A stretch of DNA of 64,000 nucleotides from Radicibacter daui (GTDB taxonomy: Bacteria > Pseudomonadota > Alphaproteobacteria > Radicibacterales > Radicibacteraceae), in NCBI GenBank assembly GCA_030657355.1, contig CP131056.1, positions 1,818,501 through 1,882,500 on the forward strand, written 5' to 3'. This document shows positions 1 through 64,000 of this stretch, piece by piece (the first letter of the stretch is position 1; each line of letters opens with the position of its first letter). A program made the position numbers and the translations under genes. The notes below the pieces were generated by a model that saw only the letters and a program-made list of their open reading frames with translations, made no database searches and had not been told where the DNA came from.

Positions 1-936
1 GTCCCGGCAGGTCTGGCGATCGCAGGTGAGCGCCTTGCGGATGGCGGCGGAAAGGTCGAGGTCGAGCCCGCCCACCGGGGCATCGCCCAGCACGTCGGCC
101 GGGCCGGGTACCGGGAAGGCGGCGACCGGCGTGCCACAGGCCAGTGCTTCCAGCGAGACGAGGCCGAAAGTGTCGGTCAGGCTGGGAAAGACGAAGACAT
201 CGGCAGCGGCAAAGTGGCGGGCCAGGTCCTCACCGCTCTTGTAGCCGAGGAACTTCACCTCCGGGTAACGCTGCTTCAGCTCCTCGGCCATCGGGCCGTC
301 CCCCACCACCACCTTGGTCCCCGGCACATCGGTCTTGAGGAAGGCCTCGATGTTCTTTTCCACCGCCACGCGCCCGACATAGAGCTGGATGGGCCCGGGA
401 AAATCCATGACCGGCGCTTCGCCCGCGAAGGGGTGGAAGAGGCTGGTATCGACGCCACGGCTCCACAGCCGCAGGCGCTCGAAGCCATGGTCGGAAAGCT
501 CGCTGCGCAGCGAACGGGTGGCGACCATGGTGCCGACGGCGGCGTTGTGGAAGCGCCGCATGGCGGCATAGCTCCAGGCCAGCGGCACGTGGAAACGCGG
601 GCGGATATATTCGGGAAAACGCGTGTGATAGGCGGTGGTGAAGGGCAGCTTGTGGCGCCGGCAATAGGCCCGTGCCGACCAGCCGAGCGGGCCCTCGGTG
701 GCAATATGGATCGCATCGGGGCGGAAGCGGCGGATGGTGCGGGCAATGCGCCGGCGCGGTAGCACCGCAAGGCGGATTTCCGGATAGGTCGGGCAGGGGA
801 AGGTGCGGAACGCCTCGGGCGTCAGAAACTCCACCTCGTCGCCCATCGCGCGCAGCTGGTGGGCGACGGTGTCATTGGTGCGCACCACACCGTTGACCTG
901 CGGGTACCAGGCATCCGAGACGATCAGGATACGCAT
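1..936 (-). CDS. Glycosyltransferase family 4, Agt-like glycolipid synthase (partial, 3' end off window)
   Basis: GT-B fold glycosyltransferase cut by the left edge of the window. The visible protein begins MRILIVSDAWYPQVNGVV and carries YVGRVAVEKNIEAFL, then FPSLTDTFGLVSLEALACGTP, the C-terminal GT4 donor-binding region with its EALACGTP element. In several alphaproteobacteria a GT4 enzyme of this kind (Agt) glycosylates the diacylglycerol released by PlcP, making phosphorus-free membrane lipids. The gene lies 26 bases downstream of the plcP-like gene on the same strand, so both probably share a transcript. An alternative in-frame ATG lies at 948, but MRILIVSD is the usual family start. The GT4 call is secure. 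The glycolipid substrate is inferred from the neighbour only; GT4 enzymes acting on phosphatidylinositol or polysaccharide look similar. Confidence 0.85.
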   Translation of the reverse strand, partial: MRILIVSDAWYPQVNGVVRTNDTVAHQLRAMGDEVEFLTPEAFRTFPCPTYPEIRLAVLPRRRIARTIRRFRPDAIHIATEGPLGWSARAYCRRHKLPFTTAYHTRFPEYIRPRFHVPLAWSYAAMRRFHNAAVGTMVATRSLRSELSDHGFERLRLWSRGVDTSLFHPFAGEAPVMDFPGPIQLYVGRVAVEKNIEAFLKTDVPGTKVVVGDGPMAEELKQRYPEVKFLGYKSGEDLARHFAAADVFVFPSLTDTFGLVSLEALACGTPVAAFPVPGPADVLGDAPVGGLDLDLSAAIRKALTCDRQTCRD

Positions 937-962
937 GGTGCCGTCCATCACTTCAGCAAGCC

Positions 963-1805
963 TCAAAGCGCGGGCTCGCTGACGACGGGGCTGCTGGCCG
1001 GAGCCGGACTGCTGGCGGCTGCTGACAGGGTCAGCGTGATCGCCTGCTGGTCGATGTCCATCCAGTGCAGAAGATGCAGCTGGCCGTCATAATCCTCCAC
1101 CAGCGCCGAGCAGGTCTCTACCCAGTCGCCGTCATTGCAGTAGAGGACACCGTCGATCTCGCGCATTTCGGCGTGGTGGATATGGCCGCAGATGACGCCT
1201 TCGGCGCCGCGCTTGCGGGCCATGTCGGCGATACCGCCCTCGAACTGGCCGATATAGGAGACCGCCTGCTTGACCTTGTGCTTGAGGTGCTGGGAAAGCG
1301 ACCAGTAAGGCTGGCCCATCAGCGCGCGGATACGGTTGTACTGGCGGTTGAGCCAGAGGGCGAAGGTGTAGGCCGTGTCGCCCAGATAGGCGAGCCAGGG
1401 CGCGCAGCGCATCACCACATCCATCTCGTCGCCATGGCAGACGAGGAATTTGCGCCCGTCGGCGGTGATATGCATCTCGTCCTGCTTGACCTCGACGACG
1501 CCGAAATTGTTTTCGACGAAGTGGCGGGCAAACTCGTCGTGGTTGCCGGGGATGTAGACGACGCGGGTGCCCTTGCGCGCCTTGCGCAGCAGCTTCTGCA
1601 CCACGTCATTGTGGCTTTGCGGCCAGTACCAGTTCTTGCGCAGGCGCCAGCCATCGACGATGTCGCCAACGAGGTAGAGCGTGTCGCTTTCGGTCTTCTT
1701 GAGGAATTCCAGAAGGTCAGCCGCGCGGCTGCCTTTGGTGCCAAGATGCAGGTCGGAAATCCAGATGGTCCGGAACCGCCACGTTTCACCGGAAATCGCA
1801 TTCAT
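963..1805 (-). CDS. plcP: Metallophosphoesterase, PlcP-like phospholipase C (LpxH-like fold)
   Basis: Calcineurin-type metallophosphoesterase of 280 residues. The metal ligand blocks are in order: D18-L-H20, GD48IVDGWR, GNH89DE, H124GDE and GH208IHH. The stretch WYWPQSHNDVVQ and the run RKARKGTRVVYIPG fit the alphaproteobacterial PlcP group, which cleaves the headgroup from phosphatidylcholine and related phospholipids in phosphate starvation. These proteins are often annotated as UDP-2,3-diacylglucosamine hydrolase because of the shared fold, and that remains the alternative. The downstream GT4 gene supports the PlcP reading, since plcP-agt pairs are known. The protein is probably cytoplasmic and membrane-associated, as no signal peptide is seen. 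A PHO-box-like repeat lies about 140 bases upstream. Confidence 0.8.
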   Translation of the reverse strand: MNAISGETWRFRTIWISDLHLGTKGSRAADLLEFLKKTESDTLYLVGDIVDGWRLRKNWYWPQSHNDVVQKLLRKARKGTRVVYIPGNHDEFARHFVENNFGVVEVKQDEMHITADGRKFLVCHGDEMDVVMRCAPWLAYLGDTAYTFALWLNRQYNRIRALMGQPYWSLSQHLKHKVKQAVSYIGQFEGGIADMARKRGAEGVICGHIHHAEMREIDGVLYCNDGDWVETCSALVEDYDGQLHLLHWMDIDQQAITLTLSAAASSPAPASSPVVSEPAL

Positions 1806-2146
1806 CTGACCGTCTCCACCGTCAGGGCGGCCCCAAGCGGGCAGCCAGCTAATGCGGCGGTAATAAGGCGATACGGAAAGCGGAATCCACTAGGGAAATA
1901 CTGAAAAAGGAAGATTTAACCTGGCTGAAATGAAGCTGACGCCAAGTTGTCATCAACTGTAACAGGGCTGTCATTTAACTATGTCTTGTAGGCAACAGTA
2001 TATAGTGAAAGCTATTTGCCAATACTCTAAATCTGGTGTTGGCGCCGGGGCGATGGCACGGTCAAATTTCCGCCGCAACCCGCAGCCGGCTTCTTGAGGG
2101 AGGGGTTGGCAAGCGAGTCGCGGAGGGTGCGAAAGCCGCGCACAGC
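1806..2146. other. Intergenic region upstream of plcP
   Basis: This non-coding stretch is noticeably more AT-rich than its surroundings between about 1890 and 2040. It must hold the promoter of the plcP-agt pair, read leftwards. PHO-box-like repeats lie at 1947-1974. No convincing ORF, tRNA or small RNA is visible. The right end runs into the terminator shared with the grxD side. Confidence 0.6.
1947..1974 (+). promoter_or_regulatory. Candidate PHO box (PhoB-binding repeats)
   Basis: Three half-sites of the PhoB type are visible on the plus strand: TTGTCAT at 1947-1953, CTGTAAC at 1957-1963 and CTGTCAT at 1968-1974. The last two have the canonical 11-base period. PhoB boxes are built from CTGTCAT-like repeats of that spacing. 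Against the call, the repeats point away from plcP and start about 140 bases before its ATG, so the orientation is not the textbook one. The context, a lipid remodelling pair normally under PhoB control, is what makes the site worth listing. Confidence 0.45.
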
Positions 2147-2185
2147 AAAAAGCCGTCTCGGGCGGGGGGCCTGAGACGGCTTTTT
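2147..2185. terminator. Bidirectional rho-independent terminator
   Basis: A 13-base perfect inverted repeat (arms 2147-2159 and 2173-2185, built on AAAAAGCCGTCTC) with a 13-base G-rich loop. A run of five T follows the stem on either strand. It lies 31 bases past the grxD stop and so ends the purQ-purL-bolA-grxD side transcript read leftwards. It also shields the plcP promoter. Confidence 0.85.
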
Positions 2186-2216
2186 GTCATTCTTGCCGGG
2201 ACTGTCGCTGGAGCGA

Positions 2217-2549
2217 TCAGGCCGCCTGGGCGACGCCCTTGCTCTCGAACAGCTCGGCCAGTTCGCCGTTCTCGTACATCTCGCGGATGATGTCGCAGCC
2301 GCCGACGAATTCACCCTTCACATAGAGCTGGGGGATGGTCGGCCAGTTGGAGAATTCCTTGATACCCTGGCGCAGCGCCGGGTCGGTCAGCACATTGATG
2401 TCACGGAAGGTGACGCCCATGTGGCTGAGCACATGCACCACGGCGGCGGAGAAGCCGCACTGCGGGAAGGAGCTGGTGCCCTTCATGAACAGCACCACGT
2501 CGTTGCCGCCGATTTCTGCCTGGATCTGGTTGAAAACCGGATTGCTCAT
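2217..2549 (-). CDS. grxD: Monothiol glutaredoxin (Grx4/GrxD family)
   Basis: A 110-residue class II glutaredoxin. The active site is C31-G-F-S in SFPQCGFSA. The glutathione-binding elements [19 protein letters not shown] follow. CGFS glutaredoxins bind a [2Fe-2S] cluster with glutathione and pass it on, commonly as a heterodimer with a BolA protein. The bolA gene lies 59 bases upstream on the same strand, so the two partners are probably co-expressed. Length and motifs are complete. The protein is cytoplasmic, and its role fits the SUF operon found a few kilobases away. Confidence 0.96.
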
Positions 2550-2608
2550 AGCTTGTCTTGCTCCTGGGCGTGGGGGCGCCCGATGGAAAGTTCCGGGGGG
2601 TTCGGCCT

Positions 2609-2851
2609 TCAGGGTGCCTGTTCGGGGGTGCCGGTCTGCAGCGCGAGGGCGTGCAGTTCGCCCCCCATGCGGCCCTGAAGCGCCGAATATACCATCTGAT
2701 GCTGCTGGACGCGCGTGCGTCCGCGAAACGCCTCGGCATAGACATAGGCGGCGTAGTGATCGCCGTCGCCGCGCAGATCCTCGATCCGGATTTCGGCATC
2801 GGGGATGCCTTCCTGAATGAGACGGATGATCTCGCCTGCGTCCATTGCCAT
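2609..2851 (-). CDS. BolA family protein
   Basis: An 80-residue BolA/IbaG-type protein. It starts [26 protein letters not shown] and contains the family core with [12 protein letters not shown], whose histidine is a likely cluster ligand in the Grx-BolA complex. BolA proteins act with CGFS glutaredoxins in iron-sulfur trafficking and iron sensing. The gene lies between purL and grxD, 57 bases after purL. An internal ATG at 2845 is an equally good start. Which BolA subgroup it belongs to cannot be settled by eye, so no symbol is assigned. Confidence 0.93.
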
Positions 2852-2908
2852 CGTTGTTATCGCTCCAGCGTCAGTCGGTGCGGGTGGTCGGGTTCCGAGG
2901 GGCTTGCC

Positions 2909-5113
<2,205 letters not shown>

Positions 5114-5116
5114 GGC

Positions 5117-5782
5117 TTACAGGCTCTCCACCAGGCTGTCGAACAGGGCCTTGCCGTCGGTGCCGCCGACAAGGGCTTCGGTCACGCGCTCGGGGTGGGG
5201 CATGAGGCCCAGCACGCGGCGCTTGGCGTCGAACACGCCGGCGATGTTGCCGAGCGAGCCGTTGGGGTTGGTGTCCTCGACATAACGGAAGGCAACCTGG
5301 CCGTTATCCTCAAGGCGCTTCAACCCGTCATCATCGATGAAGTAGTTGCCGTCATGGTGGGCAACGGGGATGGTCAGCACGTCGCCGGCATTGTAACGGC
5401 GGGTGAAGACGCTATCGCTGCTCTCCACCGACAGGCGCACATCGCGGCAGGCGAATTTGAGCGAGGCGTTGCGCAGCAGCGCGCCCGGCAGCAGGCCGGT
5501 TTCCACCAGCACCTGGAAGCCGTTGCACACGCCGAGCACGGCGACGCCGGCCTCGGCCTTCTGCTTCACCGCCCGCATGATGGGGGAGTTGGCCGCGATG
5601 GCTCCGCAGCGCAGGTAGTCGCCGTAGGAGAAGCCACCGGGGATGCCGATGAAATCGACATCGGGGAGTTCGCTATCCCCGTGCCAGACCATGACGGGCG
5701 GCTTGCCCGTCGACCTTTCCAGAGCCACCGCAAGGTCGCGATCGCAGTTGGAACCGGGAAATACGATAACGGCAGCGCGCAT
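5117..5782 (-). CDS. purQ: Phosphoribosylformylglycinamidine synthase subunit PurQ (glutaminase)
   Basis: A 221-residue class I glutamine amidotransferase. The nucleophile is C86 in [10 protein letters not shown]. The oxyanion strand [18 protein letters not shown] and the C-terminal H-P-E of LMPHPERV complete the catalytic triad. It supplies ammonia to PurL. The gene is translated just before purL and probably coupled to it. The start [16 protein letters not shown] is the family standard. The usual purC-purS genes are absent on its upstream side. Confidence 0.98.
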
Positions 5783-5916
5783 GAGTTATCCGCCGCTCCC
5801 CTGCAGTTGATGTGGGATATCGAAATTGCGCGGGAACCTACGCGTGGCTGCCGGGAATGGCAAGGTGCAGGCTGCCCGTCAGGCGCAGTTTTTCCTTGCA
5901 GTGGGTGGCGGCGGCC

Positions 5917-7656
5917 TCAGTTGGCGAGTTTTGCCGAGCTGCGATAGCGCACGTCGTCGGCCAGCAGGTACTGGTCGGTGCGTGGCTTGTAGTCCAGTTC
6001 GCTGCGCAGGCCGTAGCTGGATTTCTCGAAATAGAGCGGCAGGACCGGCAGTTCGTCGGCTACGATGCGGGCAGCGCCCAGCAGGGCCGGCAGGCGTTTT
6101 TCCGGACTGATGGTGGCAAGTGACTGCCGCACCAGCGCATCCACCACCGGGTTGCTGTAGCCGCTGAAATTCAGCCGGCCATAGGTCCCATCGGCGGGCG
6201 TTGTGGCCAGCAGGCGCAAGGGAGCGGAGAGGTCGGCCATGTTGGAGCCGAGGCCGGCGAGATAGAAGCCGTATTCGCCCTTGCTGCGCCGGTCGAAAAA
6301 CTCCGTACCCGGCCGGGCATCGACGGTGACGTGAATGCCGATGCGCCCGAGCATAAGGCCGACGGCATCGGCCACTTCCTTGTCCTGCAGATACCGGTCG
6401 CGCGGGGTGCCGAGCGTCACGCTGAAGCCGGCCGGATACCCGGCATCGGCCAGCAGGGCGCGGGCATAGAGAATATCGGCGCGCGGCACTGCAAGCCCCA
6501 GCGCGCCGGAGGCACCCTTTGGTACCAGTTCCATCGTCGGATCGCCGCTGCCGCTCAGCACCCGTTCGCCGAGGGCCTGCCGGTCGATGGCGAGCGAGAA
6601 GGCATGGCGTACGCGCTGATCCCTGAAGGGATTGCGCCCGCCGGTGCCGTCGACGCCCTTGGCGGTCGCAGAAGCGACATCGAAGGCCAGATAGATCACC
6701 CGGTTGGTGCGGCCCTGCACCACGTCAAAGGCGGCCTTGCGGTTGAAGGTCGTGAGGGCACTGGCCGGCACCTGATCGATGATGTCGGCGCTGCCAGACA
6801 GCAGGGCGCGCAGGCGCAGCGCATCGTCGGCCATCTGGGTATAGGTGGCGCGCTGCCATTGCGGTGCGGCGCCCCAGTAGTTGGGGTTGGCTTCCAGCAC
6901 CGTTTCGCTGGCGCTTGCAAAGGCGGCGATCCGGTAGGGGCCGGTGCCGTTGATCTCCGGGCTGGCGAGGCCGGCGGTAAAGAGCTTGTCCCACCCGTCC
7001 CAGCTGCAACCATCGAGGCTGAAGGTCATGTCGTCGGGGGCGCCGGCCGAGCGCGCCGAGATGATGGGCAGGTTGGAGAGCGCCTGCAACAACAGGGGTT
7101 CGGGGCCGCGGGTCGTGATGTCGATGGTGTAGGGATCGGGTGTGGCAAGCACCATCGGGCCGGCGCCGGGCAGCGGGTAGAGCTGGCCCGGTATATGGCC
7201 GTCGCTGCCGGGCGTGGCCATCTGCGTCGATTGCGCCGCTTCACGCAGGGCGACCCGGCAGAAGCTGAAGACCACGTCGCGGACGGTAAAGGGCTGGCCG
7301 TTCTGGAAGGTGACGTCGCGCCGCAGCCTGAGGCGCCAGTGCAGGTCGTCCGACGACAATTCCCAGCCGGTGGCCAGCAGCGGGGAGGGCAGGAGCAGGC
7401 TGTCGCGCCCGACCAGAGCCTCGAAGACCTGGGCGGCCAGTGCATTGTTGGGGGTGGTGTTCTGACGGTGCGGGTCGATGGTGGTCGGCGCAGCGGTGAC
7501 TGCCGCATGGAGCTCAAGCCCGGCCGGAGCGGCTGCGGCGCTATCTGCACCGGCACAGAAAAACGCAGCCCCGCCCAGGGCCAGGAGGCCGGCAGCGAGC
7601 GAGCGCGGAGCCCGCAAGGTAGCGGCCAGGCTGCGCAGGCGTTTCATCTGCGTCAT
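5917..7656 (-). CDS. Peptide/oligopeptide ABC transporter substrate-binding protein
   Basis: A 579-residue family 5 solute-binding protein. The N-terminus is a long signal peptide with twin arginine-rich segments and a hydrophobic core (SLAAGLLALGGAAFFCAG) ending near AAAAPAG. The mature part has the family blocks PTTIDPHRQNTTPNNALAAQVFEALV, WRLRLRRDVTFQNGQPFTVRDVVFSF and NPFRDQRVRHAFSLAIDR. It should bind oligopeptides, opines or related ligands in the periplasm. No permease or ATPase genes lie beside it, so it is an orphan or serves a transporter encoded elsewhere. It separates the suf operon from purQL. A perfect inverted repeat lies 26 bases upstream. Confidence 0.93.
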   Translation of the reverse strand: MTQMKRLRSLAATLRAPRSLAAGLLALGGAAFFCAGADSAAAAPAGLELHAAVTAAPTTIDPHRQNTTPNNALAAQVFEALVGRDSLLLPSPLLATGWELSSDDLHWRLRLRRDVTFQNGQPFTVRDVVFSFCRVALREAAQSTQMATPGSDGHIPGQLYPLPGAGPMVLATPDPYTIDITTRGPEPLLLQALSNLPIISARSAGAPDDMTFSLDGCSWDGWDKLFTAGLASPEINGTGPYRIAAFASASETVLEANPNYWGAAPQWQRATYTQMADDALRLRALLSGSADIIDQVPASALTTFNRKAAFDVVQGRTNRVIYLAFDVASATAKGVDGTGGRNPFRDQRVRHAFSLAIDRQALGERVLSGSGDPTMELVPKGASGALGLAVPRADILYARALLADAGYPAGFSVTLGTPRDRYLQDKEVADAVGLMLGRIGIHVTVDARPGTEFFDRRSKGEYGFYLAGLGSNMADLSAPLRLLATTPADGTYGRLNFSGYSNPVVDALVRQSLATISPEKRLPALLGAARIVADELPVLPLYFEKSSYGLRSELDYKPRTDQYLLADDVRYRSSAKLAN

Positions 7657-7681
7657 AAGGGCGATCTGTCCACGGGGGCGT

Positions 7682-7705
7682 TTACCTCTTGAAGACTAGA
7701 GGTAA
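7682..7705. promoter_or_regulatory. Inverted repeat upstream of peptide-binding protein gene
   Basis: A perfect 8-base inverted repeat, TTACCTCT (7682-7689) and AGAGGTAA (7698-7705), separated by 8 bases. It ends 26 bases before the ATG at 7656. It could be a regulator operator or a leader hairpin; no regulator gene is adjacent, so the binder is unknown. Confidence 0.4.
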
Positions 7706-7744
7706 TCTGGCTGCCAACAAAGCAAAAGATCGCAGGGTTATGCC

Positions 7745-7765
7745 AGCCGGGCAAAAGGCCCGGCT
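7745..7765 (-). terminator. Stem-loop downstream of sufA, likely end of suf operon
   Basis: An 8-base perfect stem (AGCCGGGC / GCCCGGCT) with a 5-base loop, 50 bases past the sufA stop. No T-run follows on the minus strand, so it is a weak or rho-assisted terminator at best. It may also simply mark the 3' end of the suf mRNA. Confidence 0.45.
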
Positions 7766-7814
7766 ATTCCAGTGCAGTTATGAATGAATATTTAACCGAT
7801 GCCTGCCGGCAATT

Positions 7815-8204
7815 TCAGACGTGGAAGCTTTCGCCGCAGCCGCAAGTGGCTTTGACATTTGGATTATTGAAAACGAAGCCGGATTGCAGCTTGTCTTCCT
7901 GCCAGTCGATCTCGGTACCGAGCACGAACATCAGGGCGGTGGCATCGATGAGGATGGTCACGCCCTTGTCCTCCACCACCTCGTCCCACGGCTTTTTTTC
8001 TTCCGCGTAGGTGATGTCGTAGCTGTTGCCGGAGCAGCCGCGCGCCTTGACGCCGACACGCAGGCCAACAACCGGCTTTTCGGAATTTTCGATGATCTCG
8101 CGGATACGTTCGGCGGCCGCCTCCGTCAGCGTCACGGCCTTCGGGCGCTCGCGGCGCGGTTTGGCCGGAGCGGCGGGCGTCGTCTCATGAGAGGTCACGG
8201 TCAT
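7815..8204 (-). CDS. sufA: Iron-sulfur assembly A-type carrier (HesB/IscA/SufA family)
   Basis: A 129-residue A-type carrier. The three conserved cysteines are present: one in RVGVKARGCSGNSY and two in the C-terminal CGCGESFHV. It accepts Fe-S clusters from the SufBCD scaffold and hands them to apoproteins. An N-terminal extension of about 22 residues rich in Pro, Lys and Arg precedes the domain. It is the last gene of the suf operon, 32 bases after sufT. The family is certain; ErpA or IscA naming would be the only alternative, and the operon decides for SufA. Confidence 0.95.
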   Translation of the reverse strand: MTVTSHETTPAAPAKPRRERPKAVTLTEAAAERIREIIENSEKPVVGLRVGVKARGCSGNSYDITYAEEKKPWDEVVEDKGVTILIDATALMFVLGTEIDWQEDKLQSGFVFNNPNVKATCGCGESFHV

Positions 8205-8236
8205 GGTGTCATCTTTCCTTTCCGGTCCCCTGAAGC

Positions 8237-8713
8237 TCAGAACATACCAAGCGCGAGGCGGGCATCCTCGGTCATGCAGCCCATGTTCCAGGGCGGGTCC
8301 CAGGTGATGGCAACATCTACCTGTTCCACGCCTTCCACCGGCATGACGGCCGACTGCACCATGCCCGGCATTTCCTCCGCCACCGGGCAGCCGGGGGCGG
8401 TGAGGGTCATGGTGACGGCGATATGGCCGCTTTCATCGATCTCGAGCTTGTAGATCAGGCCGAGGTCGAAGATGTTGACCGGAATTTCCGGGTCGAAAAT
8501 CGTGCGCAGGGCGGCGACCACCGGGGCGATCAGATCGGCCCGTCCGGTGATCTCCGTCGTTGCCGGCACTTCGCCCTCGATGCCGAGGGCAGCCGCGTCC
8601 AGCTCGGCCGTTTCGGCGCCCGGCGCGTCTGCCGCGGCACTGGGGGCCGTGTCCGGCACGGCGTCACTGGCAGTCAGCATCTCGTTCATCTCGGTTACGT
8701 CTCTTTCAGCCAT
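8237..8713 (-). CDS. sufT: SUF system assembly protein SufT (DUF59/MIP18 family)
   Basis: A 158-residue DUF59 protein. The core has DPEIPVNIFDLGLIYKLEID, then LTAPGCPVAEEMP with the conserved cysteine, and TWDPPWNMGCMTEDARLALG at the C-terminus. About 60 N-terminal residues form an Ala/Glu/Asp-rich low-complexity extension that is probably disordered. SufT proteins help Fe-S cluster maturation under high demand. The position between sufS and sufA, with gaps of 13 and 32 bases, supports the assignment. Confidence 0.93.
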   Translation of the reverse strand: MAERDVTEMNEMLTASDAVPDTAPSAAADAPGAETAELDAAALGIEGEVPATTEITGRADLIAPVVAALRTIFDPEIPVNIFDLGLIYKLEIDESGHIAVTMTLTAPGCPVAEEMPGMVQSAVMPVEGVEQVDVAITWDPPWNMGCMTEDARLALGMF

Positions 8714-8726
8714 CGGGCCTTAACTC

Positions 8727-9995
8727 TTAACTCAGCATCTTGCGGGCTTTTTCAAGCCCCTCGGCCAGCGCTTCCACCTCGTCCGCCGTGGAGTACATGG
8801 CAAAAGAGGCGCGGATGGTCGAGTGCACGCCGAGGAAATCCATGAGCGGTTCGGCGCAGTGCTGGCCCACCCGCACGGCAATACCCTGCCGGTCAAGCAG
8901 CGCACCGACATCGAGCGCGTGCAGTCCGTCGATAGTAAAGGAAATTACCGCGCCCTTCTGTGGCGCAGTTCCATAAATGGTAAGGCCCGGAATGGCGCTG
9001 AGGCGGGCGGTGGCGATCTCCAGGAGCTCGCGCTCATGCGCCATGATGCGCTCAAGGCCCCAGCTTTCCATGTAGTCGAGCGCCGCGGCAAAGCCGATGG
9101 CCTCGGCAATCGCCGGGGTGCCGGCCTCGAAGCGGTTCGGCGGGGCGGCGTAGGTAGTCTTTTCCCACGTCACCCGCTCGATCATGTCGCCGCCGCCCTG
9201 GTAGGGGGGCATGCTCTCGAGGATGTCGCGCTTTGCGTAAAGCGCGCCGATGCCGTTGGGGCCGTAAAGCTTGTGGGCGGTGATGGTGTAGAAATCCGCA
9301 TCAATGGCGCGCACATCGGCGCCGCCATGGACGGCGAACTGGCTGCCATCAAACAGCACCTTCGCCCCCACCGCATGGGCGGCGCGGGCAATTTCCTTTG
9401 CCGGGGTGATGGTGCCGAGCACATTGGACATGTGCGTCATCGCCACCAGCTTCGTGCGCTCGTTGAGCAGCTTTGAGAACACGTCCCAGTCAAGGCTGCC
9501 GTCGGGCTTGATCGGCGCAACGCGCAGCACGATGCCGGTTGCTTCCCGCAGCATCTGCCACGGCACGATGTTGGCGTGATGCTCCATGGCGCTGACGATG
9601 ATCTCGTCACCGGCCTTGAGATGCGTGCGGCCCCAGGCGACGGCCACGAGGTTCATCGCCTCGGTCGCGTTGCGGGTAAAGACGATCTCGCCCGGATGGC
9701 CGGCATTGATGAAGCGGGCAACACGGGCGCGGGCGGCATCGTAATCATCGGTGGAGCGCACCGAGAAGTCATAGATGCCGCGATGAATGTTGGCGTAGTG
9801 GTCCTCATAGAGGGCCTGCATCGCCGCCAGCATCTGGCGCGGCTTCTGCGCCGAGGCGGCGCTGTCCAGGAACACCAGCTTCTTGCCATTCATCGGTTTG
9901 GCAAGGATGGGGAAGTCGGCCCTTACCGCTTCCACATCATAATGGTCGTTGCTTTGCTGGACGCCGGTTGCGGGCGACGAGGCGGGAATGCTCAT
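8727..9995 (-). CDS. sufS: Cysteine desulfurase SufS
   Basis: A 422-residue class V aminotransferase-fold, group II cysteine desulfurase. The PLP lysine is K242 in AHKLYGPNGIG. The persulfide-forming cysteine is C380 in RVGQHCAEP, in the short loop typical of SufS. It takes sulfur from cysteine for cluster assembly on SufBCD. No sufE or sufU partner is seen in this operon, so the sulfur acceptor must be elsewhere or SufBCD takes it directly. The start overlaps the sufD stop by 4 bases, indicating translational coupling. Confidence 0.97.
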   Translation of the reverse strand: MSIPASSPATGVQQSNDHYDVEAVRADFPILAKPMNGKKLVFLDSAASAQKPRQMLAAMQALYEDHYANIHRGIYDFSVRSTDDYDAARARVARFINAGHPGEIVFTRNATEAMNLVAVAWGRTHLKAGDEIIVSAMEHHANIVPWQMLREATGIVLRVAPIKPDGSLDWDVFSKLLNERTKLVAMTHMSNVLGTITPAKEIARAAHAVGAKVLFDGSQFAVHGGADVRAIDADFYTITAHKLYGPNGIGALYAKRDILESMPPYQGGGDMIERVTWEKTTYAAPPNRFEAGTPAIAEAIGFAAALDYMESWGLERIMAHERELLEIATARLSAIPGLTIYGTAPQKGAVISFTIDGLHALDVGALLDRQGIAVRVGQHCAEPLMDFLGVHSTIRASFAMYSTADEVEALAEGLEKARKMLS

Positions 9996-11356
9996 TCGAT
10001 GGCCTCCGCTCCGGCATCCGCCGGCAGGGAAGAGGGCATGTTGCGGCCACGCCAGGCAGCGACATGGGTGCTGAGGGCAGCGCGCACGCCTTCATGGTTC
10101 ACCGTCTCCAGCGCTTCCTCGATGAAAGCGCCGACGAGAAGGGCCTGGGCTTCGGCGAGCGGAATGCCACGGCTGCGCAGGTAGAAGAGCCAGTCTTCAT
10201 CCAGCGAGCCGGCGGTGGCGCCGTGCGAGCACTTGACGTCATCCGCGAAGATTTCCAGCTCCGGCTTGGCGTTGATTTCCGCCGTATCGGAGAGCAGGAG
10301 GGCGCGGTTCAGCTGATAACCATCAGTACGCTGGGCGTCCGGGGCCACGCGGATCTTGCCGGCAAACACGCCATGGGCCTGCCCGTCGATCACACCCTTG
10401 TAGACCTGATGCGAGTTGGCATCGGGCTGGGCGTGATGGATGAAGCTGGACGTATCGGCCAGCTGGCGGTCATGGATCATGTAGCCGCCATTGAGATGGC
10501 AGAGGCTTGCCGTGCCCAGCTCCGCACGGATCTGGTTGCGCGACAGGGTGGCACCCAGCGTCAGGATGAAATTGTCGTAGGAGGCATTGTCGCCCACGAC
10601 CACACCCTGCGTGGAGATGTGATAACCGGCCGGGCTTTCGTTCTGCAGCTTGTAATGGCCAAGCTCGGCCCCGGCGCCGAGGCTGACTTCCACCACCGCA
10701 TTGGTGAAGACGGCAGCATCGGTAAGGCTGGTATAGCTTTCCATGACCGTAAGCTTCGCGTCGTCGCCCAGCTCGATGAGGAGGCGCGGCGAGGTCATGA
10801 GGCCGGGCTTCGTGGTGACGAACACCACATGCACCGGACGCTCCACCGCCACGCCTGCGGGCACGGCAAGGCCGAGGCCGCCAGACATCAGCGCAGTGGA
10901 AAGCGCGGCCAGCGGGCTTTCTTCCACCGTCACGATCTCGCCCGGCTGCAGGCCGTTGCCGTCTGCCAGCACGGTATCCAGCAGGCGGATGCTCACGCCC
11001 TCTACGGCATCAAGCGCGCCGGTGGAAAGGGCCGGGGAGAAGACGCCGTCCACGAAGGCAAGGCGCAGGGCGTCCTCGACATCGTCCAGCACGCGGGCTT
11101 CAAGCGCAGCAACATCAAGCGTGCCGGCCTTGCCATCGGGAAGGGCAAAGCTTTCGCGGCCAAGGCCGGAAAGACTGGTATAGCGCCAGGCTTCATCACG
11201 GCGGCCGGGCAGGCCGGCGGCGAGGAAGGCATCGCGCGCGGCGGTGCGCAGCGCGCCGACGGCGGCATTGCCGGCGCCGGGCAGGCGGGAGAGCTCAAAG
11301 CCGTCGGCAAGTGCCGTTCCGGCCGGGCGGGTTTCGGATTTGGTGACAGCGCTCAT
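9992..11356 (-). CDS. sufD: Fe-S cluster assembly scaffold subunit SufD
   Basis: A SufD protein of 454 residues starting MSAVTKSETRPAG at the ATG at 11356; the open frame continues further upstream through sufC but that part is out-of-frame reading of sufC. The right-handed beta-helix core is recognisable. The C-terminal family block SHGATAGSLDEDWLFYLRSRGIPLAEAQALLVGAFIEE is complete. It pairs with SufB and binds SufC to form the SufBC2D scaffold. The gap to sufC is 4 bases and it overlaps sufS by 4 bases. Confidence 0.96.
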   Translation of the reverse strand: MSAVTKSETRPAGTALADGFELSRLPGAGNAAVGALRTAARDAFLAAGLPGRRDEAWRYTSLSGLGRESFALPDGKAGTLDVAALEARVLDDVEDALRLAFVDGVFSPALSTGALDAVEGVSIRLLDTVLADGNGLQPGEIVTVEESPLAALSTALMSGGLGLAVPAGVAVERPVHVVFVTTKPGLMTSPRLLIELGDDAKLTVMESYTSLTDAAVFTNAVVEVSLGAGAELGHYKLQNESPAGYHISTQGVVVGDNASYDNFILTLGATLSRNQIRAELGTASLCHLNGGYMIHDRQLADTSSFIHHAQPDANSHQVYKGVIDGQAHGVFAGKIRVAPDAQRTDGYQLNRALLLSDTAEINAKPELEIFADDVKCSHGATAGSLDEDWLFYLRSRGIPLAEAQALLVGAFIEEALETVNHEGVRAALSTHVAAWRGRNMPSSLPADAGAEAIE

Positions 11357-11360
11357 CGGA

Positions 11361-12119
11361 TCAGGCCGCCGCCCCGGCGAGGTCGCCATAACCCTTTTCT
11401 TCCAGCTCCATCGCCAGTTCCTTGCCGCCGCTGCGCACGATGCGGCCGGCGGCCAGCACATGCACATGGTCCGGCACGATATAGTCGAGCAGACGCTGGT
11501 AGTGGGTGATGACGAGCATGGAACGCTCGGCCGAGCGCAGGCGGTTGACACCTTCGGCGACCACGCGCAGCGCATCGATATCAAGGCCGCTATCGGTCTC
11601 GTCGAGCACGCAGAAGGCCGGCTCCAGGAGCGTCATCTGCAGCATTTCGGCGCGCTTCTTCTCGCCGCCGGAAAAGCCGGTGTTGAGAGCGCGCTTCAGC
11701 ATGTCGGTAGGGATGCCCAGTTCGCCCGCCTTGGCGCGCAGCAGTTTGGCAAAGGCGATGCCGTCGATCTCGTCCTCGCCGCGCGCCTTGCGGATGGCAT
11801 TAAGCGCCGTGCGCAGGAAGGTGGAGGTGACGACACCCGGAATTTCGACCGGATACTGGAAGGCCATGAAGAGGCCGGCAGCGGCACGCTCTTCCGGCTC
11901 CATCTCCAGCAGGTTCTGACCCTTGAAGGTCACGCTGCCGGCGGTGATCTCATAACCGTCGCGGCCGGCCAGCACGTTGGAGAGCGTGCTCTTGCCGGCG
12001 CCGTTCGGCCCCATGATGGCGTGCACTTCGCCCGGCGCGATGGTGAGATCGATACCCTTGAGGATCTCCTTGTCCTCGATGCGTGCGCACAGGCCCTTGA
12101 TTTCGATGAGGTTGGTCAT
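11361..12119 (-). CDS. sufC: Fe-S cluster assembly ATPase SufC
   Basis: A 252-residue ABC-type ATPase. Walker A is GPNGAGKST. The family's diverged signature is FSGGEKKR. Walker B is CVLDETDSGLDIDAL, and the switch histidine is in VITHYQRLLDY. SufC drives conformational change in the SufBCD scaffold and is cytosolic. The ATG at 12119 (MTNLIEIKGL) is chosen, with a purine-rich AGAAGAG upstream; a TTG nine bases earlier is less likely. The gap to the tautomerase gene upstream is 57 bases, the largest inside the operon after the rrf2-sufB gap. Confidence 0.97.
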   Translation of the reverse strand: MTNLIEIKGLCARIEDKEILKGIDLTIAPGEVHAIMGPNGAGKSTLSNVLAGRDGYEITAGSVTFKGQNLLEMEPEERAAAGLFMAFQYPVEIPGVVTSTFLRTALNAIRKARGEDEIDGIAFAKLLRAKAGELGIPTDMLKRALNTGFSGGEKKRAEMLQMTLLEPAFCVLDETDSGLDIDALRVVAEGVNRLRSAERSMLVITHYQRLLDYIVPDHVHVLAAGRIVRSGGKELAMELEEKGYGDLAGAAA

Positions 12120-12176
12120 GGCGTCCAAATCTTCTCTTCTTAAGTCTTGTCTTCGATGCCGGATGCGGCGGGCGCC

Positions 12177-12367
12177 TCAGCCCTTGGCGGCTTCCACCAG
12201 CGGGGCGCCGTTCATCCAGTCTTCCGGCTTCACGTCGGTAAAGATGATGGTGGTGGCAGAGGGCCTGGCACCGCAGATGCGCTGCATCTCGCGGGTGATC
12301 ACCTCGGCGAGTTCGCGCTTCTGCTCGGCGGTGCGGCCGGCATACATGCTGATTTCAACGAGCGGCA

Positions 12368-12368
<1 letters not shown>
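12177..12368 (-). CDS. 4-oxalocrotonate tautomerase family protein
   Basis: A 63-residue tautomerase subunit. It begins MPLVEISMYAGRTAEQKRELAE, so removal of Met exposes the catalytic Pro1. It has the typical helix with EVITREMQRICG and a final strand TIIFTDVKPEDWMNGAP. Relatives work as hexamers on small enol or keto acids. Its ATG overlaps the sufB stop by one base, so it is translated with the suf genes. A role in cluster assembly is not established, and the true substrate is unknown. Confidence 0.92.
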
Positions 12369-13834
<1,466 letters not shown>

Positions 13835-13908
13835 CTCGATGTTACTCCGAAGTCCTGATCGTCACTGGGTGTCGAGGTCGTTGTTGTGTCCGGCCTTGTC
13901 GGGCCGGG

Positions 13909-13929
13909 AAGAGCGTCTGACGCGCTCTT
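13909..13929. other. Stem-loop between rrf2 and sufB
   Basis: A perfect 7-base stem, AAGAGCG (13909-13915) and CGCTCTT (13923-13929), with a 7-base loop. It lies between the regulator gene and sufB. On the minus strand no T-run follows, so it may be an mRNA processing or partial attenuation site rather than a terminator. On the plus strand it is followed by TTTTGGGC, a weak terminator-like tail. Confidence 0.35.
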
Positions 13930-13962
13930 TTGGGCTTTTGCGGGGTGTTTAAGGCCGGCCCG

Positions 13963-14493
13963 CTATCCGGCCGCCGCCAGCGCGGCGTCTTTACCGGGCC
14001 CTGCCTTTGCCGCCATTACCGGCGCGGCCCGTGCGGGCAGCGGGGCGGGGGGAAGCATTTCGGCAAGGGTGATATCGGCAAGCGCCGTGCGGATGGCGCT
14101 GTTGATGCGGTTCCAGCCATGGCTCATGGGGCAGAGGATCTCCAGCGAGCAGGGCTCGCCGGAATGCCCGTCCGCGCAAGCGGTAATGGCAATCGGCCCT
14201 TCCACGGCGGTCACGATGGCGGAGACGGTGATGTCCTGCGGGGCGCGCGCCAGCATATAGCCGCCATGGGCGCCGCGCTGGGAGGTAAGCAGGCCACCCT
14301 GGGCCAAGAGGCGCAACAGCTTGGCGACGGTTGCCTGCTGCAGGCCGGTGCGCTCGGCAAGGCCGGAGGCCGTATCCATGCCTTCATTGCCGCCATTGGC
14401 AAAGCTGCCCGTGCCGGCAACGGCCTGATCGGCCCCGGCAAGCTGCGCCATGATGAGCACGGCATAATCGGTCATGCGGCTGAGCTTCAGCAT
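13963..14493 (-). CDS. Rrf2 family transcriptional regulator of the suf operon
   Basis: A 176-residue Rrf2/IscR-type regulator. The winged helix begins MLKLSRMTDYAVLIMAQLA and includes LAERTGLQQATVAKLLRLLAQGGLLTSQRGAHGGYMLARAP. Three cysteines, in ITACADGHSGEPCSLEILCPM, match the cluster-binding C-X(n)-C-X(5)-C arrangement, so it probably senses Fe-S status with a bound cluster. The C-terminal tail of about 30 residues is Ala/Pro-rich. An unusual Gly-rich insertion lies between helix 1 and the HTH (GTGSFANGGNEGMD). It is the first gene of the suf operon and likely autoregulates it. Confidence 0.93.
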   Translation of the reverse strand: MLKLSRMTDYAVLIMAQLAGADQAVAGTGSFANGGNEGMDTASGLAERTGLQQATVAKLLRLLAQGGLLTSQRGAHGGYMLARAPQDITVSAIVTAVEGPIAITACADGHSGEPCSLEILCPMSHGWNRINSAIRTALADITLAEMLPPAPLPARAAPVMAAKAGPGKDAALAAAG

Positions 14494-15190
14494 CGCTGGC
14501 CTCGTTACCTTCTAACCTGTTGAAATTCATGTGGAACCGGCCGCCGGCATCTCTCGGTGCCTAAACAAGACCAATTCGGTACGAATTTATTTGGACCGAT
14601 AGAGGCGGGAAATCAAGGCGGATTTCCCTGTTTTCTGTGAAGCGGCCCGCGGGAAAGCCCGGTTTTCCGCCATTCGGCATGGAGGTGTTGCGGCCAGAGG
14701 GAAGCTGCCATGCGGCTGGTGCTTGGCTTGCCGGCTCGCGTGCCAACGCCGATGTCGTCCACCTGCCACGGGAGCGTTGGCAAAGCTGCACAAAGGCGGG
14801 CCAACTGTTGCGCCCAGGGGCGTTCCTTCATGACAAATGCCAACATCTACCAACAAATTCGGGGGTATTTCGGGGCCGCTTCCCCATGGCCCGCGGAGCG
14901 CCGCAACAGGCGGCGCGGAACAGGACGGATCTCCGGTCTTGATATTGGGTTTTTTATCCTATTTTGTCGTTGGCATCAAGTCCGCAGGCCATACTTCCTT
15001 TTCTCGTCCGGCCGGTAGTCCATCCTTAAGATTAGCCGGGCCATACTCCTGGAGGCGTATCGCTGTGCCGGCCATGAGTGCGAAACTCTGTCCGCTTCCG
15101 GTTCGCCTGACTAATCGGTTATGGTGCGGGCGCAGTCCGTTCCGCCGGAACTGACAGAGATAAAAAGATAAAAGAGCGAAAACACCCCGC
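14494..15190. other. 697-base intergenic region between divergent rrf2 and the 527-residue protein gene
   Basis: No credible gene is visible; the short open frames here have no start signals or recognisable protein content. The left part should hold the suf promoter, with an inverted repeat at 14573-14587. The right part must hold the promoter of the gene at 15191. An AT-rich patch lies around 14940-14970. No tRNA, riboswitch or terminator was recognised. Confidence 0.5.
14573..14587. promoter_or_regulatory. Candidate operator upstream of rrf2-suf
   Basis: A perfect inverted repeat AATTCG-GTA-CGAATT, embedded in a longer imperfect symmetry flanked by CCAA on the left and TTGG at 14591-14594. 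It lies 80 to 94 bases before the rrf2 ATG at 14493. Rrf2-type regulators bind such dyads and usually repress their own operon, so this is the best candidate site. Its distance fits a promoter overlap but no strong -10/-35 pair was identified. Confidence 0.4.
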
Positions 15191-16774
15191 ATGAGCGAGC
15201 CTTCGGACAAGACAAAGACGGTCACTGCGCTGGTCTCCCGCCTGCCCACCGGTGCGGCGCGGGCGCTTTATGGCGAACTCGCCCAGGTGGGCGAGGGGAC
15301 GCAGGTTTCGATGGTGACGCGAGCGCTGGCCGCCAAGATCAATGCCGGGCGGCGCCAGCATGGGCGGCGGCTGTTCACCCAGCTGTTCGAGCCTTTCATG
15401 GTGGCGGACGATGATTTCCTGAAACCGGGCTTTGCCGGTATCGGCATCGTGCATCCGCTTGATATCGGCGGGCTCTGGTCCGTTGCCGCTGCCGGTCCGG
15501 TGGCGGCGCTTGCCAAAACGATGGACGAGCGCATTCCGGCGCTCGCCGATGAAAAGCCGCTCGACCTTGTGCTGGCGATGCCGGAACTGGTGTCGCTGCA
15601 AACACGGGCCCGCGAGGAGATTGCCGCCTGGCTTGGCGGCGAGGCCAGCCGGCAGCCCAGGGCACTGGCGGCGATCAACCGCTGGCGGGCCGACGAAGCC
15701 AGGCAGACCGGGCTCGGTTTTGAGCCGCGCCCGCTGACCCAGGAAGATTTGCTGACGCTGCGGGCGCTGCTGCTGCATGGCGAAACCCTGCGCCCGATGT
15801 TGAAGGACGCCTCGGCCTCCGGTAGCGGCGGGCGCTACGGCACCGCCGCGCGCGACGTCGCCGTCCGGCTTTTTGCCCATACGATCCAGGAAGATGGCAG
15901 CGACATTGCCCGCATGGCGGTGCTGATGGTGCCGCTCGCCATCCTGCACCGGCGCCGGGACTACCGGTCGGTGGTGCCGTTCCTGCTGCAGGGGCCGGAG
16001 CCGATGCAGGCGCGGATTCTCGAGGCGATCGACGGCCATCTGGCGCGGGTGTGCGGCAAGATCGGCGACGAGGCGAGCGCGCTGGCCGCTGCCGGGCCGC
16101 AGGTACGCGGGCCGCTGGTGGCGCCGCTGCGCCGGCAGCTGGCGCTCAGCGCCCAGGTGGACCATCTGGATACGCTGCTGGCCATCTACGAAGAATTCGA
16201 GCTCATCAACGATCCGCGTCTTGGCATGCGGGCGCGCAACCATCTCGACCAGATGGTGAAGATCGTGGAGCGTTCGCTTTATCCGGCGCTGATCGAGCGC
16301 AGCCTTGCGGCCGGGCGCACCACCAACCGTGCCTTGCCGGACCAGGACGAGCTGATCTGGGCCATCGGCTTCTGCATTCGCTGGCGCGCCGTGATCGGCC
16401 GCGGCATGCATTGGGGCACCGGCCATAGCGGCTTCAAGGAACGGGTGCTGGAGATCGTGAAGGGCGCCTTTACCGAGGCGTTGGCCGAGACCGGCAGTTT
16501 CTCCCCGACCGAGCGCCTGAGCCAGGCCGTGCGCATGATGGCGCTGGCCCAGCCGCTGGGTGCCCATGTCGCCAGCTGGATCGGCCTGCTCGACAAGGGG
16601 CTGGTGCAGACGGTGATTGCCCGCCTGCGCGTGGAAGAACCGCTTTCGGGCGGCGAGCGCGAGCTGGTACTCGCCGTCGTGGAACTGGCCCGCGAGGAGC
16701 TGCGGCGCACGCGCTACTGGAAAGACGCACGCCTCGTGGAGCTGGAAGAACTGGCGGTCGCCAGCGGGCTTTGA
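15191..16774 (+). CDS. Hypothetical protein, 527 residues, predicted all-helical
   Basis: I do not recognise the family. The protein starts MSEPSDKTKTVTALVSRLPTGAARALYGELAQVGEG. It is rich in Ala, Leu, Arg and Glu and reads as almost all helix, with no signal peptide, membrane segment or known catalytic motif. A mid region VPFLLQGPEPMQARILEAIDGHLARVCGKIGDE and a conserved-looking FCIRWRAVIGRGMHWGTGHSGFKERVLE stand out. Codon use matches neighbouring genes, and the plus-strand frame gives a far more protein-like composition than the long opposite frame. It stands alone: rrf2 is divergent to the left and the RND pump genes converge from the right. It is probably cytoplasmic; the function is unknown. 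Confidence 0.8.
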   Translation: MSEPSDKTKTVTALVSRLPTGAARALYGELAQVGEGTQVSMVTRALAAKINAGRRQHGRRLFTQLFEPFMVADDDFLKPGFAGIGIVHPLDIGGLWSVAAAGPVAALAKTMDERIPALADEKPLDLVLAMPELVSLQTRAREEIAAWLGGEASRQPRALAAINRWRADEARQTGLGFEPRPLTQEDLLTLRALLLHGETLRPMLKDASASGSGGRYGTAARDVAVRLFAHTIQEDGSDIARMAVLMVPLAILHRRRDYRSVVPFLLQGPEPMQARILEAIDGHLARVCGKIGDEASALAAAGPQVRGPLVAPLRRQLALSAQVDHLDTLLAIYEEFELINDPRLGMRARNHLDQMVKIVERSLYPALIERSLAAGRTTNRALPDQDELIWAIGFCIRWRAVIGRGMHWGTGHSGFKERVLEIVKGAFTEALAETGSFSPTERLSQAVRMMALAQPLGAHVASWIGLLDKGLVQTVIARLRVEEPLSGGERELVLAVVELAREELRRTRYWKDARLVELEELAVASGL

Positions 16775-16788
16775 CACCCTGAACGGCG

Positions 16789-19700
16789 TCAGATTTCCGC
16801 CGGGCGTACGAGCAATCTGAAGCCCCGGGCGATCCTGTCGCCGCCATTGGCGACGATGAGGTGCAGGGCCGGGATCACGATCAGCGAGAGCACCGTGGAT
16901 GCCAGGAGCCCGCCGATGACGGCTATTGCCATCGGAGCGCGGAATTCCCCACCATCGCCGATCCCGAAGGCTGATGGCAGCATGCCGGCGACCATGGCCA
17001 GCGTCGTCATGATAATCGGCCGTATCCGCTGCAAGCAGGCCTCGATGATCGCATCTGTCCGGCTGAGGCCCTCTGCTTCGCGCAGGAGGGCGAAATCGAG
17101 CAGCATGATGGCGTTTTTGGTCACGATGCCCATCAGCATGAGGATACCGATCACCACCGGCAGCGATATGGCGCTGCCGGAGAGAAGAAGCGCGGCGGTG
17201 ACGCCGCCGACCGATAGCGGCAATGAGGCGAGGATGGTCCAGGGTGTCAGGAAACTGCCGAAGAGCAGGATCAGGACCACCAGGACAAACATCAGGCCGG
17301 AGCCCATGGCGACGATGAAGCTTGAGAACACGTCGCCTTCATTGTCTGAATCGCCGGTGGCCTGGATGTGAACGCCCGCCGGCAAATTCCGGACACTGGC
17401 AAGCTGATAGACGCGTTCCAGGCCCTGGCCGGAGGTGAGCGCACCGCCCATGTTGGCACCGATCTCGACCCGGCGTTCCCGGTCCAGCCGTTCTATCGAG
17501 GAGACGGCTTCGTCAAAATAGATGTCGGCCACGGCGGAAAGCGGAATGGCCGGCCCCCCGCCCGGGGACGGAATTGGCAGGAGTTGGAGCGTCGTCAGCC
17601 TGTCGCGGTCCTGCTGCCCGATCAGCACCCGGATTGGTATCTGGCGTGAGCCTTCAAGGAAGTTCGGCAACTGGCTGTCAAGTTCACCCACCGTCGAGAC
17701 ACGAAGGGCGCGGGCGATGGCTTCCGGGGTTATGCCGAGCAGGGCCGCCTTGTCGCTGCGGATCTCCATCTTCAGTTCCGGGCGCATGGCGGTGTTGCCG
17801 GCCACCGGGCTGATGAAGTCCGGATCGGCCGACATTTCATCCAGTATCTGACCTGCGGCGTGCTGGACGGCTTCGCCATCGGTACCCATGACGGCAAAGG
17901 AGATATCGCGCCCCCCGCGATTGTTGAGGAAGGTGAGGCGTGCATCGGGCAGGCGCGCGATTTGCCGCTCGATCCCGGCCTCGATCTGCCGGGAGGAGAG
18001 GGAGCGCTGCGATTTGTGGGCAAGGTTGACAAGGACGGTTGCAAAACGCACGTCCTTGCGGCCGTTCGCGTTCGCCCCGGCACGGGTAAACACGGTGGAG
18101 ACCCCGGGCTGCCACAGGGCAATGGCGGTGATGGCGCCGGTGGTGGCGCGGGTCTCATCAAGGCTCGCGCCCGGCGGCAGTTCCACCGAAAGCATCAGGC
18201 GGCCCTGGTCTTCGTCCGGCAGGAACGCGGTTGGCAGCGACAGCAGGCCCGCCATGGCGAACACAAACAGGCCGAGTGCCAGGCTGACGGTCAGCCACCG
18301 CCAGCGCAGCCCGAGCCGGAGCATGTTTTCATAGGCCAGCATCAGGCGGCCCGCTGGCCGGTGAGCCTGCTCCTTGCCGGACATGAACCAGGCTGCCAGC
18401 ACAGGTGTTATCAGCCGGGCGACCAGGAGCGAAAAAAACACGGCGATCGCGACCGTCAGCCCGAACTCGCGGAAATAAAGCCCGATGACGCCGCTCATGG
18501 TGCCGACGGGCACGAAGACGGCGATTATGGTGGCCGAGATGGCAATGACAGCCAGCCCGATCTCGTCGGACGCATCGAGCGCCGCCCTGAAGGCGGATTT
18601 GCCCATGTTGCGGTGGCGTACGATGTTTTCGATCTCGACGATGGAATCGTCGACAAGAATCCCGGTGACGAGGGTGATCGCCAGCAGGCTGAGAATGTTG
18701 AGCGAGAAGCCGATGAAATCGAGGGCGAAAAAGGTCGGGATGATGGAAAGCGGCAGGGCGATGCCGGCGACGACGGTGGCACGCCAGTCCCGCAGGAACA
18801 GGAAGACGACGATGACCGAAAGGACGGCCCCTTCCAGCAGGGTGTGCAGGGCGGAGGCGTAGTTGCCCTTGGTGTAGGAGACGTTGTCTTCTGCCAGGGA
18901 AAAACGAATGCCCGGATTGTCATGGGCGAGCCCGGTGACGACGGTGGCGACGGCATCAGCCACCGCGACCTCGCTGGCCCCTTGCGAGCGATAGACGGAA
19001 AATCCGACGACATCGTCGCCGTCAAGAGCGGCGAAGGCCCGGGCCTCAGCCCCGGTGTCGGAAACGGTCGCGATATCACCCAGTCGCACGGAACTGTCGC
19101 CGGACAGGGCGAGGCGTGCATCGGCGAGATCCTGCACCGTCAGCGCCGCCCCCTGCGTGGTCAATGCCTGTTCACGGCCGCCGAGGCTGCTGCGCCCGCC
19201 GGAGACGCGGAGCTGGGTTTGCAGCAGGCGCCGGTTAACGTCATCGGCTGTCAAGGCGAGGGATTGCAGGCGGGCCGCGTCCAGCGCGACCTGGATTTCC
19301 CTGTCAGCGCCGCCAACGCGCTCGACACGGCCTACGCCGGGCAGGCCCTGCAGCTTGCGGGCGACGACATCGTCGACGAACCAGGAGAGGCCGGTCCGGG
19401 TCATGTCCGGTGCCGCGAGCGCATAGGTGACAACGGCCTGGGGCTCCTCCTCGACACGCTCGATGACCGGCTCGTCAATCGTGTCGGGCAAGGAGGAGCG
19501 TATTTTGGCCATCTGGTCGCGCACATCGGCGATGGCCCGATCGGGAGTGACCATGCCGAGTTCCAATTCCACCTTCGTGACGGAGCGCCCCTGGTCGATG
19601 GTGGACTCCAGCGATTTTATGGCCGGCAGGGAGGAGATGGCGTCCTCTACCGGGCGGGTGACTTCTGTTTCCAGTTCCGCCGGCCGCGCCCCGGTCTGTT

Positions 19701-19854
19701 CCACCGTGATATTGACCGTTGGAGTGATGATGGGCGGAAAATAGGAAACGGGCAGGCGGTAGAAACCATAAAGACCGGCTATCGTCAGGACGATAAACAG
19801 CAGGACAGAAGGCAGCGGGCGCCGGATGGCCCAGGCGGAGATGTTGAAGCTCAT
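16789..19854 (-). CDS. RND efflux transporter permease (AcrB/MdtB superfamily)
   Basis: A 1021-residue HAE1-type RND pump. It starts MSFNISAWAIRRPLPSVLLF, with TM1, then the porter domain with PPIITPTVNITVEQTGARPAELETEVTRPVEDA. The central membrane bundle has LNILSLLAITLVTGILVDDSIVEIENI, where the paired aspartates form the proton relay. A second porter half and TM8-12 follow. It exports drugs, dyes or metabolites using the proton gradient. The start overlaps the adaptor stop by one base. No outer-membrane channel gene is nearby, so it probably uses a shared TolC-type partner. Confidence 0.95.
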   Translation of the reverse strand: MSFNISAWAIRRPLPSVLLFIVLTIAGLYGFYRLPVSYFPPIITPTVNITVEQTGARPAELETEVTRPVEDAISSLPAIKSLESTIDQGRSVTKVELELGMVTPDRAIADVRDQMAKIRSSLPDTIDEPVIERVEEEPQAVVTYALAAPDMTRTGLSWFVDDVVARKLQGLPGVGRVERVGGADREIQVALDAARLQSLALTADDVNRRLLQTQLRVSGGRSSLGGREQALTTQGAALTVQDLADARLALSGDSSVRLGDIATVSDTGAEARAFAALDGDDVVGFSVYRSQGASEVAVADAVATVVTGLAHDNPGIRFSLAEDNVSYTKGNYASALHTLLEGAVLSVIVVFLFLRDWRATVVAGIALPLSIIPTFFALDFIGFSLNILSLLAITLVTGILVDDSIVEIENIVRHRNMGKSAFRAALDASDEIGLAVIAISATIIAVFVPVGTMSGVIGLYFREFGLTVAIAVFFSLLVARLITPVLAAWFMSGKEQAHRPAGRLMLAYENMLRLGLRWRWLTVSLALGLFVFAMAGLLSLPTAFLPDEDQGRLMLSVELPPGASLDETRATTGAITAIALWQPGVSTVFTRAGANANGRKDVRFATVLVNLAHKSQRSLSSRQIEAGIERQIARLPDARLTFLNNRGGRDISFAVMGTDGEAVQHAAGQILDEMSADPDFISPVAGNTAMRPELKMEIRSDKAALLGITPEAIARALRVSTVGELDSQLPNFLEGSRQIPIRVLIGQQDRDRLTTLQLLPIPSPGGGPAIPLSAVADIYFDEAVSSIERLDRERRVEIGANMGGALTSGQGLERVYQLASVRNLPAGVHIQATGDSDNEGDVFSSFIVAMGSGLMFVLVVLILLFGSFLTPWTILASLPLSVGGVTAALLLSGSAISLPVVIGILMLMGIVTKNAIMLLDFALLREAEGLSRTDAIIEACLQRIRPIIMTTLAMVAGMLPSAFGIGDGGEFRAPMAIAVIGGLLASTVLSLIVIPALHLIVANGGDRIARGFRLLVRPAEI

Positions 19855-21092
19855 CAAAACGCACCCTTCACCGTGTTCAGCGAGATGGAGCGCGACGCTT
19901 CGCCTTCGGGAAGGGCGTCGGCCAGAACCGGCTTAATCCGGGCATTTTCCTTGAGAAAACTTCCGGCCTTGAGGACCACCAACTCGCCCACGGCAAGGCC
20001 GGCGGCAATTTCGGTCATACCGTCCTGTTGAAGGCCGACCGAAATGCGGCGGATGGAGACGACGCCATCCCTGACAATCTGGACGCTGTGGATGCCGCCG
20101 GCGCTATTGACCGCGGTTCCTGGCAGGACGATGCCGGTGTGCCTGTCTGCCTGAATGTTGCTGCGGGCAAACATGCCGGGCACCAGGTCAAACCCTGCGG
20201 GCAGGGCGATATGCACGGTGCCGCTCCGTGTCGCGGGGTCGAGCCGGGCATCCTTGAGCCGTACGCTGCCGCCAATCGCCGTTTCTTCTCCCAGAGGCGC
20301 GACAGTGGCGGACATCCCTTCGCGGATCCGTACGAAGAGGGTTTCCGGGACACTGGCGACAAATTCGATGTCGCCGCCGGCCGCCAGCACGAAGAGAGGC
20401 GCCCCTGAAGCCGAGGTCGTGAGGCCGACACGGGCGTTGCGAACCAGTACCCTGCCGGCACCGGGCGCCCGCACGGTGCTGCGCTCGATGATCAGTTCGA
20501 TCTCCTGCCGCTCCTGGAGGATCAGCTTTTCGTCCGCCTGCGCCAGTGCCAGCGACTGGCGGGCCAGCTCAAGTTCGGCGATGGCCCTTGTCTGCGCGCC
20601 TTGATGCTCCTCAAGCATCTGGGTGGCGAGGGCGCCTTTCTGGTTGAGCGCCTGGCTGCGCGCCAGCCGTTTGCGGGCCTCCGTCGCGGTTGCCCCGGCG
20701 GCGTCGACCTTGCTGGCTTCAACGGCGATGGCTGCCTTGGCCCTGAGCAGGCTGACGGTATTCTTGTCGAGCTGCATCCGGGCGTCGGCCATGTCCAGCC
20801 GGACCAGCGGCTCGCCCTGTGCAACTGTCTGGCCGACCTCCACCAGCACTTCCTGGATCTCGCGGCCTGCCACATAGGGGTGGACTTCGATTTCTTCCCG
20901 GGCGGCGAGCGAGCCGATGACGGGTATTTTTTCAAGCAGGGTCGCCTTTTGCGCGGTAACGACGCTGACAGCCATCTCCTCCTGCGCCCGGGCCGGGGAG
21001 AGGCCGGACACCCAGAATATCGCGCCGCACAGCGCCATGCCGGCGAGGCGCTGCCGCCAAAAAGCTGTTTGCCGTGCCGTTGTGGCTTTCAT
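19854..21092 (-). CDS. RND efflux periplasmic adaptor subunit (MFP)
   Basis: A 412-residue membrane fusion protein starting MKATTARQTAFWRQRLAGMAL, with a signal peptide ending near SPARAQEE. The lipoyl/barrel-sandwich hybrid half begins EEIEVHPYVAGREIQEVLVEVGQTVAQGEPLVRLD. A helical hairpin follows (QLDKNTVSLLRAKAAIAVEASKVD...), then the beta-barrel and a membrane-proximal domain with GMFARSNIQADRHTG. It links the RND pump to an outer-membrane channel. It is the first gene of the two-gene operon. A small dyad (CGCTA-CGA-TAGCG, 21142-21154) lies 50 bases upstream and could be an operator. Confidence 0.93.
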   Translation of the reverse strand: MKATTARQTAFWRQRLAGMALCGAIFWVSGLSPARAQEEMAVSVVTAQKATLLEKIPVIGSLAAREEIEVHPYVAGREIQEVLVEVGQTVAQGEPLVRLDMADARMQLDKNTVSLLRAKAAIAVEASKVDAAGATATEARKRLARSQALNQKGALATQMLEEHQGAQTRAIAELELARQSLALAQADEKLILQERQEIELIIERSTVRAPGAGRVLVRNARVGLTTSASGAPLFVLAAGGDIEFVASVPETLFVRIREGMSATVAPLGEETAIGGSVRLKDARLDPATRSGTVHIALPAGFDLVPGMFARSNIQADRHTGIVLPGTAVNSAGGIHSVQIVRDGVVSIRRISVGLQQDGMTEIAAGLAVGELVVLKAGSFLKENARIKPVLADALPEGEASRSISLNTVKGAF

Positions 21093-21290
21093 CAACCGAC
21101 CCTTCCCTTGCCATGGCCTTTGCGGCCGTGGAGCATTCCGGCGCTACGATAGCGATCCGGGCCGGGCGGGATGTTGCGTCCTGTTAAGTTATGTTTCGGC
21201 CCGCGCCGCTTCCCGGTTGGCCGCGCGGGCGCTGGCTGGCCCGGCCGCATCCTTGCCGGTTCCGAAGGGAGCGGATAAGCTCTCCTTTGT

Positions 21291-21362
21291 GCTGCGTGAC
21301 TGGCGGGTCGGGATGGGAAACCATCGGGGAGCGCAGCGCTGTTCTTGCCGTCCGCCTGGGCC
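21291..21362 (+). promoter_or_regulatory. ZTP (pfl) riboswitch aptamer
   Basis: The sequence matches the pfl/ZTP aptamer closely. P1 forms between GCTGCG (21291-21296) and CGCAGC (21332-21337). The conserved GTGACTGGCG core lies at about 21296-21305. P2 is GATGG-GAAA-CCATC (21312-21325), followed directly by GGGGAGC. The second conserved element CCGCCTGGGC lies at 21352-21361. These are the strongly conserved segments of the class that senses ZMP/ZTP, signals of 10-formyl-tetrahydrofolate shortage. It lies directly upstream of the LysE-type exporter gene in the correct orientation. The call is by eye and not tested by covariance search, but the match to both conserved blocks is very good. Confidence 0.88.
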
Positions 21363-21387
21363 AAACCCTTTTTGAGAACGGGGGCCC
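21358..21387 (+). promoter_or_regulatory. Putative expression platform of the ZTP riboswitch
   Basis: GGGCC (21358-21362), the 3' end of the aptamer, can pair with GGCCC (21383-21387), and CCC (21366-21368) with GGG (21380-21382). This hairpin would bury the G-rich ribosome-binding site just before the ATG at 21389. Ligand binding would hold the 5' arm in the aptamer and free the site, suggesting a translational ON switch. A run of five T at 21369-21373 lies in the loop, so a terminator mechanism is less likely. Confidence 0.55.
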
Positions 21388-21388
21388 C

Positions 21389-21985
21389 ATGGATGCGCTT
21401 TTTCTCTTTATCCTCACCTCTCTTGCCCTGACCGGAAGCCCCGGTCCGAACACGCTGAGCCTTGCCGCGCTGAGCGCGGCTTTCGGCCGGGGGCGGGTGG
21501 TGCCTTACATGGCCGGCCTCAATCTCGGCATGGTGGCCGTGGTGGCGCTGGTTGGCTCCGGCTTCTGGGCGGTGCTGCTGTCCTGGCCCGGCGTTGCGCC
21601 GGTAGTGACGATTGCCGCGAGTGCCTATCTTCTCTTTCTGGCCTTCAAGATCGCCACCGCGCCGCCGTTGGCTGCGCGAATGGCGGAGGCGGCTGCCGTG
21701 CCGCCCTGGTATGCCGGCGCGGCTTTGTCGCTCAGCAATCCCAAGGCCTATGTCGCCGTGGCGGCGGTGTTTTCGCGCTATTTGCTGGTGCCGGGAGGCG
21801 GGCTTGCCGACCAACTCGCCAAGGGCGGGCTGCTGCTGGCGATCATCGTGTTCGTCAATATTCTCTGGCTGGTGGCCGGATCCCTGCTGGCCCGCGCGGT
21901 GACGAGGCCCGAAGTCGGCCGGGCGGTGAATATCGTCTTTGCGGCGCTGCTGGTGCTTTCAGTGGCCTTCGCGGCGCTGCTTTGA
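21389..21985 (+). CDS. LysE/RhtB family amino acid exporter
   Basis: A 198-residue inner-membrane translocator. The start MDALFLFILTSLALTGSPGPNTLSLAALSAAFGRGRV has the family motif SPGPN in TM1. About six hydrophobic segments follow, with a NPKAYVAVAAVFSRY motif (the family's NPK element). Relatives export amino acids such as lysine, homoserine, threonine or other small metabolites. It sits directly behind a ZTP riboswitch, implying a link to one-carbon or purine stress. The open frame extends upstream through the riboswitch, but the ATG at 21389 fits the family start. The substrate is not predictable from sequence. Confidence 0.92.
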   Translation: MDALFLFILTSLALTGSPGPNTLSLAALSAAFGRGRVVPYMAGLNLGMVAVVALVGSGFWAVLLSWPGVAPVVTIAASAYLLFLAFKIATAPPLAARMAEAAAVPPWYAGAALSLSNPKAYVAVAAVFSRYLLVPGGGLADQLAKGGLLLAIIVFVNILWLVAGSLLARAVTRPEVGRAVNIVFAALLVLSVAFAALL

Positions 21986-22064
21986 GGGCCGGCTGCGACC
22001 TTGTCCGGTGGCGGGCGGGGGCATAGGCTCCCGCCATTCACACTGATCGACGGGGCTTGATGTC

Positions 22065-22190
22065 ATGGATGAAGACAAACTTCTGGTGACGGTGCTGGGC
22101 GACAATCTGGAAGCGGCGTCGCTGCGGATTGTTCTGCTTCTGGGCGCTTTTTCCGTCGTGGCCGCGCTGTTTGTAAAACTCCTCGGCTAG
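22065..22190 (+). CDS. Small single-pass membrane protein (41 residues)
   Basis: A short ORF encoding MDEDKLLVTVLGDNLEAASL followed by one hydrophobic segment, IVLLLGAFSVVAALFVKLLG. The acidic N-terminus and one predicted transmembrane helix at the C-terminus are plausible for a small inner-membrane protein. It lies 79 bases after the LysE gene and 17 before the next gene, on the same strand. No strong ribosome-binding site is seen (GGGGCTTGA is nearest). I do not recognise a family. It may be a real small protein or a chance frame. Confidence 0.5.
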   Translation: MDEDKLLVTVLGDNLEAASLRIVLLLGAFSVVAALFVKLLG

Positions 22191-22207
22191 AGCTTCGCGA
22201 GGGTGCC

Positions 22208-22594
22208 ATGCGATCTGCCGGTCCCGATATCGCCGAAATCCGGGCGCTTGAGGAAGCACTTCACAAGCCTGAAGTCAGGTGCTCGCGTGAGGTCCTTGAG
22301 GCATTACTTGCCGAGGGTTTTGTCGAGTTCGGCGCCTCGGGGGCCGTTTATGACCGGGCGCAGATTATCGAGCTTCTGCTTCATGAAGGGAGCGAGGCAG
22401 AAGAGCCGCTGAGTATAGAAAATTATGCGCTGACTACCATTTCCAACGATGCGGTGCTGCTGACCTATCGTAGCCACCGGAAGCGGCCCGACGGCTCGCA
22501 GCGCCATGTGCTGCGCAGCTCGATATGGACGCGGGCCGCCGGGCGGTGGCAGATGCTTTTTCATCAGGGAACGGTGACGGGGCCGGTCGCCTGA
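22208..22594 (+). CDS. DUF4440/NTF2-like family protein
   Basis: A 128-residue protein starting MRSAGPDIAEIRALEEALHKPEVRCSREVLEALLAEGFVEFGASGAVYDR, with a later SSIWTRAAGRWQMLFHQGT. This order, an N-terminal helix pair, the FVEFG..G..YDR element and a final W.....WQM.FHQGT strand pair, is that of NTF2-fold DUF4440 proteins. They are small cytosolic proteins with a hydrophobic pocket; some are enzymes or toxin-immunity proteins, and most are uncharacterised. GAGGGT upstream is an adequate ribosome-binding site. No functional assignment is possible. Confidence 0.82.
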   Translation: MRSAGPDIAEIRALEEALHKPEVRCSREVLEALLAEGFVEFGASGAVYDRAQIIELLLHEGSEAEEPLSIENYALTTISNDAVLLTYRSHRKRPDGSQRHVLRSSIWTRAAGRWQMLFHQGTVTGPVA

Positions 22595-22642
22595 AGGCTG
22601 GTTCCTGTTGTTGCCCCGGCGCCCGCCGCCCACTCCGGCTTC

Positions 22643-23752
22643 TTATGAAGCATCCACACCGGCGCCCGCGCCAGCCGGGATGCTGACCTTCGGGTAATAT
22701 CCCGCCGGCTTGTCGCTGACGGCGACACCACCATGGATCATCGGCTGCAGCTCGGAGCCAAAGAAGCTGTAGGGGAAGGGAACCGCCGGCGCGCTCACCG
22801 CATCGAGCCGCGCCCGCAGCTCTGCCGGCAGGGTGAAATCGAGCGCGGCGAGATTGTCCTTCAACTGCTCCGGACGGGTGGCGCCGATGATGGTGCTGGC
22901 AACGCCGGGGCGGCCCGCGATCCAGTTGAGGGCGACCTGAGCCATCGACCGGCCCACCTCATTCGCCACCTGTTCCAGTTCGGCAACGATGCGCCAGTTG
23001 CGCTCGGTGAAACGCTTGAAGGCAGGGTTGTCGGAATTGCGCATGGTCTCCAGACGCCCGGCGCCGGCTGCACCTGGCCGGTACTTGCCGCTGAGCAGGC
23101 CGCTTGCCAGCGGGCTCCACACCATAAGGCCCATGCCGTGGGCGGTGCCGAGCGAGACGAACTCATGCTCGATGTTGCGCTCGGCCAGTGAATATTCGAG
23201 CTGCAAGGCGGCGAGCGGCTCGTACCCGCGTGCCTCGGCGATGCTCTGGGCGCGGGAGGCATACCAGGCCGGCACATTGCTGAGGCCGGTGTGACGCACC
23301 TTGCCGGCGCTTATCAGATCGTCGAGCGTGCGCATCACCTCCTCTGGCGGCGTTACCCGGTCCCAGGTGTGGAGGATGTAGAGGTCGATATAGTCGGTGC
23401 CGAGGCGCTTCAGCGAGCCTTCGACAGCGCGCAGGATGTTCTTGCGGCCATTGCCGCCGGCATTGGGATTACCCGGCGCGGCGTTGTAGGTGAATTTGGT
23501 GGCGATGACGGCCTGATCGCGCAGGCCGCGCTCGGCGATCAGCTCACCCAGCCAGCTTTCGCTGGTACCGCCGGTATAAAGATCGGCGGTGTCGAAGAAA
23601 TTGCCGCCGGCCGCGACATAAAGATCGACCAGTTCGCCGGCCGTTTTCTTGTCCGCGCCCCAGCCCCATTCCGTGCCGAAGGTCATGGTGCCGAGCGCCA
23701 GCGGGCTGACCCGGAGGCCGCTGTTGCCAAGGGTATGGTAGGGCATGGTCAT
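22643..23752 (-). CDS. Aldo/keto reductase
   Basis: A 369-residue NADP(H)-dependent aldo/keto reductase. It starts MTMPYHTLGNSGLRVSPLALGTMTFG and has the catalytic tetrad in context: D in FFDTADLYTGG with its tyrosine, K in VIATKFTYN, and H in LYILHTWD. The cofactor-binding block MAQVALNWIAGRPGVASTIIGATRPEQLKDNLAAL lies near the C-terminus. It reduces aldehydes or ketones of unknown identity. It is divergent from a LysR gene, 129 bases apart, which often signals regulation by that LysR. Confidence 0.95.
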   Translation of the reverse strand: MTMPYHTLGNSGLRVSPLALGTMTFGTEWGWGADKKTAGELVDLYVAAGGNFFDTADLYTGGTSESWLGELIAERGLRDQAVIATKFTYNAAPGNPNAGGNGRKNILRAVEGSLKRLGTDYIDLYILHTWDRVTPPEEVMRTLDDLISAGKVRHTGLSNVPAWYASRAQSIAEARGYEPLAALQLEYSLAERNIEHEFVSLGTAHGMGLMVWSPLASGLLSGKYRPGAAGAGRLETMRNSDNPAFKRFTERNWRIVAELEQVANEVGRSMAQVALNWIAGRPGVASTIIGATRPEQLKDNLAALDFTLPAELRARLDAVSAPAVPFPYSFFGSELQPMIHGGVAVSDKPAGYYPKVSIPAGAGAGVDAS

Positions 23753-23881
23753 GACGGGAGTCTCCCATAAGGTTCAGTGCCGGGCACCGGCGGGCCGGTG
23801 CTGCTGGCAAGGAGAATGGGGCGGACCGCTGCCGGTGATAATCCGCTATAATCGGCATGAACCATGCGATGGATTTCAGTA

Positions 23882-24784
23882 ATGGATCGTGACCTGCTCC
23901 CCCATCTACCCGTTGTTCTGGCGGTTGCCCGCCGGCGCAGTTTTGCCGCCGCTGCTGCCGAGCTTGGCATGGGGGCGTCCGCCGTCAGCCATGCCGTTCG
24001 GTTGGTCGAGGAGCGGATCGGCCAGCCGCTTTTTGCCCGCACCACCCGCAGCGTGGCACTGACGGAGGCGGGGCAGGCGCTGGTGGCGACCGCAGGGCCG
24101 GCCTTGCAGGAGATCGGCGAGCAGCTGGAGGTGCTGCGCTCGGCAGCCGGCGGGGCGAGCGGGCTGTTGCGCCTCAACGTGCCGCGTGTGGCGCTGCCAA
24201 TGGTGATTACGCCGGTGCTGGCCGTCATGCGGCGGCGCTTTCCCGAAGTGACGGTAGAAGTCTTCAGCGACGATGCGCTGACCGACATTGTGGGGGAGGG
24301 CTTCGATGCCGGCATCCGCCTTGTCGAAATGATTGCCGAGGATATGGTTGCAGTACGGCTGACGCCGCCCTTCAGGGCCGTGATCGTCGCCTCGCCGGCT
24401 TATCTGGCCGAAGCCGGAAAGCCGGAAAGCATTGCTGACCTTGCCCGGCATAACTGCATCGGCTTTCGCCTGCTGCGCTCGCGCGGGCTCTATCGCTGGG
24501 ACCTTCAGGACGAGGGCAAGGCCGTGGCGGTGGAGACGGCCGGCACCGCCCATGTGACCGATCCGCTCTATGCCCGCGACCTTGCGCTCGCCGGGATCGG
24601 ACTCGCCTATATCTTCGAGCCACTGGTGGCGGCCGATATCGCGGCGGGCACCTTGGCCCAGGTGCTGCCGCACAGCGCCATCGAGGAGCCGGGGCTGTTT
24701 CTCTATTACCCGCGCCGGGCGGCCATGGCGCCGAAACTGCGTGTTTTTATAGATACTTGCCGTGAAGTTCTGAAGCCACGCTGA
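23882..24784 (+). CDS. LysR family transcriptional regulator
   Basis: A 300-residue LysR-type regulator. The N-terminal winged helix is DLLPHLPVVLAVARRRSFAAAAAELGMGASAVSHAVRLVEERIGQPLFARTTRSVALTEAG. The effector domain follows with LRLNVPRVALPMVITPVLAVMRRRFPEVTVEVFSDD. The profile resembles the subgroup next to oxidoreductases. The ATG at 23882 is preferred because it places the HTH at the usual distance; another in-frame ATG lies at 23864. The gap to the divergent aldo/keto reductase contains a direct repeat of ATAATC near 23838, a possible part of the LysR site. The effector is unknown. Confidence 0.95.
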   Translation: MDRDLLPHLPVVLAVARRRSFAAAAAELGMGASAVSHAVRLVEERIGQPLFARTTRSVALTEAGQALVATAGPALQEIGEQLEVLRSAAGGASGLLRLNVPRVALPMVITPVLAVMRRRFPEVTVEVFSDDALTDIVGEGFDAGIRLVEMIAEDMVAVRLTPPFRAVIVASPAYLAEAGKPESIADLARHNCIGFRLLRSRGLYRWDLQDEGKAVAVETAGTAHVTDPLYARDLALAGIGLAYIFEPLVAADIAAGTLAQVLPHSAIEEPGLFLYYPRRAAMAPKLRVFIDTCREVLKPR

Positions 24785-24847
24785 CCCCTCGTGCAAGGTT
24801 CGCCGGGCGAGGGTGATCGCCGGGGGTTTTCACATCTCTTGACTAAA

Positions 24848-24863
24848 TCATTCGTTTGAATGA
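24848..24863. promoter_or_regulatory. Candidate TetR operator and promoter of the efflux operon
   Basis: A perfect dyad TCATTC-GTTT-GAATGA ends 9 bases before the TetR gene ATG at 24873. A possible -35 TTGACT (24839-24844) and -10 TGAAAT (24861-24866), 16 bases apart, bracket and overlap it. The layout fits autorepression by the TetR-family regulator of the downstream efflux genes. Confidence 0.55.
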
Positions 24864-24872
24864 AATGAAGCC

Positions 24873-25601
24873 ATGAGCGAAATTTCCGATATTTCTCCGG
24901 CGGCGGCCAATGCCGAGCGGCGGGGCGATGCCACGCGACAGAAACTGCTGGCCGGCGGCATCGATGTGTTTGGCCGCTACGGCTTTGACGGTGCAAGCAC
25001 GCGCATGCTGGCCTCGGCGGCAGGGGTCAACCTGCAGGCCATCCCCTATTATTTCGGCGGCAAGGAGGGGCTTTACCTCGCCGTTGCCGACCATATCGGC
25101 GAGACGATTGCCGGCCGGGTGGGCGCGGGCGCGCAGCCGGCGCGGGAGCGGGTTGAGGCACTGAAGGCGGGTGGCGCCCCGCTTGAGGCGGAGGAGGCCC
25201 GCGCCTTGCTGCTGCCGATGCTGCTGGGCGCGGCCGAGCTCTTCACCAATCCGGACTCCGCGGCCTGGGCGCGCTTCATGATCCGCGAGCAGATGGAGCC
25301 GACGGAGGCCTTCCACCGCATCTATACGCGGGTGATGCAGCCGATGCTGGGCATCGCGCGGGTGCTCGTCGGGGTCTTGCTGGACGCACCGGCGGATAGC
25401 GAGGCGGTAAAACTGCGCGCGATGTCGCTGGTTGGCAGCGTTTTGATCCTGCGCATAGCCCAGGCGACGGTGATGACCGAGCTTGGCTGGAGCGATTACG
25501 GCCCGGACCAGATGGAGATCGTGCGCGCCATGGTGCGCGATCAGGTGATGGCACTGGGACGCGAGCGGGAACCGGCGACAGGCCGGAGCAAGGACGAGTG
25601 A
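24873..25601 (+). CDS. TetR family regulator, CecR/YbiH-like
   Basis: A 242-residue TetR regulator. The N-terminal HTH is ATRQKLLAGGIDVFGRYGFDGASTRMLASAAGVNLQAIPYYFGGKEGLYLAVADHI. The long C-terminal ligand domain has the CecR (DUF1956) type feature FMIREQMEPTEAFHRIYTRVMQPM. In E. coli CecR controls ybhGFSR, and the same gene set follows here: its stop overlaps the next start (TGATG). It probably represses its own operon and responds to a drug-like ligand. Confidence 0.92.
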   Translation: MSEISDISPAAANAERRGDATRQKLLAGGIDVFGRYGFDGASTRMLASAAGVNLQAIPYYFGGKEGLYLAVADHIGETIAGRVGAGAQPARERVEALKAGGAPLEAEEARALLLPMLLGAAELFTNPDSAAWARFMIREQMEPTEAFHRIYTRVMQPMLGIARVLVGVLLDAPADSEAVKLRAMSLVGSVLILRIAQATVMTELGWSDYGPDQMEIVRAMVRDQVMALGREREPATGRSKDE

Positions 25602-26611
25602 TGAAAAAACGGGTGATCGTTGCAGGCCTTCTGGTGCTGGTGCTTGCCGGCGGGGCAGGGCTTGCCTGGCAGGAAGGTGTGCCGCAACAGCTGGGCTGGG
25701 TGAAGGGCGACAGCCGTGCGCTCACGCTCTACGGCAATGTCGACATCCGGCAGGTGCAGCTGGGCTTTCGTGTGAGCGGCCGGCTGGCGTCGCTGAAGCT
25801 TGAGGAAGGCGACAGCGTCAAGGCCGGTGACCTGCTGGCGGTGCTGGATGACAAGCCCTACCGCGATCAGGTGGCTGCGGCAGAAGCGACGGTCGCTGCC
25901 AGCTCCGCCACCTATGCCAAGCTCAAGGCCGGGCCGCGTGCGCAGGAAATCGGCGAGGCGAAGGCCGATCTTGCTGCCAAACAGGCGGCGCTGCGTAATG
26001 CCCGGCTCTCCTACGATCGCATCAGCAAGCTGCAACCGACGGCAGCCGCCTCCCGTTCCGCGCTCGATGCCGCCCGGGCCGAGCGCGATCAGGCGGAGGC
26101 GGAAGTGGCGGCGGCCGAACAGTCGCTCTCGCTGCTGGAGGAAGGCAACCGGGCCGAGGACATTGCCGTTGCGGCCGCCAATCTGGGCGAGGCCGATGCG
26201 CAGCTGCAAAGTGCGCACACCGCGCTCACCGATACGGAGCTGAAGGCGCCGGCGGATGGCATCATCCTCTCCCGCGTGGCGGAGCCGGGCGCCATTCTGG
26301 CAGCAGGTTCCAGCGTCTATGTGCTGTCGCTGACGAAGCCGGTGTGGGTGCGGGCCTATGTGGGCGAGCCCGATCTCGGGCGCCTGCAGCCGGGCATGAA
26401 GGTGACGGTGGCGAGCGACAGTGAGAAGGGGCGGTTTTATCACGGCACTGTCGGTTTCATCTCGCCGGTTGCCGAGTTCACCCCCAAGGCGGTGGAAACG
26501 CCGGAGCTGCGCAGCGACCTTGTCTACCGGCTGCGCATCGTGGTGGAGGATGCCGGCCCGGCCTTGCGTCAGGGCATGCCGGTGACGGTGCGCCTTGCGG
26601 CGGACAACTGA
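25601..26611 (+). CDS. ybhG: HlyD family membrane fusion protein (YbhG-like)
   Basis: A 336-residue membrane fusion protein. An uncleaved N-terminal anchor (KKRVIVAGLLVLVLAGGAGLAW) precedes the barrel-sandwich half with GNVDIRQVQLGFRVSGRLASLKLEEGDSVKAGDLLAVLDDKPY. A long coiled coil rich in Ala, Glu and Arg follows (about residues 90-200), then LKAPADGIILSRVAEPGAI and the C-terminal barrel. It connects the ABC exporter to an outer-membrane channel. The ATG at 25601 overlaps the TetR stop. It matches YbhG in the E. coli operon of the same order. Confidence 0.93.
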   Translation: MKKRVIVAGLLVLVLAGGAGLAWQEGVPQQLGWVKGDSRALTLYGNVDIRQVQLGFRVSGRLASLKLEEGDSVKAGDLLAVLDDKPYRDQVAAAEATVAASSATYAKLKAGPRAQEIGEAKADLAAKQAALRNARLSYDRISKLQPTAAASRSALDAARAERDQAEAEVAAAEQSLSLLEEGNRAEDIAVAAANLGEADAQLQSAHTALTDTELKAPADGIILSRVAEPGAILAAGSSVYVLSLTKPVWVRAYVGEPDLGRLQPGMKVTVASDSEKGRFYHGTVGFISPVAEFTPKAVETPELRSDLVYRLRIVVEDAGPALRQGMPVTVRLAADN

Positions 26612-26613
26612 CC

Positions 26614-28380
26614 ATGGCGGATGCCGGAACCGGGCCTGCTGCCGAAGGAGACATTGCCGTCAGGCTGGAGCAGGTGACCAAGCGCTTCGGTGAGGGGGCG
26701 CCGGCACTCGATGGCGTGAGCGGGGAGATCCGCGCCGGTGAAATCACCGGGCTCGTCGGGCCGGACGGTGCCGGCAAGACCACGTTGTTGCGGTTGATGA
26801 CCGGGCTGATGCTGCCGGAAGAGGGGAGGCTCAGTGTTCTGGGCGCCGATACGGCTGAGGATGCAAGGCTGATCCAGACCGCCATCGGCTACATGCCGCA
26901 GCGCTTCGGGCTTTATGAAGACCTGACGGTTGCCGAGAACCTGACGCTTTATGCCGATCTGCGCGCGCTGCCGGCGGCAGAGCGGCAGGCGGTGTTTGAC
27001 GAGCTGTTGCACTTCACCGACCTCAAGCGCTTCACCGGTCGGCTTGCCGGCAAACTTTCCGGCGGCATGAAGCAGAAGCTGGGGCTTGCCTGCGCCCTGT
27101 TGAAAAAGCCGCGCCTGTTGCTGCTGGATGAGCCAGGCGTGGGCGTCGATCCGATCTCGCGGCGCGAGTTGTGGAAGATGGTGAAGGCGCTGACGGGAGA
27201 GGGCATCGGCGTCGTCTGGTCCACCGCCTATCTCGACGAGGCGGAAGCCTGCGACCGGGTGCTGCTGCTAAACCATGGCAAGCTGCTTTATGCCGGCGCG
27301 CCGCAGGGGCTGACCGCCCGGGTGGAAGGCCGGGTCTTTCACCTGACCGGCATGACCGGGCGCCGCCGCCCGCTGCTGGAGCGGGTGCTGGGCGAAGTCG
27401 ATGTGGTGGACGGGGTGATCCAGGGCGATGCCATCCGCCTGGTGCTGAAAGAAGAAGGGACAGAAAAACCGGACTGGCTGGCGGGGGAGGAGAACCTGTC
27501 CCTGAAGCCGGTGGCGCCGCGGTTTGAAGATGCGTTTGTCGATCTTCTCGGCGGCGGGCCGGGTGGCCGGTCGGCGCTGGCCGAGGCGACCCGCAAACGC
27601 CCGATAGACGGCGATGAAACGGTGATCGAGGCGGCGGGCCTTACCAAGCGCTTTGGTGATTTTACCGCAGCGGAGGACATCAGCTTTACCATTCCGCGCG
27701 GGCAGATTTTCGGGCTTCTCGGCCCCAACGGGGCTGGCAAATCCACCACCTTCAAGATGCTGTGCGGGCTCCTGAAACCTACGGAAGGGCGGGGCCGGGT
27801 GGCGGGCTTCGACCTTCGGCGCGATGCCGCTTCCGCGCGCGGGCGCCTTGGTTACATGGCGCAGAAATTCTCGCTCTATGGCGATCTCAGCCTCAAGCAG
27901 AACCTTGAGTTCTTTGCCGGCATCTACGGGCTTTCCGGCAAACACCGGCGCGAGCGCATCGGCCTGATGAGCGAGATATTCGACTTTTCCGGCTGGCAGG
28001 ACATGTCGGCAAAGGAGCTGCCGCTGGGCATCAAACAGCGCCTCGCGCTGGCGGCAGCGGTGATGCATGAGCCGGAAGCGCTCTTTCTCGACGAGCCGAC
28101 ATCGGGCGTTGATCCGATCACGCGGCGGGAGTTCTGGACGCATATCAACGGGCTGGTCGAGCGCGGGGTGACGGTGCTCGTCACCACCCATTTCATGGAC
28201 GAGGCGGAATATTGCGACCGCATCTCACTGATTTATCGCGGCCGCTCCGTCGCCCTCGGCTCCCCGGATGAGCTGAAGGCGAGTGTTGCCGGGCCCGGGC
28301 TTGAACAGCCAACGATGGAGGATGCCTTCATCGCCCTTGTCGAGCGCAGCGAAGCCGGAAACGGGGAGAAGGCAGCATGA
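26614..28380 (+). CDS. ybhF: ABC transporter ATP-binding protein with two fused nucleotide-binding domains (YbhF-like)
   Basis: A 588-residue protein carrying two ABC ATPase domains in one chain. The first has Walker A GPDGAGKTT, signature LSGGMKQK and Walker B LLLLDEPGVGVDP (about residues 20-235). The second has GPNGAGKSTT, the degenerate signature KELPLGIKQR and LFLDEPTSGVDP (about residues 335-560). The second signature has LG in place of SGG, as in YbhF-type proteins, so the two sites may be unequal. It energises the YbhS/YbhR permease pair for drug efflux. It starts 2 bases after the hlyD stop. Confidence 0.95.
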   Translation: MADAGTGPAAEGDIAVRLEQVTKRFGEGAPALDGVSGEIRAGEITGLVGPDGAGKTTLLRLMTGLMLPEEGRLSVLGADTAEDARLIQTAIGYMPQRFGLYEDLTVAENLTLYADLRALPAAERQAVFDELLHFTDLKRFTGRLAGKLSGGMKQKLGLACALLKKPRLLLLDEPGVGVDPISRRELWKMVKALTGEGIGVVWSTAYLDEAEACDRVLLLNHGKLLYAGAPQGLTARVEGRVFHLTGMTGRRRPLLERVLGEVDVVDGVIQGDAIRLVLKEEGTEKPDWLAGEENLSLKPVAPRFEDAFVDLLGGGPGGRSALAEATRKRPIDGDETVIEAAGLTKRFGDFTAAEDISFTIPRGQIFGLLGPNGAGKSTTFKMLCGLLKPTEGRGRVAGFDLRRDAASARGRLGYMAQKFSLYGDLSLKQNLEFFAGIYGLSGKHRRERIGLMSEIFDFSGWQDMSAKELPLGIKQRLALAAAVMHEPEALFLDEPTSGVDPITRREFWTHINGLVERGVTVLVTTHFMDEAEYCDRISLIYRGRSVALGSPDELKASVAGPGLEQPTMEDAFIALVERSEAGNGEKAA

Positions 28381-29543
28381 GCGGGAAGGTGGACCGCAGC
28401 GGCCTTGAGGCGGCGATGCGGCCGGCAGCACGCCTCAAGCGCATCGGCGCGCTCATCGGCAAGGAGAGCAAGCAGATCATGCGCGACCCCAGCAGCATCC
28501 TCATCGCGCTGGTGCTGCCGCTAATCCTGCTGTTCATCTTCGGTTATGGCGTCTCGCTCGATGCGCGGCAGACCCGCATCGGCCTCGTAATTGAAAGCCC
28601 GAGCGCGGTGACGGAGGAGCTGGCGGCGAGTTTTGACGGTTCGCGTTATTTCTCCGTGCAGCGGGCGAGCGACCGGCGGACCTTCGAGACGGCGCTGGTA
28701 GAGGGCCGGGTGCGCGGCATCGTGGTGATCCCGGCGGCCTTTACCGAGGATGTCAGCGCCGGGCGCCAGCCGCAGGTGCAACTGCTGCTGGATGGCGGGG
28801 AACCCAACACCGCAAGCCTGGTGGATGGTTATGTGCGCGGCGTGCTGGCCGGCTGGGCGCAGCAGCGGGCCGTTGCCGCCGGGGCGGCGGCCGAGCCTGC
28901 CATTTCGGTGGCGCCGCGCTACTGGTTCAATGCCGAGCTGGAGAGCCGCAATTTCCTGGTGCCGGGATCGGTTGCCATCGTCATGACGCTGGTGGGCACG
29001 CTGCTGACCTCCCTTGTTATCGCGCGGGAGTGGGAGCGCGGCACGATGGAGGCGATCATGGCGACGCCGGTAACGGCGGGGGAACTGCTGATCGGCAAGG
29101 TGGTGCCCTATTTCGTGCTGGCGCTTCTCTCCATGACGCTCTGCGTCGTGCTGGCTGTCTTCCAGTTCGGGGTGCCGCTCAGGGGCTCGCTGATTGCGCT
29201 CTATATCCTCTCCGCCACCTTCCTCATCCCGGCGCTGGGGCAGGGGCTGCTGATTTCGGCGGCGACCAAGAACCAGTTTCTCGCCTCGCAGGTGGCGCTG
29301 GTCAGCGCCTTCCTGCCGGCCTTCCTGCTCTCCGGTTTTATCTTCGAGATCGGCTCCATGCCGTGGCCGATCCGGCTTTTGACCCATATCGTGCCGGCGC
29401 GTTACCTGATCCCCGGGCTGCAGAGCGTGTTTCTCTCCGGCGATGTGTGGCCGCTCTTTCTCACCAACATGGCGGCAATGCTTGTCATCGGTGCGGTGTT
29501 CTTCCTCCTCGCGGCGCGAAACTCGCGCAAGCGGCTGCAATAG
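28377..29543 (+). CDS. ybhS: ABC-2 type transporter permease (YbhS-like)
   Basis: A 388-residue ABC-2 permease. One N-terminal membrane segment (ILIALVLPLILLFIFGYGVSLD) precedes a large extracytoplasmic region. A cluster of about five membrane segments lies in the C-terminal half, with the family element EWERGTMEAIMATPVTAGELLIGKVVPYF. It forms half of the exporter. Its start overlaps the ATPase stop (ATGA), indicating translational coupling. Confidence 0.94.
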   Translation: MSGKVDRSGLEAAMRPAARLKRIGALIGKESKQIMRDPSSILIALVLPLILLFIFGYGVSLDARQTRIGLVIESPSAVTEELAASFDGSRYFSVQRASDRRTFETALVEGRVRGIVVIPAAFTEDVSAGRQPQVQLLLDGGEPNTASLVDGYVRGVLAGWAQQRAVAAGAAAEPAISVAPRYWFNAELESRNFLVPGSVAIVMTLVGTLLTSLVIAREWERGTMEAIMATPVTAGELLIGKVVPYFVLALLSMTLCVVLAVFQFGVPLRGSLIALYILSATFLIPALGQGLLISAATKNQFLASQVALVSAFLPAFLLSGFIFEIGSMPWPIRLLTHIVPARYLIPGLQSVFLSGDVWPLFLTNMAAMLVIGAVFFLLAARNSRKRLQ

Positions 29544-29556
29544 GAGCGCCCTTGCC

Positions 29557-30666
29557 ATGTGGTTGCGGCTCAAGGCCCTGATCATCAAGGAACTGCTGGC
29601 GGTGCTGCGCGATCCGCGCTCGCGCTTCGTGCTCATCATGCCGCCGCTGATGCAGCTGCTCATCTTCACCTATGCCGCGACGCTGGAGGTCAAGAATGTC
29701 GACCTCATGGTGCTGAACCGCGACGGCGGCTATTGGTCGGGCGAGCTGGTGCGGCGGCTGGAAGGGGCGCCGACTTTCCGCTCCATCCGCTTTACCCGCG
29801 ATCCGGAAGCGCTGCACCGCGCCATCGACGAGCAGCAGGTGATTGCCGCCATCGGCATCGATGCCGGTTTTTCCCGCGAGATATCGGCCGGGCGGCCGGC
29901 ATCGGTGCAGCTCATCCTCGACGGGCGGCGCTCCAACGCCTCGCAGATCGTCGGCAATTATGTCAGCCAGGTGGTGAGCACGCTGGGCGGGGAGACGCCA
30001 GCCGGAGAACAGGCGGCGGCCCTGACCCCGGCGCTTGTCGAGCGCAACTGGTTCAACCCCAATCTCGACTATCAGTGGTTCATCGTGCCGAGCCTCATTG
30101 CCGAGATCGGCATGCTGATCGCGCTCATCCTCACCTCGCTGGCCGTGGCGCGCGAGCGGGAGCTGGGCACCTTCGACCAGCTGATGGTCTCGCCACTCAG
30201 CGCCCGCGAAATCCTGCTCGGCAAGCTGATCCCGCCTTTGCTGCTCGGCCTTGCGCAGATGACATTTTTTGTCGTTGCGGCCGTGTTCTTCTTCAAGGTG
30301 CCGCTGCGCGGCGCGCTGCTGCCGCTTTATGGCAGCGGGCTGTTTTTTCTCGCCTCTGTCGTCGGGCTCGGTCTTTTCATCTCGTCGCTGTGCAAGACGC
30401 AGCAGCAGGCGATCCTCGGCGCTTTCCTGCTGCTGGTGCCGGCCACCACACTTTCCGGCTTCGCCACGCCTATCGACAATATGCCGGGCTGGCTGCAGCC
30501 GCTCACCTATCTCAACCCGCTGCGCTATTTCCTCGTGGTGGCAAAGGGCGTGTTTCTGCGCGACCTGCCGCTCTCGGAGATTGTGCTACAGACAGCGCCG
30601 CTGGCGCTCATTGCCCTCGTCACACTTTCTGCCGCGGCCTGGCTTTTCCGGCGGCGGATGGAGTGA
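29557..30666 (+). CDS. ybhR: ABC-2 type transporter permease (YbhR-like)
   Basis: A 369-residue ABC-2 permease with the same plan as its upstream neighbour: an N-terminal helix (RSRFVLIMPPLMQLLIFTYAATL), a large periplasmic domain and about five C-terminal membrane segments, with ARERELGTFDQLMVSPLSAREILLGKLIPPLLLG. It is the second half of the exporter. TAGGAGCGCC at 29541-29550 serves as a ribosome-binding site for the ATG at 29557; an earlier open frame start is spurious. Its 3' end overlaps the convergent signalling gene by 47 bases. Confidence 0.94.
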   Translation: MWLRLKALIIKELLAVLRDPRSRFVLIMPPLMQLLIFTYAATLEVKNVDLMVLNRDGGYWSGELVRRLEGAPTFRSIRFTRDPEALHRAIDEQQVIAAIGIDAGFSREISAGRPASVQLILDGRRSNASQIVGNYVSQVVSTLGGETPAGEQAAALTPALVERNWFNPNLDYQWFIVPSLIAEIGMLIALILTSLAVARERELGTFDQLMVSPLSAREILLGKLIPPLLLGLAQMTFFVVAAVFFFKVPLRGALLPLYGSGLFFLASVVGLGLFISSLCKTQQQAILGAFLLLVPATTLSGFATPIDNMPGWLQPLTYLNPLRYFLVVAKGVFLRDLPLSEIVLQTAPLALIALVTLSAAAWLFRRRME

Positions 30667-33106
30667 GGGTGCGGCGGCGGGCCGACTTGCGGCTTTTGCT
30701 GGCGGCGGTGACATAAGCCGCAGCCTCCGGCGGCGGCATAGGCCGCGCATAAAGGAACCCCTGCGATTCCTCGCAGCCATTGGCGCGCAGGAAAGTCTCC
30801 TGCTCTTGGGTTTCTACACCTTCGGCCAGAACATACATGCCGAGCTGGTGCGACATGGTGATGATGGTGCCGACGACGGCGCACACCTTGGGATTGGACG
30901 GTAGCCCGCTGGTGAAGCTGCGATCGATCTTGACGCGATGGATCGGCAGATCCAGCAGCGATTTTAGGCAGGAATAACCGGTGCCGAAATCGTCAAGCGC
31001 GATGGTGGTGCCAAGGGCGGCGAGGGCGGTGAGGGTGGAGGAGCAGGTCTCTTCATCCTGAAGCAGGCTTTCGGTCACCTCTACTTCCAGCAGGCTGGCG
31101 CGAATGCCGGTTGCCGTCAGGGCAGCCCTTACGCAGTCCACGACCCGGCCGTCGCGCAGCTGCGCCGCCGAGACATTGACCGCGACCCGGATATCTCCAA
31201 GCCCTTCCGCTTTCCACAAGGCGATCTGCCGGCAGGCTTCGCCGATCACCCAGTCGCCGATATCGGCAATCAGGCCAAGCCGTTCGGCGGCGGGAATGAT
31301 GTCACCGGCCCCCAGCAGTCCGCGCTCGGGATGTTGCCAGCGCAAGAGCGCCTCCAGCCCGTTTACGGTGCCCGTTTTCATGCAGAGCTGGGGCTGGTAG
31401 TGCAGGCGGAATTCACCCTCCCGCAGGGCCTGGCGCAGCTCATGTTCCTGGCGGATGCTGACAAGGGTGCTGGCCGTCATCTCCCCGGTAAAGAAGGCAT
31501 AGCGGTTGCGGCCAGCCTGTTTGGCCGAATACATCGCCGTGTCCGCGGCGCTGATCAGCGTTTCGGCGTCGCCGCCATTGCCGGGGTAGAGGCTGATGCC
31601 GATGCTGGCGCTGATGAAAGCCTCGTGTCCGCTGAGCATGAAGGCGGGGGAGAGCGCCTCCAGCAGCTTTTGGGCGACCTGGGCAGCATCCACGGGTTCG
31701 TGGATTTCATCCAGGATGATCATGAATTCATCGCCGCCGAGGCGGGCGACGGTATCGCTCTTGCGCACCGCCCCCTTCATCCGGTGGGCGGCAAGGGCCA
31801 GCAGCTCGTCGCCGGCGGCGTGCCCGAGCGTGTCGTTGATGGCCTTGAAACGGTCGAGGTCGACAAACAGCACGCCCATACGCGCTTTCTCACGCCGGGC
31901 GCGGCGCAGCGATTGTTCCAGCCGGTCCATTGCCAGCAGGCGGTTGGGCAGGCCGGTCAGGGAGTCATAATGGGCCAGATGCGCAAGTTCCGCCTCGACC
32001 CGGCGCACCGAGGTCATGTCCGACAGGACGGCAACATAATGCGTAAGCGCTCCGGCGCTGTCGGTAACCGCGGCAATGTGCACGATGGTGCGCATCGGCT
32101 CACCGTTCTTGCGGCGGGTTTCCACTTCGGCGCGCCAGTGACCGTCCTGCTTCAGGGCGGCGCGAACCTCGTATTCCGGCAGGTTGCGGCTGGTGGGCAG
32201 CTTGAAGAAAGGGCGTTCGGTCAGATCGGCCGCGCGGTAGCCGGTGATGACGCTGCAATTCTCATTGACGGTCGTGACGGTGAAATCGAGATCGAGAATG
32301 GCGATGCCGTCCTGCATGACGCCGAACACGGTGGCCGCCTGACGCAGTTTGTGCTCGGTGCAGCGCCGCTCGGTGATATCGCGCACCACGCCGACGATAC
32401 GTTTTCTGTCGCCCATGCCGCTTGCCGGTTCAAAGGTGCGGCCCTGCGCCTTCAGCCAGCGCCCGCCATAGGCAGCCGCGGTGCGAAATTCCAGCTCCAT
32501 CTGCCCGCCTTCAGCGGCAAGGCGGGTGAAGGCGGCTTCAACAGCCGGCCAGTCGCGCGGGTCCAGCACCGATGACAGTTCGTCGAGGGAGCGCGGCTGG
32601 GCCTTGTATTCCGGTCCAAAGACCTGCCCGGCCTCGTGGCTCAGCATCAGGGCCCGGGTGGCGATATCCACCTCCCACAGCCCCATGCCGGCAGCGTTCA
32701 TGGCGAGGTTAAGTCGCTCCTGGCTGGCGCGCAGGGCGAGGTCAACCCGGTGGCGCTCCAGCGCCATCTGGATGGTGGCGTGAAGCTCGCGCTCGGAAAA
32801 CGGCTTCAGCAGATAACCGAAGGGACTGGTTTCCCGCGCCCGGTTGAGGGTCGCCTCCTCCGAGAAGGCGGTCAGGTAGATTACCGGCCGGTCGGAAATG
32901 CGGGAGGCGGTTTCAATGCCGTCCATCGGGCCGTCGATATGAATATCCATCAGCACGAGTTCAGGGTCGGTCTTGCCGATCTTTTCAAGAGCAGCGGAGC
33001 CGGAGGCGGCAATGTCTGCAACCGTATAACCCAGCTTTTCAAGCTGCCGCTTGAGGTGAAGGGCGACAATGCCCTCGTCTTCGACGATGAGGATGCGGTT
33101 GCTCAT
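30620..33106 (-). CDS. Response regulator with REC, two PAS, GGDEF and EAL domains
   Basis: An 828-residue cyclic-di-GMP signalling protein. The receiver (about 1-120) has the acidic pair DE at 10-11, phosphoacceptor aspartate in LVLMDIHIDG and lysine in GYLLKPFSE. PAS domains span roughly 130-255 and 260-380. GGDEF is intact (ARLGGDEFMIIL), so diguanylate cyclase activity is possible. EAL is intact too (NGLEALLRWQHPERG, DDFGTGYSCLKSL, KIDRSF, AEGVETQEQ), so phosphodiesterase activity is possible. It overlaps the upstream sensor kinase by 4 bases (ATGA), so that kinase probably phosphorylates it. Which activity prevails is unclear. Its tail overlaps the convergent ybhR-like gene. Confidence 0.95.
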   Translation of the reverse strand: MSNRILIVEDEGIVALHLKRQLEKLGYTVADIAASGSAALEKIGKTDPELVLMDIHIDGPMDGIETASRISDRPVIYLTAFSEEATLNRARETSPFGYLLKPFSERELHATIQMALERHRVDLALRASQERLNLAMNAAGMGLWEVDIATRALMLSHEAGQVFGPEYKAQPRSLDELSSVLDPRDWPAVEAAFTRLAAEGGQMELEFRTAAAYGGRWLKAQGRTFEPASGMGDRKRIVGVVRDITERRCTEHKLRQAATVFGVMQDGIAILDLDFTVTTVNENCSVITGYRAADLTERPFFKLPTSRNLPEYEVRAALKQDGHWRAEVETRRKNGEPMRTIVHIAAVTDSAGALTHYVAVLSDMTSVRRVEAELAHLAHYDSLTGLPNRLLAMDRLEQSLRRARREKARMGVLFVDLDRFKAINDTLGHAAGDELLALAAHRMKGAVRKSDTVARLGGDEFMIILDEIHEPVDAAQVAQKLLEALSPAFMLSGHEAFISASIGISLYPGNGGDAETLISAADTAMYSAKQAGRNRYAFFTGEMTASTLVSIRQEHELRQALREGEFRLHYQPQLCMKTGTVNGLEALLRWQHPERGLLGAGDIIPAAERLGLIADIGDWVIGEACRQIALWKAEGLGDIRVAVNVSAAQLRDGRVVDCVRAALTATGIRASLLEVEVTESLLQDEETCSSTLTALAALGTTIALDDFGTGYSCLKSLLDLPIHRVKIDRSFTSGLPSNPKVCAVVGTIITMSHQLGMYVLAEGVETQEQETFLRANGCEESQGFLYARPMPPPEAAAYVTAASKSRKSARRRTLTPSAAGKARPRQKV

Positions 33107-34620
33107 GGCTTGAAAGGCTCCGCCTGCCCGCTACGGGCCGGAAACTGGAGAGTGAAGGCGGTCGGGTTACGCCGGTTGATGGACAGGCGCCCTTTGAGCT
33201 GGGCGGCCAGCAATTGTACGAGCTGCAGGCCAAGGGTGTCGGAGGTCTGGAGGTCGAGGTTGTCCGGCAGGCCGACGCCATTGTCGCTGACGCTCAGGCA
33301 AACCTGGCTTTCGGCCAGCTCGGTCTTGAGCCCGATGCGGATCTCGCTGGCGCCGCTGGCCTGATGCTCGGCCGGGAAGGCGTGCTTGAGAGTGTTGGTT
33401 ACAAGTTCATTGAGGATGAGGCCGCAGGGGATGGCGTCATTGATGGGCAGCAGCACTTGATCGGCCTCAATCACGAGATTCAGGCGGCTCGGATCAAGGT
33501 CGTAAGAGGTGATCAGCGTCGGCGCCAGGGTGTGGATGAAGGTGCTGAAATCGACCCGGGCGAAATCCTTGGACTGATAGAGCGCCTGATGGATGAGAGC
33601 CATCGAGCGGATGCGGTTCTGGCTTTCGCGCAGGCCCTCGATCACCGAGCGATCGCTGATGCGGGCGGCTTGCAGATCAAGCAGGCTGTAAATGATCTGC
33701 AGGTTGTTTTTGACCCGGTGATGGATTTCGCCCAGCAGCAGGTCTTTTTCCTTGAGCGCGGCGTTGATGCGCTCTTCCTTCTGCTTGCGGTCCGAGATGT
33801 CGACGATGGCGGAAAGCACCATCTTGCCTTCATCGGTCTCGATGGGATTGAGGCCGATTTCGACAGCGAATTCGCTGCCATCCTTGCGGCGGCCAAAAAG
33901 GTCGCGGCCCGCGCCCATGGGGCGGGAGGTAGGGTGGGCAAAAAAACCGGCGCGCTTGTCGGGATGGGTCGCCCGGGCCCTTTCAGGAACGAGCATCTCG
34001 ATCGGCTGGCCAAGCATCTCGTCACGCGCATAACCGAAAACCCGTTCGGCCTGGGCGTTCACCATTTCGATGCGTCCGTTGCCATTCACCATCACCATGG
34101 CATTGGGAGCGGATTCCACCACCTGGCGGAAGCGCTCTTCCATGCGCTTGCGGGCGGAGAGGTCGAGGATGGAGGAGAGTACCTTGGTGCCTTCATCGGT
34201 TTCGATGGGGTTGAGGCCGATCTCGACCGGGAATTCGCTGCCATCCTTGCGCAGGGCGTAAAGGTCGCGTCCGGCGCCCATCGGCCGGGAATGAGGGTTG
34301 TGGAAGAACTGGTCGCGCATGGCCGGGTGGCCCCTGCGGAAACGCTCCGGCACCAGCATCTCGATCGGCTGGTGCAGCAATTCGCCGCGGTCGTAACCGA
34401 AAAGACGCTCGGTCTGGGCGTTGACCATTTCAATCAGGCCGCCCGGCCCGATCATGACCATGGCATTGGGGGCGGATTCCACAACTTGACGAAAGCGCGC
34501 TTCGCTTTTTTGCAGCGCATGCTCGATGGTGCTGCCTGGCGCCGCCTGCGGCGTGATTGCGTTGAGACTGGACACGGAATGCTCACCCCCGTCTTGCGTC
34601 CCGTTCAAGGCACGCTTCAT
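33103..34620 (-). CDS. Sensor histidine kinase with tandem duplicated PAS domains (HisKA_2 type)
   Basis: A 505-residue soluble kinase with no membrane segment. Two PAS repeats of 121 residues (about 43-163 and 164-284) are roughly 70 percent identical and gap-free. HisKA_2 follows with the phosphoacceptor histidine in LLLGEIHHRVKNNLQIIYSLL, then the HATPase with the N box LILNELVTNTLKHAF and DNGVGLP. This group often partners with stand-alone receiver proteins, here the co-translated REC-GGDEF-EAL protein. The ATG at 34620 is preferred over an upstream TTG. Its input signal is unknown; the PAS domains lack an obvious haem or flavin signature. Confidence 0.95.
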   Translation of the reverse strand: MKRALNGTQDGGEHSVSSLNAITPQAAPGSTIEHALQKSEARFRQVVESAPNAMVMIGPGGLIEMVNAQTERLFGYDRGELLHQPIEMLVPERFRRGHPAMRDQFFHNPHSRPMGAGRDLYALRKDGSEFPVEIGLNPIETDEGTKVLSSILDLSARKRMEERFRQVVESAPNAMVMVNGNGRIEMVNAQAERVFGYARDEMLGQPIEMLVPERARATHPDKRAGFFAHPTSRPMGAGRDLFGRRKDGSEFAVEIGLNPIETDEGKMVLSAIVDISDRKQKEERINAALKEKDLLLGEIHHRVKNNLQIIYSLLDLQAARISDRSVIEGLRESQNRIRSMALIHQALYQSKDFARVDFSTFIHTLAPTLITSYDLDPSRLNLVIEADQVLLPINDAIPCGLILNELVTNTLKHAFPAEHQASGASEIRIGLKTELAESQVCLSVSDNGVGLPDNLDLQTSDTLGLQLVQLLAAQLKGRLSINRRNPTAFTLQFPARSGQAEPFKP

Positions 34621-34806
34621 TGGCGTGATTAGAACCGACGACAGCAAGGGCGCGAATTGCGCATTGGTATAGCGACCAGAAGGCAGTAGTCGATTAACGA
34701 ATAATGATTATTAAATCCCCGTAATTTTATTCAAATTAACTTCTGTAATGATTTATATTGATTGGATGATCAGTTTAATCACTTGGACGTAATGGTGCTG
34801 TTGCCG

Positions 34807-36900
34807 TTATGGGCGCGGAGTAAAATTTGTAACTGATTCTATAAAGTTACGGGAAAAGCCCCTGGCGTCGCAAAGCGGAGAGCGTGCCATGCGCGAGCGA
34901 AGGCCTGCCCGCAGGTCGGCAAGGCGGACGCGATCGGCCGCCAGAGCCCGGGCGACGGTTATGTAGTCTTGCGGCGAAGCGGCCACGAGTTCTTCCAGCC
35001 CGAGGCGACTCAAAATGGAGGCCCCGACACGTGCGGCATGCCGATCTCCGCTGAGGGTGATGACCGGCACGCCCATCCACAATGCCTCGCAGGTGGTGGT
35101 GGTGCCGTTATAGGGCACCGGGTCCAGCGCGATATCGACCTGGCCATAGGCAGCAAGATGGCCGGCATCGTCATCGACATGGTCGAGGATGATGAGCCGC
35201 CCGGCATCGATGCCCACACCGGCCATGGCGGAAAGCAATTGCCGGCGCACCTCCGGGCTGCGGGTTTGCAGCGTCTTGATGAGAAGGCGCGAGCCGGGTA
35301 CGGCGGCCAGCACCTGCGACCACAGCGCGAGCGTGACCGGCGAGAGTTTGGGGATGGTGTTGAAGCTGCCGAAGGTGATCGGCCCGTCCGTGCCGGCGGG
35401 TAGCGGCGCCACCGGCGGGGCAACGGCGGCCGGGGCGTAACAGAGAAAGCCCGAGGGCAGGCGGATCAGCTTTTCGGTGTGGAACGCCTCGGCGCCGGGC
35501 GGGTCGGCAATCTCGTCGGTGATGCGGCCATCCATGCTCTTCATGCCGGTGGTGCCGGGATAACCGAGCCAGGTGATCTGTACCGGGGCGGGGCGGCGGG
35601 CGAAGGCGGCAAGGCTGCCGCCCGCCATATGGCCATCGGCATCGATGAGGATATCGATACTGCGGCTGGCGATGATCTCGGCCAGCGCCGCGTCGGGCAC
35701 GCCGGTCACATCCACCCACTCATCGGCGAGCGTGCGCAGCTTGTCGGTGATGGCATCCGGCCGGCCGACTTTGGAGAAGCACACGAAGGTGGCCGCGCCC
35801 TTGTCGCGGCCCGCCAGCAGCGGGGCGAGGAAGAAGGCAACCGAATGCCGACGAAAGTCCGGCGAAACAATGCCGATGCGCGGCGGGGTGGAACGGGGTG
35901 GGTAATGCCGCGCGGCAGCAAAGGCTGAGCCGGCGGCATCGAGATCGCGCCCGATTTCGAGATGGGCGGCAAAGAGCGCTTCGGGCGAGAGGTCGCTCCG
36001 GTAGTTCTGCAGCAGCACGAGGTTGGAGCGTGCCTCGAAGCGCTGCGGCTCCAGCCGTGCCACCTCGGCATAGGCGGCCTCCGCCTCGGCAAGGCGCAGG
36101 GAGAGACGGGCAACATCGCCCAGTTCATTCCAGGCCGCAACGAGGCCGGGCTTCAGGCGGGTTGCGGTTTTCAGCGCCTCTTCCGCCTCGGCAAAAAGGT
36201 GGCTGAGTTTCAGATAGCGTCCCAGCTCATGCCAGGCTTCGGCAGAAGGTTCGATCTCCAGCGCGCGGGTCGCGGCCTGACGGGCAAGATCAAGCTGGCC
36301 AAGTTCTCCGGCCACCCGGCCAAGGCCGCGCAGGGCAGCGGCGGAGCCGGGCTGGGCTGCTGCCAATTGCTGCATCAGCGCCATTGCGTCATCCAGCCGG
36401 GCCATGGAGCGCAGCAGGTTGGCATATTCGACGGCAAGGTTGATGGCGTCCGGACGTTTGGTGAGATCAATGCCGGCAAGGGCGCGGGAATAGGTGGCGA
36501 GCGCTGCCTCCAGCTGGCCGGTGCGGCGCTGGCCGAGGGCCAGATTGCCGGTCACCACCGGATCTTGCGGGGCAAGGGCAACGGCTTTTTCCAGCGCGGC
36601 CAGTGCCCCGGCCTCGTCCCCGGTAGCCAGCCTTGCGGCGCCAAGGCTGGACCAGCCCTGTGCTTCTGCCGGCATCAGCGTCACGCCTTTTTCCAGGAGC
36701 GGCAGGGCGCCCGCACTGTCCCCCGCCTGCTGGGCGAGGGAGCCGAGGATGAGTGGCAGGGGACCATCGCCCGGGAAGCTGGCAAGGGCCGGTTTTGCCA
36801 GCGCCCACGCCTCTGCCACGCGGCCCGCCAGCGCCTCTGTGCGCACCCGCTCGAAAAGGGGCTGCCAGGCGGTGGAAGCGGGGGGGCGTTTGCTGCTCAT
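34807..36900 (-). CDS. TPR repeat protein with SPINDLY/OGT-type glycosyltransferase domain (GT41)
   Basis: A 697-residue protein. The N-terminal half is TPR repeats (about residues 30-330, for example LVAAWNELGDVARLSLRLAEAEAAYAEVARLEP). The C-terminal half is GT41: RIGIVSPDFRRHSVAFFLAPLL, then DILIDADGHMAGGSLAAFARRPAPVQITWLGYPGTTG, TFGSFNTIPKLSPVTLALW, and ALDPVPYNGTTTTCEALWMGVPVITLSGDRHAARVGASIL. The H-X-G and the GDRHAARVG block are the family's active-site features. It should add GlcNAc or another sugar to protein side chains, in bacteria often on flagellin or extracellular polymers. It stands alone behind the kinase promoter region, with no obvious target gene beside it. Confidence 0.93.
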   Translation of the reverse strand: MSSKRPPASTAWQPLFERVRTEALAGRVAEAWALAKPALASFPGDGPLPLILGSLAQQAGDSAGALPLLEKGVTLMPAEAQGWSSLGAARLATGDEAGALAALEKAVALAPQDPVVTGNLALGQRRTGQLEAALATYSRALAGIDLTKRPDAINLAVEYANLLRSMARLDDAMALMQQLAAAQPGSAAALRGLGRVAGELGQLDLARQAATRALEIEPSAEAWHELGRYLKLSHLFAEAEEALKTATRLKPGLVAAWNELGDVARLSLRLAEAEAAYAEVARLEPQRFEARSNLVLLQNYRSDLSPEALFAAHLEIGRDLDAAGSAFAAARHYPPRSTPPRIGIVSPDFRRHSVAFFLAPLLAGRDKGAATFVCFSKVGRPDAITDKLRTLADEWVDVTGVPDAALAEIIASRSIDILIDADGHMAGGSLAAFARRPAPVQITWLGYPGTTGMKSMDGRITDEIADPPGAEAFHTEKLIRLPSGFLCYAPAAVAPPVAPLPAGTDGPITFGSFNTIPKLSPVTLALWSQVLAAVPGSRLLIKTLQTRSPEVRRQLLSAMAGVGIDAGRLIILDHVDDDAGHLAAYGQVDIALDPVPYNGTTTTCEALWMGVPVITLSGDRHAARVGASILSRLGLEELVAASPQDYITVARALAADRVRLADLRAGLRSRMARSPLCDARGFSRNFIESVTNFTPRP

Positions 36901-36922
36901 GCGCGGTAAGCGCCTCTTGCGG

Positions 36923-36953
36923 AAAAGAAAAAGGGCAGGCGCGAAGCCTGCCC
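36923..36953 (-). terminator. Rho-independent terminator of the sugar ABC operon
   Basis: An 8-base perfect stem GGGCAGGC/GCCTGCCC with a GCGAA loop (36933-36953), followed on the minus strand by TTTTTCTTTTCC. It lies 42 bases after the ugpC-like stop and before the convergent-oriented stop-free gap to the TPR gene start. It ends the operon that begins at the GntR gene. Confidence 0.85.
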
Positions 36954-36994
36954 AGAGGTTACTGGCTGGGGAGGAGAACGTCGAGCGTGGTGCG

Positions 36995-38086
36995 TCAGGA
37001 AGCGGGCTCCACCCGCTTTTCTTCCACGAAGAGATGCAGCCGCTCCGGCGGGAAACCGAGGCTCACCTCCCGCGAGGCCCCGGCGGCGGCACGGTCGAGG
37101 GTAAAGCCCTTGAGGGCGATGCTGCTGGTGCCGGGGGTGACCAGATGCAGGATGGTGCCGAAGCCGGTCGGCTCCACCAGTTCTATGCGGGCGGCAAGCC
37201 CGGCGCCGCCCGCCGGAGACAGCTCCAGATGTTCGGGCCGGATGCCGAGGCTGACCGGCGTGCCGTCGGTCAACGGATAGGCGCGGCCGAGCGGGATGGC
37301 AGGTCCGTGATCCAGCACCAGCCGCGCAATGTCCGCCGTTTGCCCCTCATAACGGCCGGTCAGCACATTCATGCCCGGGGAGCCGATGAAGCCGGCGACG
37401 AAAAGATTGGCCGGCCGGTCATAAAGCTCCAGCGGGGTGCCGACCTGCTGGATGAGGCCGGCATTCATCGCCACGATACGGTCGGCAAGGGTCATCGCCT
37501 CGATCTGGTCATGGGTCACATAGATCGAGGTTGCGCCAAGGTCCTGATGCAGCTTCTTGATCTCACCGCGCATCTGCTCGCGCAGGCGGGCGTCAAGGTT
37601 GGAAAGCGGCTCATCGAACAGGAAGGCTTTTGGCTGGCGCACGATGGCGCGGCCCATGGCAACCCGCTGGCGCTGGCCGCCGGACAGGGCACGCGGGCGC
37701 CGCTCCATCAGCGGGTCGAGCCCCAGCTTGCGGGCGGCGGCGGTGACGATGCCGGCGATCTTGTCCTTTGCCGTGCGGCGCAGGCGCAGGCTGTAGCTCA
37801 TATTGCCGGCGACATTCATGTGCGGATAAAGCGCGTAGGACTGGAACACCATGGCGATGTCGCGGTCCTTGGGGTCGAGATCATTGACCCTCGTGCCGGC
37901 GATGCTGATGTCGCCTTCGGTAATATCCTCAAGCCCCGCGATCATGCGTAAAAGCGTGGACTTGCCGCAGCCCGACGGGCCGACCAGCACCACGAACTCG
38001 CCGTCGGCGATCTCGAGATCGACGCCGTGCAAAACGGGAAACTGGGCGTAGGACTTGCGGACACCGGAGATGCCGATGGAGGCCAT
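36995..38086 (-). CDS. ugpC: Carbohydrate ABC transporter ATP-binding protein (MalK/UgpC type)
   Basis: A 363-residue ATPase of the MalK/UgpC group. Start [13 protein letters not shown] at 38086 is used; the upstream open frame is spurious. Walker A is GPSGCGKST, the signature ALSGGQRQR, Walker [15 protein letters not shown], with the switch region [16 protein letters not shown]-terminal TOBE/OB region follows from about residue 240 with the regulatory-type [17 protein letters not shown]. It energises the adjacent permease pair. Since the galactoside importer later in the window has no ATPase, this protein may also serve it. It is the last gene of the operon. Confidence 0.95.
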
Positions 38087-38097
38087 GGAAACGCTCC

Positions 38098-38931
38098 TCA
38101 GCCCTTCACCGCGCCGGCCGTGAGGCCCTGCACGAGATAGCGCTGGATCAAGAGGAAGAACAGGCAGGCCGGGATAAGCGCGAGCACGCCCGCGGCCATC
38201 ATCTGCCCGAAATCGACGGAGAATTTGGAGACGAAGGAGAGCAGCCCGACCGGGAAGGTGGCGGATTGGTTGCCGGAGATCAGCATCAGCGAGAACAGAA
38301 GCTCGCTCCACGCGGCGGTGAAGACGAAGCCGAGCGTGGCGGCGATGCCGGGCAGGGTGAGCGGCAGGATGATCTGGCGAAAGGCCTTGAAGCGGGTGGC
38401 GCCATCGATCATCGCCGCTTCTTCCAGATCCTTCGGAATGCCGTCGAAGAAGGACTGCATGAGGAAGGTGGCGAAGGGCACGTTGAAGGCAACATAGACC
38501 AGCGTGAGGCCGGCAAGGCTGTTGGTGAGCTTCAGCGGCGTCAGCATCTTGAAGATCGGCGCCACCAGCATGACCAGCGGGAACATCTGCGTCAGCAGCA
38601 TGAGCGCTACGATCAGGTACTTGGCGCGGAATTCAAAACGCGAGAGCGCGTAACCGGAGGTGGAAGCCAGCGCCGTGACGATGGCCGCGGTAGAGCCGGA
38701 GACGATCAGGCTGTTCTGGAAGAAACGCGGGAAATCGCTGTGCTTCAGCACGAAGGCGAAATGGTCGAGCGTCATGTGCGACGGCCACAGGCGCACCCCC
38801 TCGCTATAAAGCAGGTCGTTTGGTGTGACCGAAACCTTGAGCAGCCAGTAGAGCGGAAACAGCGCGAAGGCGATGTAGGCGAGGATCGCAAGGCGATGGA
38901 GGGCGGTGGGCAGCAGGCGTTTGCGGCGCAT
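38098..38931 (-). CDS. Carbohydrate ABC transporter permease (MalG/UgpE type)
   Basis: A 277-residue inner-membrane permease with about six transmembrane helices. The cytoplasmic coupling EAA loop is [32 protein letters not shown]. The start [37 protein letters not shown] is typical of the UgpE/MalG subfamily. It forms the translocation pore with the upstream permease. The gap to the ATPase gene is 11 bases and to the other permease gene 4 bases. Confidence 0.95.
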
Positions 38932-38935
38932 GGGA

Positions 38936-39889
38936 TCAGCCTTTCTTCAGCAGGCTCTGCCGCAGCAGCACGATGAGCATGGAATAGGCGAGCAGCAGCA
39001 CGAGCAGCACCAGCGCCACCGCGCTGGCATAGCCGAAATCGAGCTTCTTGAAGGCCTGGGTGAAGATGTAGCTGGCGACGATCTGGGTGCGGTTGGCCGG
39101 CCCGCCGCTGGTCATCACCACGATGAGATCGGCGAAGTTGGAGATCCAGACCGTGCGCAGCAGCACGGTGATGGCGATGGTGGGCGCGAGGAAAGGCAGC
39201 GTGATGGAGAAGAAGCGCTGCACGCCGCCGGCGCCATCAATGGCGGCTGCCTCATAGAGATCACGCGGGATCGATTGCAGGGCCGCCAGCAGGGTGATGG
39301 CGAAGAAGGGGATGCCCCACCACACATTGGCGATGATCGGCCCCCACATGGCGAGGGTCGGGTCGGAGAGGATGTTCTCCGGCTGGCTCATCAGGCCGAG
39401 CGAAACCATCCAGTGCGGCAGCGGGCCGACGACGGGATTGAACAGCCAGGCCCAGTTGAGGCCGGACAGGAAACTTGGCACTGCCCAGGGCAGGAAACAG
39501 AGCGCCTGCGCGATACCGCGCCCGTAAAAGGGCTTGTCGAGCAGGAGAGCAAGAAAGAGCCCGAGGAAAAACTGCAGGAAGACGGAAGCGCCCGTCCACC
39601 ACAGCGTGTTTTTCAGCGCTCCCCAAAAGGCCTTGTCGCGCGCCAGCTCATGGAAATGCTGCAGGCCGACATAACCGCCGGAGAAGGGGTTCAGCAGCCG
39701 CACATCCCGGAAGGCATAGGAAATGCCCAGCACCAGCGGCACCAGCATGACCGCCACGATGAGGATGAGCGCCGGCGCCGAATAGAGCCAGGGCTCCGAC
39801 GCGTGGGCAAGGCGGCGCAGGAAAGGCGAACGCTGGCCGGGGCCGGGCGCTTGGCTCACAAAACGGGGATCGGGCGCAAGGGCGCTCAT
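38936..39889 (-). CDS. Carbohydrate ABC transporter permease (MalF/UgpA type)
   Basis: A 317-residue permease. The coupling loop is YEAAAIDGAGGVQRFFSITLPFLAPTIAI. The membrane part includes PWLYSAPALILIVAVMLVPLVLGISYAFRDV at the first helix and a run of five more. It is the first of the two permeases of the operon. A strong inverted repeat lies between it and the substrate-binding protein gene. Substrate identity is decided by the binding protein. Confidence 0.95.
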   Translation of the reverse strand: MSALAPDPRFVSQAPGPGQRSPFLRRLAHASEPWLYSAPALILIVAVMLVPLVLGISYAFRDVRLLNPFSGGYVGLQHFHELARDKAFWGALKNTLWWTGASVFLQFFLGLFLALLLDKPFYGRGIAQALCFLPWAVPSFLSGLNWAWLFNPVVGPLPHWMVSLGLMSQPENILSDPTLAMWGPIIANVWWGIPFFAITLLAALQSIPRDLYEAAAIDGAGGVQRFFSITLPFLAPTIAITVLLRTVWISNFADLIVVMTSGGPANRTQIVASYIFTQAFKKLDFGYASAVALVLLVLLLAYSMLIVLLRQSLLKKG

Positions 39890-39928
39890 GGGGGCGGAGT
39901 TTCCGTCAACTTCAGGAGAAAACCGGCC

Positions 39929-39966
39929 CGGCCCGGGAGGAGGGGTGTGCCCTGCCTCCCGGACCG
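39929..39966. other. Hairpin between solute-binding protein and permease genes
   Basis: A 12-base near-perfect inverted repeat (CGGCCCGGGAGG against CCTCCCGGACCG, one mismatch; arms 39929-39940 and 39955-39966) with a 14-base loop. Downstream on the minus strand the sequence GCCGGTTTTCTCC gives a short T-run. Such hairpins behind a binding-protein gene commonly protect its mRNA or cause partial termination, giving more binding protein than permease. Confidence 0.5.
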
Positions 39967-39988
39967 GAGCGAAAAGCCGCTCGCCGCC

Positions 39989-41248
39989 TTACTTGGCGAG
40001 GAACTTCTTCTGCGCGGCCGTCAGATAGTCGGCCCACTGCTTTGCCAGCTCGTCCGGTGTGATCTCGCCCAGCAGTGCCTGCTGGCTGGTGGAGATGACG
40101 AGGCTGTCCTTGAAGTAGGCGAACTCTTCCAGATAGGTCGGCATCACCGTCGGGTGCACATCGGGATCAGCCAGTTCCTCGAACCAGCCCTTGAACTGGT
40201 CGCCGGCATAGAAGGGGTCCTTCTCGGCCGATTTCAGCGCGGGCAGGGCGCCGGTGCGCTTGTTCCAGGTGATATTGCCTTCCGGCCCTTCGAGCGTGGA
40301 GATCAGCTTCCAGGCCAGATCCTTGTGCTCGCTGGACTTGAACATCGACCAGCCGGCATAGCCGATGGTCGGGAAGGACTTGCCGCTCGGGCCCTTGGGC
40401 ATCGGGGCGACGCCGTACTCATCGGGCTTCATGCGCTCGGCAATGGCGATGAGGGCATCCGGGTCCTGGTCCAGCATGGCGCAGGTGCCGGAATAGAAGC
40501 CGGCGACAATCTCGTTGAAGCCCCAGTTGACGCTGTCTTTGGGGGCGTAACCGTTCTTGTAGAGATCGGTGAGCCAGGTGAGGCCCTTGGTCCAGCCCGG
40601 ATCGGCGAAGGTGGAGGTGCCATCGGGTTTGAAGAAGGCGTTGTCGCCGGCCATGGTGGCGCCGAACATCACCCAGCCATTGAGGCCGCCGGGGCCGCCG
40701 CGCAGGCAGTAGCCGCTCTTGCCCGGCAGGGCGGAGACCTTTTTGGCTGCTTCGGCAAATTCGTCCAGCGTCTTGGGCGGCTCGGCAACGCCGGCCTCGG
40801 CCAGCAGCTTCTTGTTGTAGAACATCGCCCGCAGATAGAAGCCGTAGGGCAGCATATAGGCGGTGTTGTCGATGCTGCGGCCAAATTCCAGCGCGCGTGA
40901 GCTGAGATCCGGCGTGTCGCCCCAGCTCTTGAGGTAGGGCTCGAGGCTCTCCAGCGAGCCGTTCTTGGCATAGAGGGCAAGCCAGGTATCCGGCATCTCC
41001 ACCACATCCGGCGTATCGCCCGCCGAAACCATGGTGGCGAATTTCTGGAAGGCTTCGCCCCAGGGCAGCGAGACGATATCGACGGTGGTTCCGGGGTTCT
41101 CTTTTTCGAACTTCGCGACGATGCCTTTCAGCGTCTCGGTGCGTTCGGGGCTGGTGATGACCTCGACCAGCTTGAGTTTGGTATCGGCAAGCGCCGTACC
41201 GCTGAGAAGGGCGGCGGTAAAGAGCGCCGCGGAAAACATCTTTTTCAT
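39989..41248 (-). CDS. Extracellular solute-binding protein, family 1 (sugar-type)
   Basis: A 419-residue lipoprotein-like/exported binding protein. The signal peptide is MKKMFSAALFTAALLSGTALA with cleavage near ALA-DT. The mature protein has KLKLVEVITSPERTETLKGIVAKFEKENPGTTVDIVSLPWGEAFQKFATMVSAGDTPDVVEMPD, the MalE-fold N-terminal block. It should deliver a sugar, glycerol phosphate or other polyol to the permeases. The ligand cannot be set by eye. The ATG at 41248 follows a purine-rich AGGGAGCAAAAG. The PLP enzyme gene lies 58 bases upstream on the same strand, so both are probably on one transcript. Confidence 0.93.
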   Translation of the reverse strand: MKKMFSAALFTAALLSGTALADTKLKLVEVITSPERTETLKGIVAKFEKENPGTTVDIVSLPWGEAFQKFATMVSAGDTPDVVEMPDTWLALYAKNGSLESLEPYLKSWGDTPDLSSRALEFGRSIDNTAYMLPYGFYLRAMFYNKKLLAEAGVAEPPKTLDEFAEAAKKVSALPGKSGYCLRGGPGGLNGWVMFGATMAGDNAFFKPDGTSTFADPGWTKGLTWLTDLYKNGYAPKDSVNWGFNEIVAGFYSGTCAMLDQDPDALIAIAERMKPDEYGVAPMPKGPSGKSFPTIGYAGWSMFKSSEHKDLAWKLISTLEGPEGNITWNKRTGALPALKSAEKDPFYAGDQFKGWFEELADPDVHPTVMPTYLEEFAYFKDSLVISTSQQALLGEITPDELAKQWADYLTAAQKKFLAK

Positions 41249-41306
41249 CTTTTGCTCCCTGTTCTTGTCGATGTTTTGTGGATGGTTGGCCGCCTTTGCC
41301 GTTGCC

Positions 41307-42485
41307 TCAGCTCTCCTTGCCTGTGGCAGCGTCGATGGCCTGCTCAAGGTCGCTCCACAGCGCATCGGCCCCCTCGAGGCCGACATGGAGACGAACCGAC
41401 CGCGGGCTGATGGCGAAATCGACCGCGGAATTGGGTTTTGCCGCCTGGGCCAGCACGACCTCGCCGGGCACGACGAGGCTTTCATGCCCGCCCCAGCTGA
41501 CGCCGAGCTTGAAGAGCCGCAGGCTGTCGGCGAAGGCGCGCACATTCACGCCCTCGCGGAAGATGAAGGAGAAGAGGCCGGAGGTGCCGCTGAGCCCCGG
41601 CGGCAGCTTGTTGCCGAGGCCGGGATGGCAGACCTGCTCCACGGCCGGATGCGCCTTGAGACGGGCCGCCACGGAAAGGGCGGAGGCCTCATGCATCTTC
41701 ATGCGGGCAGGCAGGGTGCGCATGCCGCGGATCAGCAGCCAGGCATCGAAGGGGGAGAGCTTGCCGCCCAGATAGGGGTAGGCGGCAGCGCGGATTTCCG
41801 CGAGCAGTGCCTTGGGGCCGGCAACGACGCCGGCCACCACATCGCTGTGGCCGCCGAGATATTTGGACGCCGAATGCAGCACCAGATCGACGCCGAGTTT
41901 TGCCGGCTGCTGGAAGATGGGGCTCGCCCAGCTGTTGTCGATGACGGTGCGCACGCCATGCTGGCGGGCAAGGGCCGCCAGCGCCGGCACATCATGCGTC
42001 TCCATCACCCAGCTGGTCGGGCTTTCAAGGTAGAAAAGCTTTGCGCCGGGCAGGGCGGCGGCAACCGCATCGAGATCGGTGCCGTCCACGAAAACGGTTT
42101 CAACGCCAAACCGCTTAAGGAGCGTGCCGAACAGCCGGTACGTATCCGGATAGACATGGCGCACGCACACCACGCGGTCGCCGGGCGATACGAAGCTGAT
42201 GATGGTGGCGGAAATCGCCGCCATGCCGCTGGCAAAACCCAGCGCATCCTCGGTGCCTTCCAGCTTTGCCAGCATCTCCTCGAAGAAGCGCACCGTGGGG
42301 TTAAGGCCGCGCGTATAGGTGGGGCGCACCTTTTCGCCGCGATAGGTGGCGGCCATCTCGTCATAGGACGAGAAGGTGAAAAGCGAGGTCTGCACAATGG
42401 GGGGCACCACGGCCTCGAAGGCGTGGGGCCCGTCATGGGCGACGGTGAGCAAGGCGTGATCGAAGTGATCCGCACCATCAGTCAT
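41307..42485 (-). CDS. PLP-dependent Cys/Met metabolism enzyme (cystathionine beta-lyase family)
   Basis: A 392-residue aspartate aminotransferase-fold, Cys/Met metabolism enzyme. Diagnostic blocks are TRGLNPTVRFFEEMLAKLEGTEDALGFASGMAAI, YLESPTSWVMETHDVPALAALA, VIDNSWASPIFQQPAKLGVDLVLHSASKYLGGHSDVVAG (PLP lysine in SASKYLGGH) and GTSGLFSF. The family includes cystathionine beta- and gamma-lyases, gamma-synthases and methionine gamma-lyase, which sequence reading cannot separate. Its setting inside a GntR-sugar-ABC operon suggests a catabolic lyase on an imported amino compound rather than methionine synthesis. The stop of the GntR gene overlaps its start. Confidence 0.92.
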   Translation of the reverse strand: MTDGADHFDHALLTVAHDGPHAFEAVVPPIVQTSLFTFSSYDEMAATYRGEKVRPTYTRGLNPTVRFFEEMLAKLEGTEDALGFASGMAAISATIISFVSPGDRVVCVRHVYPDTYRLFGTLLKRFGVETVFVDGTDLDAVAAALPGAKLFYLESPTSWVMETHDVPALAALARQHGVRTVIDNSWASPIFQQPAKLGVDLVLHSASKYLGGHSDVVAGVVAGPKALLAEIRAAAYPYLGGKLSPFDAWLLIRGMRTLPARMKMHEASALSVAARLKAHPAVEQVCHPGLGNKLPPGLSGTSGLFSFIFREGVNVRAFADSLRLFKLGVSWGGHESLVVPGEVVLAQAAKPNSAVDFAISPRSVRLHVGLEGADALWSDLEQAIDAATGKES

Positions 42486-43315
42486 TTCGACATTTCCTCG
42501 ATGTCTTCGGCGACGACCTGCAAGATCGCCAGGGTCTTCTCGCGGGCCATGTCGCGGTCGCCGGCGGCAATCGCGTCATAAAGCTCGCGGTGGAAGGGGA
42601 AGGAGCGGCGGGCAAAGTCCGGCCGGTCAAAGGGTTTGCCCCAGAAGCTTTCGAAGGCTTCACGCATCTGCTCGAGCATCTGGGGAAAAAGCGGGTTGTG
42701 GGTGGCGTCATAGATGGCGAGGTGGAAGGCAAGGTCCTCCCGCCCCGCGGTGCCCTTTTCGTGGTGCACACGCTCCATCTCGACAAGGCGCTCTTCCATC
42801 ACCCTCAGGTCCTCCGCCGTGCGGCGCTCGGCGGCCAGCATGGAGGCTTCCACCTCCAGCCCGCGGCGTACATCCAGCGTTTGCAGGAGCGCATCGCGCA
42901 GGTGCGAGGCCTCGAAGGACAGCGGCATGTGGAAGGTTTGCGCCGTAATGGGCCGCAGCAGGTAGGTGCCGCTGCCCTTGCGCGATTCCACCACGCCGCG
43001 GGCCTGAAACAGGCGGATAACCTCGCGCACCGTGGAGCGACCGACGGCGAGCGCCATCATCAGTTCACGTTCGGCCGGCAGCCGGTCGCCGGGCTTCATT
43101 TCCTTGCGGGCAATGAAATCCGCCAGCGCATTGGAGACGGCGCGCACCCGGTCAGCGGGCGGTAGCGGCTGCAGGCCGCCATCAGCGCCATCAGCTTCAT
43201 TATCGCCTGCTGCTGACTGGAAAGTGTCGTCGCGCACGGGGCAAGCACCGGTTGGTGAAGATGCTGCCAGACACAAGCCGGCGTGCCGGCAGGTTTCCCT
43301 AAATTGGTCTGACAT
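42482..43315 (-). CDS. GntR family transcriptional regulator (FadR/FCD subfamily)
   Basis: A 277-residue regulator. The winged helix is RAVSNALADFIARKEMKPGDRLPAERELMMALAVGRSTVREVIRLFQARGVVESRKGSGTYLL (about residues 57-120). The FCD all-helical ligand domain follows, with RRGLEVEASMLAAERRTAEDLRVMEERL, FHLAIYDATHNPLF and RSFPFHRELYDAIAAGD carrying the metal/ligand histidines. FCD regulators usually sense organic acids. It overlaps the PLP gene by 4 bases and heads the operon, so it most likely controls the transporter in response to the imported substrate. The N-terminal 55 residues are low complexity and unusual. Confidence 0.95.
   Translation of the reverse strand: MSDQFRETCRHAGLCLAASSPTGACPVRDDTFQSAAGDNEADGADGGLQPLPPADRVRAVSNALADFIARKEMKPGDRLPAERELMMALAVGRSTVREVIRLFQARGVVESRKGSGTYLLRPITAQTFHMPLSFEASHLRDALLQTLDVRRGLEVEASMLAAERRTAEDLRVMEERLVEMERVHHEKGTAGREDLAFHLAIYDATHNPLFPQMLEQMREAFESFWGKPFDRPDFARRSFPFHRELYDAIAAGDRDMAREKTLAILQVVAEDIEEMSK
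43305..43315. promoter_or_regulatory. Candidate FCD-GntR operator at the gntR start
   Basis: TGGTCTGACAT fits the FCD-type consensus T-N-G-T-NNN-A-C-N-A except for the last position. It overlaps the start codon of the gntR gene, which would let the regulator block its own expression. The motif is short, so chance is possible. Confidence 0.3.
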
Positions 43316-43457
43316 CTGTTAGCTTGGAAATGTTACCGAAAAGAGTCAACGGCTGTTGTGACGGCCGTGGAGAAAAACCTGCAACGTTTCAGGAGGTCGC
43401 CGGGGCGGCATCTGGCCGCCGCGTCGGTTATTGACAAATAGCGTTTCGGAGCGAATT

Positions 43458-43471
43458 TTGGCATATGCCAA
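43458..43471. promoter_or_regulatory. Candidate VapBC operator
   Basis: A perfect 14-base palindrome TTGGCATATGCCAA, 38 bases before the vapB ATG. A -35-like TTGACA lies at 43431-43436. VapBC complexes repress their own promoter by binding such inverted repeats through the antitoxin. Confidence 0.5.
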
Positions 43472-43508
43472 GGCCTATGCTTGGGACGGTTACGGATGGG
43501 GTGTCGTC

Positions 43509-43748
43509 ATGAACAAGGTTGCCGGGCGTCCGGTGAAGCTGTTCCGGAACGGGCGGAACCAGGCCGTGCGAATACCGCGAGAGTTTGAATTATCCGGCAA
43601 CGAGGCGCTGATGCACCGCGAAGGGGACAGGCTCATTATCGAACCTCTGCCCCGACAGGGTTTGCTGGAGGTTCTGGCGGAGCTTTCTCCACTGAACGAA
43701 GATTTTCCCGAGATTGAAGATGCGCCGCCGCGGCGGGTCGATCTCTGA
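43509..43748 (+). CDS. vapB: Type II antitoxin VapB (AbrB/SpoVT-like)
   Basis: A 79-residue antitoxin. The swapped-hairpin DNA-binding element is KLFRNGRNQAVRIPREFELSGNEA, the usual VapB/AbrB N-terminus. The C-terminal tail LLEVLAELSPLNEDFPEIEDAPPRRVDL would wrap the toxin. The ATG at 43509 gives the canonical MNKVAGRPVKLFRNG. Its stop overlaps the toxin start (TGATG), as usual for co-translated pairs. Confidence 0.93.
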   Translation: MNKVAGRPVKLFRNGRNQAVRIPREFELSGNEALMHREGDRLIIEPLPRQGLLEVLAELSPLNEDFPEIEDAPPRRVDL

Positions 43749-44149
43749 TGGCCTATCTGCTCGACACCAACATCCTCTCGGATCTGGTGCGCAACCCGCA
43801 GGGAGTGGTCGCGAGGCGTGTTCGTGAGGTTGGCGCCGGGGCTGTGCTGACGAGCATAATCGTGGCGGCGGAGCTGCGTTACGGTGCTTTCAGGCGCGGC
43901 TCTCCGCGTCTCAGCGAGCAGGTTGAAGCGATTTTAGGCGCCATCGAAATCCTGCCCTTTGAGCCGCCGGCCGATGATGTCTATGCGCGCTTGCGTACGG
44001 CACTTGAGCGCGACGGGCAGCCGATCGGCGGCAATGACCTGCTGATCGCGGCTTCCGCCGTTAGTGCGGGGCACGTGCTGGTGACGGCCAATGAAAGAGA
44101 GTTCGCGCGCGTTGACGGACTGAAGATTGAAAACTGGCTGACGCATTAA
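43748..44149 (+). CDS. vapC: Type II toxin VapC (PIN-domain ribonuclease)
   Basis: A 133-residue PIN-domain toxin. The acidic residues that hold the metal are D6 in MAYLLDTNILSDL, E41 in AAELRYGAF, and the later D in GGNDLLIAASAVSAGHVLVTANEREFARVDGL. VapC toxins cleave tRNA or rRNA; the target cannot be predicted. It is neutralised by the preceding VapB. The pair is a self-contained module between two metabolic regions. Confidence 0.94.
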   Translation: MAYLLDTNILSDLVRNPQGVVARRVREVGAGAVLTSIIVAAELRYGAFRRGSPRLSEQVEAILGAIEILPFEPPADDVYARLRTALERDGQPIGGNDLLIAASAVSAGHVLVTANEREFARVDGLKIENWLTH

Positions 44150-44163
44150 GGGTCAGCTCGCCT

Positions 44164-45183
44164 TCACACCACCTCCGCCGGGGCCAGTTCGCAGTCGGCG
44201 GCGTCATGCTCGATCTGGATGGTGGCGTGGCCGATGCCGTAGTGGTCGCGCAGGCCGCAGGCGATCTGTTTGAGGAAACCGTCATCGGCACCGGCGGCGG
44301 GGCGTACCAGATGCGCGGTGAGCGCCGTGTCGGTGGTGCTGATGCCCCAGATGTGCAGGTCATGCACGGCGGTGACGCCCGGCAGATGGGCCAGATAATT
44401 TTCCACCGCGTCGCGGTCGATGCCGGTGGGAATGGCGCTGAGCGCCAGATTGGTGGATTCCTTCAGCAAGCCCCAGGTGCCGAGGACAATCACGGCGACG
44501 ATCAGCAGGCTGGCCACCGGGTCGATCCATTGCCAGCCGGTCCAGGTGATGATGAGCGCAGCGATAACGACGCCCACCGACACCGCGGCGTCGGCAGCCA
44601 TGTGCAGATAGGCGCCCTTGATGTTGAGGTCGCTGTCCTTGCCACCCATGAAGAGCCAGGCGGTGATTCCGTTGATCACGATACCGATGGCTGCCACCAC
44701 CATCACCGCCGTGCCGGCGACCGGCTGCGGATCGAAGAAGCGCCCGATGGCTTCCACCGCGATGGCGCCGACGGCGATAAGCAACACCATGGCATTGGCA
44801 AGCGCCGCCAGGATGGAGGAGGTGCCGTAACCGTAGGTGTGACTGGGGGTCGGCCGTCGCCGGGCGAGCCAGCTGGCGCCCCAGGCCAGCAGCAGGCCCA
44901 GCACGTCGGAGAGATTGTGCCCGGCGTCGGCCAGCAGGGCGACCGAGTTGGCGGTTATGCCGTAGATCGCCTCGACGATCACGAAGCCGATATTGAGCGC
45001 CGTGCCGATGGCGAAGGCACGGTCATAATGGGCCGGGGCATGGCTGTGGCCGCCGAGGAGGCCATGGGAGTGTCCATGGCCATGATCGTGTCCATGACCG
45101 TTATGATGCGTGTGGCCGCCATGCTCGTGATGGGCGTGCGGGCCATGGCCGTGATCATGGTCATGATCGTGAGAGTGGGACAT
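44164..45183 (-). CDS. dmeF: Cation diffusion facilitator, DmeF-like (Ni/Co/Zn efflux)
   Basis: A 339-residue CDF transporter. The N-terminal 50 residues are a histidine-rich metal-binding tail (MSHSHDHDHDHGHGPHAHHE and further HGHDHGHGHSHG repeats). Six membrane helices follow, with the transport site motif DAGHNLSDVLG in TM2 and VSVGVVIAALIITWTGWQWIDPVASL in TM5. The C-terminal cytoplasmic domain has GVTAVHDLHIWGISTTDTALTAHLV. The adjacent RcnR/CsoR-family regulator gene gives the dmeRF arrangement, known for nickel and cobalt resistance in rhizobia. Zinc or cadmium is also possible. Confidence 0.93.
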   Translation of the reverse strand: MSHSHDHDHDHGHGPHAHHEHGGHTHHNGHGHDHGHGHSHGLLGGHSHAPAHYDRAFAIGTALNIGFVIVEAIYGITANSVALLADAGHNLSDVLGLLLAWGASWLARRRPTPSHTYGYGTSSILAALANAMVLLIAVGAIAVEAIGRFFDPQPVAGTAVMVVAAIGIVINGITAWLFMGGKDSDLNIKGAYLHMAADAAVSVGVVIAALIITWTGWQWIDPVASLLIVAVIVLGTWGLLKESTNLALSAIPTGIDRDAVENYLAHLPGVTAVHDLHIWGISTTDTALTAHLVRPAAGADDGFLKQIACGLRDHYGIGHATIQIEHDAADCELAPAEVV

Positions 45184-45220
45184 TGAAGTGCTCCCGGCGC
45201 AGCGCGCCTGAATTCCGGTA

Positions 45221-45490
45221 TCAGAGGTACCTGGTCAGCGTCTTGATCTCGCCCAGCATCTCGGCCGGGCTTTGCCGGCCGGCTTGCACCGCCTCTTCAA
45301 GGCAGAGATCGATATGATCGTGGATGAGGGCCTTCTTGGCATTGCCCACCGCGCTTTCCACCGCCTGCAATTGCTGGGCGAGGTCAAGGCAGGGCCGCCC
45401 TTCCTCCATCATCTCCAGAATGCGTTTCAGGTGGCCATGTGCCCGCTTCAGCCTGTTGGCGATCTCGGGATGGGAGGCGTGGACGAGCAT
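45221..45490 (-). CDS. dmeR: Metal-sensing repressor, RcnR/CsoR (FrmR) family, DmeR-like
   Basis: An 89-residue all-helical repressor: HASHPEIANRLKRAHGHLKRILEMMEEGRPCLDLAQQLQAVESAVGNAKKALIHDHIDLCLEEAV. A histidine near the N-terminus, C34 and H60-type residues (HDHID) are the expected metal ligands, giving a Ni/Co-type set rather than the copper set of CsoR. It precedes dmeF in the same direction with a 37-base gap. The G-tract dyad 11 bases upstream of its ATG is its probable operator. Metal binding would release DNA and switch on the efflux gene. Confidence 0.92.
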   Translation of the reverse strand: MLVHASHPEIANRLKRAHGHLKRILEMMEEGRPCLDLAQQLQAVESAVGNAKKALIHDHIDLCLEEAVQAGRQSPAEMLGEIKTLTRYL

Positions 45491-45500
45491 GGCTGTATCC

Positions 45501-45519
45501 TATCCTGGGGGAGGGGATA
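45501..45519. promoter_or_regulatory. Candidate DmeR operator (G-tract flanked by inverted repeats)
   Basis: TATCC-TGGGGGAGG-GGATA, 19 bases, with a G-rich centre and 5-base inverted arms. RcnR/DmeR/FrmR-type proteins bind exactly such G/C tracts flanked by AT-rich inverted repeats. It ends 11 bases from the dmeR ATG at 45490. Confidence 0.6.
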
Positions 45520-45576
45520 TTGTAGGGGCGCGAGATTAGTTTCGCAAGGGGCGGCACCGGCAGGGGTAATCCTCGA

Positions 45577-45705
45577 CTCATTACCCCCATCCGGCGCTGC
45601 ACGCCACCTTCCCCACTGGTGTGGGGAAGGGTGAAGCGCTGATATTGCAGTTAAAAACCCTCCCCTCTCGGGGAGGTGGGCCGCAGGCCCGGTGGGGGTA
45701 ATGAG
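45577..45705. repeat. Dispersed palindromic repeat element
   Basis: A 129-base element bounded by a perfect 13-base inverted repeat (CTCATTACCCCCA at 45577-45589; TGGGGGTAATGAG at 45693-45705). Inside are a smaller hairpin CCTTCCCCACT-GG-TGTGGGGAAGG (about 45607-45630) and CCTCCCC/GGGGAGG. The half-element CCGGTGGGGGTAA (45689-45701) recurs at 58157-58169. The shape is that of the intergenic palindromic repeats found in many alphaproteobacterial genomes. It lies between dmeR and chrA. Confidence 0.7.
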
Positions 45706-45735
45706 GTGTGGCCGGGCGGAGGCCTTCGATCGGCC

Positions 45736-47124
45736 TCAGCTCCCTCCGCCAGCCAGGGCCAGCAGCACGCCCGCGCCGGCCGATCCCAGCAGGGTGGTGA
45801 GCATGCCGAGCCGGAAGCGCAGCAGGGCCACCATGGCGGCAACGGAAAGCAACACGGCCTGCCAGTTCACGGAAGGCAGCACGGGATATTGCAGGCCCAT
45901 GGAGAAAGCCTGCCCCAGCTCACCGAAGAGGAAATGCAGGGCAAACCACAGTGCCAGATTGGCGATGACGCCCACCACCGCCGCCGTGATGGCGGCAAGC
46001 GCCGCTGTGGCGACCTTGTTTTCCCGCAGGGCTTCGACATAGGGCCCACCCAGAAAGACCCAGAGAAAACAGGGGGCGAAGGTGACCCAGAGCGTGAGCA
46101 GCGCGCCGAGCGTGCCGGCGAGTGTCGGGTCCAGCCCGCCGGGCGAGCGGAAAGCGGCAAGAAAGCCGACAAATTGCAGCACGAGAATGAGCGGACCGGG
46201 GGTGGTTTCGGCAAGGCCAAGTCCGTCGACCATTTCGCCGGGGGTAAGCCAGCCATAGGAGTTGACCGCCGCCTGCGCCACATAAGCCAGCACGGCATAG
46301 GCGCCGCCGAAGGTGACGACCGCCATGATGGAAAAGAAAAGGGCGATCTGGGTCCACACCCCGGCAATCCCGCCGAGACGCCAGAGCAAGGCGACCGGCC
46401 CCAGCCAGGCGGGCAGCCAGAACAGCAGCGCTCGCCCCGCGCGCCCGGGGGAAGGGCGGGCATGCGCCAGTTCCCCGCGGGCAAACATCTCGTCAACGAT
46501 GCCGGCCGGTTGCTCCGGGCCGGCAGGCTTGCCGGCGGACGGGGCCGGGCTGAAGAACGGTATGGCAAGCCTGTGCCCCGCCCAGCCGAGGAGGCCGGCG
46601 GCCAGCACGATGGCCGGGAAGGGCGTGTGGAAGACATAGATGGCGACGAATGCGGCGATGGCGAGGGCATAGGAAACGCGGCTTTTAAGGGCGCGTTTGC
46701 CGATGCGCAGCATGGCCTCCACCACCAGCGCCAGCACGGCGGCCTTGATGCCGAAGAAGAGGGCGCCGATGAGCCAAAGGCCGTGGAAGTGGGCATAGAC
46801 GATGCTGAAGCCCAGCATCACCAGCGCGCCGGGCAGGATGAAGAGCAGCCCGGCCACAAGCCCGCCGGCCGTGCGGTGCATCAGCCAGCCCATATAGGTT
46901 GCAAGCTGCTGGGCTTCCGGCCCCGGTAGCAGCATGCAGTAGCTGAGGGCATGCAGGAACCTTTCCTCCCCCACCCAGCGCCGGGTTTCGACCAGTTCCT
47001 TGTGCATGAGGGCGATCTGCCCGGCGGGGCCGCCGAAGCTCATGAGCCCGATCTTCAGCCAGACGCGGGTTGCCTCGCGCAGGGTTGGAGCCCGCCTTGC
47101 GGCGGCGGTTTGCGGCTGGTCCAT
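45736..47124 (-). CDS. chrA: Chromate transporter ChrA
   Basis: A 462-residue CHR-family transporter with two homologous CHR domains. The first begins RVWLKIGLMSFGGPAGQIALMHKELVETRRWVGEERFLHALSYCMLLPGPEAQQLATYMGWL. The second has MAVVTFGGAYAVLAYVAQAAVNSYGWLTPGEMVDGLGLAETTPGPLILVLQFVGFLAAF. The GGPAGQI and TTPGPL motifs are diagnostic. It expels chromate across the inner membrane. Its start lies 5 bases after the chrB-like stop, so both are co-transcribed. Confidence 0.96.
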   Translation of the reverse strand: MDQPQTAAARRAPTLREATRVWLKIGLMSFGGPAGQIALMHKELVETRRWVGEERFLHALSYCMLLPGPEAQQLATYMGWLMHRTAGGLVAGLLFILPGALVMLGFSIVYAHFHGLWLIGALFFGIKAAVLALVVEAMLRIGKRALKSRVSYALAIAAFVAIYVFHTPFPAIVLAAGLLGWAGHRLAIPFFSPAPSAGKPAGPEQPAGIVDEMFARGELAHARPSPGRAGRALLFWLPAWLGPVALLWRLGGIAGVWTQIALFFSIMAVVTFGGAYAVLAYVAQAAVNSYGWLTPGEMVDGLGLAETTPGPLILVLQFVGFLAAFRSPGGLDPTLAGTLGALLTLWVTFAPCFLWVFLGGPYVEALRENKVATAALAAITAAVVGVIANLALWFALHFLFGELGQAFSMGLQYPVLPSVNWQAVLLSVAAMVALLRFRLGMLTTLLGSAGAGVLLALAGGGS

Positions 47125-47129
47125 GGCGC

Positions 47130-47948
47130 TTACTCCGGCCTCAGGCCAGAGGGCCAGTCATGGGTTTCATCGCTCGCGTCACGGCACCAGCGGTAGAGAG
47201 CATCGTACAGCAGCATGCCGGCATCGAGCTGCTCCAGATCGCTGCGATACATGCGCGACAGGCCGAGCGAGAGAGCGAGGAATCCGGCGGCTTGCGGGGC
47301 CAGATCGAGCCGGGCGGTATCCGCCGCCCGCACGATGGTGGCAAGCCGGGCGAGGGCGGGGGAGGCGAGGCCGAACTCCTCCAGCATGGTATCGAAACTG
47401 CACGCCTCGCCCCGGTGGCTCCAGAACACCCCGTCGATATCGAACGGGGTGGCGCCGAAGCGGTCGGCAACGGCGCTGACCTCGCTGGCGGCGACAAAGA
47501 GGAAGACGGCGCCGGGATCGACGAAGCGCCGGATGAGCCAGGGGCAGGCGATACGGTCGATCTTGGGGCGTGTACGCGTGACCCAGAGCGTGCGGCCCTG
47601 CCCATCGCGCGGCGGAAGGGCGGCGGTGGTCACCAGCAGGCCGGAACTGTCGCGCCAGCTTTCAAAGCCGCCTTGCAGGGATTCCGCCCGTGCACCGGCA
47701 TGCTGGAGCCAGGCGGTGCTGCCCTGGCTCAGTTTCTGGCCACGCTGGCAGACCACGACAACGGCCTTGCCGGCATAGTCCGGGGCCCAGGACGCCGCCG
47801 TGCGGAAATCGCGGCGGATACTGGCCGGCAGCAGGCGGGGATCGGCGGCAAAATCCTCGTCCGTGCGCACATCGATGATGAGCGGCGCGTCGGGAAGCCC
47901 GGTCAGACGGGCAAGCTGGGGGCAGGTAATTTCATTGGGTGACGGCAT
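47130..47948 (-). CDS. chrB: Chromate resistance protein with N-terminal rhodanese and C-terminal ChrB domain
   Basis: A 272-residue fusion. The N-terminal rhodanese (about 1-115) has PLIIDVRTDEDFAADPRLLPASIRRD and active-site cysteine in AVVVVCQRGQKLSQG. The ChrB C-terminal domain (about 130-265) has TRTRPKIDRIACPWLIRRFVDPGAVFLFV, GEACSFDTMLEEFGL and the final DALYRWCRD. The rhodanese cysteine loop CQRGQK is intact, so sulfurtransferase activity is possible. The domain mixture resembles chromate-resistance proteins upstream of ChrA. Whether it is a repressor, like ChrB of Ochrobactrum, or an enzyme is unclear. Confidence 0.9.
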   Translation of the reverse strand: MPSPNEITCPQLARLTGLPDAPLIIDVRTDEDFAADPRLLPASIRRDFRTAASWAPDYAGKAVVVVCQRGQKLSQGSTAWLQHAGARAESLQGGFESWRDSSGLLVTTAALPPRDGQGRTLWVTRTRPKIDRIACPWLIRRFVDPGAVFLFVAASEVSAVADRFGATPFDIDGVFWSHRGEACSFDTMLEEFGLASPALARLATIVRAADTARLDLAPQAAGFLALSLGLSRMYRSDLEQLDAGMLLYDALYRWCRDASDETHDWPSGLRPE

Positions 47949-48006
47949 GATCGTCCCTCCCGCTCTGTCAGGGAGAAAGGACGCGATCTTTGGGCTGCCG
48001 CCTCAC

Positions 48007-48027
48007 GGGGTAATCGCGGATAACCCC
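48007..48027. promoter_or_regulatory. Inverted repeat upstream of chrB
   Basis: A near-perfect 21-base dyad: GGGGT-A-ATC, a GCG centre, then GAT-A-ACCCC, with one A-A mismatch in each half. It lies 59 bases upstream of the chrB ATG. It may be the site of a chromate-responsive regulator, possibly the ChrB protein itself, or a leader hairpin. Confidence 0.45.
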
Positions 48028-48051
48028 TTGGAGGGGACGATATGCCGAAAG

Positions 48052-48076
48052 CGGGCGGCCAGCAAGAGGCCGCCCG
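48052..48076 (-). terminator. Stem-loop after the alpha-galactosidase gene
   Basis: A perfect 9-base stem CGGGCGGCC/GGCCGCCCG with a 7-base loop, beginning 9 bases past the stop at 48085. On the minus strand only GCTTTC follows, so there is no clear U-tract. It may stop or slow transcription from the galactoside block into chrB. Confidence 0.5.
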
Positions 48077-48084
48077 GCTGATGT

Positions 48085-50253
48085 TCAGGCGGCCTGCAGC
48101 TCCAGGATCAGGGCCGTTTCCGGCCAGAGCGAAGGCAGGATGAGGCCGGCAAGCGCGAGGGCCGCACCGTTCAGCACGGCACCCTCGCCGGTAAGGCCCG
48201 CCCAGTGCGGCTGATCGGCAAGGCTGCGGTTGCGCGGCAGGTCGGGCAGCGGGTCCAGAAGCTTGACCCGGTAATCGCGGGCCGGATCAAGGCCAAGGAA
48301 GCGCAGCGGCGGGTTGATGCGCTGAGGCGAGACGGCGGCCTGCACCAGCGTGTAGACGGCGCTTTTCCGGTCAGCGGCCACGACCCCGTAGCCGTAACGC
48401 CCTTCGCCCATGCCATCGAGGCGCCAGCTCACGCCGCCATGCAGCGTGCCGCGCAGGCGCTTGTAGTGGGCGACATAGGCCTTGAGCACGGCTTCTTCTT
48501 CGGCGGGCACCAGATCGGGGTCGAGCTCCATGCCGTAATGGCCGAAGAAGGCGCTGGCGGCGCGCAGCTGCATGGTCGGCTGGCGGCCGGAGCTGTGCAC
48601 CGGCGAGGGGCCGACATGGGCGCCCATGATTTCCGGCGGCAGCAGGCGCGCGATGCCCCGCTGCATGCGCTGGCGCTCCAGCGGGTCATTGCTGTCGGAA
48701 GTCCAGACCCGGTGGGTGCGGGAGAGGATGCCGAGATCGGCCCGGCCGCCGCCCGACGAGCAGCTCTCGATCTCCACATGCGGATGGGCGGCGCGCAGCC
48801 GGTCGATCAGGTCATAAAGCCCGACGACGAAGGCATGGTAGGCAGGCTTGCCAGCGGAGCCGCCGGGGAAGAGCTCGCGGTTCATGTCCCACTTCAGGTA
48901 CCGGATGCCCGGATTGGCCGCGAGCACCGCATCCAGCTTTTCAAACAGGTAGTCGCGCACCTCGGCCCGGCCCATATCAAGTACCAGCTGGTTGCGGCCG
49001 GTCGGGCGGTCATAACCTTCCAGATGCAGGCACCAGTCGGGATGGGCGCTATAGAGCTGGCTTACCGGATTGACCATTTCCGGCTCGACCCACAGGCCGA
49101 ATTCCATGCCGAGGCTTTCGACATAGGTAATCAGCGGGCCGAGGCCTTCGGGATATTTTTCCGGGTCGGGCCACCAGTCACCCAGCGCGGCGGTATCGTC
49201 ATGCCGGCCGGGGAACCAGCCATCATCGAGCACAAAGCGCTCGGCACCAAGGCGGGCGGCGCCATCGGCCTGCGACTTCAGCCGCTCCATGGAATGGTCG
49301 AAATAAGTGCCTTCCCAGGTGTTGAAATGCACCTTTCGCGGGCTCATCGACCCGCCCGGCCAATCCAGCACGCTCTTGCGCACATGGGCATGGAAGCTCT
49401 GCGACAGGCCGTTGAGGCCGTTTGCGGAGAAGGCGGCATGCAGCGGCGGGCTGTCATAGCTCTCGCCCGGTGCCAGGGTTATTTCGCCGGGGAAGAACAG
49501 TTCCCCCATTTGTACCTGACGCTCGGCATCCGTCGTCTCTTCCACCAGCAGGCGGTTGTTGCCGGCCCAGCCGAGGGAGAAGCCGTAGACGGTGCCGCTC
49601 TCTTCCGAAAAGCCGGGCGTGCCGGCGATGAGGACGGGCCAGGTTTCGTGCCCCGAGCGGCCACGCCGGTTCTCGCGCTGCCAGATGCCGACGCCGGCCG
49701 AATGGCGGCGCTCCAGAAATTCGCCGATCCAGCGGCCTTCGAACCCCAGCACCTCACGGCATTCCAGCGGAATGGCGAAGCTGCCGGCGGCGCACCAGTC
49801 GAGACTGTAGGGCGCGGCGCCGGTGTTGGTCACGCGCGTGGTGCGCACCAGCGTGTCGGTGCTGGGCGTGATCGACAGGGTGAGGGTGACGGCGAGCCCG
49901 GCGCGCTTGTCTTCTGCGCCGATCTCGATGGTGGTGGCATCTGCCGTGATGCCGGTGACGGCAAAACAGGGCGCCCAGTCTCGGCCGCCCCGGTGCCCTT
50001 CCAGCGCCGGCCGGGCGGCGGAGCCAAAGCCGGCGACCGGCAGCAGGTCAAGCCCGATCCAGCCATCGATATTCTGCGCCTTGCCCTGACGCACGAGGCC
50101 ATCGGCAAGGCGGGCAAGATCGGCCCCGGCGGGCAGGGCGGGGCCCCACCAGGCGATGCGCGGCAGGCGGGCCGCTTCCGGCGCGCCCGGGCGGGCGTCG
50201 ATGAGGAGGGTGGAGGCGGGGCCGTCAAGGCGCAGGAGAGTGGTGGCGGACAT
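48085..50253 (-). CDS. Alpha-galactosidase, GH36
   Basis: A 722-residue GH36 enzyme that removes terminal alpha-galactose from melibiose, raffinose or galactomannan oligosaccharides. The N-terminal beta-supersandwich precedes the barrel with FVLDDGWFPGRHDDTAALGDWWPDPEKYPEGLGPLI, and EFGLWVEPEMVNPVSQLY. The nucleophile is the aspartate in RYLKWDMNRE and the acid/base the aspartate in TSDSNDPLERQ. The CSSGGGRADLGIL block is also family-typical. No signal peptide is seen, so it acts in the cytoplasm on imported oligosaccharides. It lies 97 bases after the permease genes of the galactoside importer. Confidence 0.95.
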   Translation of the reverse strand: MSATTLLRLDGPASTLLIDARPGAPEAARLPRIAWWGPALPAGADLARLADGLVRQGKAQNIDGWIGLDLLPVAGFGSAARPALEGHRGGRDWAPCFAVTGITADATTIEIGAEDKRAGLAVTLTLSITPSTDTLVRTTRVTNTGAAPYSLDWCAAGSFAIPLECREVLGFEGRWIGEFLERRHSAGVGIWQRENRRGRSGHETWPVLIAGTPGFSEESGTVYGFSLGWAGNNRLLVEETTDAERQVQMGELFFPGEITLAPGESYDSPPLHAAFSANGLNGLSQSFHAHVRKSVLDWPGGSMSPRKVHFNTWEGTYFDHSMERLKSQADGAARLGAERFVLDDGWFPGRHDDTAALGDWWPDPEKYPEGLGPLITYVESLGMEFGLWVEPEMVNPVSQLYSAHPDWCLHLEGYDRPTGRNQLVLDMGRAEVRDYLFEKLDAVLAANPGIRYLKWDMNRELFPGGSAGKPAYHAFVVGLYDLIDRLRAAHPHVEIESCSSGGGRADLGILSRTHRVWTSDSNDPLERQRMQRGIARLLPPEIMGAHVGPSPVHSSGRQPTMQLRAASAFFGHYGMELDPDLVPAEEEAVLKAYVAHYKRLRGTLHGGVSWRLDGMGEGRYGYGVVAADRKSAVYTLVQAAVSPQRINPPLRFLGLDPARDYRVKLLDPLPDLPRNRSLADQPHWAGLTGEGAVLNGAALALAGLILPSLWPETALILELQAA

Positions 50254-50350
50254 GGCTGGCGTTTCCCTGCTTTCGCAAATCGGCCCGCCGCGGAAAAGGC
50301 CGGGCGGGCCGTTGAGTTTGTCACTGGGGAGATTTGTCCTTGCTGCCGGA

Positions 50351-51202
50351 TCAGCCCTTGGTGGCGCCGAGGGTGAGGCCGGCGATGAAGTGCTTCTGCA
50401 TCAGGAAGAACATGGCGACCGGCGGCAGCGCGGCGACGATGGAGCCGGCGGAGACGAGGTGCCAGGAGGCGACATAAAGGCCGTTCAGCGACTTGAGGCC
50501 GCCGGTGACCGGCATGGCGCTATCGCCCTGCACCAGCACCTGCGCCCAGAAATAATCGTTCCACACGAAGGTGAAGATGAGAACGGCAAGGGCGGCGATG
50601 GCCGGGCGCATCAGCGGCAGCACGATGCGGCGGAAGATGACGAACTCGCTCGCCCCATCCACCCGTGCCGCCTCGATCAGCTCGAAAGGCAGCGCCTTAA
50701 TGAAGTTGCGCATGAAAAGCGTGCAGAAACCGGTCTGGAAGGCGGTGTGGAACAGCACGAGGCCGGTGACGGTGTCGTAGAGGCCGAGCTTCAGCGTCAG
50801 GTCGCGCACCGGAACCATCAGGATCTGGAACGGCACGAAATTGCCGGCGATGAAGACGAAGAAGACGAAGAGATTGGCCTTGAAGCGATAGGTGCCAAGG
50901 GCAAAGCCGGCAAGGCAGCTGAGGCCCACAGAGGCGATGACCGTGGGAACGGTGATCTTGAAGCTGTTGAAGAGGTACTGGCCGATGGGGCTGGAGGTGA
51001 AGATGGCGGTATAGTTCTCCACCAGGTTCCACTGGGTCGGCCAGCCCCAGTAATTGCCGGCATTGATATCGCCGGCGCTGCGCACCGAGGTGAGCAGCAC
51101 GGCGATCAGCGGCAGCAGCCAGAGGATAAGGGCGACCGGCAGCGAGATCATGTAGAAGCGCCGGGTCAGCGGGCCTGTCTTGGCGATCGGGGTCGGAAAC
51201 AT
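50351..51202 (-). CDS. Galactoside ABC transporter permease (MalG/LacG type)
   Basis: A 283-residue permease starting MFPTPIAKTGPLTRRFYMISL at 51202; the upstream open frame is not the true start. The coupling loop is IEAARVDGASEFVIFRRIVLPLMRPAIAALAVLIF. Six membrane helices are visible, and a C-terminal QKHFIAGLTLGATKG tail ends it. Its start overlaps the upstream permease stop by one base (TGATG). It imports the sugar recognised by the binding protein at 52288-53517. No ATPase gene is present in this operon. Confidence 0.94.
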   Translation of the reverse strand: MFPTPIAKTGPLTRRFYMISLPVALILWLLPLIAVLLTSVRSAGDINAGNYWGWPTQWNLVENYTAIFTSSPIGQYLFNSFKITVPTVIASVGLSCLAGFALGTYRFKANLFVFFVFIAGNFVPFQILMVPVRDLTLKLGLYDTVTGLVLFHTAFQTGFCTLFMRNFIKALPFELIEAARVDGASEFVIFRRIVLPLMRPAIAALAVLIFTFVWNDYFWAQVLVQGDSAMPVTGGLKSLNGLYVASWHLVSAGSIVAALPPVAMFFLMQKHFIAGLTLGATKG

Positions 51203-52113
51203 CAGCGAGCCCTCCGCTCGGCCTTGAACATGCGCACGATGAAGATGGTGATGTAGACCATCATGATGAGGAAGAGCACGGTGGCGATGGCCGAGCCATA
51301 GCCCATGCGGTAGCCATATTCGCTGAGCGCCTGTTCGAACATGTAGTAGGCGAGCACGCGCGAGGAGCCGAAGGGGCCGCCCTGCGTCATGATCGAGATC
51401 ATGTCGAAGCTGCGCAGCGCGCCGATGACGGTGACGACGATGGCGAGGAACGTGGCGGGGCGCAGCTGCGGCAGGATGATGTGGCGCAGCATGGTCCAGC
51501 CGGTGGCGCCATCGATGCGGCCGGCTTCCACCTGCTCCGGGTTCACGTTGTTGAGGCCGGTCAGGAACAGGATCATGCAATAGGCGATCTGCGGCCACAG
51601 GCCGGCGGCGATGATGCCGTAGGTGACGTAGTGTTCGTCCGCCAGCACCGGGATGCCCGGCAGGCCAAAGACGCCCAGCAGCTTGGCGAGCAGGCCGTAG
51701 CTGGGGTCATAGAACCAGCTGAAAACGAGGCCGACCACCACCTGGCTGATGACGAAGGGGAAGAAGAACAGCGACTTGACGAGACGGATGCCGAACACCG
51801 ACTGGTTCAGGTAGAGCGCGATGCCAAGGCCGACCGGTACGGCCAGCATATAGAGCACCAGCCAGATCACGTTGTTCTTGAGCGAGGTATAGAAAGCTTC
51901 GTCGCCCATGAGCTCGACGTAATTGCCGAAGCCGACCCATGTCTTGGGCGAAAGACCGTCCCACTCATAGAAGCTGATGTCGATGCTCTGGAAGATCGGG
52001 AAGATCACATAGACCAGAAACATGATCATCGCCGGGGCGAGGAAGAGCCAGGGCGCGATGCGCTTCTGATGGCGTTCCCAGAAACCGACCCGGGGGCGCG
52101 CGGAATTCTGCAT
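51202..52113 (-). CDS. Galactoside ABC transporter permease (MalF/LacF type)
   Basis: A 303-residue permease. It has the first helix RIAPWLFLAPAMIMFLVYVIFPIFQSIDISFYEW and the coupling loop VEAGRIDGATGWTMLRHIILPQLRPATFLAIVVTVIGALRSFD. Family-typical LFFFPFVISQVVVGLVFSWFYD is also seen. It pairs with the downstream permease. Separated from the binding protein gene by 174 bases that hold a terminator-like hairpin, so its level is probably lower than that of the binding protein. Confidence 0.94.
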   Translation of the reverse strand: MQNSARPRVGFWERHQKRIAPWLFLAPAMIMFLVYVIFPIFQSIDISFYEWDGLSPKTWVGFGNYVELMGDEAFYTSLKNNVIWLVLYMLAVPVGLGIALYLNQSVFGIRLVKSLFFFPFVISQVVVGLVFSWFYDPSYGLLAKLLGVFGLPGIPVLADEHYVTYGIIAAGLWPQIAYCMILFLTGLNNVNPEQVEAGRIDGATGWTMLRHIILPQLRPATFLAIVVTVIGALRSFDMISIMTQGGPFGSSRVLAYYMFEQALSEYGYRMGYGSAIATVLFLIMMVYITIFIVRMFKAERRAR

Positions 52114-52166
52114 GCTCGAACAACCCGTCCGATAAGAGCCTTTAGCGGGCCGTTGGTCGCGGCGGC

Positions 52167-52187
52167 GAAAGGGCGAAAGGCCCTTTC
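52167..52187. other. Perfect hairpin in the binding-protein/permease gap
   Basis: An 8-base perfect stem GAAAGGGC/GCCCTTTC with a 5-base GAAAG loop. It follows the terminator at 52203-52245 in the direction of transcription. A likely role is mRNA protection or processing between the abundant binding-protein message and the permease message. Confidence 0.5.
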
Positions 52188-52202
52188 AACAGCCAGGCGG
52201 AG

Positions 52203-52245
52203 AAAAAAGGCCGGGCGATGCCGTGTTCAGGGGCACCGCCCGGCC
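52203..52245 (-). terminator. Rho-independent (partial) terminator after the galactoside binding protein
   Basis: A 9-base perfect outer stem GGCCGGGCG/CGCCCGGCC (arms 52209-52217 and 52237-52245) with further pairing inside, followed on the minus strand by a run of six T. It begins 43 bases past the stop at 52288. Because the permeases continue in the same direction, it probably gives partial termination, so that binding protein exceeds permease. Confidence 0.8.
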
Positions 52246-52287
52246 TTCCTCAGTCACTATACCGGAAAGCCGGTAAATGCCTCGTAC

Positions 52288-53517
52288 TTACTTATAGATA
52301 CGCTCGCGGGCCTTCTCGAGACGCTCGAGGATCTGCTCGCGGCGATCCGGCTTCACCATATATTCCTGGAAGCCGTCCATGCCGACCTTGGCCATCTCGG
52401 CCGGGGCGTCGCGGTCATAGAACTGGGCAAGGCCATCGGCGGTCGAGAGCATCTCGAAACCGGCCTTCAGATAGGGATCGTCCGGAACCGGTGCCTTGTT
52501 GTTGACCGGCAGCTGGCCGAGGATCTTGTTCATGCCCAGCTGCACTTCAGGCGTGGCGAGCAGGGCGAGGAACTTCTTCGCATCGGCCTTGTTCGGCGCG
52601 TTGGTCGGCATGTGGAGCGTCTCGGTCGGTGCATCCTCGGCCCGCGGCAGACCCTTGGTGATCTCCGGGAACGGGAAGAAGCCGAGCTGGTCCTGCGTCA
52701 GTCCCGCTTCCATCGCCGGAGCGACGAAGAAGTTGCCGAGCAGGAACATGCCGCTGTCACCCTTCACGAAGGTGGCGAGCGCTTCCTGCCAACCGTAGGA
52801 GGGGTGGTTCTCGAGGAAGTAGCCGGGCTTTACCAGCTCGTCCCACTTGTCGAACACTGCCTTCACCTTCGGGTCGGTGTAGGGCACCTTGCCGGAGGTC
52901 AGGTCCATGTGGAACTTGTAGCCGTTGGTGCGCAGGTCGAGATAATCGAACCAGCCACCGGTGGTCCAGGTTGCCTTGGTGCCGATGCCGAACGGCGTGA
53001 TCTTGTTTTCCTTCAGCTTCTTGCTGACGGCGAGCAGCTCGTCCCAGGTCTTCGGCGCGGTGAGGCCGAGCTTGGCAAAGATGTCCTTACGGTAATAGAT
53101 GCCCCACTGATAGTAGCTGTAGGGCATGGCGTACTGCTTGCCGTCGAAGGTGACGGAAGACAGCGCGGCCTTGAAGGCATCCTTGTCGGTGAAGACATCG
53201 CTGATGTCCGCAAACAGGCCCGCCTTGACGAACGGCTCCATGCGGTTACCCGCGTACCAGGCGCAGATATCCGGCGCGCCGGCGGTCAGGAAGTTGCGGA
53301 TGGAGGTCTTGTAACCTTCGTGGTCGAAGATGTTCCACTTAACTTCGACATCCGGGTTCTGCTTCTTGAACGTATCGATGAGATACTGCATCGCGGCCTT
53401 GGGGGCCGGGTCGGACGTGTCGGTATTGATCGTCAGCGTGCTGGCGTCGGCGGCGCTCACCGCCAGAAAAGCGGCAAAAGCAGCCGCCGTGGAAAGGGCG
53501 AGTGTCTTGAGGTGCAT
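52288..53517 (-). CDS. Galactoside ABC transporter substrate-binding protein (family 1)
   Basis: A 409-residue binding protein. Signal peptide MHLKTLALSTAAAFAAFLAVSAADA, cleaved near ADA-STL. The mature protein has the MalE-like PAPKAAMQYLIDTFKKQNPDVEVKWNIFDHEGYKTSIRNFLTAGAPDICAWYAGNRMEP. It lies beside alpha- and beta-galactosidase and galK/galT genes, so a galactoside (melibiose, raffinose, lactose or similar) is the likely ligand. The ATG at 53517 has a strong ribosome-binding site (GGGAGGAAACAAG). The upstream leader is 370 bases from galK. Confidence 0.93.
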   Translation of the reverse strand: MHLKTLALSTAAAFAAFLAVSAADASTLTINTDTSDPAPKAAMQYLIDTFKKQNPDVEVKWNIFDHEGYKTSIRNFLTAGAPDICAWYAGNRMEPFVKAGLFADISDVFTDKDAFKAALSSVTFDGKQYAMPYSYYQWGIYYRKDIFAKLGLTAPKTWDELLAVSKKLKENKITPFGIGTKATWTTGGWFDYLDLRTNGYKFHMDLTSGKVPYTDPKVKAVFDKWDELVKPGYFLENHPSYGWQEALATFVKGDSGMFLLGNFFVAPAMEAGLTQDQLGFFPFPEITKGLPRAEDAPTETLHMPTNAPNKADAKKFLALLATPEVQLGMNKILGQLPVNNKAPVPDDPYLKAGFEMLSTADGLAQFYDRDAPAEMAKVGMDGFQEYMVKPDRREQILERLEKARERIYK

Positions 53518-53887
53518 CTTGTTTCCTCCCAGAAACGGACACCGTTGATGATCTTTTTGGCCGGCTCGCGCGGCATTGCCCGTTTTACTGTCCGAAAAGG
53601 GCAATGGGCCGGCCCGGCACTCTCTCGTAACTGCTCAAACGCCGACCGGGCAAAAATGCCTTCCCCTGCCGGCGCCGATGCCCGAACTGTGCTGAGCAGT
53701 GCTTTCGCTGTCAATGCTTTTGTTTCTAAATTTTGTCAAATGCTTCGATATTTCGGCAAAGAAAACAATAAATCCGGCCTTCAACCTGCCACTGGATGAG
53801 AATGGCGGGTCATTTCGAAGATTTTGGAAAGTATGTGGTTTCGAAACCGGGGTTCTGCCCGGCCCGATCCGGGGCCGGGCAGAATGG
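53518..53887. other. Promoter region between galK and the binding-protein gene
   Basis: This 370-base gap is AT-rich in its middle, unlike the flanking genes. It contains a TTGACA-like sequence on the minus strand near 53735, and TTCG-containing stretches at 53744-53755 (TTCGATATTTCG) that resemble the operator motif of the lacZ-type and deoR promoters with a shorter spacing. A perfect 12-base palindrome GGTTTCGAAACC lies at 53837-53848, and a strong GC hairpin (TTCTGCCCGGCCC with its complement, 53853-53884) lies right after galK. The hairpin has no T-run. No gene is visible. Confidence 0.55.
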
Positions 53888-54970
53888 TCAGTTTGCGACC
53901 GGATAGATGAGCCGGGCGAGCGGGTGGCGCGGGGCCATGGCGGCCCACCAGGCCTCCGCCCTGTCGGCGGCGACCAGTGCCAAAACGCAGCCGCCAAAAC
54001 CGCCGCCGGTCTGGCGGGCGCCAAGCGCGCCGAAGGTCACGGCATCTTCGGCAAGCCTGTCCGTCTCCTCGATGGTGATGCCGTAATCATCCTTTTCCGA
54101 CAGGTGGCTAAGGGACATCAGCTCGCCGAAGCGCTTGTAATCCTTCGCTTTCAACGCGGCGATGCCATCGAGCACATACTGGTTGTCGTTGATGATGTGG
54201 CGGGCCCGGCGGCGCAGGATGTCCGGCAGAGCCTCAAGGCGCGGCAGATCGCTCACGCCAAGTTCGCGCAGGGAGCTGATGCCCAGCAGGGCGCAGGCTT
54301 CCTCGCATTGCTGGCGGCGCTGCTTGTAGCCGCCATCGACGAGGCGGTGGGCAACGCCGCTATGGACGATGGCAATGATGTAGTTGGCCGGCAGTGGCAC
54401 CAGTTCGGTTGCCAGCGTCATGGTATCGAGAAAGAGCGCCTGCCCCGGCTCGCCGAGGGAGGAGACCATCTGGTCCATGATGCCGCAGGGCATGCCGACG
54501 AACTGGTTCTCCGCCTTCTGGCCGAGCGTGGCGATCCGCCGCCCGTCGAGCCCGAGGCCGAGCAGATGATTGAGCGCGCGCATGGTTGCCACTTCCAGCG
54601 CGGCGGAAGAGGAGATGCCCGCTCCCATCGGCACATCGCCGGCAACGGCAACCTGCAGCGCCGGAATGGCAAAACCTTCGCCACGCAGGATCTCGACGCA
54701 GCCGGCGACATAGTCGGCCCAGTGATGGGCGGCCGGGGCGCCGGGCGCATGCTTCAGCCGGCCGTCGAAATTGGCGCTGACGGCCTCGACAGCGCCCTCC
54801 GGCCCCTCGGTGCGGGCAAGGCTGACGCTGGTGCGGAAGGGCAGCGGGGCCGGAAAGACGAAGCCGTTATTATAGTCGGTATGTTCACCCAGCAGGTTGG
54901 CGCGCGCGGGCGCGCTGGCAGTAACCTCCGGCACGCGGCCGTAAGTGCGGGCGAAGAGTTCAGCGCTCAA
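53888..54970 (-). CDS. galK: Galactokinase
   Basis: A 360-residue GHMP kinase. Signature GEHTDYNNGFVFPAPLPF binds galactose; the ATP loop is PMGAGISSSAALEVA; the C-terminal QTGGGFGGCVLALV completes the site. It phosphorylates alpha-galactose to galactose-1-phosphate in the cytoplasm. The start is a TTG at 54970 that overlaps the galT stop (TTGA); there is no suitable ATG nearby. It is translated behind galT. Confidence 0.95.
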   Translation of the reverse strand: MSAELFARTYGRVPEVTASAPARANLLGEHTDYNNGFVFPAPLPFRTSVSLARTEGPEGAVEAVSANFDGRLKHAPGAPAAHHWADYVAGCVEILRGEGFAIPALQVAVAGDVPMGAGISSSAALEVATMRALNHLLGLGLDGRRIATLGQKAENQFVGMPCGIMDQMVSSLGEPGQALFLDTMTLATELVPLPANYIIAIVHSGVAHRLVDGGYKQRRQQCEEACALLGISSLRELGVSDLPRLEALPDILRRRARHIINDNQYVLDGIAALKAKDYKRFGELMSLSHLSEKDDYGITIEETDRLAEDAVTFGALGARQTGGGFGGCVLALVAADRAEAWWAAMAPRHPLARLIYPVAN

Positions 54971-56019
54971 AGGGCAACCTCACGCAGGCGTTCAACGGTC
55001 CATTCCGGGGCGACATCGACAAGGAAGGTGCCGGCACCGGTCTCGCAGCCGGCAAGGTACTTCAGCTTGGTTTCGGTGCGAAGGAAAGGCAGGAACTGGA
55101 TGTGGAAGTGGAAATGGCCTTCCTCACCCTTCGGCGCGGCATAAACCACCATGATGTAGGGGAAGGTCTTGCCGAAGAGCGCGTCATAGCGGCGCACAAT
55201 CTCGCCGATGCCGCTCGCCATGGAGGAAAGCCCGTCATCTTCCATGAGCCAGGGACCGGCTACCCGCTTACGCGGGGCAAGCCAGACTTCGTAAGGATAA
55301 CGCTGGAACGGCGGCACGAAGGCGGTGACGTTATCGTCGCCCCAGACCTCGTAGGCGCCCCTGGTCTTGTCGAGCAGGGTCTCGATCTGGCTGCCTTCGC
55401 GAAAACCCTTTGCCATCTTTTCGATGACCGGCGGCAGGAAGGAGAAGGCGTAGATCTGGCCGTGCGGGTGGTGGAGCGTGACGCCCACTTCCTCGCCGCG
55501 ATTTTCAAACGGCATGACCGCCTGGATGCGGTCATCCCCCAGCAGGGCACGGAACCGCTCCGCCCAGACGCGCAGGATAAGCTCGCGCCGCTCCTGAGGC
55601 AGGGTTGCGAAGCTGCCGCTATGGTCGGAGGAAAACACCATCACCTCGCAGCGCCCGGTGGCCGGGGCGCTGGGAACCACCAGCTCCGGCGCGCCATGCG
55701 CTTCGAGATGGAAACCGGGGAAGCGGTTTTCGAACACCGCGACTTCGAAACCGGTGAAGGGGATTTCACCCGGATAACCGCCCTTGTCCACCGGGCAGAG
55801 CGGGCAGAAGCCGGCGGGCGGCTTGAAGGTGCGGTCCTGCCGGTAGGTAGCGTAGGCAACCCACTCCTGGCGCAGCGGATGCCAGCGCATATGCGGATTG
55901 GGCGGGGGGAGCGGCTCCAGCTCTTCCGTCACCGGAAGCTCATGCTCCTGCCAGCCATAGAGCCAGAGATTGCGCCCGTCGGGCTTCACATGGGTGCGGG
56001 TGTGGAGCTTGCGGCTCAT
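54967..56019 (-). CDS. galT: Galactose-1-phosphate uridylyltransferase
   Basis: A 350-residue GalT. The nucleophile motif is HPHGQ (residues 184-188), with zinc ligands C72 and C75 in GFCPLCPVDKGG. Other family features are NPHMRWHPLRQEWV near the start and HFHFHIQFLPFLRTETKLKYLAGCETGAG at the C-terminus. It swaps UMP between UDP-glucose and galactose-1-phosphate. It overlaps both neighbours by 4 bases in the order GH42-galT-galK. No galE is in view, so the epimerase must be elsewhere. Confidence 0.96.
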   Translation of the reverse strand: MSRKLHTRTHVKPDGRNLWLYGWQEHELPVTEELEPLPPPNPHMRWHPLRQEWVAYATYRQDRTFKPPAGFCPLCPVDKGGYPGEIPFTGFEVAVFENRFPGFHLEAHGAPELVVPSAPATGRCEVMVFSSDHSGSFATLPQERRELILRVWAERFRALLGDDRIQAVMPFENRGEEVGVTLHHPHGQIYAFSFLPPVIEKMAKGFREGSQIETLLDKTRGAYEVWGDDNVTAFVPPFQRYPYEVWLAPRKRVAGPWLMEDDGLSSMASGIGEIVRRYDALFGKTFPYIMVVYAAPKGEEGHFHFHIQFLPFLRTETKLKYLAGCETGAGTFLVDVAPEWTVERLREVAL

Positions 56020-57980
56020 GGCTGCCTCCAGGCGCTGACGCCTGCCGGCGGCACCTCGCGCCCGCCGAGGAGGAAGCTGGTTCCTTCCGGCGCCGGGGCG
56101 CGGGCCGGCTTTTCGCTGGAGTTGATGCAGAAGACAATGTCACCACGGCGGCGCAGGCGAAGGTCGCCATCCAGCTCGGTAACCGCGACGCCGGCTTCCT
56201 GCGCCATCTGGCGGATGAGCGTGCCGACCAGCCCGCCATCGGCCTTGCCGGTCAGCGTTACCACCTTGCCGCGCTTCAGCACCGCCGGCCAGCCATCCTC
56301 GAAGGAAGCGAGCACCTCGGTACCTGCCGCCACTTCGCTGAGGTCCCGCCAGCAGGTAACCTCGCCCTTGAGGTTGCCGCCCTTCACCGGCTTGACGATG
56401 CCCGGCGGCATGGCGTCGGAGCGCAGCACCTTGTGCCCGGTGATCGCCGCCATCTCGCCGGGGGCGAGGGTGCGCGGGATCTGGTAATCGATGGTCTTGG
56501 AGCCGGAACGCGGGCCGATGAGCGTTGCCGCACCGCTGCTGGCGAGCGCCTTCAGCGCCGCCGCAGTCGGGGCGATGAGGGTTGGCACCAGCACGAGCTT
56601 GTAGCCGGCAAGATCGGCGCCCGGCGGCACGATGTCGATATCAAGGCCGAGCTTGCGCGCCGCTTCGTACCAGCGGAAGGCCAGCATGGAATAGTTAAAG
56701 GTGGCCGATTGCGGCTGGATGGCGGTCATCCACTGCGAGGAATAGTCGATCACCAGCGCGACCGGGGCTTGCTGCACCGGCGGCAGGGCAAGCTGCTTCA
56801 GCTCGCCGGCGACGGTTGCCGCCTCTTCGCCGCCGACATCGCGCTCATTGTCCACGCGGGTGAGGCCGGCATGGTACTGCTCCTGCGCGAAATAGGCCTG
56901 TTTCCAGCGGAAGTAGGAGACGACTTCCGCGCCGTGGGAGAGCGCCTGCCAGGTCCACAGGCGCACCATGCCGGGCAGCGGCACGGTGTTGTGGTCGGCC
57001 CAGTTCACCGGGCCGGGCTGCTGCTCCATGACCCAGAAGCGGCCGCGGCCGACGGCGCGGTAAAGGTCGTGATGGAAGGCCGCGATATCCGGGTGGCCGG
57101 TAAAGGCGTAGGCGGTCTTTTCTTCCGGCTCGAACGGCTGCTCGCGGGTGAAGCCGAGCGGGTAGCTGTCCCAGCTGGCGAAATCGAGCCCGCCCTCATT
57201 GTGCATGTCGAAGTGATCGAAGGTCCAGGTGAAGCCCATATAGTTATGGGTGACGTCGGCCTTCGTGTGCCGGCGCAGGATTTCCACCTGCATGCGGCAA
57301 TAGTCGGCCGCCTCGTCACTGGCGAAACGGAAATAGTCGAGGCGATGGCTGGGGCCGGATTCCGTAACCGTGAGGTTCGGCAGGCTCACCTCGTCAAAGC
57401 CATTGAACTCCATCGACCAGAATACATTGCCCCAGGCGGCGTTCAGCTTCTCGATGCTGCCTTCGTAGCGGCGGGCGAGCCACTGGCGGAAGCGGGCGAG
57501 GGCGGCGGGGCTGTAGCTGCGGATAGTGTCGTGGCAGCCAAACTCGTTATCGATCTGCCAGTAGGCGACATGCGGGTTGCTGCCGTAGCGCTCCGCCATG
57601 GCGGTAACGATACGCGCGCTCTCGCGGCGATAATCGGGGCTGGAGAAATCATAATGCCGGCGCGAGCCGAAGCCGCGCACCCGGCCCTCCTTGTCCACCG
57701 GCAGGATGCCTGGATATTTGTCGACCAGCCATTTGGGCGGGGTGGCGGTGGGGGTGCCCAGCACAACCTTGAGGCCGGCGGCGCCCAGCACATCGATGGC
57801 GCGATCCAGCCAGCCCCATTCATAGGCCGGGATACCGGTGGCGCTGTCCTTCGGCTCTATGCGGCTCCAGGCGAATTCGCCGATGCGCACGGTGCTGAGG
57901 CCCATCTCGGCCATGCGGCGCGCATTGTCTTTCCACTCGGCCTCGGGCCAGTGTTCCGGATAGTAACAAACGCCCAGCAT
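56016..57980 (-). CDS. Beta-galactosidase, GH42
   Basis: A 654-residue GH42 enzyme. The start MLGVCYYPEHWPEAEWKDNARRMAEMGLSTVRIGEFAWSRIEP is the family start and begins at the ATG at 57980; an upstream frame is spurious. The acid/base is E146 in WQIDNEFG; the nucleophile is the glutamate of WVMEQQPGPVNW (near residue 312). The trimerisation and beta-domain follow. It hydrolyses lactose-like or plant beta-galactosides in the cytoplasm. It heads the lacZ-type-galT-galK operon. Confidence 0.95.
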   Translation of the reverse strand: MLGVCYYPEHWPEAEWKDNARRMAEMGLSTVRIGEFAWSRIEPKDSATGIPAYEWGWLDRAIDVLGAAGLKVVLGTPTATPPKWLVDKYPGILPVDKEGRVRGFGSRRHYDFSSPDYRRESARIVTAMAERYGSNPHVAYWQIDNEFGCHDTIRSYSPAALARFRQWLARRYEGSIEKLNAAWGNVFWSMEFNGFDEVSLPNLTVTESGPSHRLDYFRFASDEAADYCRMQVEILRRHTKADVTHNYMGFTWTFDHFDMHNEGGLDFASWDSYPLGFTREQPFEPEEKTAYAFTGHPDIAAFHHDLYRAVGRGRFWVMEQQPGPVNWADHNTVPLPGMVRLWTWQALSHGAEVVSYFRWKQAYFAQEQYHAGLTRVDNERDVGGEEAATVAGELKQLALPPVQQAPVALVIDYSSQWMTAIQPQSATFNYSMLAFRWYEAARKLGLDIDIVPPGADLAGYKLVLVPTLIAPTAAALKALASSGAATLIGPRSGSKTIDYQIPRTLAPGEMAAITGHKVLRSDAMPPGIVKPVKGGNLKGEVTCWRDLSEVAAGTEVLASFEDGWPAVLKRGKVVTLTGKADGGLVGTLIRQMAQEAGVAVTELDGDLRLRRRGDIVFCINSSEKPARAPAPEGTSFLLGGREVPPAGVSAWRQP

Positions 57981-58044
57981 GGGCCATCCTCCCCAGGCGG
58001 GGTCCTGACGCAAGATTGCCGGCCCCGGAAACGTTGTTTCGCAC

Positions 58045-58073
58045 ATTTACGATTTTCATCGAAAATTTGTCAA
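58045..58073 (-). promoter_or_regulatory. Candidate promoter and operator of the beta-galactosidase operon
   Basis: A -35 TTGACA (58073-58068 on the minus strand), a 17-base spacer and a weak -10 GTAAAT (58050-58045). Inside the spacer is the perfect dyad ATTTTC-ATC-GAAAAT (58052-58066). The wider element TTACGAT-N5-TCGAAA (58047-58064) recurs at 59065-59082 before the DeoR gene with the same spacing. A bound DeoR-type repressor would block polymerase here. The promoter lies about 65 bases before the GH42 ATG. Confidence 0.6.
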
Positions 58074-58203
58074 CGTCGCTGACCCGAATTTGCGGGGGTA
58101 GGGGTGCAATTATCTGTTCCTGCACGGCGCGGGGCTATGCAGGGTGATAAATAGGGCCGGTGGGGGTAAGGAGGACGTTGCCGGGCGCCGGCGAACAACG
58201 GCC

Positions 58204-58992
58204 TTAAATGTCCGGCACGTCGGCCAGTTCGATGGAAAGGCCGGTCTGGCGCAGGGTGGTGAGCTGCTTGTCACTGGCGCCGCTGTCGCTGATGAGCAGA
58301 TCCACATCGGCTAGGTCGCAGATGCGGGCGGTGGCGATTTCCAGCAACTTGGAATGGTCGGCCAGCACCACCTTCTTGGTGGCCGCATCCATGATGGCCT
58401 GCTTGATTTCCGCCTCGGCAAGATTGGCGTTGGTGAAGCCCTTGACCGGGTCCACGCCCGAGCAGCCGACAAAGGAAATGTCAGCATTTACCTGCTTTAA
58501 AAGCACGGCGCCGAGCGGGGCGACGAGGGAATGCTGCATGGGCCGGAGCGTGCCGCCGGTAACCACCACGGTGATGCCGGGGTGATGCTCCAGCTCCAGT
58601 GCGATGTTGAGCGCATTGGTGACGACCACCACGTCGCGCAGTTCGGGCGAAAGCGCCTTGGCCAGCTCCGTCGTGGTGCCGCCGACATCGACGATGATGG
58701 TATCGCCATTCTGCACGAGGCCGGCGGCCATGCGGCCGATGGCGCGCTTCTCGATCTGGTTTCGCGCTGCGGTAACCTCGATTGGCAGCTCGAAGCGGCG
58801 CGGGGCAATGGGCATGGCGCCGCCACGGGTGCGGCGCAGGGCCTTTTGCTGTTCCAGGTACTCAAGATCGGCCCGGACGGTGACGGGGGAGACGCCCAGT
58901 TCCTCTGAAAGATCAGTGACTTTCACATTGCCGCGACTCTGCAGGACTTCAAGAATCGCACGGTGGCGCAGGGTGGCGTCGAGGGAGGGCAT
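58204..58992 (-). CDS. DeoR/GlpR family transcriptional regulator
   Basis: A 262-residue regulator. The N-terminal HTH is RHRAILEVLQSRGNVKVTDLSEELGVSPVTVRADLEYLEQQKALRRTRGGA. The C-terminal sugar-phosphate sensing domain has IGRMAAGLVQNGDTIIVDVGGTTTELAKAL, VTGGTLRPMQHSLVAPLGAVLL and DHSKLLEIATARICDLADVDLLISD. These proteins respond to phosphorylated sugars, here plausibly galactose-1-phosphate or tagatose derivatives. It lies 223 bases upstream of the GH42 gene on the same strand. The shared operator motif implies it controls itself and that operon. Confidence 0.93.
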   Translation of the reverse strand: MPSLDATLRHRAILEVLQSRGNVKVTDLSEELGVSPVTVRADLEYLEQQKALRRTRGGAMPIAPRRFELPIEVTAARNQIEKRAIGRMAAGLVQNGDTIIVDVGGTTTELAKALSPELRDVVVVTNALNIALELEHHPGITVVVTGGTLRPMQHSLVAPLGAVLLKQVNADISFVGCSGVDPVKGFTNANLAEAEIKQAIMDAATKKVVLADHSKLLEIATARICDLADVDLLISDSGASDKQLTTLRQTGLSIELADVPDI

Positions 58993-59064
58993 GGGCAGTT
59001 TCCGGGCTTTTGTTTGTTTATCAACCTGCCGGCTTTGGCGCGGCTTCGAAACGCAAATGACAGG

Positions 59065-59082
59065 TTACGATATTTTTCGAAA
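59065..59082. promoter_or_regulatory. Candidate DeoR-family operator in the deoR promoter
   Basis: TTACGAT-ATTTT-TCGAAA, sharing both conserved blocks and spacing with the site at 58047-58064. Its right end overlaps the palindrome TTTCGAAA (59075-59082). A further TTCGAA lies at 59045-59050. The sites lie about 75 to 90 bases before the deoR ATG at 58992, as expected for autoregulation. Confidence 0.55.
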
Positions 59083-59259
59083 GTCGCAATTGCCTTTCGC
59101 TGCTGTGCACCGCGCGTCCCACGCTTATTCAGGATGCGCTTTTCCATTCTTGATTACGGCAAATCATGGGGTCGTATCGGCAGCCGGTCCTGTGTTAGTC
59201 TGTTGTCATAATTAAAAAGCCGGCGGCATTCATCAGGCTGGCAAGCGGAGGAACGTCCA

Positions 59260-59925
59260 ATGTCCCTGAATGAAAACAGCGGGCTCGACGCGGCCCGTCT
59301 CGCCTCCCGACTGGACGACATGCTGAGTGACCTTGGCGGTGCGCTCTCCATGCTGCGGTCGAGCAATCCGCCGGTGATGGAGCCGGCCGAATATCTGGAA
59401 CGGACCGACCGGCTGATGCGGGGCTTCGCGGCGCTGAACCGCGGGCGCCGCCTTGCCAGCCATCTGCACTCCCTTGCCGGCGAAGAGCCGGAGGAGGAGG
59501 AAGACGAGGCCGGCTGCGTTGATGCCAATACGCTGGTGATGGAGCTGGGCGAGGCGGTGCGCGGCGCACTGCCCTTCGGCGTGCATCTGGAAGTGCGGAC
59601 CACGCTCGCCAGCGCGCCCTGCTGGGGTGATGAGGAACGGCTGCGCCGGGCACTCGGCTGCATTCTCGATGATGCCGTGCAATCGGTCGGCACCTCCGGG
59701 ACGATCAAGCTGACGCTGCGGCGCATGGCAGGTCATGTGGTCATCACCGTCAGCGAGGATGGCACGGCCAGTGCGGCCACCCGCGAAGCCCGGCCCCGGC
59801 CGGAAGCGGTGGGCATGGGCCTTGCCGTTGCCGAAGGGCTGCTGCGGCGGGGTGGCGGCATCCGGGTCGCCCGCCGGGCCGGCCATGGCAGCCGGGTGGC
59901 ACTGGTGCTGCCGGCGCGCCCGTGA
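59260..59925 (+). CDS. Orphan GHKL/histidine-phosphotransferase-like protein with degenerate ATPase domain
   Basis: A 221-residue protein with a helical N-terminus (about 1-75, including RLDDMLSDLGGALSMLR) followed by an acidic EEPEEEEDEAG linker and a Bergerat-fold domain. That domain retains GMGLAVAEGLLRRGGGIRV and AGHGSRVALVLPA, but its N box reads GCILDDAVQSV, with Asp replacing the key Asn, and the D-box is weak (VSEDGTAS). No phosphoacceptor histidine is visible in the helical part. The layout recalls ChpT-type phosphotransferases and kinase C-termini, yet the key residues are missing. It has a good ribosome-binding site (GCGGAGGAAC). Function unknown. Confidence 0.7.
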   Translation: MSLNENSGLDAARLASRLDDMLSDLGGALSMLRSSNPPVMEPAEYLERTDRLMRGFAALNRGRRLASHLHSLAGEEPEEEEDEAGCVDANTLVMELGEAVRGALPFGVHLEVRTTLASAPCWGDEERLRRALGCILDDAVQSVGTSGTIKLTLRRMAGHVVITVSEDGTASAATREARPRPEAVGMGLAVAEGLLRRGGGIRVARRAGHGSRVALVLPARP

Positions 59926-60061
59926 CCGGCGTGCCCGGGATGTGGCCCTGAGATGGGGGCGCGGCGTTGCAGCGTGGCGGTAGCCGTGCCCCAGCAGTCT
60001 GCGCCCCGGACAAAATCAGAAGGCACCGAAGCAAAACCGGCAAAAGCAGAGCTGGCAGAAA

Positions 60062-60097
60062 CAAAAACTCCCCCGTCTTTCGGCGGGGGAGTTTTTG
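60062..60097. terminator. Bidirectional rho-independent terminator
   Basis: A 13-base perfect stem (CAAAAACTCCCCC and its complement) with a 10-base loop, giving T-runs on both strands. It ends the GHKL gene transcript from the left and the MFS gene transcript from the right, whose stop lies 33 bases away. Confidence 0.9.
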
Positions 60098-60129
60098 TCT
60101 TGTTCAGCCGGCAGGTCTGGCCCGGACAA

Positions 60130-61467
60130 TCACTCGTCGCGGGTTTCGAGCTGCTTGTTGAAGTAGAGGGCGACCAGCGTGCAGAAGGCACCCGACAGCA
60201 GGTAAAGGCCGATCATGGAAAGGCCGAACTTGCTGGAGAGGCCGAGTGCCACCAGCGGCGCGAAGCCGGCACCGAGGAGCCAGGCAAGGTCCGAGGTGAG
60301 GGCGGCGCCGGTATAACGATAGGCACGGCTGAAGTTGGAGGCGAGCGCGCCGGCCGCCTGGCCGAGCGACAGGCCGAGGAGGCCGAAGCCGATCAGCACA
60401 TAGGCATCCTCGCCCCAGTTGCCCGCTCCATAGAGCTGCGGCGTCACGAAGCTGAAGACGGCGATGAGGGCGGCGGCGTTGCCCAGATGCGTGCGACGGC
60501 CGACCCGGTCCGCCATCATGCCCGAGACCATGATGGAGATGAAACCGATGCAGCCGCCGGCGATCTGGACCAGCAGGAAATGCCCGGCATCCTGTTTGGT
60601 GACGAGCGAGGCCCAGCTCAGCGGGAACACCGTCACCAGATGGAAGAGGGCGTAGCTGGCCAGCGGAACGAACGCCCCCATCAGGATGGTGGCGCCGTGT
60701 TTGCCGACGGTTTCGCCGATACGGGCCGCTTCCAGCTCATGCCGCTCCAGGAGCGAGCCGAACTCGGACGTTGCCACCAGACGCAGCCGGGCAAAGAGTG
60801 CGACGACATTGATGGCGAAGGCCACGAAGAACGGGAAGCGCCAGCCCCAGTCGTAGAAGTCTGCCGAGGAGAGGCTGGAGACGAAGTAGCAGAAGAGTGC
60901 GGCGGCCAGCACGAAGCCGATCGGCGCGCCCAGCTGCGGCATCATCGCGTACCAGCCGCGGCGTCCCTGCGGGGCATTGAGGGCGAGCAGGGAGGCAAGG
61001 CCATCCCAGGCGCCGCCGAGGGCCAGGCCCTGACAGAAGCGCAGTACGCCCAGCATGACGATGGCGGCAACGCCGGCTTCGGCATATCCCGGCAGGAACG
61101 CCATCGTCACGGTCGAGCCGCCCAGCAGGAACATGGCGATGGTGAGCTTGACCCCGCGCCCGTGCTTGCGGTCGATGGTCATGAAGACCACGGAGCCAAG
61201 CGGGCGGGCAAGGAAGGCCAGCGGGAAGATGCAGAAGGAATAGAGCGTCGCCGTCAGCGGCTCGGCCCACGGGAAGAGCAGATGCGGGAACACCAGCACC
61301 GAGGCGATGCCATAGACGAAGAAATCGAAGAACTCGGCAGCGCGACCAATGATCACACCCAGAGCGATCTGGGCGGGATCCACGGCGTCGCCGTGAGAGA
61401 TGGAGCGGGCGTCACGCTCGAGACCGGAAGAGGTCGGGGTCGCGACGGTTTCAATAAAGGCAGTCAT
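60130..61467 (-). CDS. MFS transporter, metabolite:H+ symporter (MHS) family
   Basis: A 445-residue, 12-helix transporter of the MHS family (ShiA, ProP, KgtP relatives). The start MTAFIETVATPTSS at 61467 has a strong GGGAGGAAAC site; an upstream GTG is less likely. The loop 2-3 motif GSVVFMTIDRKHGRGVKLTIAMFLLGGSTVTMAFLP is diagnostic. Other features are FFDFFVYGIASVLVFPHLLFPW and RRGWYAMMPQLGAPIGFVLAA. The substrate may be a dicarboxylate, shikimate, alpha-ketoglutarate or osmolyte; it cannot be told from sequence. The gene stands alone. Confidence 0.93.
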   Translation of the reverse strand: MTAFIETVATPTSSGLERDARSISHGDAVDPAQIALGVIIGRAAEFFDFFVYGIASVLVFPHLLFPWAEPLTATLYSFCIFPLAFLARPLGSVVFMTIDRKHGRGVKLTIAMFLLGGSTVTMAFLPGYAEAGVAAIVMLGVLRFCQGLALGGAWDGLASLLALNAPQGRRGWYAMMPQLGAPIGFVLAAALFCYFVSSLSSADFYDWGWRFPFFVAFAINVVALFARLRLVATSEFGSLLERHELEAARIGETVGKHGATILMGAFVPLASYALFHLVTVFPLSWASLVTKQDAGHFLLVQIAGGCIGFISIMVSGMMADRVGRRTHLGNAAALIAVFSFVTPQLYGAGNWGEDAYVLIGFGLLGLSLGQAAGALASNFSRAYRYTGAALTSDLAWLLGAGFAPLVALGLSSKFGLSMIGLYLLSGAFCTLVALYFNKQLETRDE

Positions 61468-61918
61468 GTTTCCTCCCACCCCTGGTTGATCCTGAAATCA
61501 AACGAATTTTCGGGCGGCGGGGACCTTTCCGCATCTGGCGGCGGTTATAGGGCCCCGTACGATGTCAACTATGATCCGGTCTGCCGCCTGGGTCAAATTG
61601 TCCAAGGGCATAGTGTCCACTCCCGCCGCTGCCTTAGTCCGGATGCAGGGCAGCCTTGCGCTCGCCGCATTGCTCGGCTGCGCCCGCGGGCATTGCCAAA
61701 TTCATGCTGCATGTGCACTAAGAACCGGATTTCCCAGCCCCTCAGAGGGTTTGTAAAAGCTAAACCGCCCGGGGGAGCGTCCTGTTCCACGATGCCGGGT
61801 GGAAGTGTCCGACAGGGGCCGGCGGCCGACCATGGTCACGGTGGGGCAAAACGCCCAATCCCTTTGATGCCACAGACCTACTAAGGGGGCTTGTCTTCAC
61901 GGCTAGCCGAAAAAAAGA
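61468..61918. other. Intergenic region between the MFS gene and cyoA
   Basis: A 451-base gap between divergent genes. It holds the MFS promoter candidate (61568-61596) and must contain the cyo promoter, though no convincing -10/-35 pair was found for it. An inverted repeat TTGAT-N6-ATCAA lies at 61486-61501. The remainder shows no ORF with a credible start, no tRNA and no terminator. Confidence 0.5.
61568..61596 (-). promoter_or_regulatory. Candidate sigma-70-type promoter of the MFS gene
   Basis: TTGACC (-35, 61596-61591 on the minus strand), a 17-base spacer and CATAGT (-10, 61573-61568). Transcription would start about 95 bases before the ATG at 61467, leaving a leader that contains the TTGAT/ATCAA repeat. 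Confidence 0.45.
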
Positions 61919-63061
61919 ATGTCATCGAAGCTTCTGCGAACCTGCCTTCTCCTGCCTGTCCTTGCCATCCTCGGCGGTTGCCAGATGGTCGTGATGAACC
62001 CTGCGGGTGACATCGCAGTGCAGCAGCGCGACCTCATCGTCGTATCCACCATCCTCATGCTGATCATCATCATTCCGGTGATGGCGCTGACCGCGTTCTT
62101 CGCCTGGAAGTACCGCCAGGGGAACAAGAGCGCCGATTACGCGCCCGACTGGCATCACTCCACCAAGCTGGAAGTGGTGATCTGGTCGGCCCCGCTGGCG
62201 ATCATCATCGCGCTGGGTGCCATCACCTGGGTGACCACCCACACGCTGGACCCCTACCGCCCGCTTGACCGGATCGCCGAGGGCCAGGCCATTCCGGCGG
62301 ACGTCAAGCCGCTGACGGTGGAAGTGGTGGCGCTGGACTGGAAGTGGCTGTTCATCTACCCGGAGCAGGGTATCGCTTCGGTTAACGAGCTGGCGGCACC
62401 GGTCAATACGCCGATCAATTTCAAGATCACGTCCTCCGGCGTCATGAATTCCTTCTTCATCCCCGCGCTGGCCGGCCAGGTCTATGCGATGGGCGGCATG
62501 GAGACGAAGCTGCACGCCGTGATCAACAAGCCGGGCGACTTCGAAGGTTTTTCGGCCAACTATAGCGGCGCCGGCTTCTCCGACATGCGCTTCACCTTCA
62601 AGGGGGTGAGCCAGGCCGATTTCGATAGCTGGGTGGCAAAGGTGAAGTCGGACAGCACCGGGCTGTCGCGCGACAACTACCTGACGCTGGCCAAGCCGAG
62701 CGAGCGCGAGCCGGTGCACTACTATGGCACCGTAGACAACAGCCTCTTCAGCGCCATCGTCAACAACTGCGCCGAACCGGGCCGGATGTGCATGAGCGAC
62801 ATGGCGGCGATCGACGCCATGGGCGGCGGCGGCATGGCCGGCATCTACAATGTCGTCAACCGCGACCTGAACGACAAGCTGATGCCGGGCAGAAAGCCGG
62901 TGCCGGTTCTGGATGGTGACGTGGCAGCCAGTACGGTGAAGTCCTATGTCGGCTCGCTGTGCACCCCGACCGGCCAGGGCGCCGGCGGCAGCCTGACCCA
63001 AGCCAATTACAGCAAGCCTGTGGAGGGCGCCGCGCTGGCGCCGGCTGCAAGCGCCCTTTAA
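61919..63061 (+). CDS. cyoA: Cytochrome o ubiquinol oxidase subunit II
   Basis: A 380-residue CyoA. A lipoprotein signal peptide ends at C21 (lipobox LGGC). Two membrane helices follow (IVVSTILMLIIIIPVMALTAFFAWKYR and LEVVIWSAPLAIIIALGAITWVTTH), then the cupredoxin domain with LDWKWLFIYPEQGIASVNELA and MNSFFIPALAGQVYAMGGMETKLHAV. No copper A ligands are seen, as expected for a quinol oxidase. A C-terminal Gly/Met-rich extension (GGGGMAGIYNVVNRDLNDKLMPGRK) makes it longer than the E. coli protein. It is the first gene of the cyo operon, 87 bases before cyoB. Confidence 0.96.
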   Translation: MSSKLLRTCLLLPVLAILGGCQMVVMNPAGDIAVQQRDLIVVSTILMLIIIIPVMALTAFFAWKYRQGNKSADYAPDWHHSTKLEVVIWSAPLAIIIALGAITWVTTHTLDPYRPLDRIAEGQAIPADVKPLTVEVVALDWKWLFIYPEQGIASVNELAAPVNTPINFKITSSGVMNSFFIPALAGQVYAMGGMETKLHAVINKPGDFEGFSANYSGAGFSDMRFTFKGVSQADFDSWVAKVKSDSTGLSRDNYLTLAKPSEREPVHYYGTVDNSLFSAIVNNCAEPGRMCMSDMAAIDAMGGGGMAGIYNVVNRDLNDKLMPGRKPVPVLDGDVAASTVKSYVGSLCTPTGQGAGGSLTQANYSKPVEGAALAPAASAL

Positions 63062-63147
63062 AAGCACCGCCCGTTCCGGGGCTTAAGAAATGACGGTGCC
63101 GGCCCGCCGAAAGGGGGCCGGTTGCCGCTTAAACAAAGAGTAAGCCG

Positions 63148-64000
63148 ATGTTCTCAAATCCGGACGTGTTGAAGTTTATCTTCGGCAAGTTGTCTTTCGA
63201 CAGCTTGCCGTTTCATGAGCCCATCCTCGTCGCTACCTTCATCGGAGTGATGATTGGCGGGATCGTGGTGCTTGGCGGCATCACCTATCTCGGCAAGTGG
63301 GGTTACCTGTGGCGTGAGTGGATCACCAGTGTCGATCACAAGAAGATCGGCATCATGTACATGATCCTCGGCGTCATCATGCTGCTGCGTGGTTTTGCCG
63401 ACGCGCTCATGATGCGTGGCCAGCAGGCCATGGCCTTCGGTGAGAATCACGGCTACCTGCCTCCGCATCACTACGACCAGGTCTTCACTGCCCACGGCGT
63501 GATCATGATCTTCTTCGTGGCGATGCCGTTCGTGACCGGTCTCATGAACTTCGTCGTGCCGCTGCAGATCGGCGCGCGCGACGTGAGCTTCCCGTTCCTG
63601 AACAATTTCAGCTTCTGGATGACGGTGGCCGGCGCCATCACCGTGATGATCTCGCTCTTCATCGGTGAGTTCGCCCGCACTGGCTGGCTGGCCTATCCGC
63701 CGCTCTCCGGCATCGCCTACAGCCCGGATGTCGGTGTCGACTATTATATATGGTCGCTGCAGATCGCGGGTATCGGCACAACCCTCTCCGGCGTCAACCT
63801 GATCGCGACCATCGTCAAGATGCGTGCCCAGGGCATGACGCTGATGAAGATGCCGGTCTTTACCTGGACGGCGCTGTGCACCAACGTGCTGATCGTGGCG
63901 ACCTTCCCGATCCTGACCGTGACCCTGGCGCTGCTGACGCTTGACCGCTATGTCGGCACCAACTTCTTCACCACCGAGTTCGGCGGCAACGCCATGCTCT
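63148..64000 (+). CDS. cyoB: Cytochrome o ubiquinol oxidase subunit I (partial, right edge)
   Basis: The first 284 residues of CyoB, cut by the window end. It starts [25 protein letters not shown]. The heme-copper oxidase features present are [33 protein letters not shown] and [40 protein letters not shown], including the low-spin haem histidine region FTAHG. Loop residues [32 protein letters not shown] are typical. It couples ubiquinol oxidation to proton pumping. The rest of the cyoBCDE operon should lie beyond the window. Confidence 0.97.

Follow-up and report, generated by a model that had tools for sequence, protein, structure and literature searches.

A ZMP/ZTP riboswitch directly before a LysE-family exporter gene in Radicibacter daui

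RhtB is an exporter of the LysE family. In a published reporter (mSphere 2023, PMC10117056), an 83-bp ZTP riboswitch from Pectobacterium carotovorum PC1 is followed by the initial 17 nt of rhtB coding sequence; trimethoprim induces this reporter and fails to do so when the aptamer carries the M4 mutation. The same rhtB leader is the P. carotovorum riboswitch for which that paper cites Kim et al. 2015 (PMC10117056). Given this published reporter, the placement of a ZTP aptamer as an ON-switch ahead of a LysE/RhtB gene was known, and the arrangement described here is not new. The 64,000-nucleotide stretch of Radicibacter daui DNA that we analyzed (the window) resembles the PC1 rhtB riboswitch in having a ZTP aptamer directly before a LysE-family gene, and its leader is predicted to share the translational ON-switch mode of the trimethoprim-responsive PC1 leader. 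The ZTP-LysE association pointed out in the initial annotation is real in the window, although P. carotovorum rhtB already had it in use (PMC10117056). The leaders of glyA, purH, and folD likewise carry the RF01750 aptamer, with a GGGC strand that often pairs downstream, but the products of these genes make or use 10-formyl-tetrahydrofolate (10-formyl-THF), whereas the window gene encodes an exporter. The rhtB element of “Candidatus Pelagibacter ubique” is also an RNA beside a LysE-type gene in an alphaproteobacterium, where rhtB is termed a LysE type translocator; it was rejected as a relative of the window leader since it is a single bulged hairpin and not a ZTP aptamer (PMC2704228).

The window leader is a genuine ZTP aptamer. 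When the complete window was scanned with cmscan for Rfam 15 families, the ZMP/ZTP model RF01750 was matched over its full length (1-86) with 64.0 bits (E = 4.5e-08), compared with a gathering score of 39 bits, and this was the one ZMP/ZTP riboswitch in the window (Table 1). The initial annotation had placed a pfl/ZTP aptamer at 21291-21362, which is the core of the match, and had suggested the Rfam covariance search that returned this significant hit; its two conserved blocks, P1, and GAAA-capped P2 all reappear in the cmscan alignment, where the blocks ACUGGCG and CGCCUGGGC are present together with P1, P2, and P3. Both the pocket blocks and the pseudoknot are intact. A whole-genome search found this to be the sole ZTP aptamer in the 5.06-Mb genome.

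Two other RNA elements were observed. A chrB-a RNA (RF03078, 59 bits) lies at 47946-48032 on the reverse strand of the window, directly before a ChrB-like gene (47130-47948, reverse strand) that is followed by a ChrA-like chromate transporter gene (45736-47124, reverse strand); the two genes were named by eye, and the locus is an ordinary chromate-resistance arrangement. Elsewhere in the genome, a fluoride riboswitch (RF01734, 46.8 bits) is present at L124 580-666 on the reverse strand.

Table 1. Features of the exporter leader and gene (positions in the window)
Feature	Position	Strand	Basis or remark
ZMP/ZTP (pfl) riboswitch aptamer, RF01750	21286..21368	+	cmscan
P1 helix, inner part and P2	21289..21339	+	pairs from cmscan structure line
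P1	21289-21297/21331-21339	+	cmscan structure line
Inner pairs between P1 and P2	21300-21301/21327-21328	+	cmscan structure line
P2 with GAAA loop (AUGG-GAAA-CCAU)	21313-21316/21321-21324	+	cmscan structure line
Pseudoknot 5' strand, GGCGG	21302..21306	+	pairs with 21352-21356
P3 hairpin, pseudoknot strand in loop	21347..21361	+	cmscan structure
P3 strands GCC/GGC	21347-21349/21359-21361	+	cmscan structure
Pseudoknot 3' strand in P3 loop, CCGCC	21352..21356	+	pairs with 21302-21306
Masking strand GGGCC-AAA-CCC (P3 3' strand and tail), complementary to Shine-Dalgarno region	21358..21368	+	predicted pairing
GGGGGCCCC, Shine-Dalgarno-like GGGGG then CCCC, partner of masking strand	21380..21388	+	predicted fold
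LysE-family (RhtB-like) exporter, 198 aa	21389..21985	+	PF01810, E = 1.4e-10

The exporter gene, which had been read as a LysE-type gene immediately 3' of the aptamer, is confirmed as such by PF01810 (41.4 bits against a cut-off of 25.6, residues 16-190 of 198), and a linker of 20 nt separates the aptamer end from the ATG at 21389. The closest NCBIfam models are those of EamB (cysteine/O-acetylserine) and RhtB (homoserine), all far under their cut-offs; with a best score of 48.5 bits where 193 are required, there was no equivalog match to EamB, RhtB, RhtC, or LeuE, and thus no substrate can be assigned. Searches for a solved structure related by sequence and for relatives on plasmids returned none, and the R. 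daui genome contains 13 PF01810 matches. The reading frame of the exporter is open upstream as far as an ATG at 21191, across the aptamer. We rejected the reading of the aptamer as coding sequence because the orthologues start at the Met that matches 21389, mostly behind a recognizable Shine-Dalgarno sequence, which makes the aptamer a leader. The upstream gene (19854-21095) lies on the opposite strand, and the exporter is thus transcribed from a start of its own.

A genome scan with the exporter protein identified orthologues in Chelatococcus caeni (73% identity) and Chelativorans alearense (61%), each with a ZTP aptamer ~20 nt ahead of the LysE start and with that single ZTP site in its genome. 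A third ZTP-led orthologue (64% identity) is that of G910. Six further orthologues in the order of Chelatococcus (65 to 70% identity) are without a ZTP aptamer, which indicates that the association is real but patchy; the order of the R. daui genome itself contains no other genome. In the exporter tree, the ZTP-linked proteins fall into two distant groups, clade A (the window, C. caeni, C. alearense, and G910) and clade B (L015, L016, L054, L092, L113, L115, and L131). This was a quick tree in which the placement of long branches is unsure, and the two clades also stand apart by their NCBIfam scores. The P. carotovorum RhtB probably belongs to clade B, unlike the window protein, because f197 resembles Enterobacteriaceae and its ZTP-bearing genomes (only genus g402) carry clade B proteins. 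The R. daui genome also encodes a clade B LysE paralogue (L122) without a ZTP aptamer. In genomes whose LysE orthologue has no aptamer, ZTP sites occur elsewhere (L078, L114, and L116), before genes that cluster with folD.

To place the locus among other ZTP aptamers, overlapping sets of 386 genomes of the class, 397 of the phylum, and 397 of the Chelatococcus order were surveyed, giving 101 distinct matches in Pseudomonadota after removal of identical sequences. Downstream genes were classed by protein clustering, with one representative of each class named below checked against Pfam. Both glyA (46 of 101) and purH (18) are commoner behind the aptamer than LysE, which follows 10 well-formed aptamers distributed over two distant clades of the family; the window and two loci found via the exporter (L033 and L034) make this a biased sample, and without them the LysE count is 7 of 98. 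The folD gene follows 6 of the 101 aptamers and FolB 2. A DJ-1/PfpI-family gene lies behind 10 (L002, L008, L013, L019, L038, L043, L049, L085, L094, and L107), an assignment checked with PF01965 in L002, and a PTP-like small protein is encoded behind 3 (L035, L106, and L112), with a weak match to the phosphatase-like PTP-NADK domain (PF22741) in L035, the representative checked. Single aptamers precede an EamA-type transporter gene (L067) and a gene for a serine/threonine-dehydratase-like PLP enzyme (L079). The downstream fragment of L084 had no Pfam match and is FolC-like by eye. Two weaker hits were set aside: L117 (40.5 bits), before a third-clade LysE gene, was left out of the LysE count because its UGGGC block is missing, and L097 (44.6 bits) has a broken core.

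The pseudoknot varies in a compensated manner across these aptamers. Its fifth pair is A-U in 61 of the 101, C-G in 14 (a GACG variant included), and G-C in 5; the window has G-C, as opposed to A-U in most relatives. A change of GGCG/CGCC to GACG/CGUC, compensated on both sides, occurs in 6 of 101 aptamers, all of them C-G at the fifth pair. Such co-variation would be the pattern expected from selection for the pseudoknot. The compensatory pair is common to all four clade A leaders, whose exporters are 61 to 73% identical to that of the window. We also noted that the GACG/CGUC variant (L015, L016, L054, L106, L113, and L115) precedes clade B LysE genes in five of its six occurrences, and that the L079 aptamer has the same GGCGG/CCGCC pseudoknot as the window.

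Computed folds couple the expression platform of the window leader to the 3' strand of P3. In the predicted ligand-free fold, the masking strand pairs with GGGGGCCC ahead of the AUG, consistently with the initial proposal that the aptamer tail can pair with the ribosome-binding site. The GGGC strand pairs downstream with a probability of 1.00 in the window, compared with a mean of 0.56 after shuffling of the linker (1.00 was reached in 1 of 20 shuffles), and each of the four clade A leaders gives 1.00, a level attained by 1 of 80 linker shuffles. When a holo-like fold was imposed on the window leader (P1, P2, and P3 enforced, pseudoknot strands set aside, tertiary energy ignored), the unpaired probability of the Shine-Dalgarno core rose from 0.01 in the free fold to 0.23 and that of the AUG from 0.14 to 0.77. 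With a simpler mask, in which only the masking strand was removed, the Shine-Dalgarno region stayed shut (0.28 to 0.30), and so the folding supports an ON-switch and is no proof of one. The masking strand is predicted to pair over the start codon region in most leaders of clade B; shuffles do nearly as well there because they retain that region. A very similar GGAGGCCCC initiation region is also found before the riboswitch-less orthologues L134 and L136, and nearly the same one in L133 and L137. The complementarity to the aptamer was therefore not necessarily selected for switching, and part of it appears to predate or ignore the switch.

Taken with the folding model and the published trimethoprim-inducible rhtB reporter, these data make it very probable that the leader is a ZMP/ZTP riboswitch acting as a translational ON-switch of the LysE-family exporter; its ligand and the ON direction are inferred from the riboswitch family. 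A shortage of 10-formyl-THF would stall PurH and let ZMP/ZTP accumulate, and ZMP bound to the aptamer would lock P3 and the pseudoknot. The locked P3 would withdraw GGGC (21358-21361) from the initiation region, leaving the Shine-Dalgarno sequence and the AUG accessible and allowing synthesis of the exporter, while in the ligand-free state the paired masking strand would keep translation low. The exporter would then most likely rid the cell of an amino acid, or of a derivative of one, that builds up when one-carbon metabolism fails. As to the substrate, the aptamer indicates only that exporter expression should track ZMP/ZTP; our guess is a compound of the serine, threonine, homoserine, or homocysteine type. 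Counting against this explanation, no sigma-70-type promoter match was found for the exporter unit.

Control mainly at the level of transcription, by termination or through Rho, in place of masking of the ribosome-binding site, is unlikely: a search of the stretch from the aptamer to the AUG turned up no terminator-like hairpin with a T run, the linker measures just 20 nt, and the Shine-Dalgarno sequence is predicted to be masked. Riboswitch-controlled exporter genes often handle the ligand itself, and the sensor here is of the ZMP/ZTP class, so one may ask whether the exporter expels a ZMP-derived compound (e.g., AICA riboside) or another purine intermediate, with the sensor reading the substance that is pumped. 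We consider this quite unlikely, as the nearest described members of the LysE family move amino acids and the occurrence of the same aptamer class before glyA, purH, folD, and other genes marks ZMP as a stress signal, not simply a substrate. That the aptamer is a relic which has lost control of the gene would agree with the existence of riboswitch-less orthologues, the patchiness of the linked LysE genes, and the lack of another ZTP site in the genome; nevertheless, it is hardly credible for an aptamer that scores 64 bits, keeps all core blocks, and shares the compensatory pseudoknot pair with the other clade A leaders.

The translational ON-switch reading may have a wider bearing. It is tempting, if speculative, to suppose that ZTP folate-stress signaling has an export or disposal arm, recruited at least twice (LysE clades A and B, and perhaps the EamA transporter and the serine/threonine dehydratase), which would drain a specific amino acid backed up when 10-formyl-THF runs out, and which would be the sole ZTP target in some genomes, that of R. 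daui included. The EamA-type transporter and dehydratase-like enzyme behind ZTP aptamers fit the disposal of such amino acids. The window adds a further well-formed case to a little-noticed exporter branch of the ZTP regulon that occurs in two distant LysE clades, and, with the exporter as the only ZTP target found in the genome, it offers a clean case for what cells expel under folate limitation.

Follow-up and report, generated by a model that had tools for sequence, protein, structure and literature searches.

Among sugar regulators of the DeoR family, GalR of Bifidobacterium co-regulates galactose catabolic genes in nine of the ten genomes studied, and in the excerpts of that work its regulon comprises no transporters (PMC4746261). 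The operators of RhaR, a second member of the family, are given in excerpts as two imperfect direct repeats with 10–11 bp periodicity (PMC3870299). The window considered here, a stretch of 64,000 nucleotides from Radicibacter daui, likewise combines a DeoR-family gene with galactose genes. The cluster differs from that regulon, as far as the excerpts describe it, in containing an ABC transporter, GH42 and GH36; a paralogous sister repressor and a further contig are also part of the present case. The excerpts on RhaR offer a further parallel, a local sugar regulon with a repeat-type operator, but there the genes are those of rhamnose use and the operator sequences are unique to each group. DeoR-family galactose regulators and tandem DeoR operators with a 10–11 bp period are already described, and the present case is a common type of control applied to a new gene set. 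A literature search at title and abstract level, among largely open-access papers, found no DeoR-type galactoside operator from this group.

Gene cluster and candidate operators

The cluster lies entirely on the minus strand and was identified by Pfam matches. It consists of deoR (58204–58992), a GH42 β-galactosidase gene (56016–57980; Glyco_hydro_42, 1.1 × 10−139), galT (54967–56019; TIGR00209, 104.4 bits, cut-off 102.1), galK (53888–54970; TIGR00131, 262.5 bits, cut-off 226.65), a sugar ABC transporter substrate-binding protein (SBP) gene (52288–53517; SBP_bac_1, 4.2 × 10−46), two permease genes (51202–52113 and 50351–51193) and a GH36 α-galactosidase gene (48085–50253; Melibiase, 1.1 × 10−113). 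The Leloir gene missing from this set is galE. The proposed galactoside repressor carries an N-terminal HTH_DeoR domain (PF08220, 3.2 × 10−16) and a C-terminal DeoRC sensor domain (PF00455, 7.1 × 10−48), both above cut-off, which places it in the DeoR/GlpR family. Its best NCBIfam model is AgaR (NF040755), which it matches with 186.3 bits, below the 260-bit cut-off for an AgaR equivalog. A divergent gene at 59260–59925, 178 bp from the deoR-side operator described below, encodes a 221-residue protein with HATPase_c as its sole match, which could be histidine-phosphotransferase-like.

An earlier sequence-only reading had proposed that the word TTACGAT-N5-TCGAAA, present in the deoR and GH42 promoters, marks a DeoR-controlled galactoside regulon. 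Both copies were recovered on re-reading the sequence, at 58047–58064 (TTACGATTTTCATCGAAA, GH42 side) and 59065–59082 (TTACGATATTTTTCGAAA, deoR side); the pattern fixes 13 of 18 positions, as claimed, and the copies actually agree at 15 of 18. The perfect dyad attributed to the GH42-side copy was also seen by eye (ATTTTC-ATC-GAAAAT, 58052–58066), and it is not the portion that the two copies have in common. In the sense direction of the minus strand, the deoR-side copy (operator A, TTTCGAAAAATATCGTAA) lies 73–90 bp before the ATG, and deoR would presumably regulate itself through it. The GH42-side copy (operator B, TTTCGATGAAAATCGTAA) lies 67–84 bp before the ATG at 57980, with a third half-site, CGAAA, at the next 10-bp step (58037–58041). 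Since the pattern was built from these two copies, the fair test is the frequency with which promoters of this kind have so similar a word in common; when both intergenic regions were dinucleotide-shuffled, 80 of 2000 trials (∼0.04) produced a common 18-mer matching at 15 or more of its 18 positions. The pair taken alone is thus marginal evidence, and the case rests on further sites, the match before galE and the relatives.

A looser relative had been reported at 53744–53755, but this stretch (TTCGATATTTCG), which abuts the −35-like TTGACA of the SBP promoter, has its CG cores 8 bp rather than 10 bp apart and is possibly a weak auxiliary site. It was replaced as the third site by 53813–53830 in the galK–SBP gap (operator C, plus strand, TTTCGAAGATTTTGGAAA), which the sequence-only reading had missed and which fits much better. 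Operator C has three mismatches to the original pattern on both strands, and against shuffles it reaches p values of 0.001 with a palindrome model derived from the other sites and 0.014 with a tandem model. Downstream of it, a promoter block TTGACA-N5-TAGAAAC occupies 53722–53739 on the minus strand, with its −35-like hexamer at 53734–53739; in the form TTGACA-N5-TMGAAAC the block is common to R. daui and four species of a genus of another order (g251; loci L058, L066, L067 and L068), being present in five of the eight loci scanned. With 74 bp between operator C and the −35-like element downstream of it, repression of the SBP gene is not explained by simple overlap and would need cooperation of operator C with 53744–53755, or a different promoter. 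Operator B appears by eye to be flanked by a TTGACA on one side and a weak −10-like stretch on the other; a σ70 consensus scan passed no promoter at either gap, so this placement is tentative.

The whole-genome scan found the exact pattern twice in 5,059,753 bp, both times in the window, against a Markov expectation of 0.023; frequent occurrence at unrelated sites, which the sequence-only reading had named as the objection to its proposal, was not observed. With two mismatches allowed, eight of the 27 loci inspected out of 50 rows (20 rows without loci being left out) are intergenic and 19 lie within open reading frames. One intergenic example with two mismatches to the original pattern, TTTCGTCAAAAATCGAAA at contig 1:2229187 (L022 1501–1518), precedes a gene whose start resembles triosephosphate isomerase by eye. 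A fourth site, TTTCGAACTCTTTCGCAA, was found upstream of the start of DeoR2, a paralogue of the window DeoR, and a consensus drawn from all four, TTTCGAWNNNNWTSGNAA (TTTCGAWN4WTSGNAA), has five exact matches in 5.06 Mb compared with 0.59 expected from a first-order Markov model of the window; four of these five are the sites from which the consensus was built. All five are intergenic, compared with two of the 19 distinct one-mismatch places with inspected loci. The consensus scan brought 15 new loci under inspection (L075–L089), three intergenic and 12 inside open reading frames, with one-mismatch rows without loci left out. Open reading frames at motif loci and in the stretches from relatives were called with our own codon-usage script, without annotation.

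The one new exact match, TTTCGAAATTCTTCGGAA, lies on the second contig, 27 bp before a galE gene of 333 residues (contig 2:795468 region; L076 1501–1518 and 1545–2546, respectively) that is identified by TIGR01179 (441.5 bits, cut-off 262.3). Together with a third half-site just beyond it, the match forms three CG half-sites at 10-bp steps, and the chance of a consensus match in one 150-bp promoter is about 2 × 10−4. As the window cluster lacks galE, this is the gene that a galactose regulator should reach. Candidate sites thus stand before deoR, GH42-galT-galK and galE and between galK and SBP, which is the layout expected of a GalR-like galactose regulon.

Arrangement of the half-sites

The four g251 species share CGYAAGAAAAGGAAAGAGAWCGAAGA directly before the start codon of deoR, which comprises CGnAA, GGAAA and CGAAG at 0, 10 and 20 bp, and their permease promoters share CTTTCTTTTTTTTTCGwTnnCTTTCTTTCC together with TATCGAAATWAAAAGAAAGTC, also spaced by 10 bp. 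Trained solely on the five R. daui sites, a half-site matrix ranked same-orientation 10-bp spacing first of 20 arrangements in both promoters, with scores of 10.0 (deoR) and 10.8 bits (permease) against 6.7 and 9.8 bits for the next best and a p value of 0.007, which is the floor of the 150 column shuffles run for each of the 20 arrangements per region. The corresponding p values for the g251 SBP promoter are unreliable owing to gaps in the alignment. Pairs of [CG]GNAA at 10 bp occur in three of 11 regions (tail 0.0018), as do pairs at 6 bp, in a post hoc count for which several of the sequences had been seen beforehand and which is given no weight here. Since the conserved g251 blocks consist of tandem CGnAA-type half-sites at 10 bp, the basic operator unit is probably not a dyad but a set of CG-centred half-sites 10 bp apart, arranged in tandem in the relatives.

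The sequence-only reading implied instead a plain inverted repeat occupied by a single dimer, a possibility that deserves consideration but is less likely than not. The arms of the five R. daui sites agree slightly better as inverted repeats (29 of 35 positions) than as direct repeats (24 of 35), and operator C obtains its best score with the palindrome model. The R. daui half-sites are nearly self-reverse-complementary (TTCGAA), so that tandem and inverted readings are indistinguishable in this genome. The relatives argue for the tandem reading, both through the spacing of their conserved blocks and because the inverted pattern TTnCG-N8-CGnAA is absent from the g251 galactose-cluster promoters, with one match far from deoR in L066 and none in L058, L067 and L068. 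The RhaR motifs within the DeoR family are also direct repeats of 10–11 bp in the excerpts of that study (PMC3870299).

The DeoR2 paralogue and distant relatives

DeoR2 is one of five DeoRC proteins in the R. daui genome; it is 64% identical to the window DeoR and is its sister in the tree (support 95/92). Its gene is followed by a PfkB-type sugar kinase gene (together at about 1693173–1695070 of contig 1; L053 7174–9071), whose best model is fructokinase, below cut-off, and before which no operator was found (p = 0.22). Two other DeoR-family genes (L055 and L056) adjoin rhamnose-like and glycerol-3-phosphate-like genes, as judged by eye from the open reading frames, and the genome scan gave no exact consensus match near them. 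The closeness of DeoR2 in the tree, its very similar recognition-helix region and the exact consensus match in its own promoter raise the question of whether the sites belong mainly to DeoR2, or to both repressors, rather than to the window DeoR as sole owner. This is somewhat unlikely, given that galactose-pathway or deoR promoters account for four of the five sites and that the g251 relatives, of which each genome yielded a single one at the chosen cut, are located in galactoside clusters.

In each of the four g251 species a DeoR relative of 54–57% identity accompanies genes for SBP, permeases and GH36; the same script also recognized GH42, in three of their four stretches. A plasmid of Thermus thermophilus SG0.5JP17-16 carries a 58.8% relative divergent from SBP-permease-permease-GH42-GH36-galT. 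On Deinococcus plasmids a relative of ∼50% identity stands beside the same genes in two of the three examined, in one case also beside galE; on the third it does not. These clusters thus resemble the window in gene content, some including galK or galE as well, but differ in gene order and in an operator motif that is weakly recognizable. With the tandem matrix, the training sites of which were picked by eye, promoter p values are 0.046 for Thermus, 0.087 and 0.17 for D. QL22, 0.47 and 0.98 for D. psychrotolerans and 0.021 for D. deserti, so that the motif is weak in these Deinococcota promoters; the value for a further relative, G396, is 0.13. In family f16, the stretches read around three relatives show no adjacent galactosidase genes; one of these stretches stops just past the gene.

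The searches covered one genome each for the family and the order of R. daui. Class samples gave a match in three of 385 and three of 384 genomes, with R. daui itself among the first three, and the orders of G246 and G334 gave matches in three of 17 and four of 61 genomes. A search of genome contigs for footprinting returned relatives at 29–35% identity only (16 loci).

Proposed regulation and significance

The gene neighbourhood, the synteny with DeoR relatives, the scarcity of the motif and the galE match support the regulon originally proposed, and the DeoR-family repressor encoded nearby very likely has the common word as its operator. Chance resemblance between two AT-rich promoter stretches, for which the 80 of 2000 shuffled pairs speak, was rejected as highly improbable after the genome scan in view of the genome-wide scarcity of the word, the presence of operator C as a third site and the match before galE, a site on which the consensus was not trained.

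The repressor would bind pairs, and sometimes triplets, of CG-centred half-sites (TTCGAA-like, with a CGnAA core) that are separated by one helical turn (10 bp). Bound to the phased half-sites of the deoR, GH42 and galE promoters, it would keep them off, with transcription released once it senses a galactoside breakdown product. Its predicted targets in the window are its own gene, GH42-galT-galK and the transporter-GH36 operon; galE, on the second contig, would be controlled in trans. The effector is probably galactose or galactose 1-phosphate, as suggested by the usual behaviour of DeoR sensor domains. DeoR2, carrying the same operator, may share or cross-regulate the regulon. From sequence we infer binding, repression, operon borders, effector and cross-talk alike. 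It is conceivable, though unlikely, that the duplicated sister repressors share one operator that ties the Leloir branch on two contigs to the fructokinase-like PfkB kinase, in which case the use of raffinose-type α-galactosides could be one regulon with two sensors responding to different effectors.

The analysis defines a concrete, testable galactoside regulon, with five candidate sites on two contigs and one sister repressor, in an order represented by one genome in the collection. It also suggests that, in a group of DeoR proteins that reaches Thermus and Deinococcus, operators are likely built from CG half-sites repeated at 10-bp intervals, and it may provide a modest natural example of repressors that have retained the same operator after duplication.
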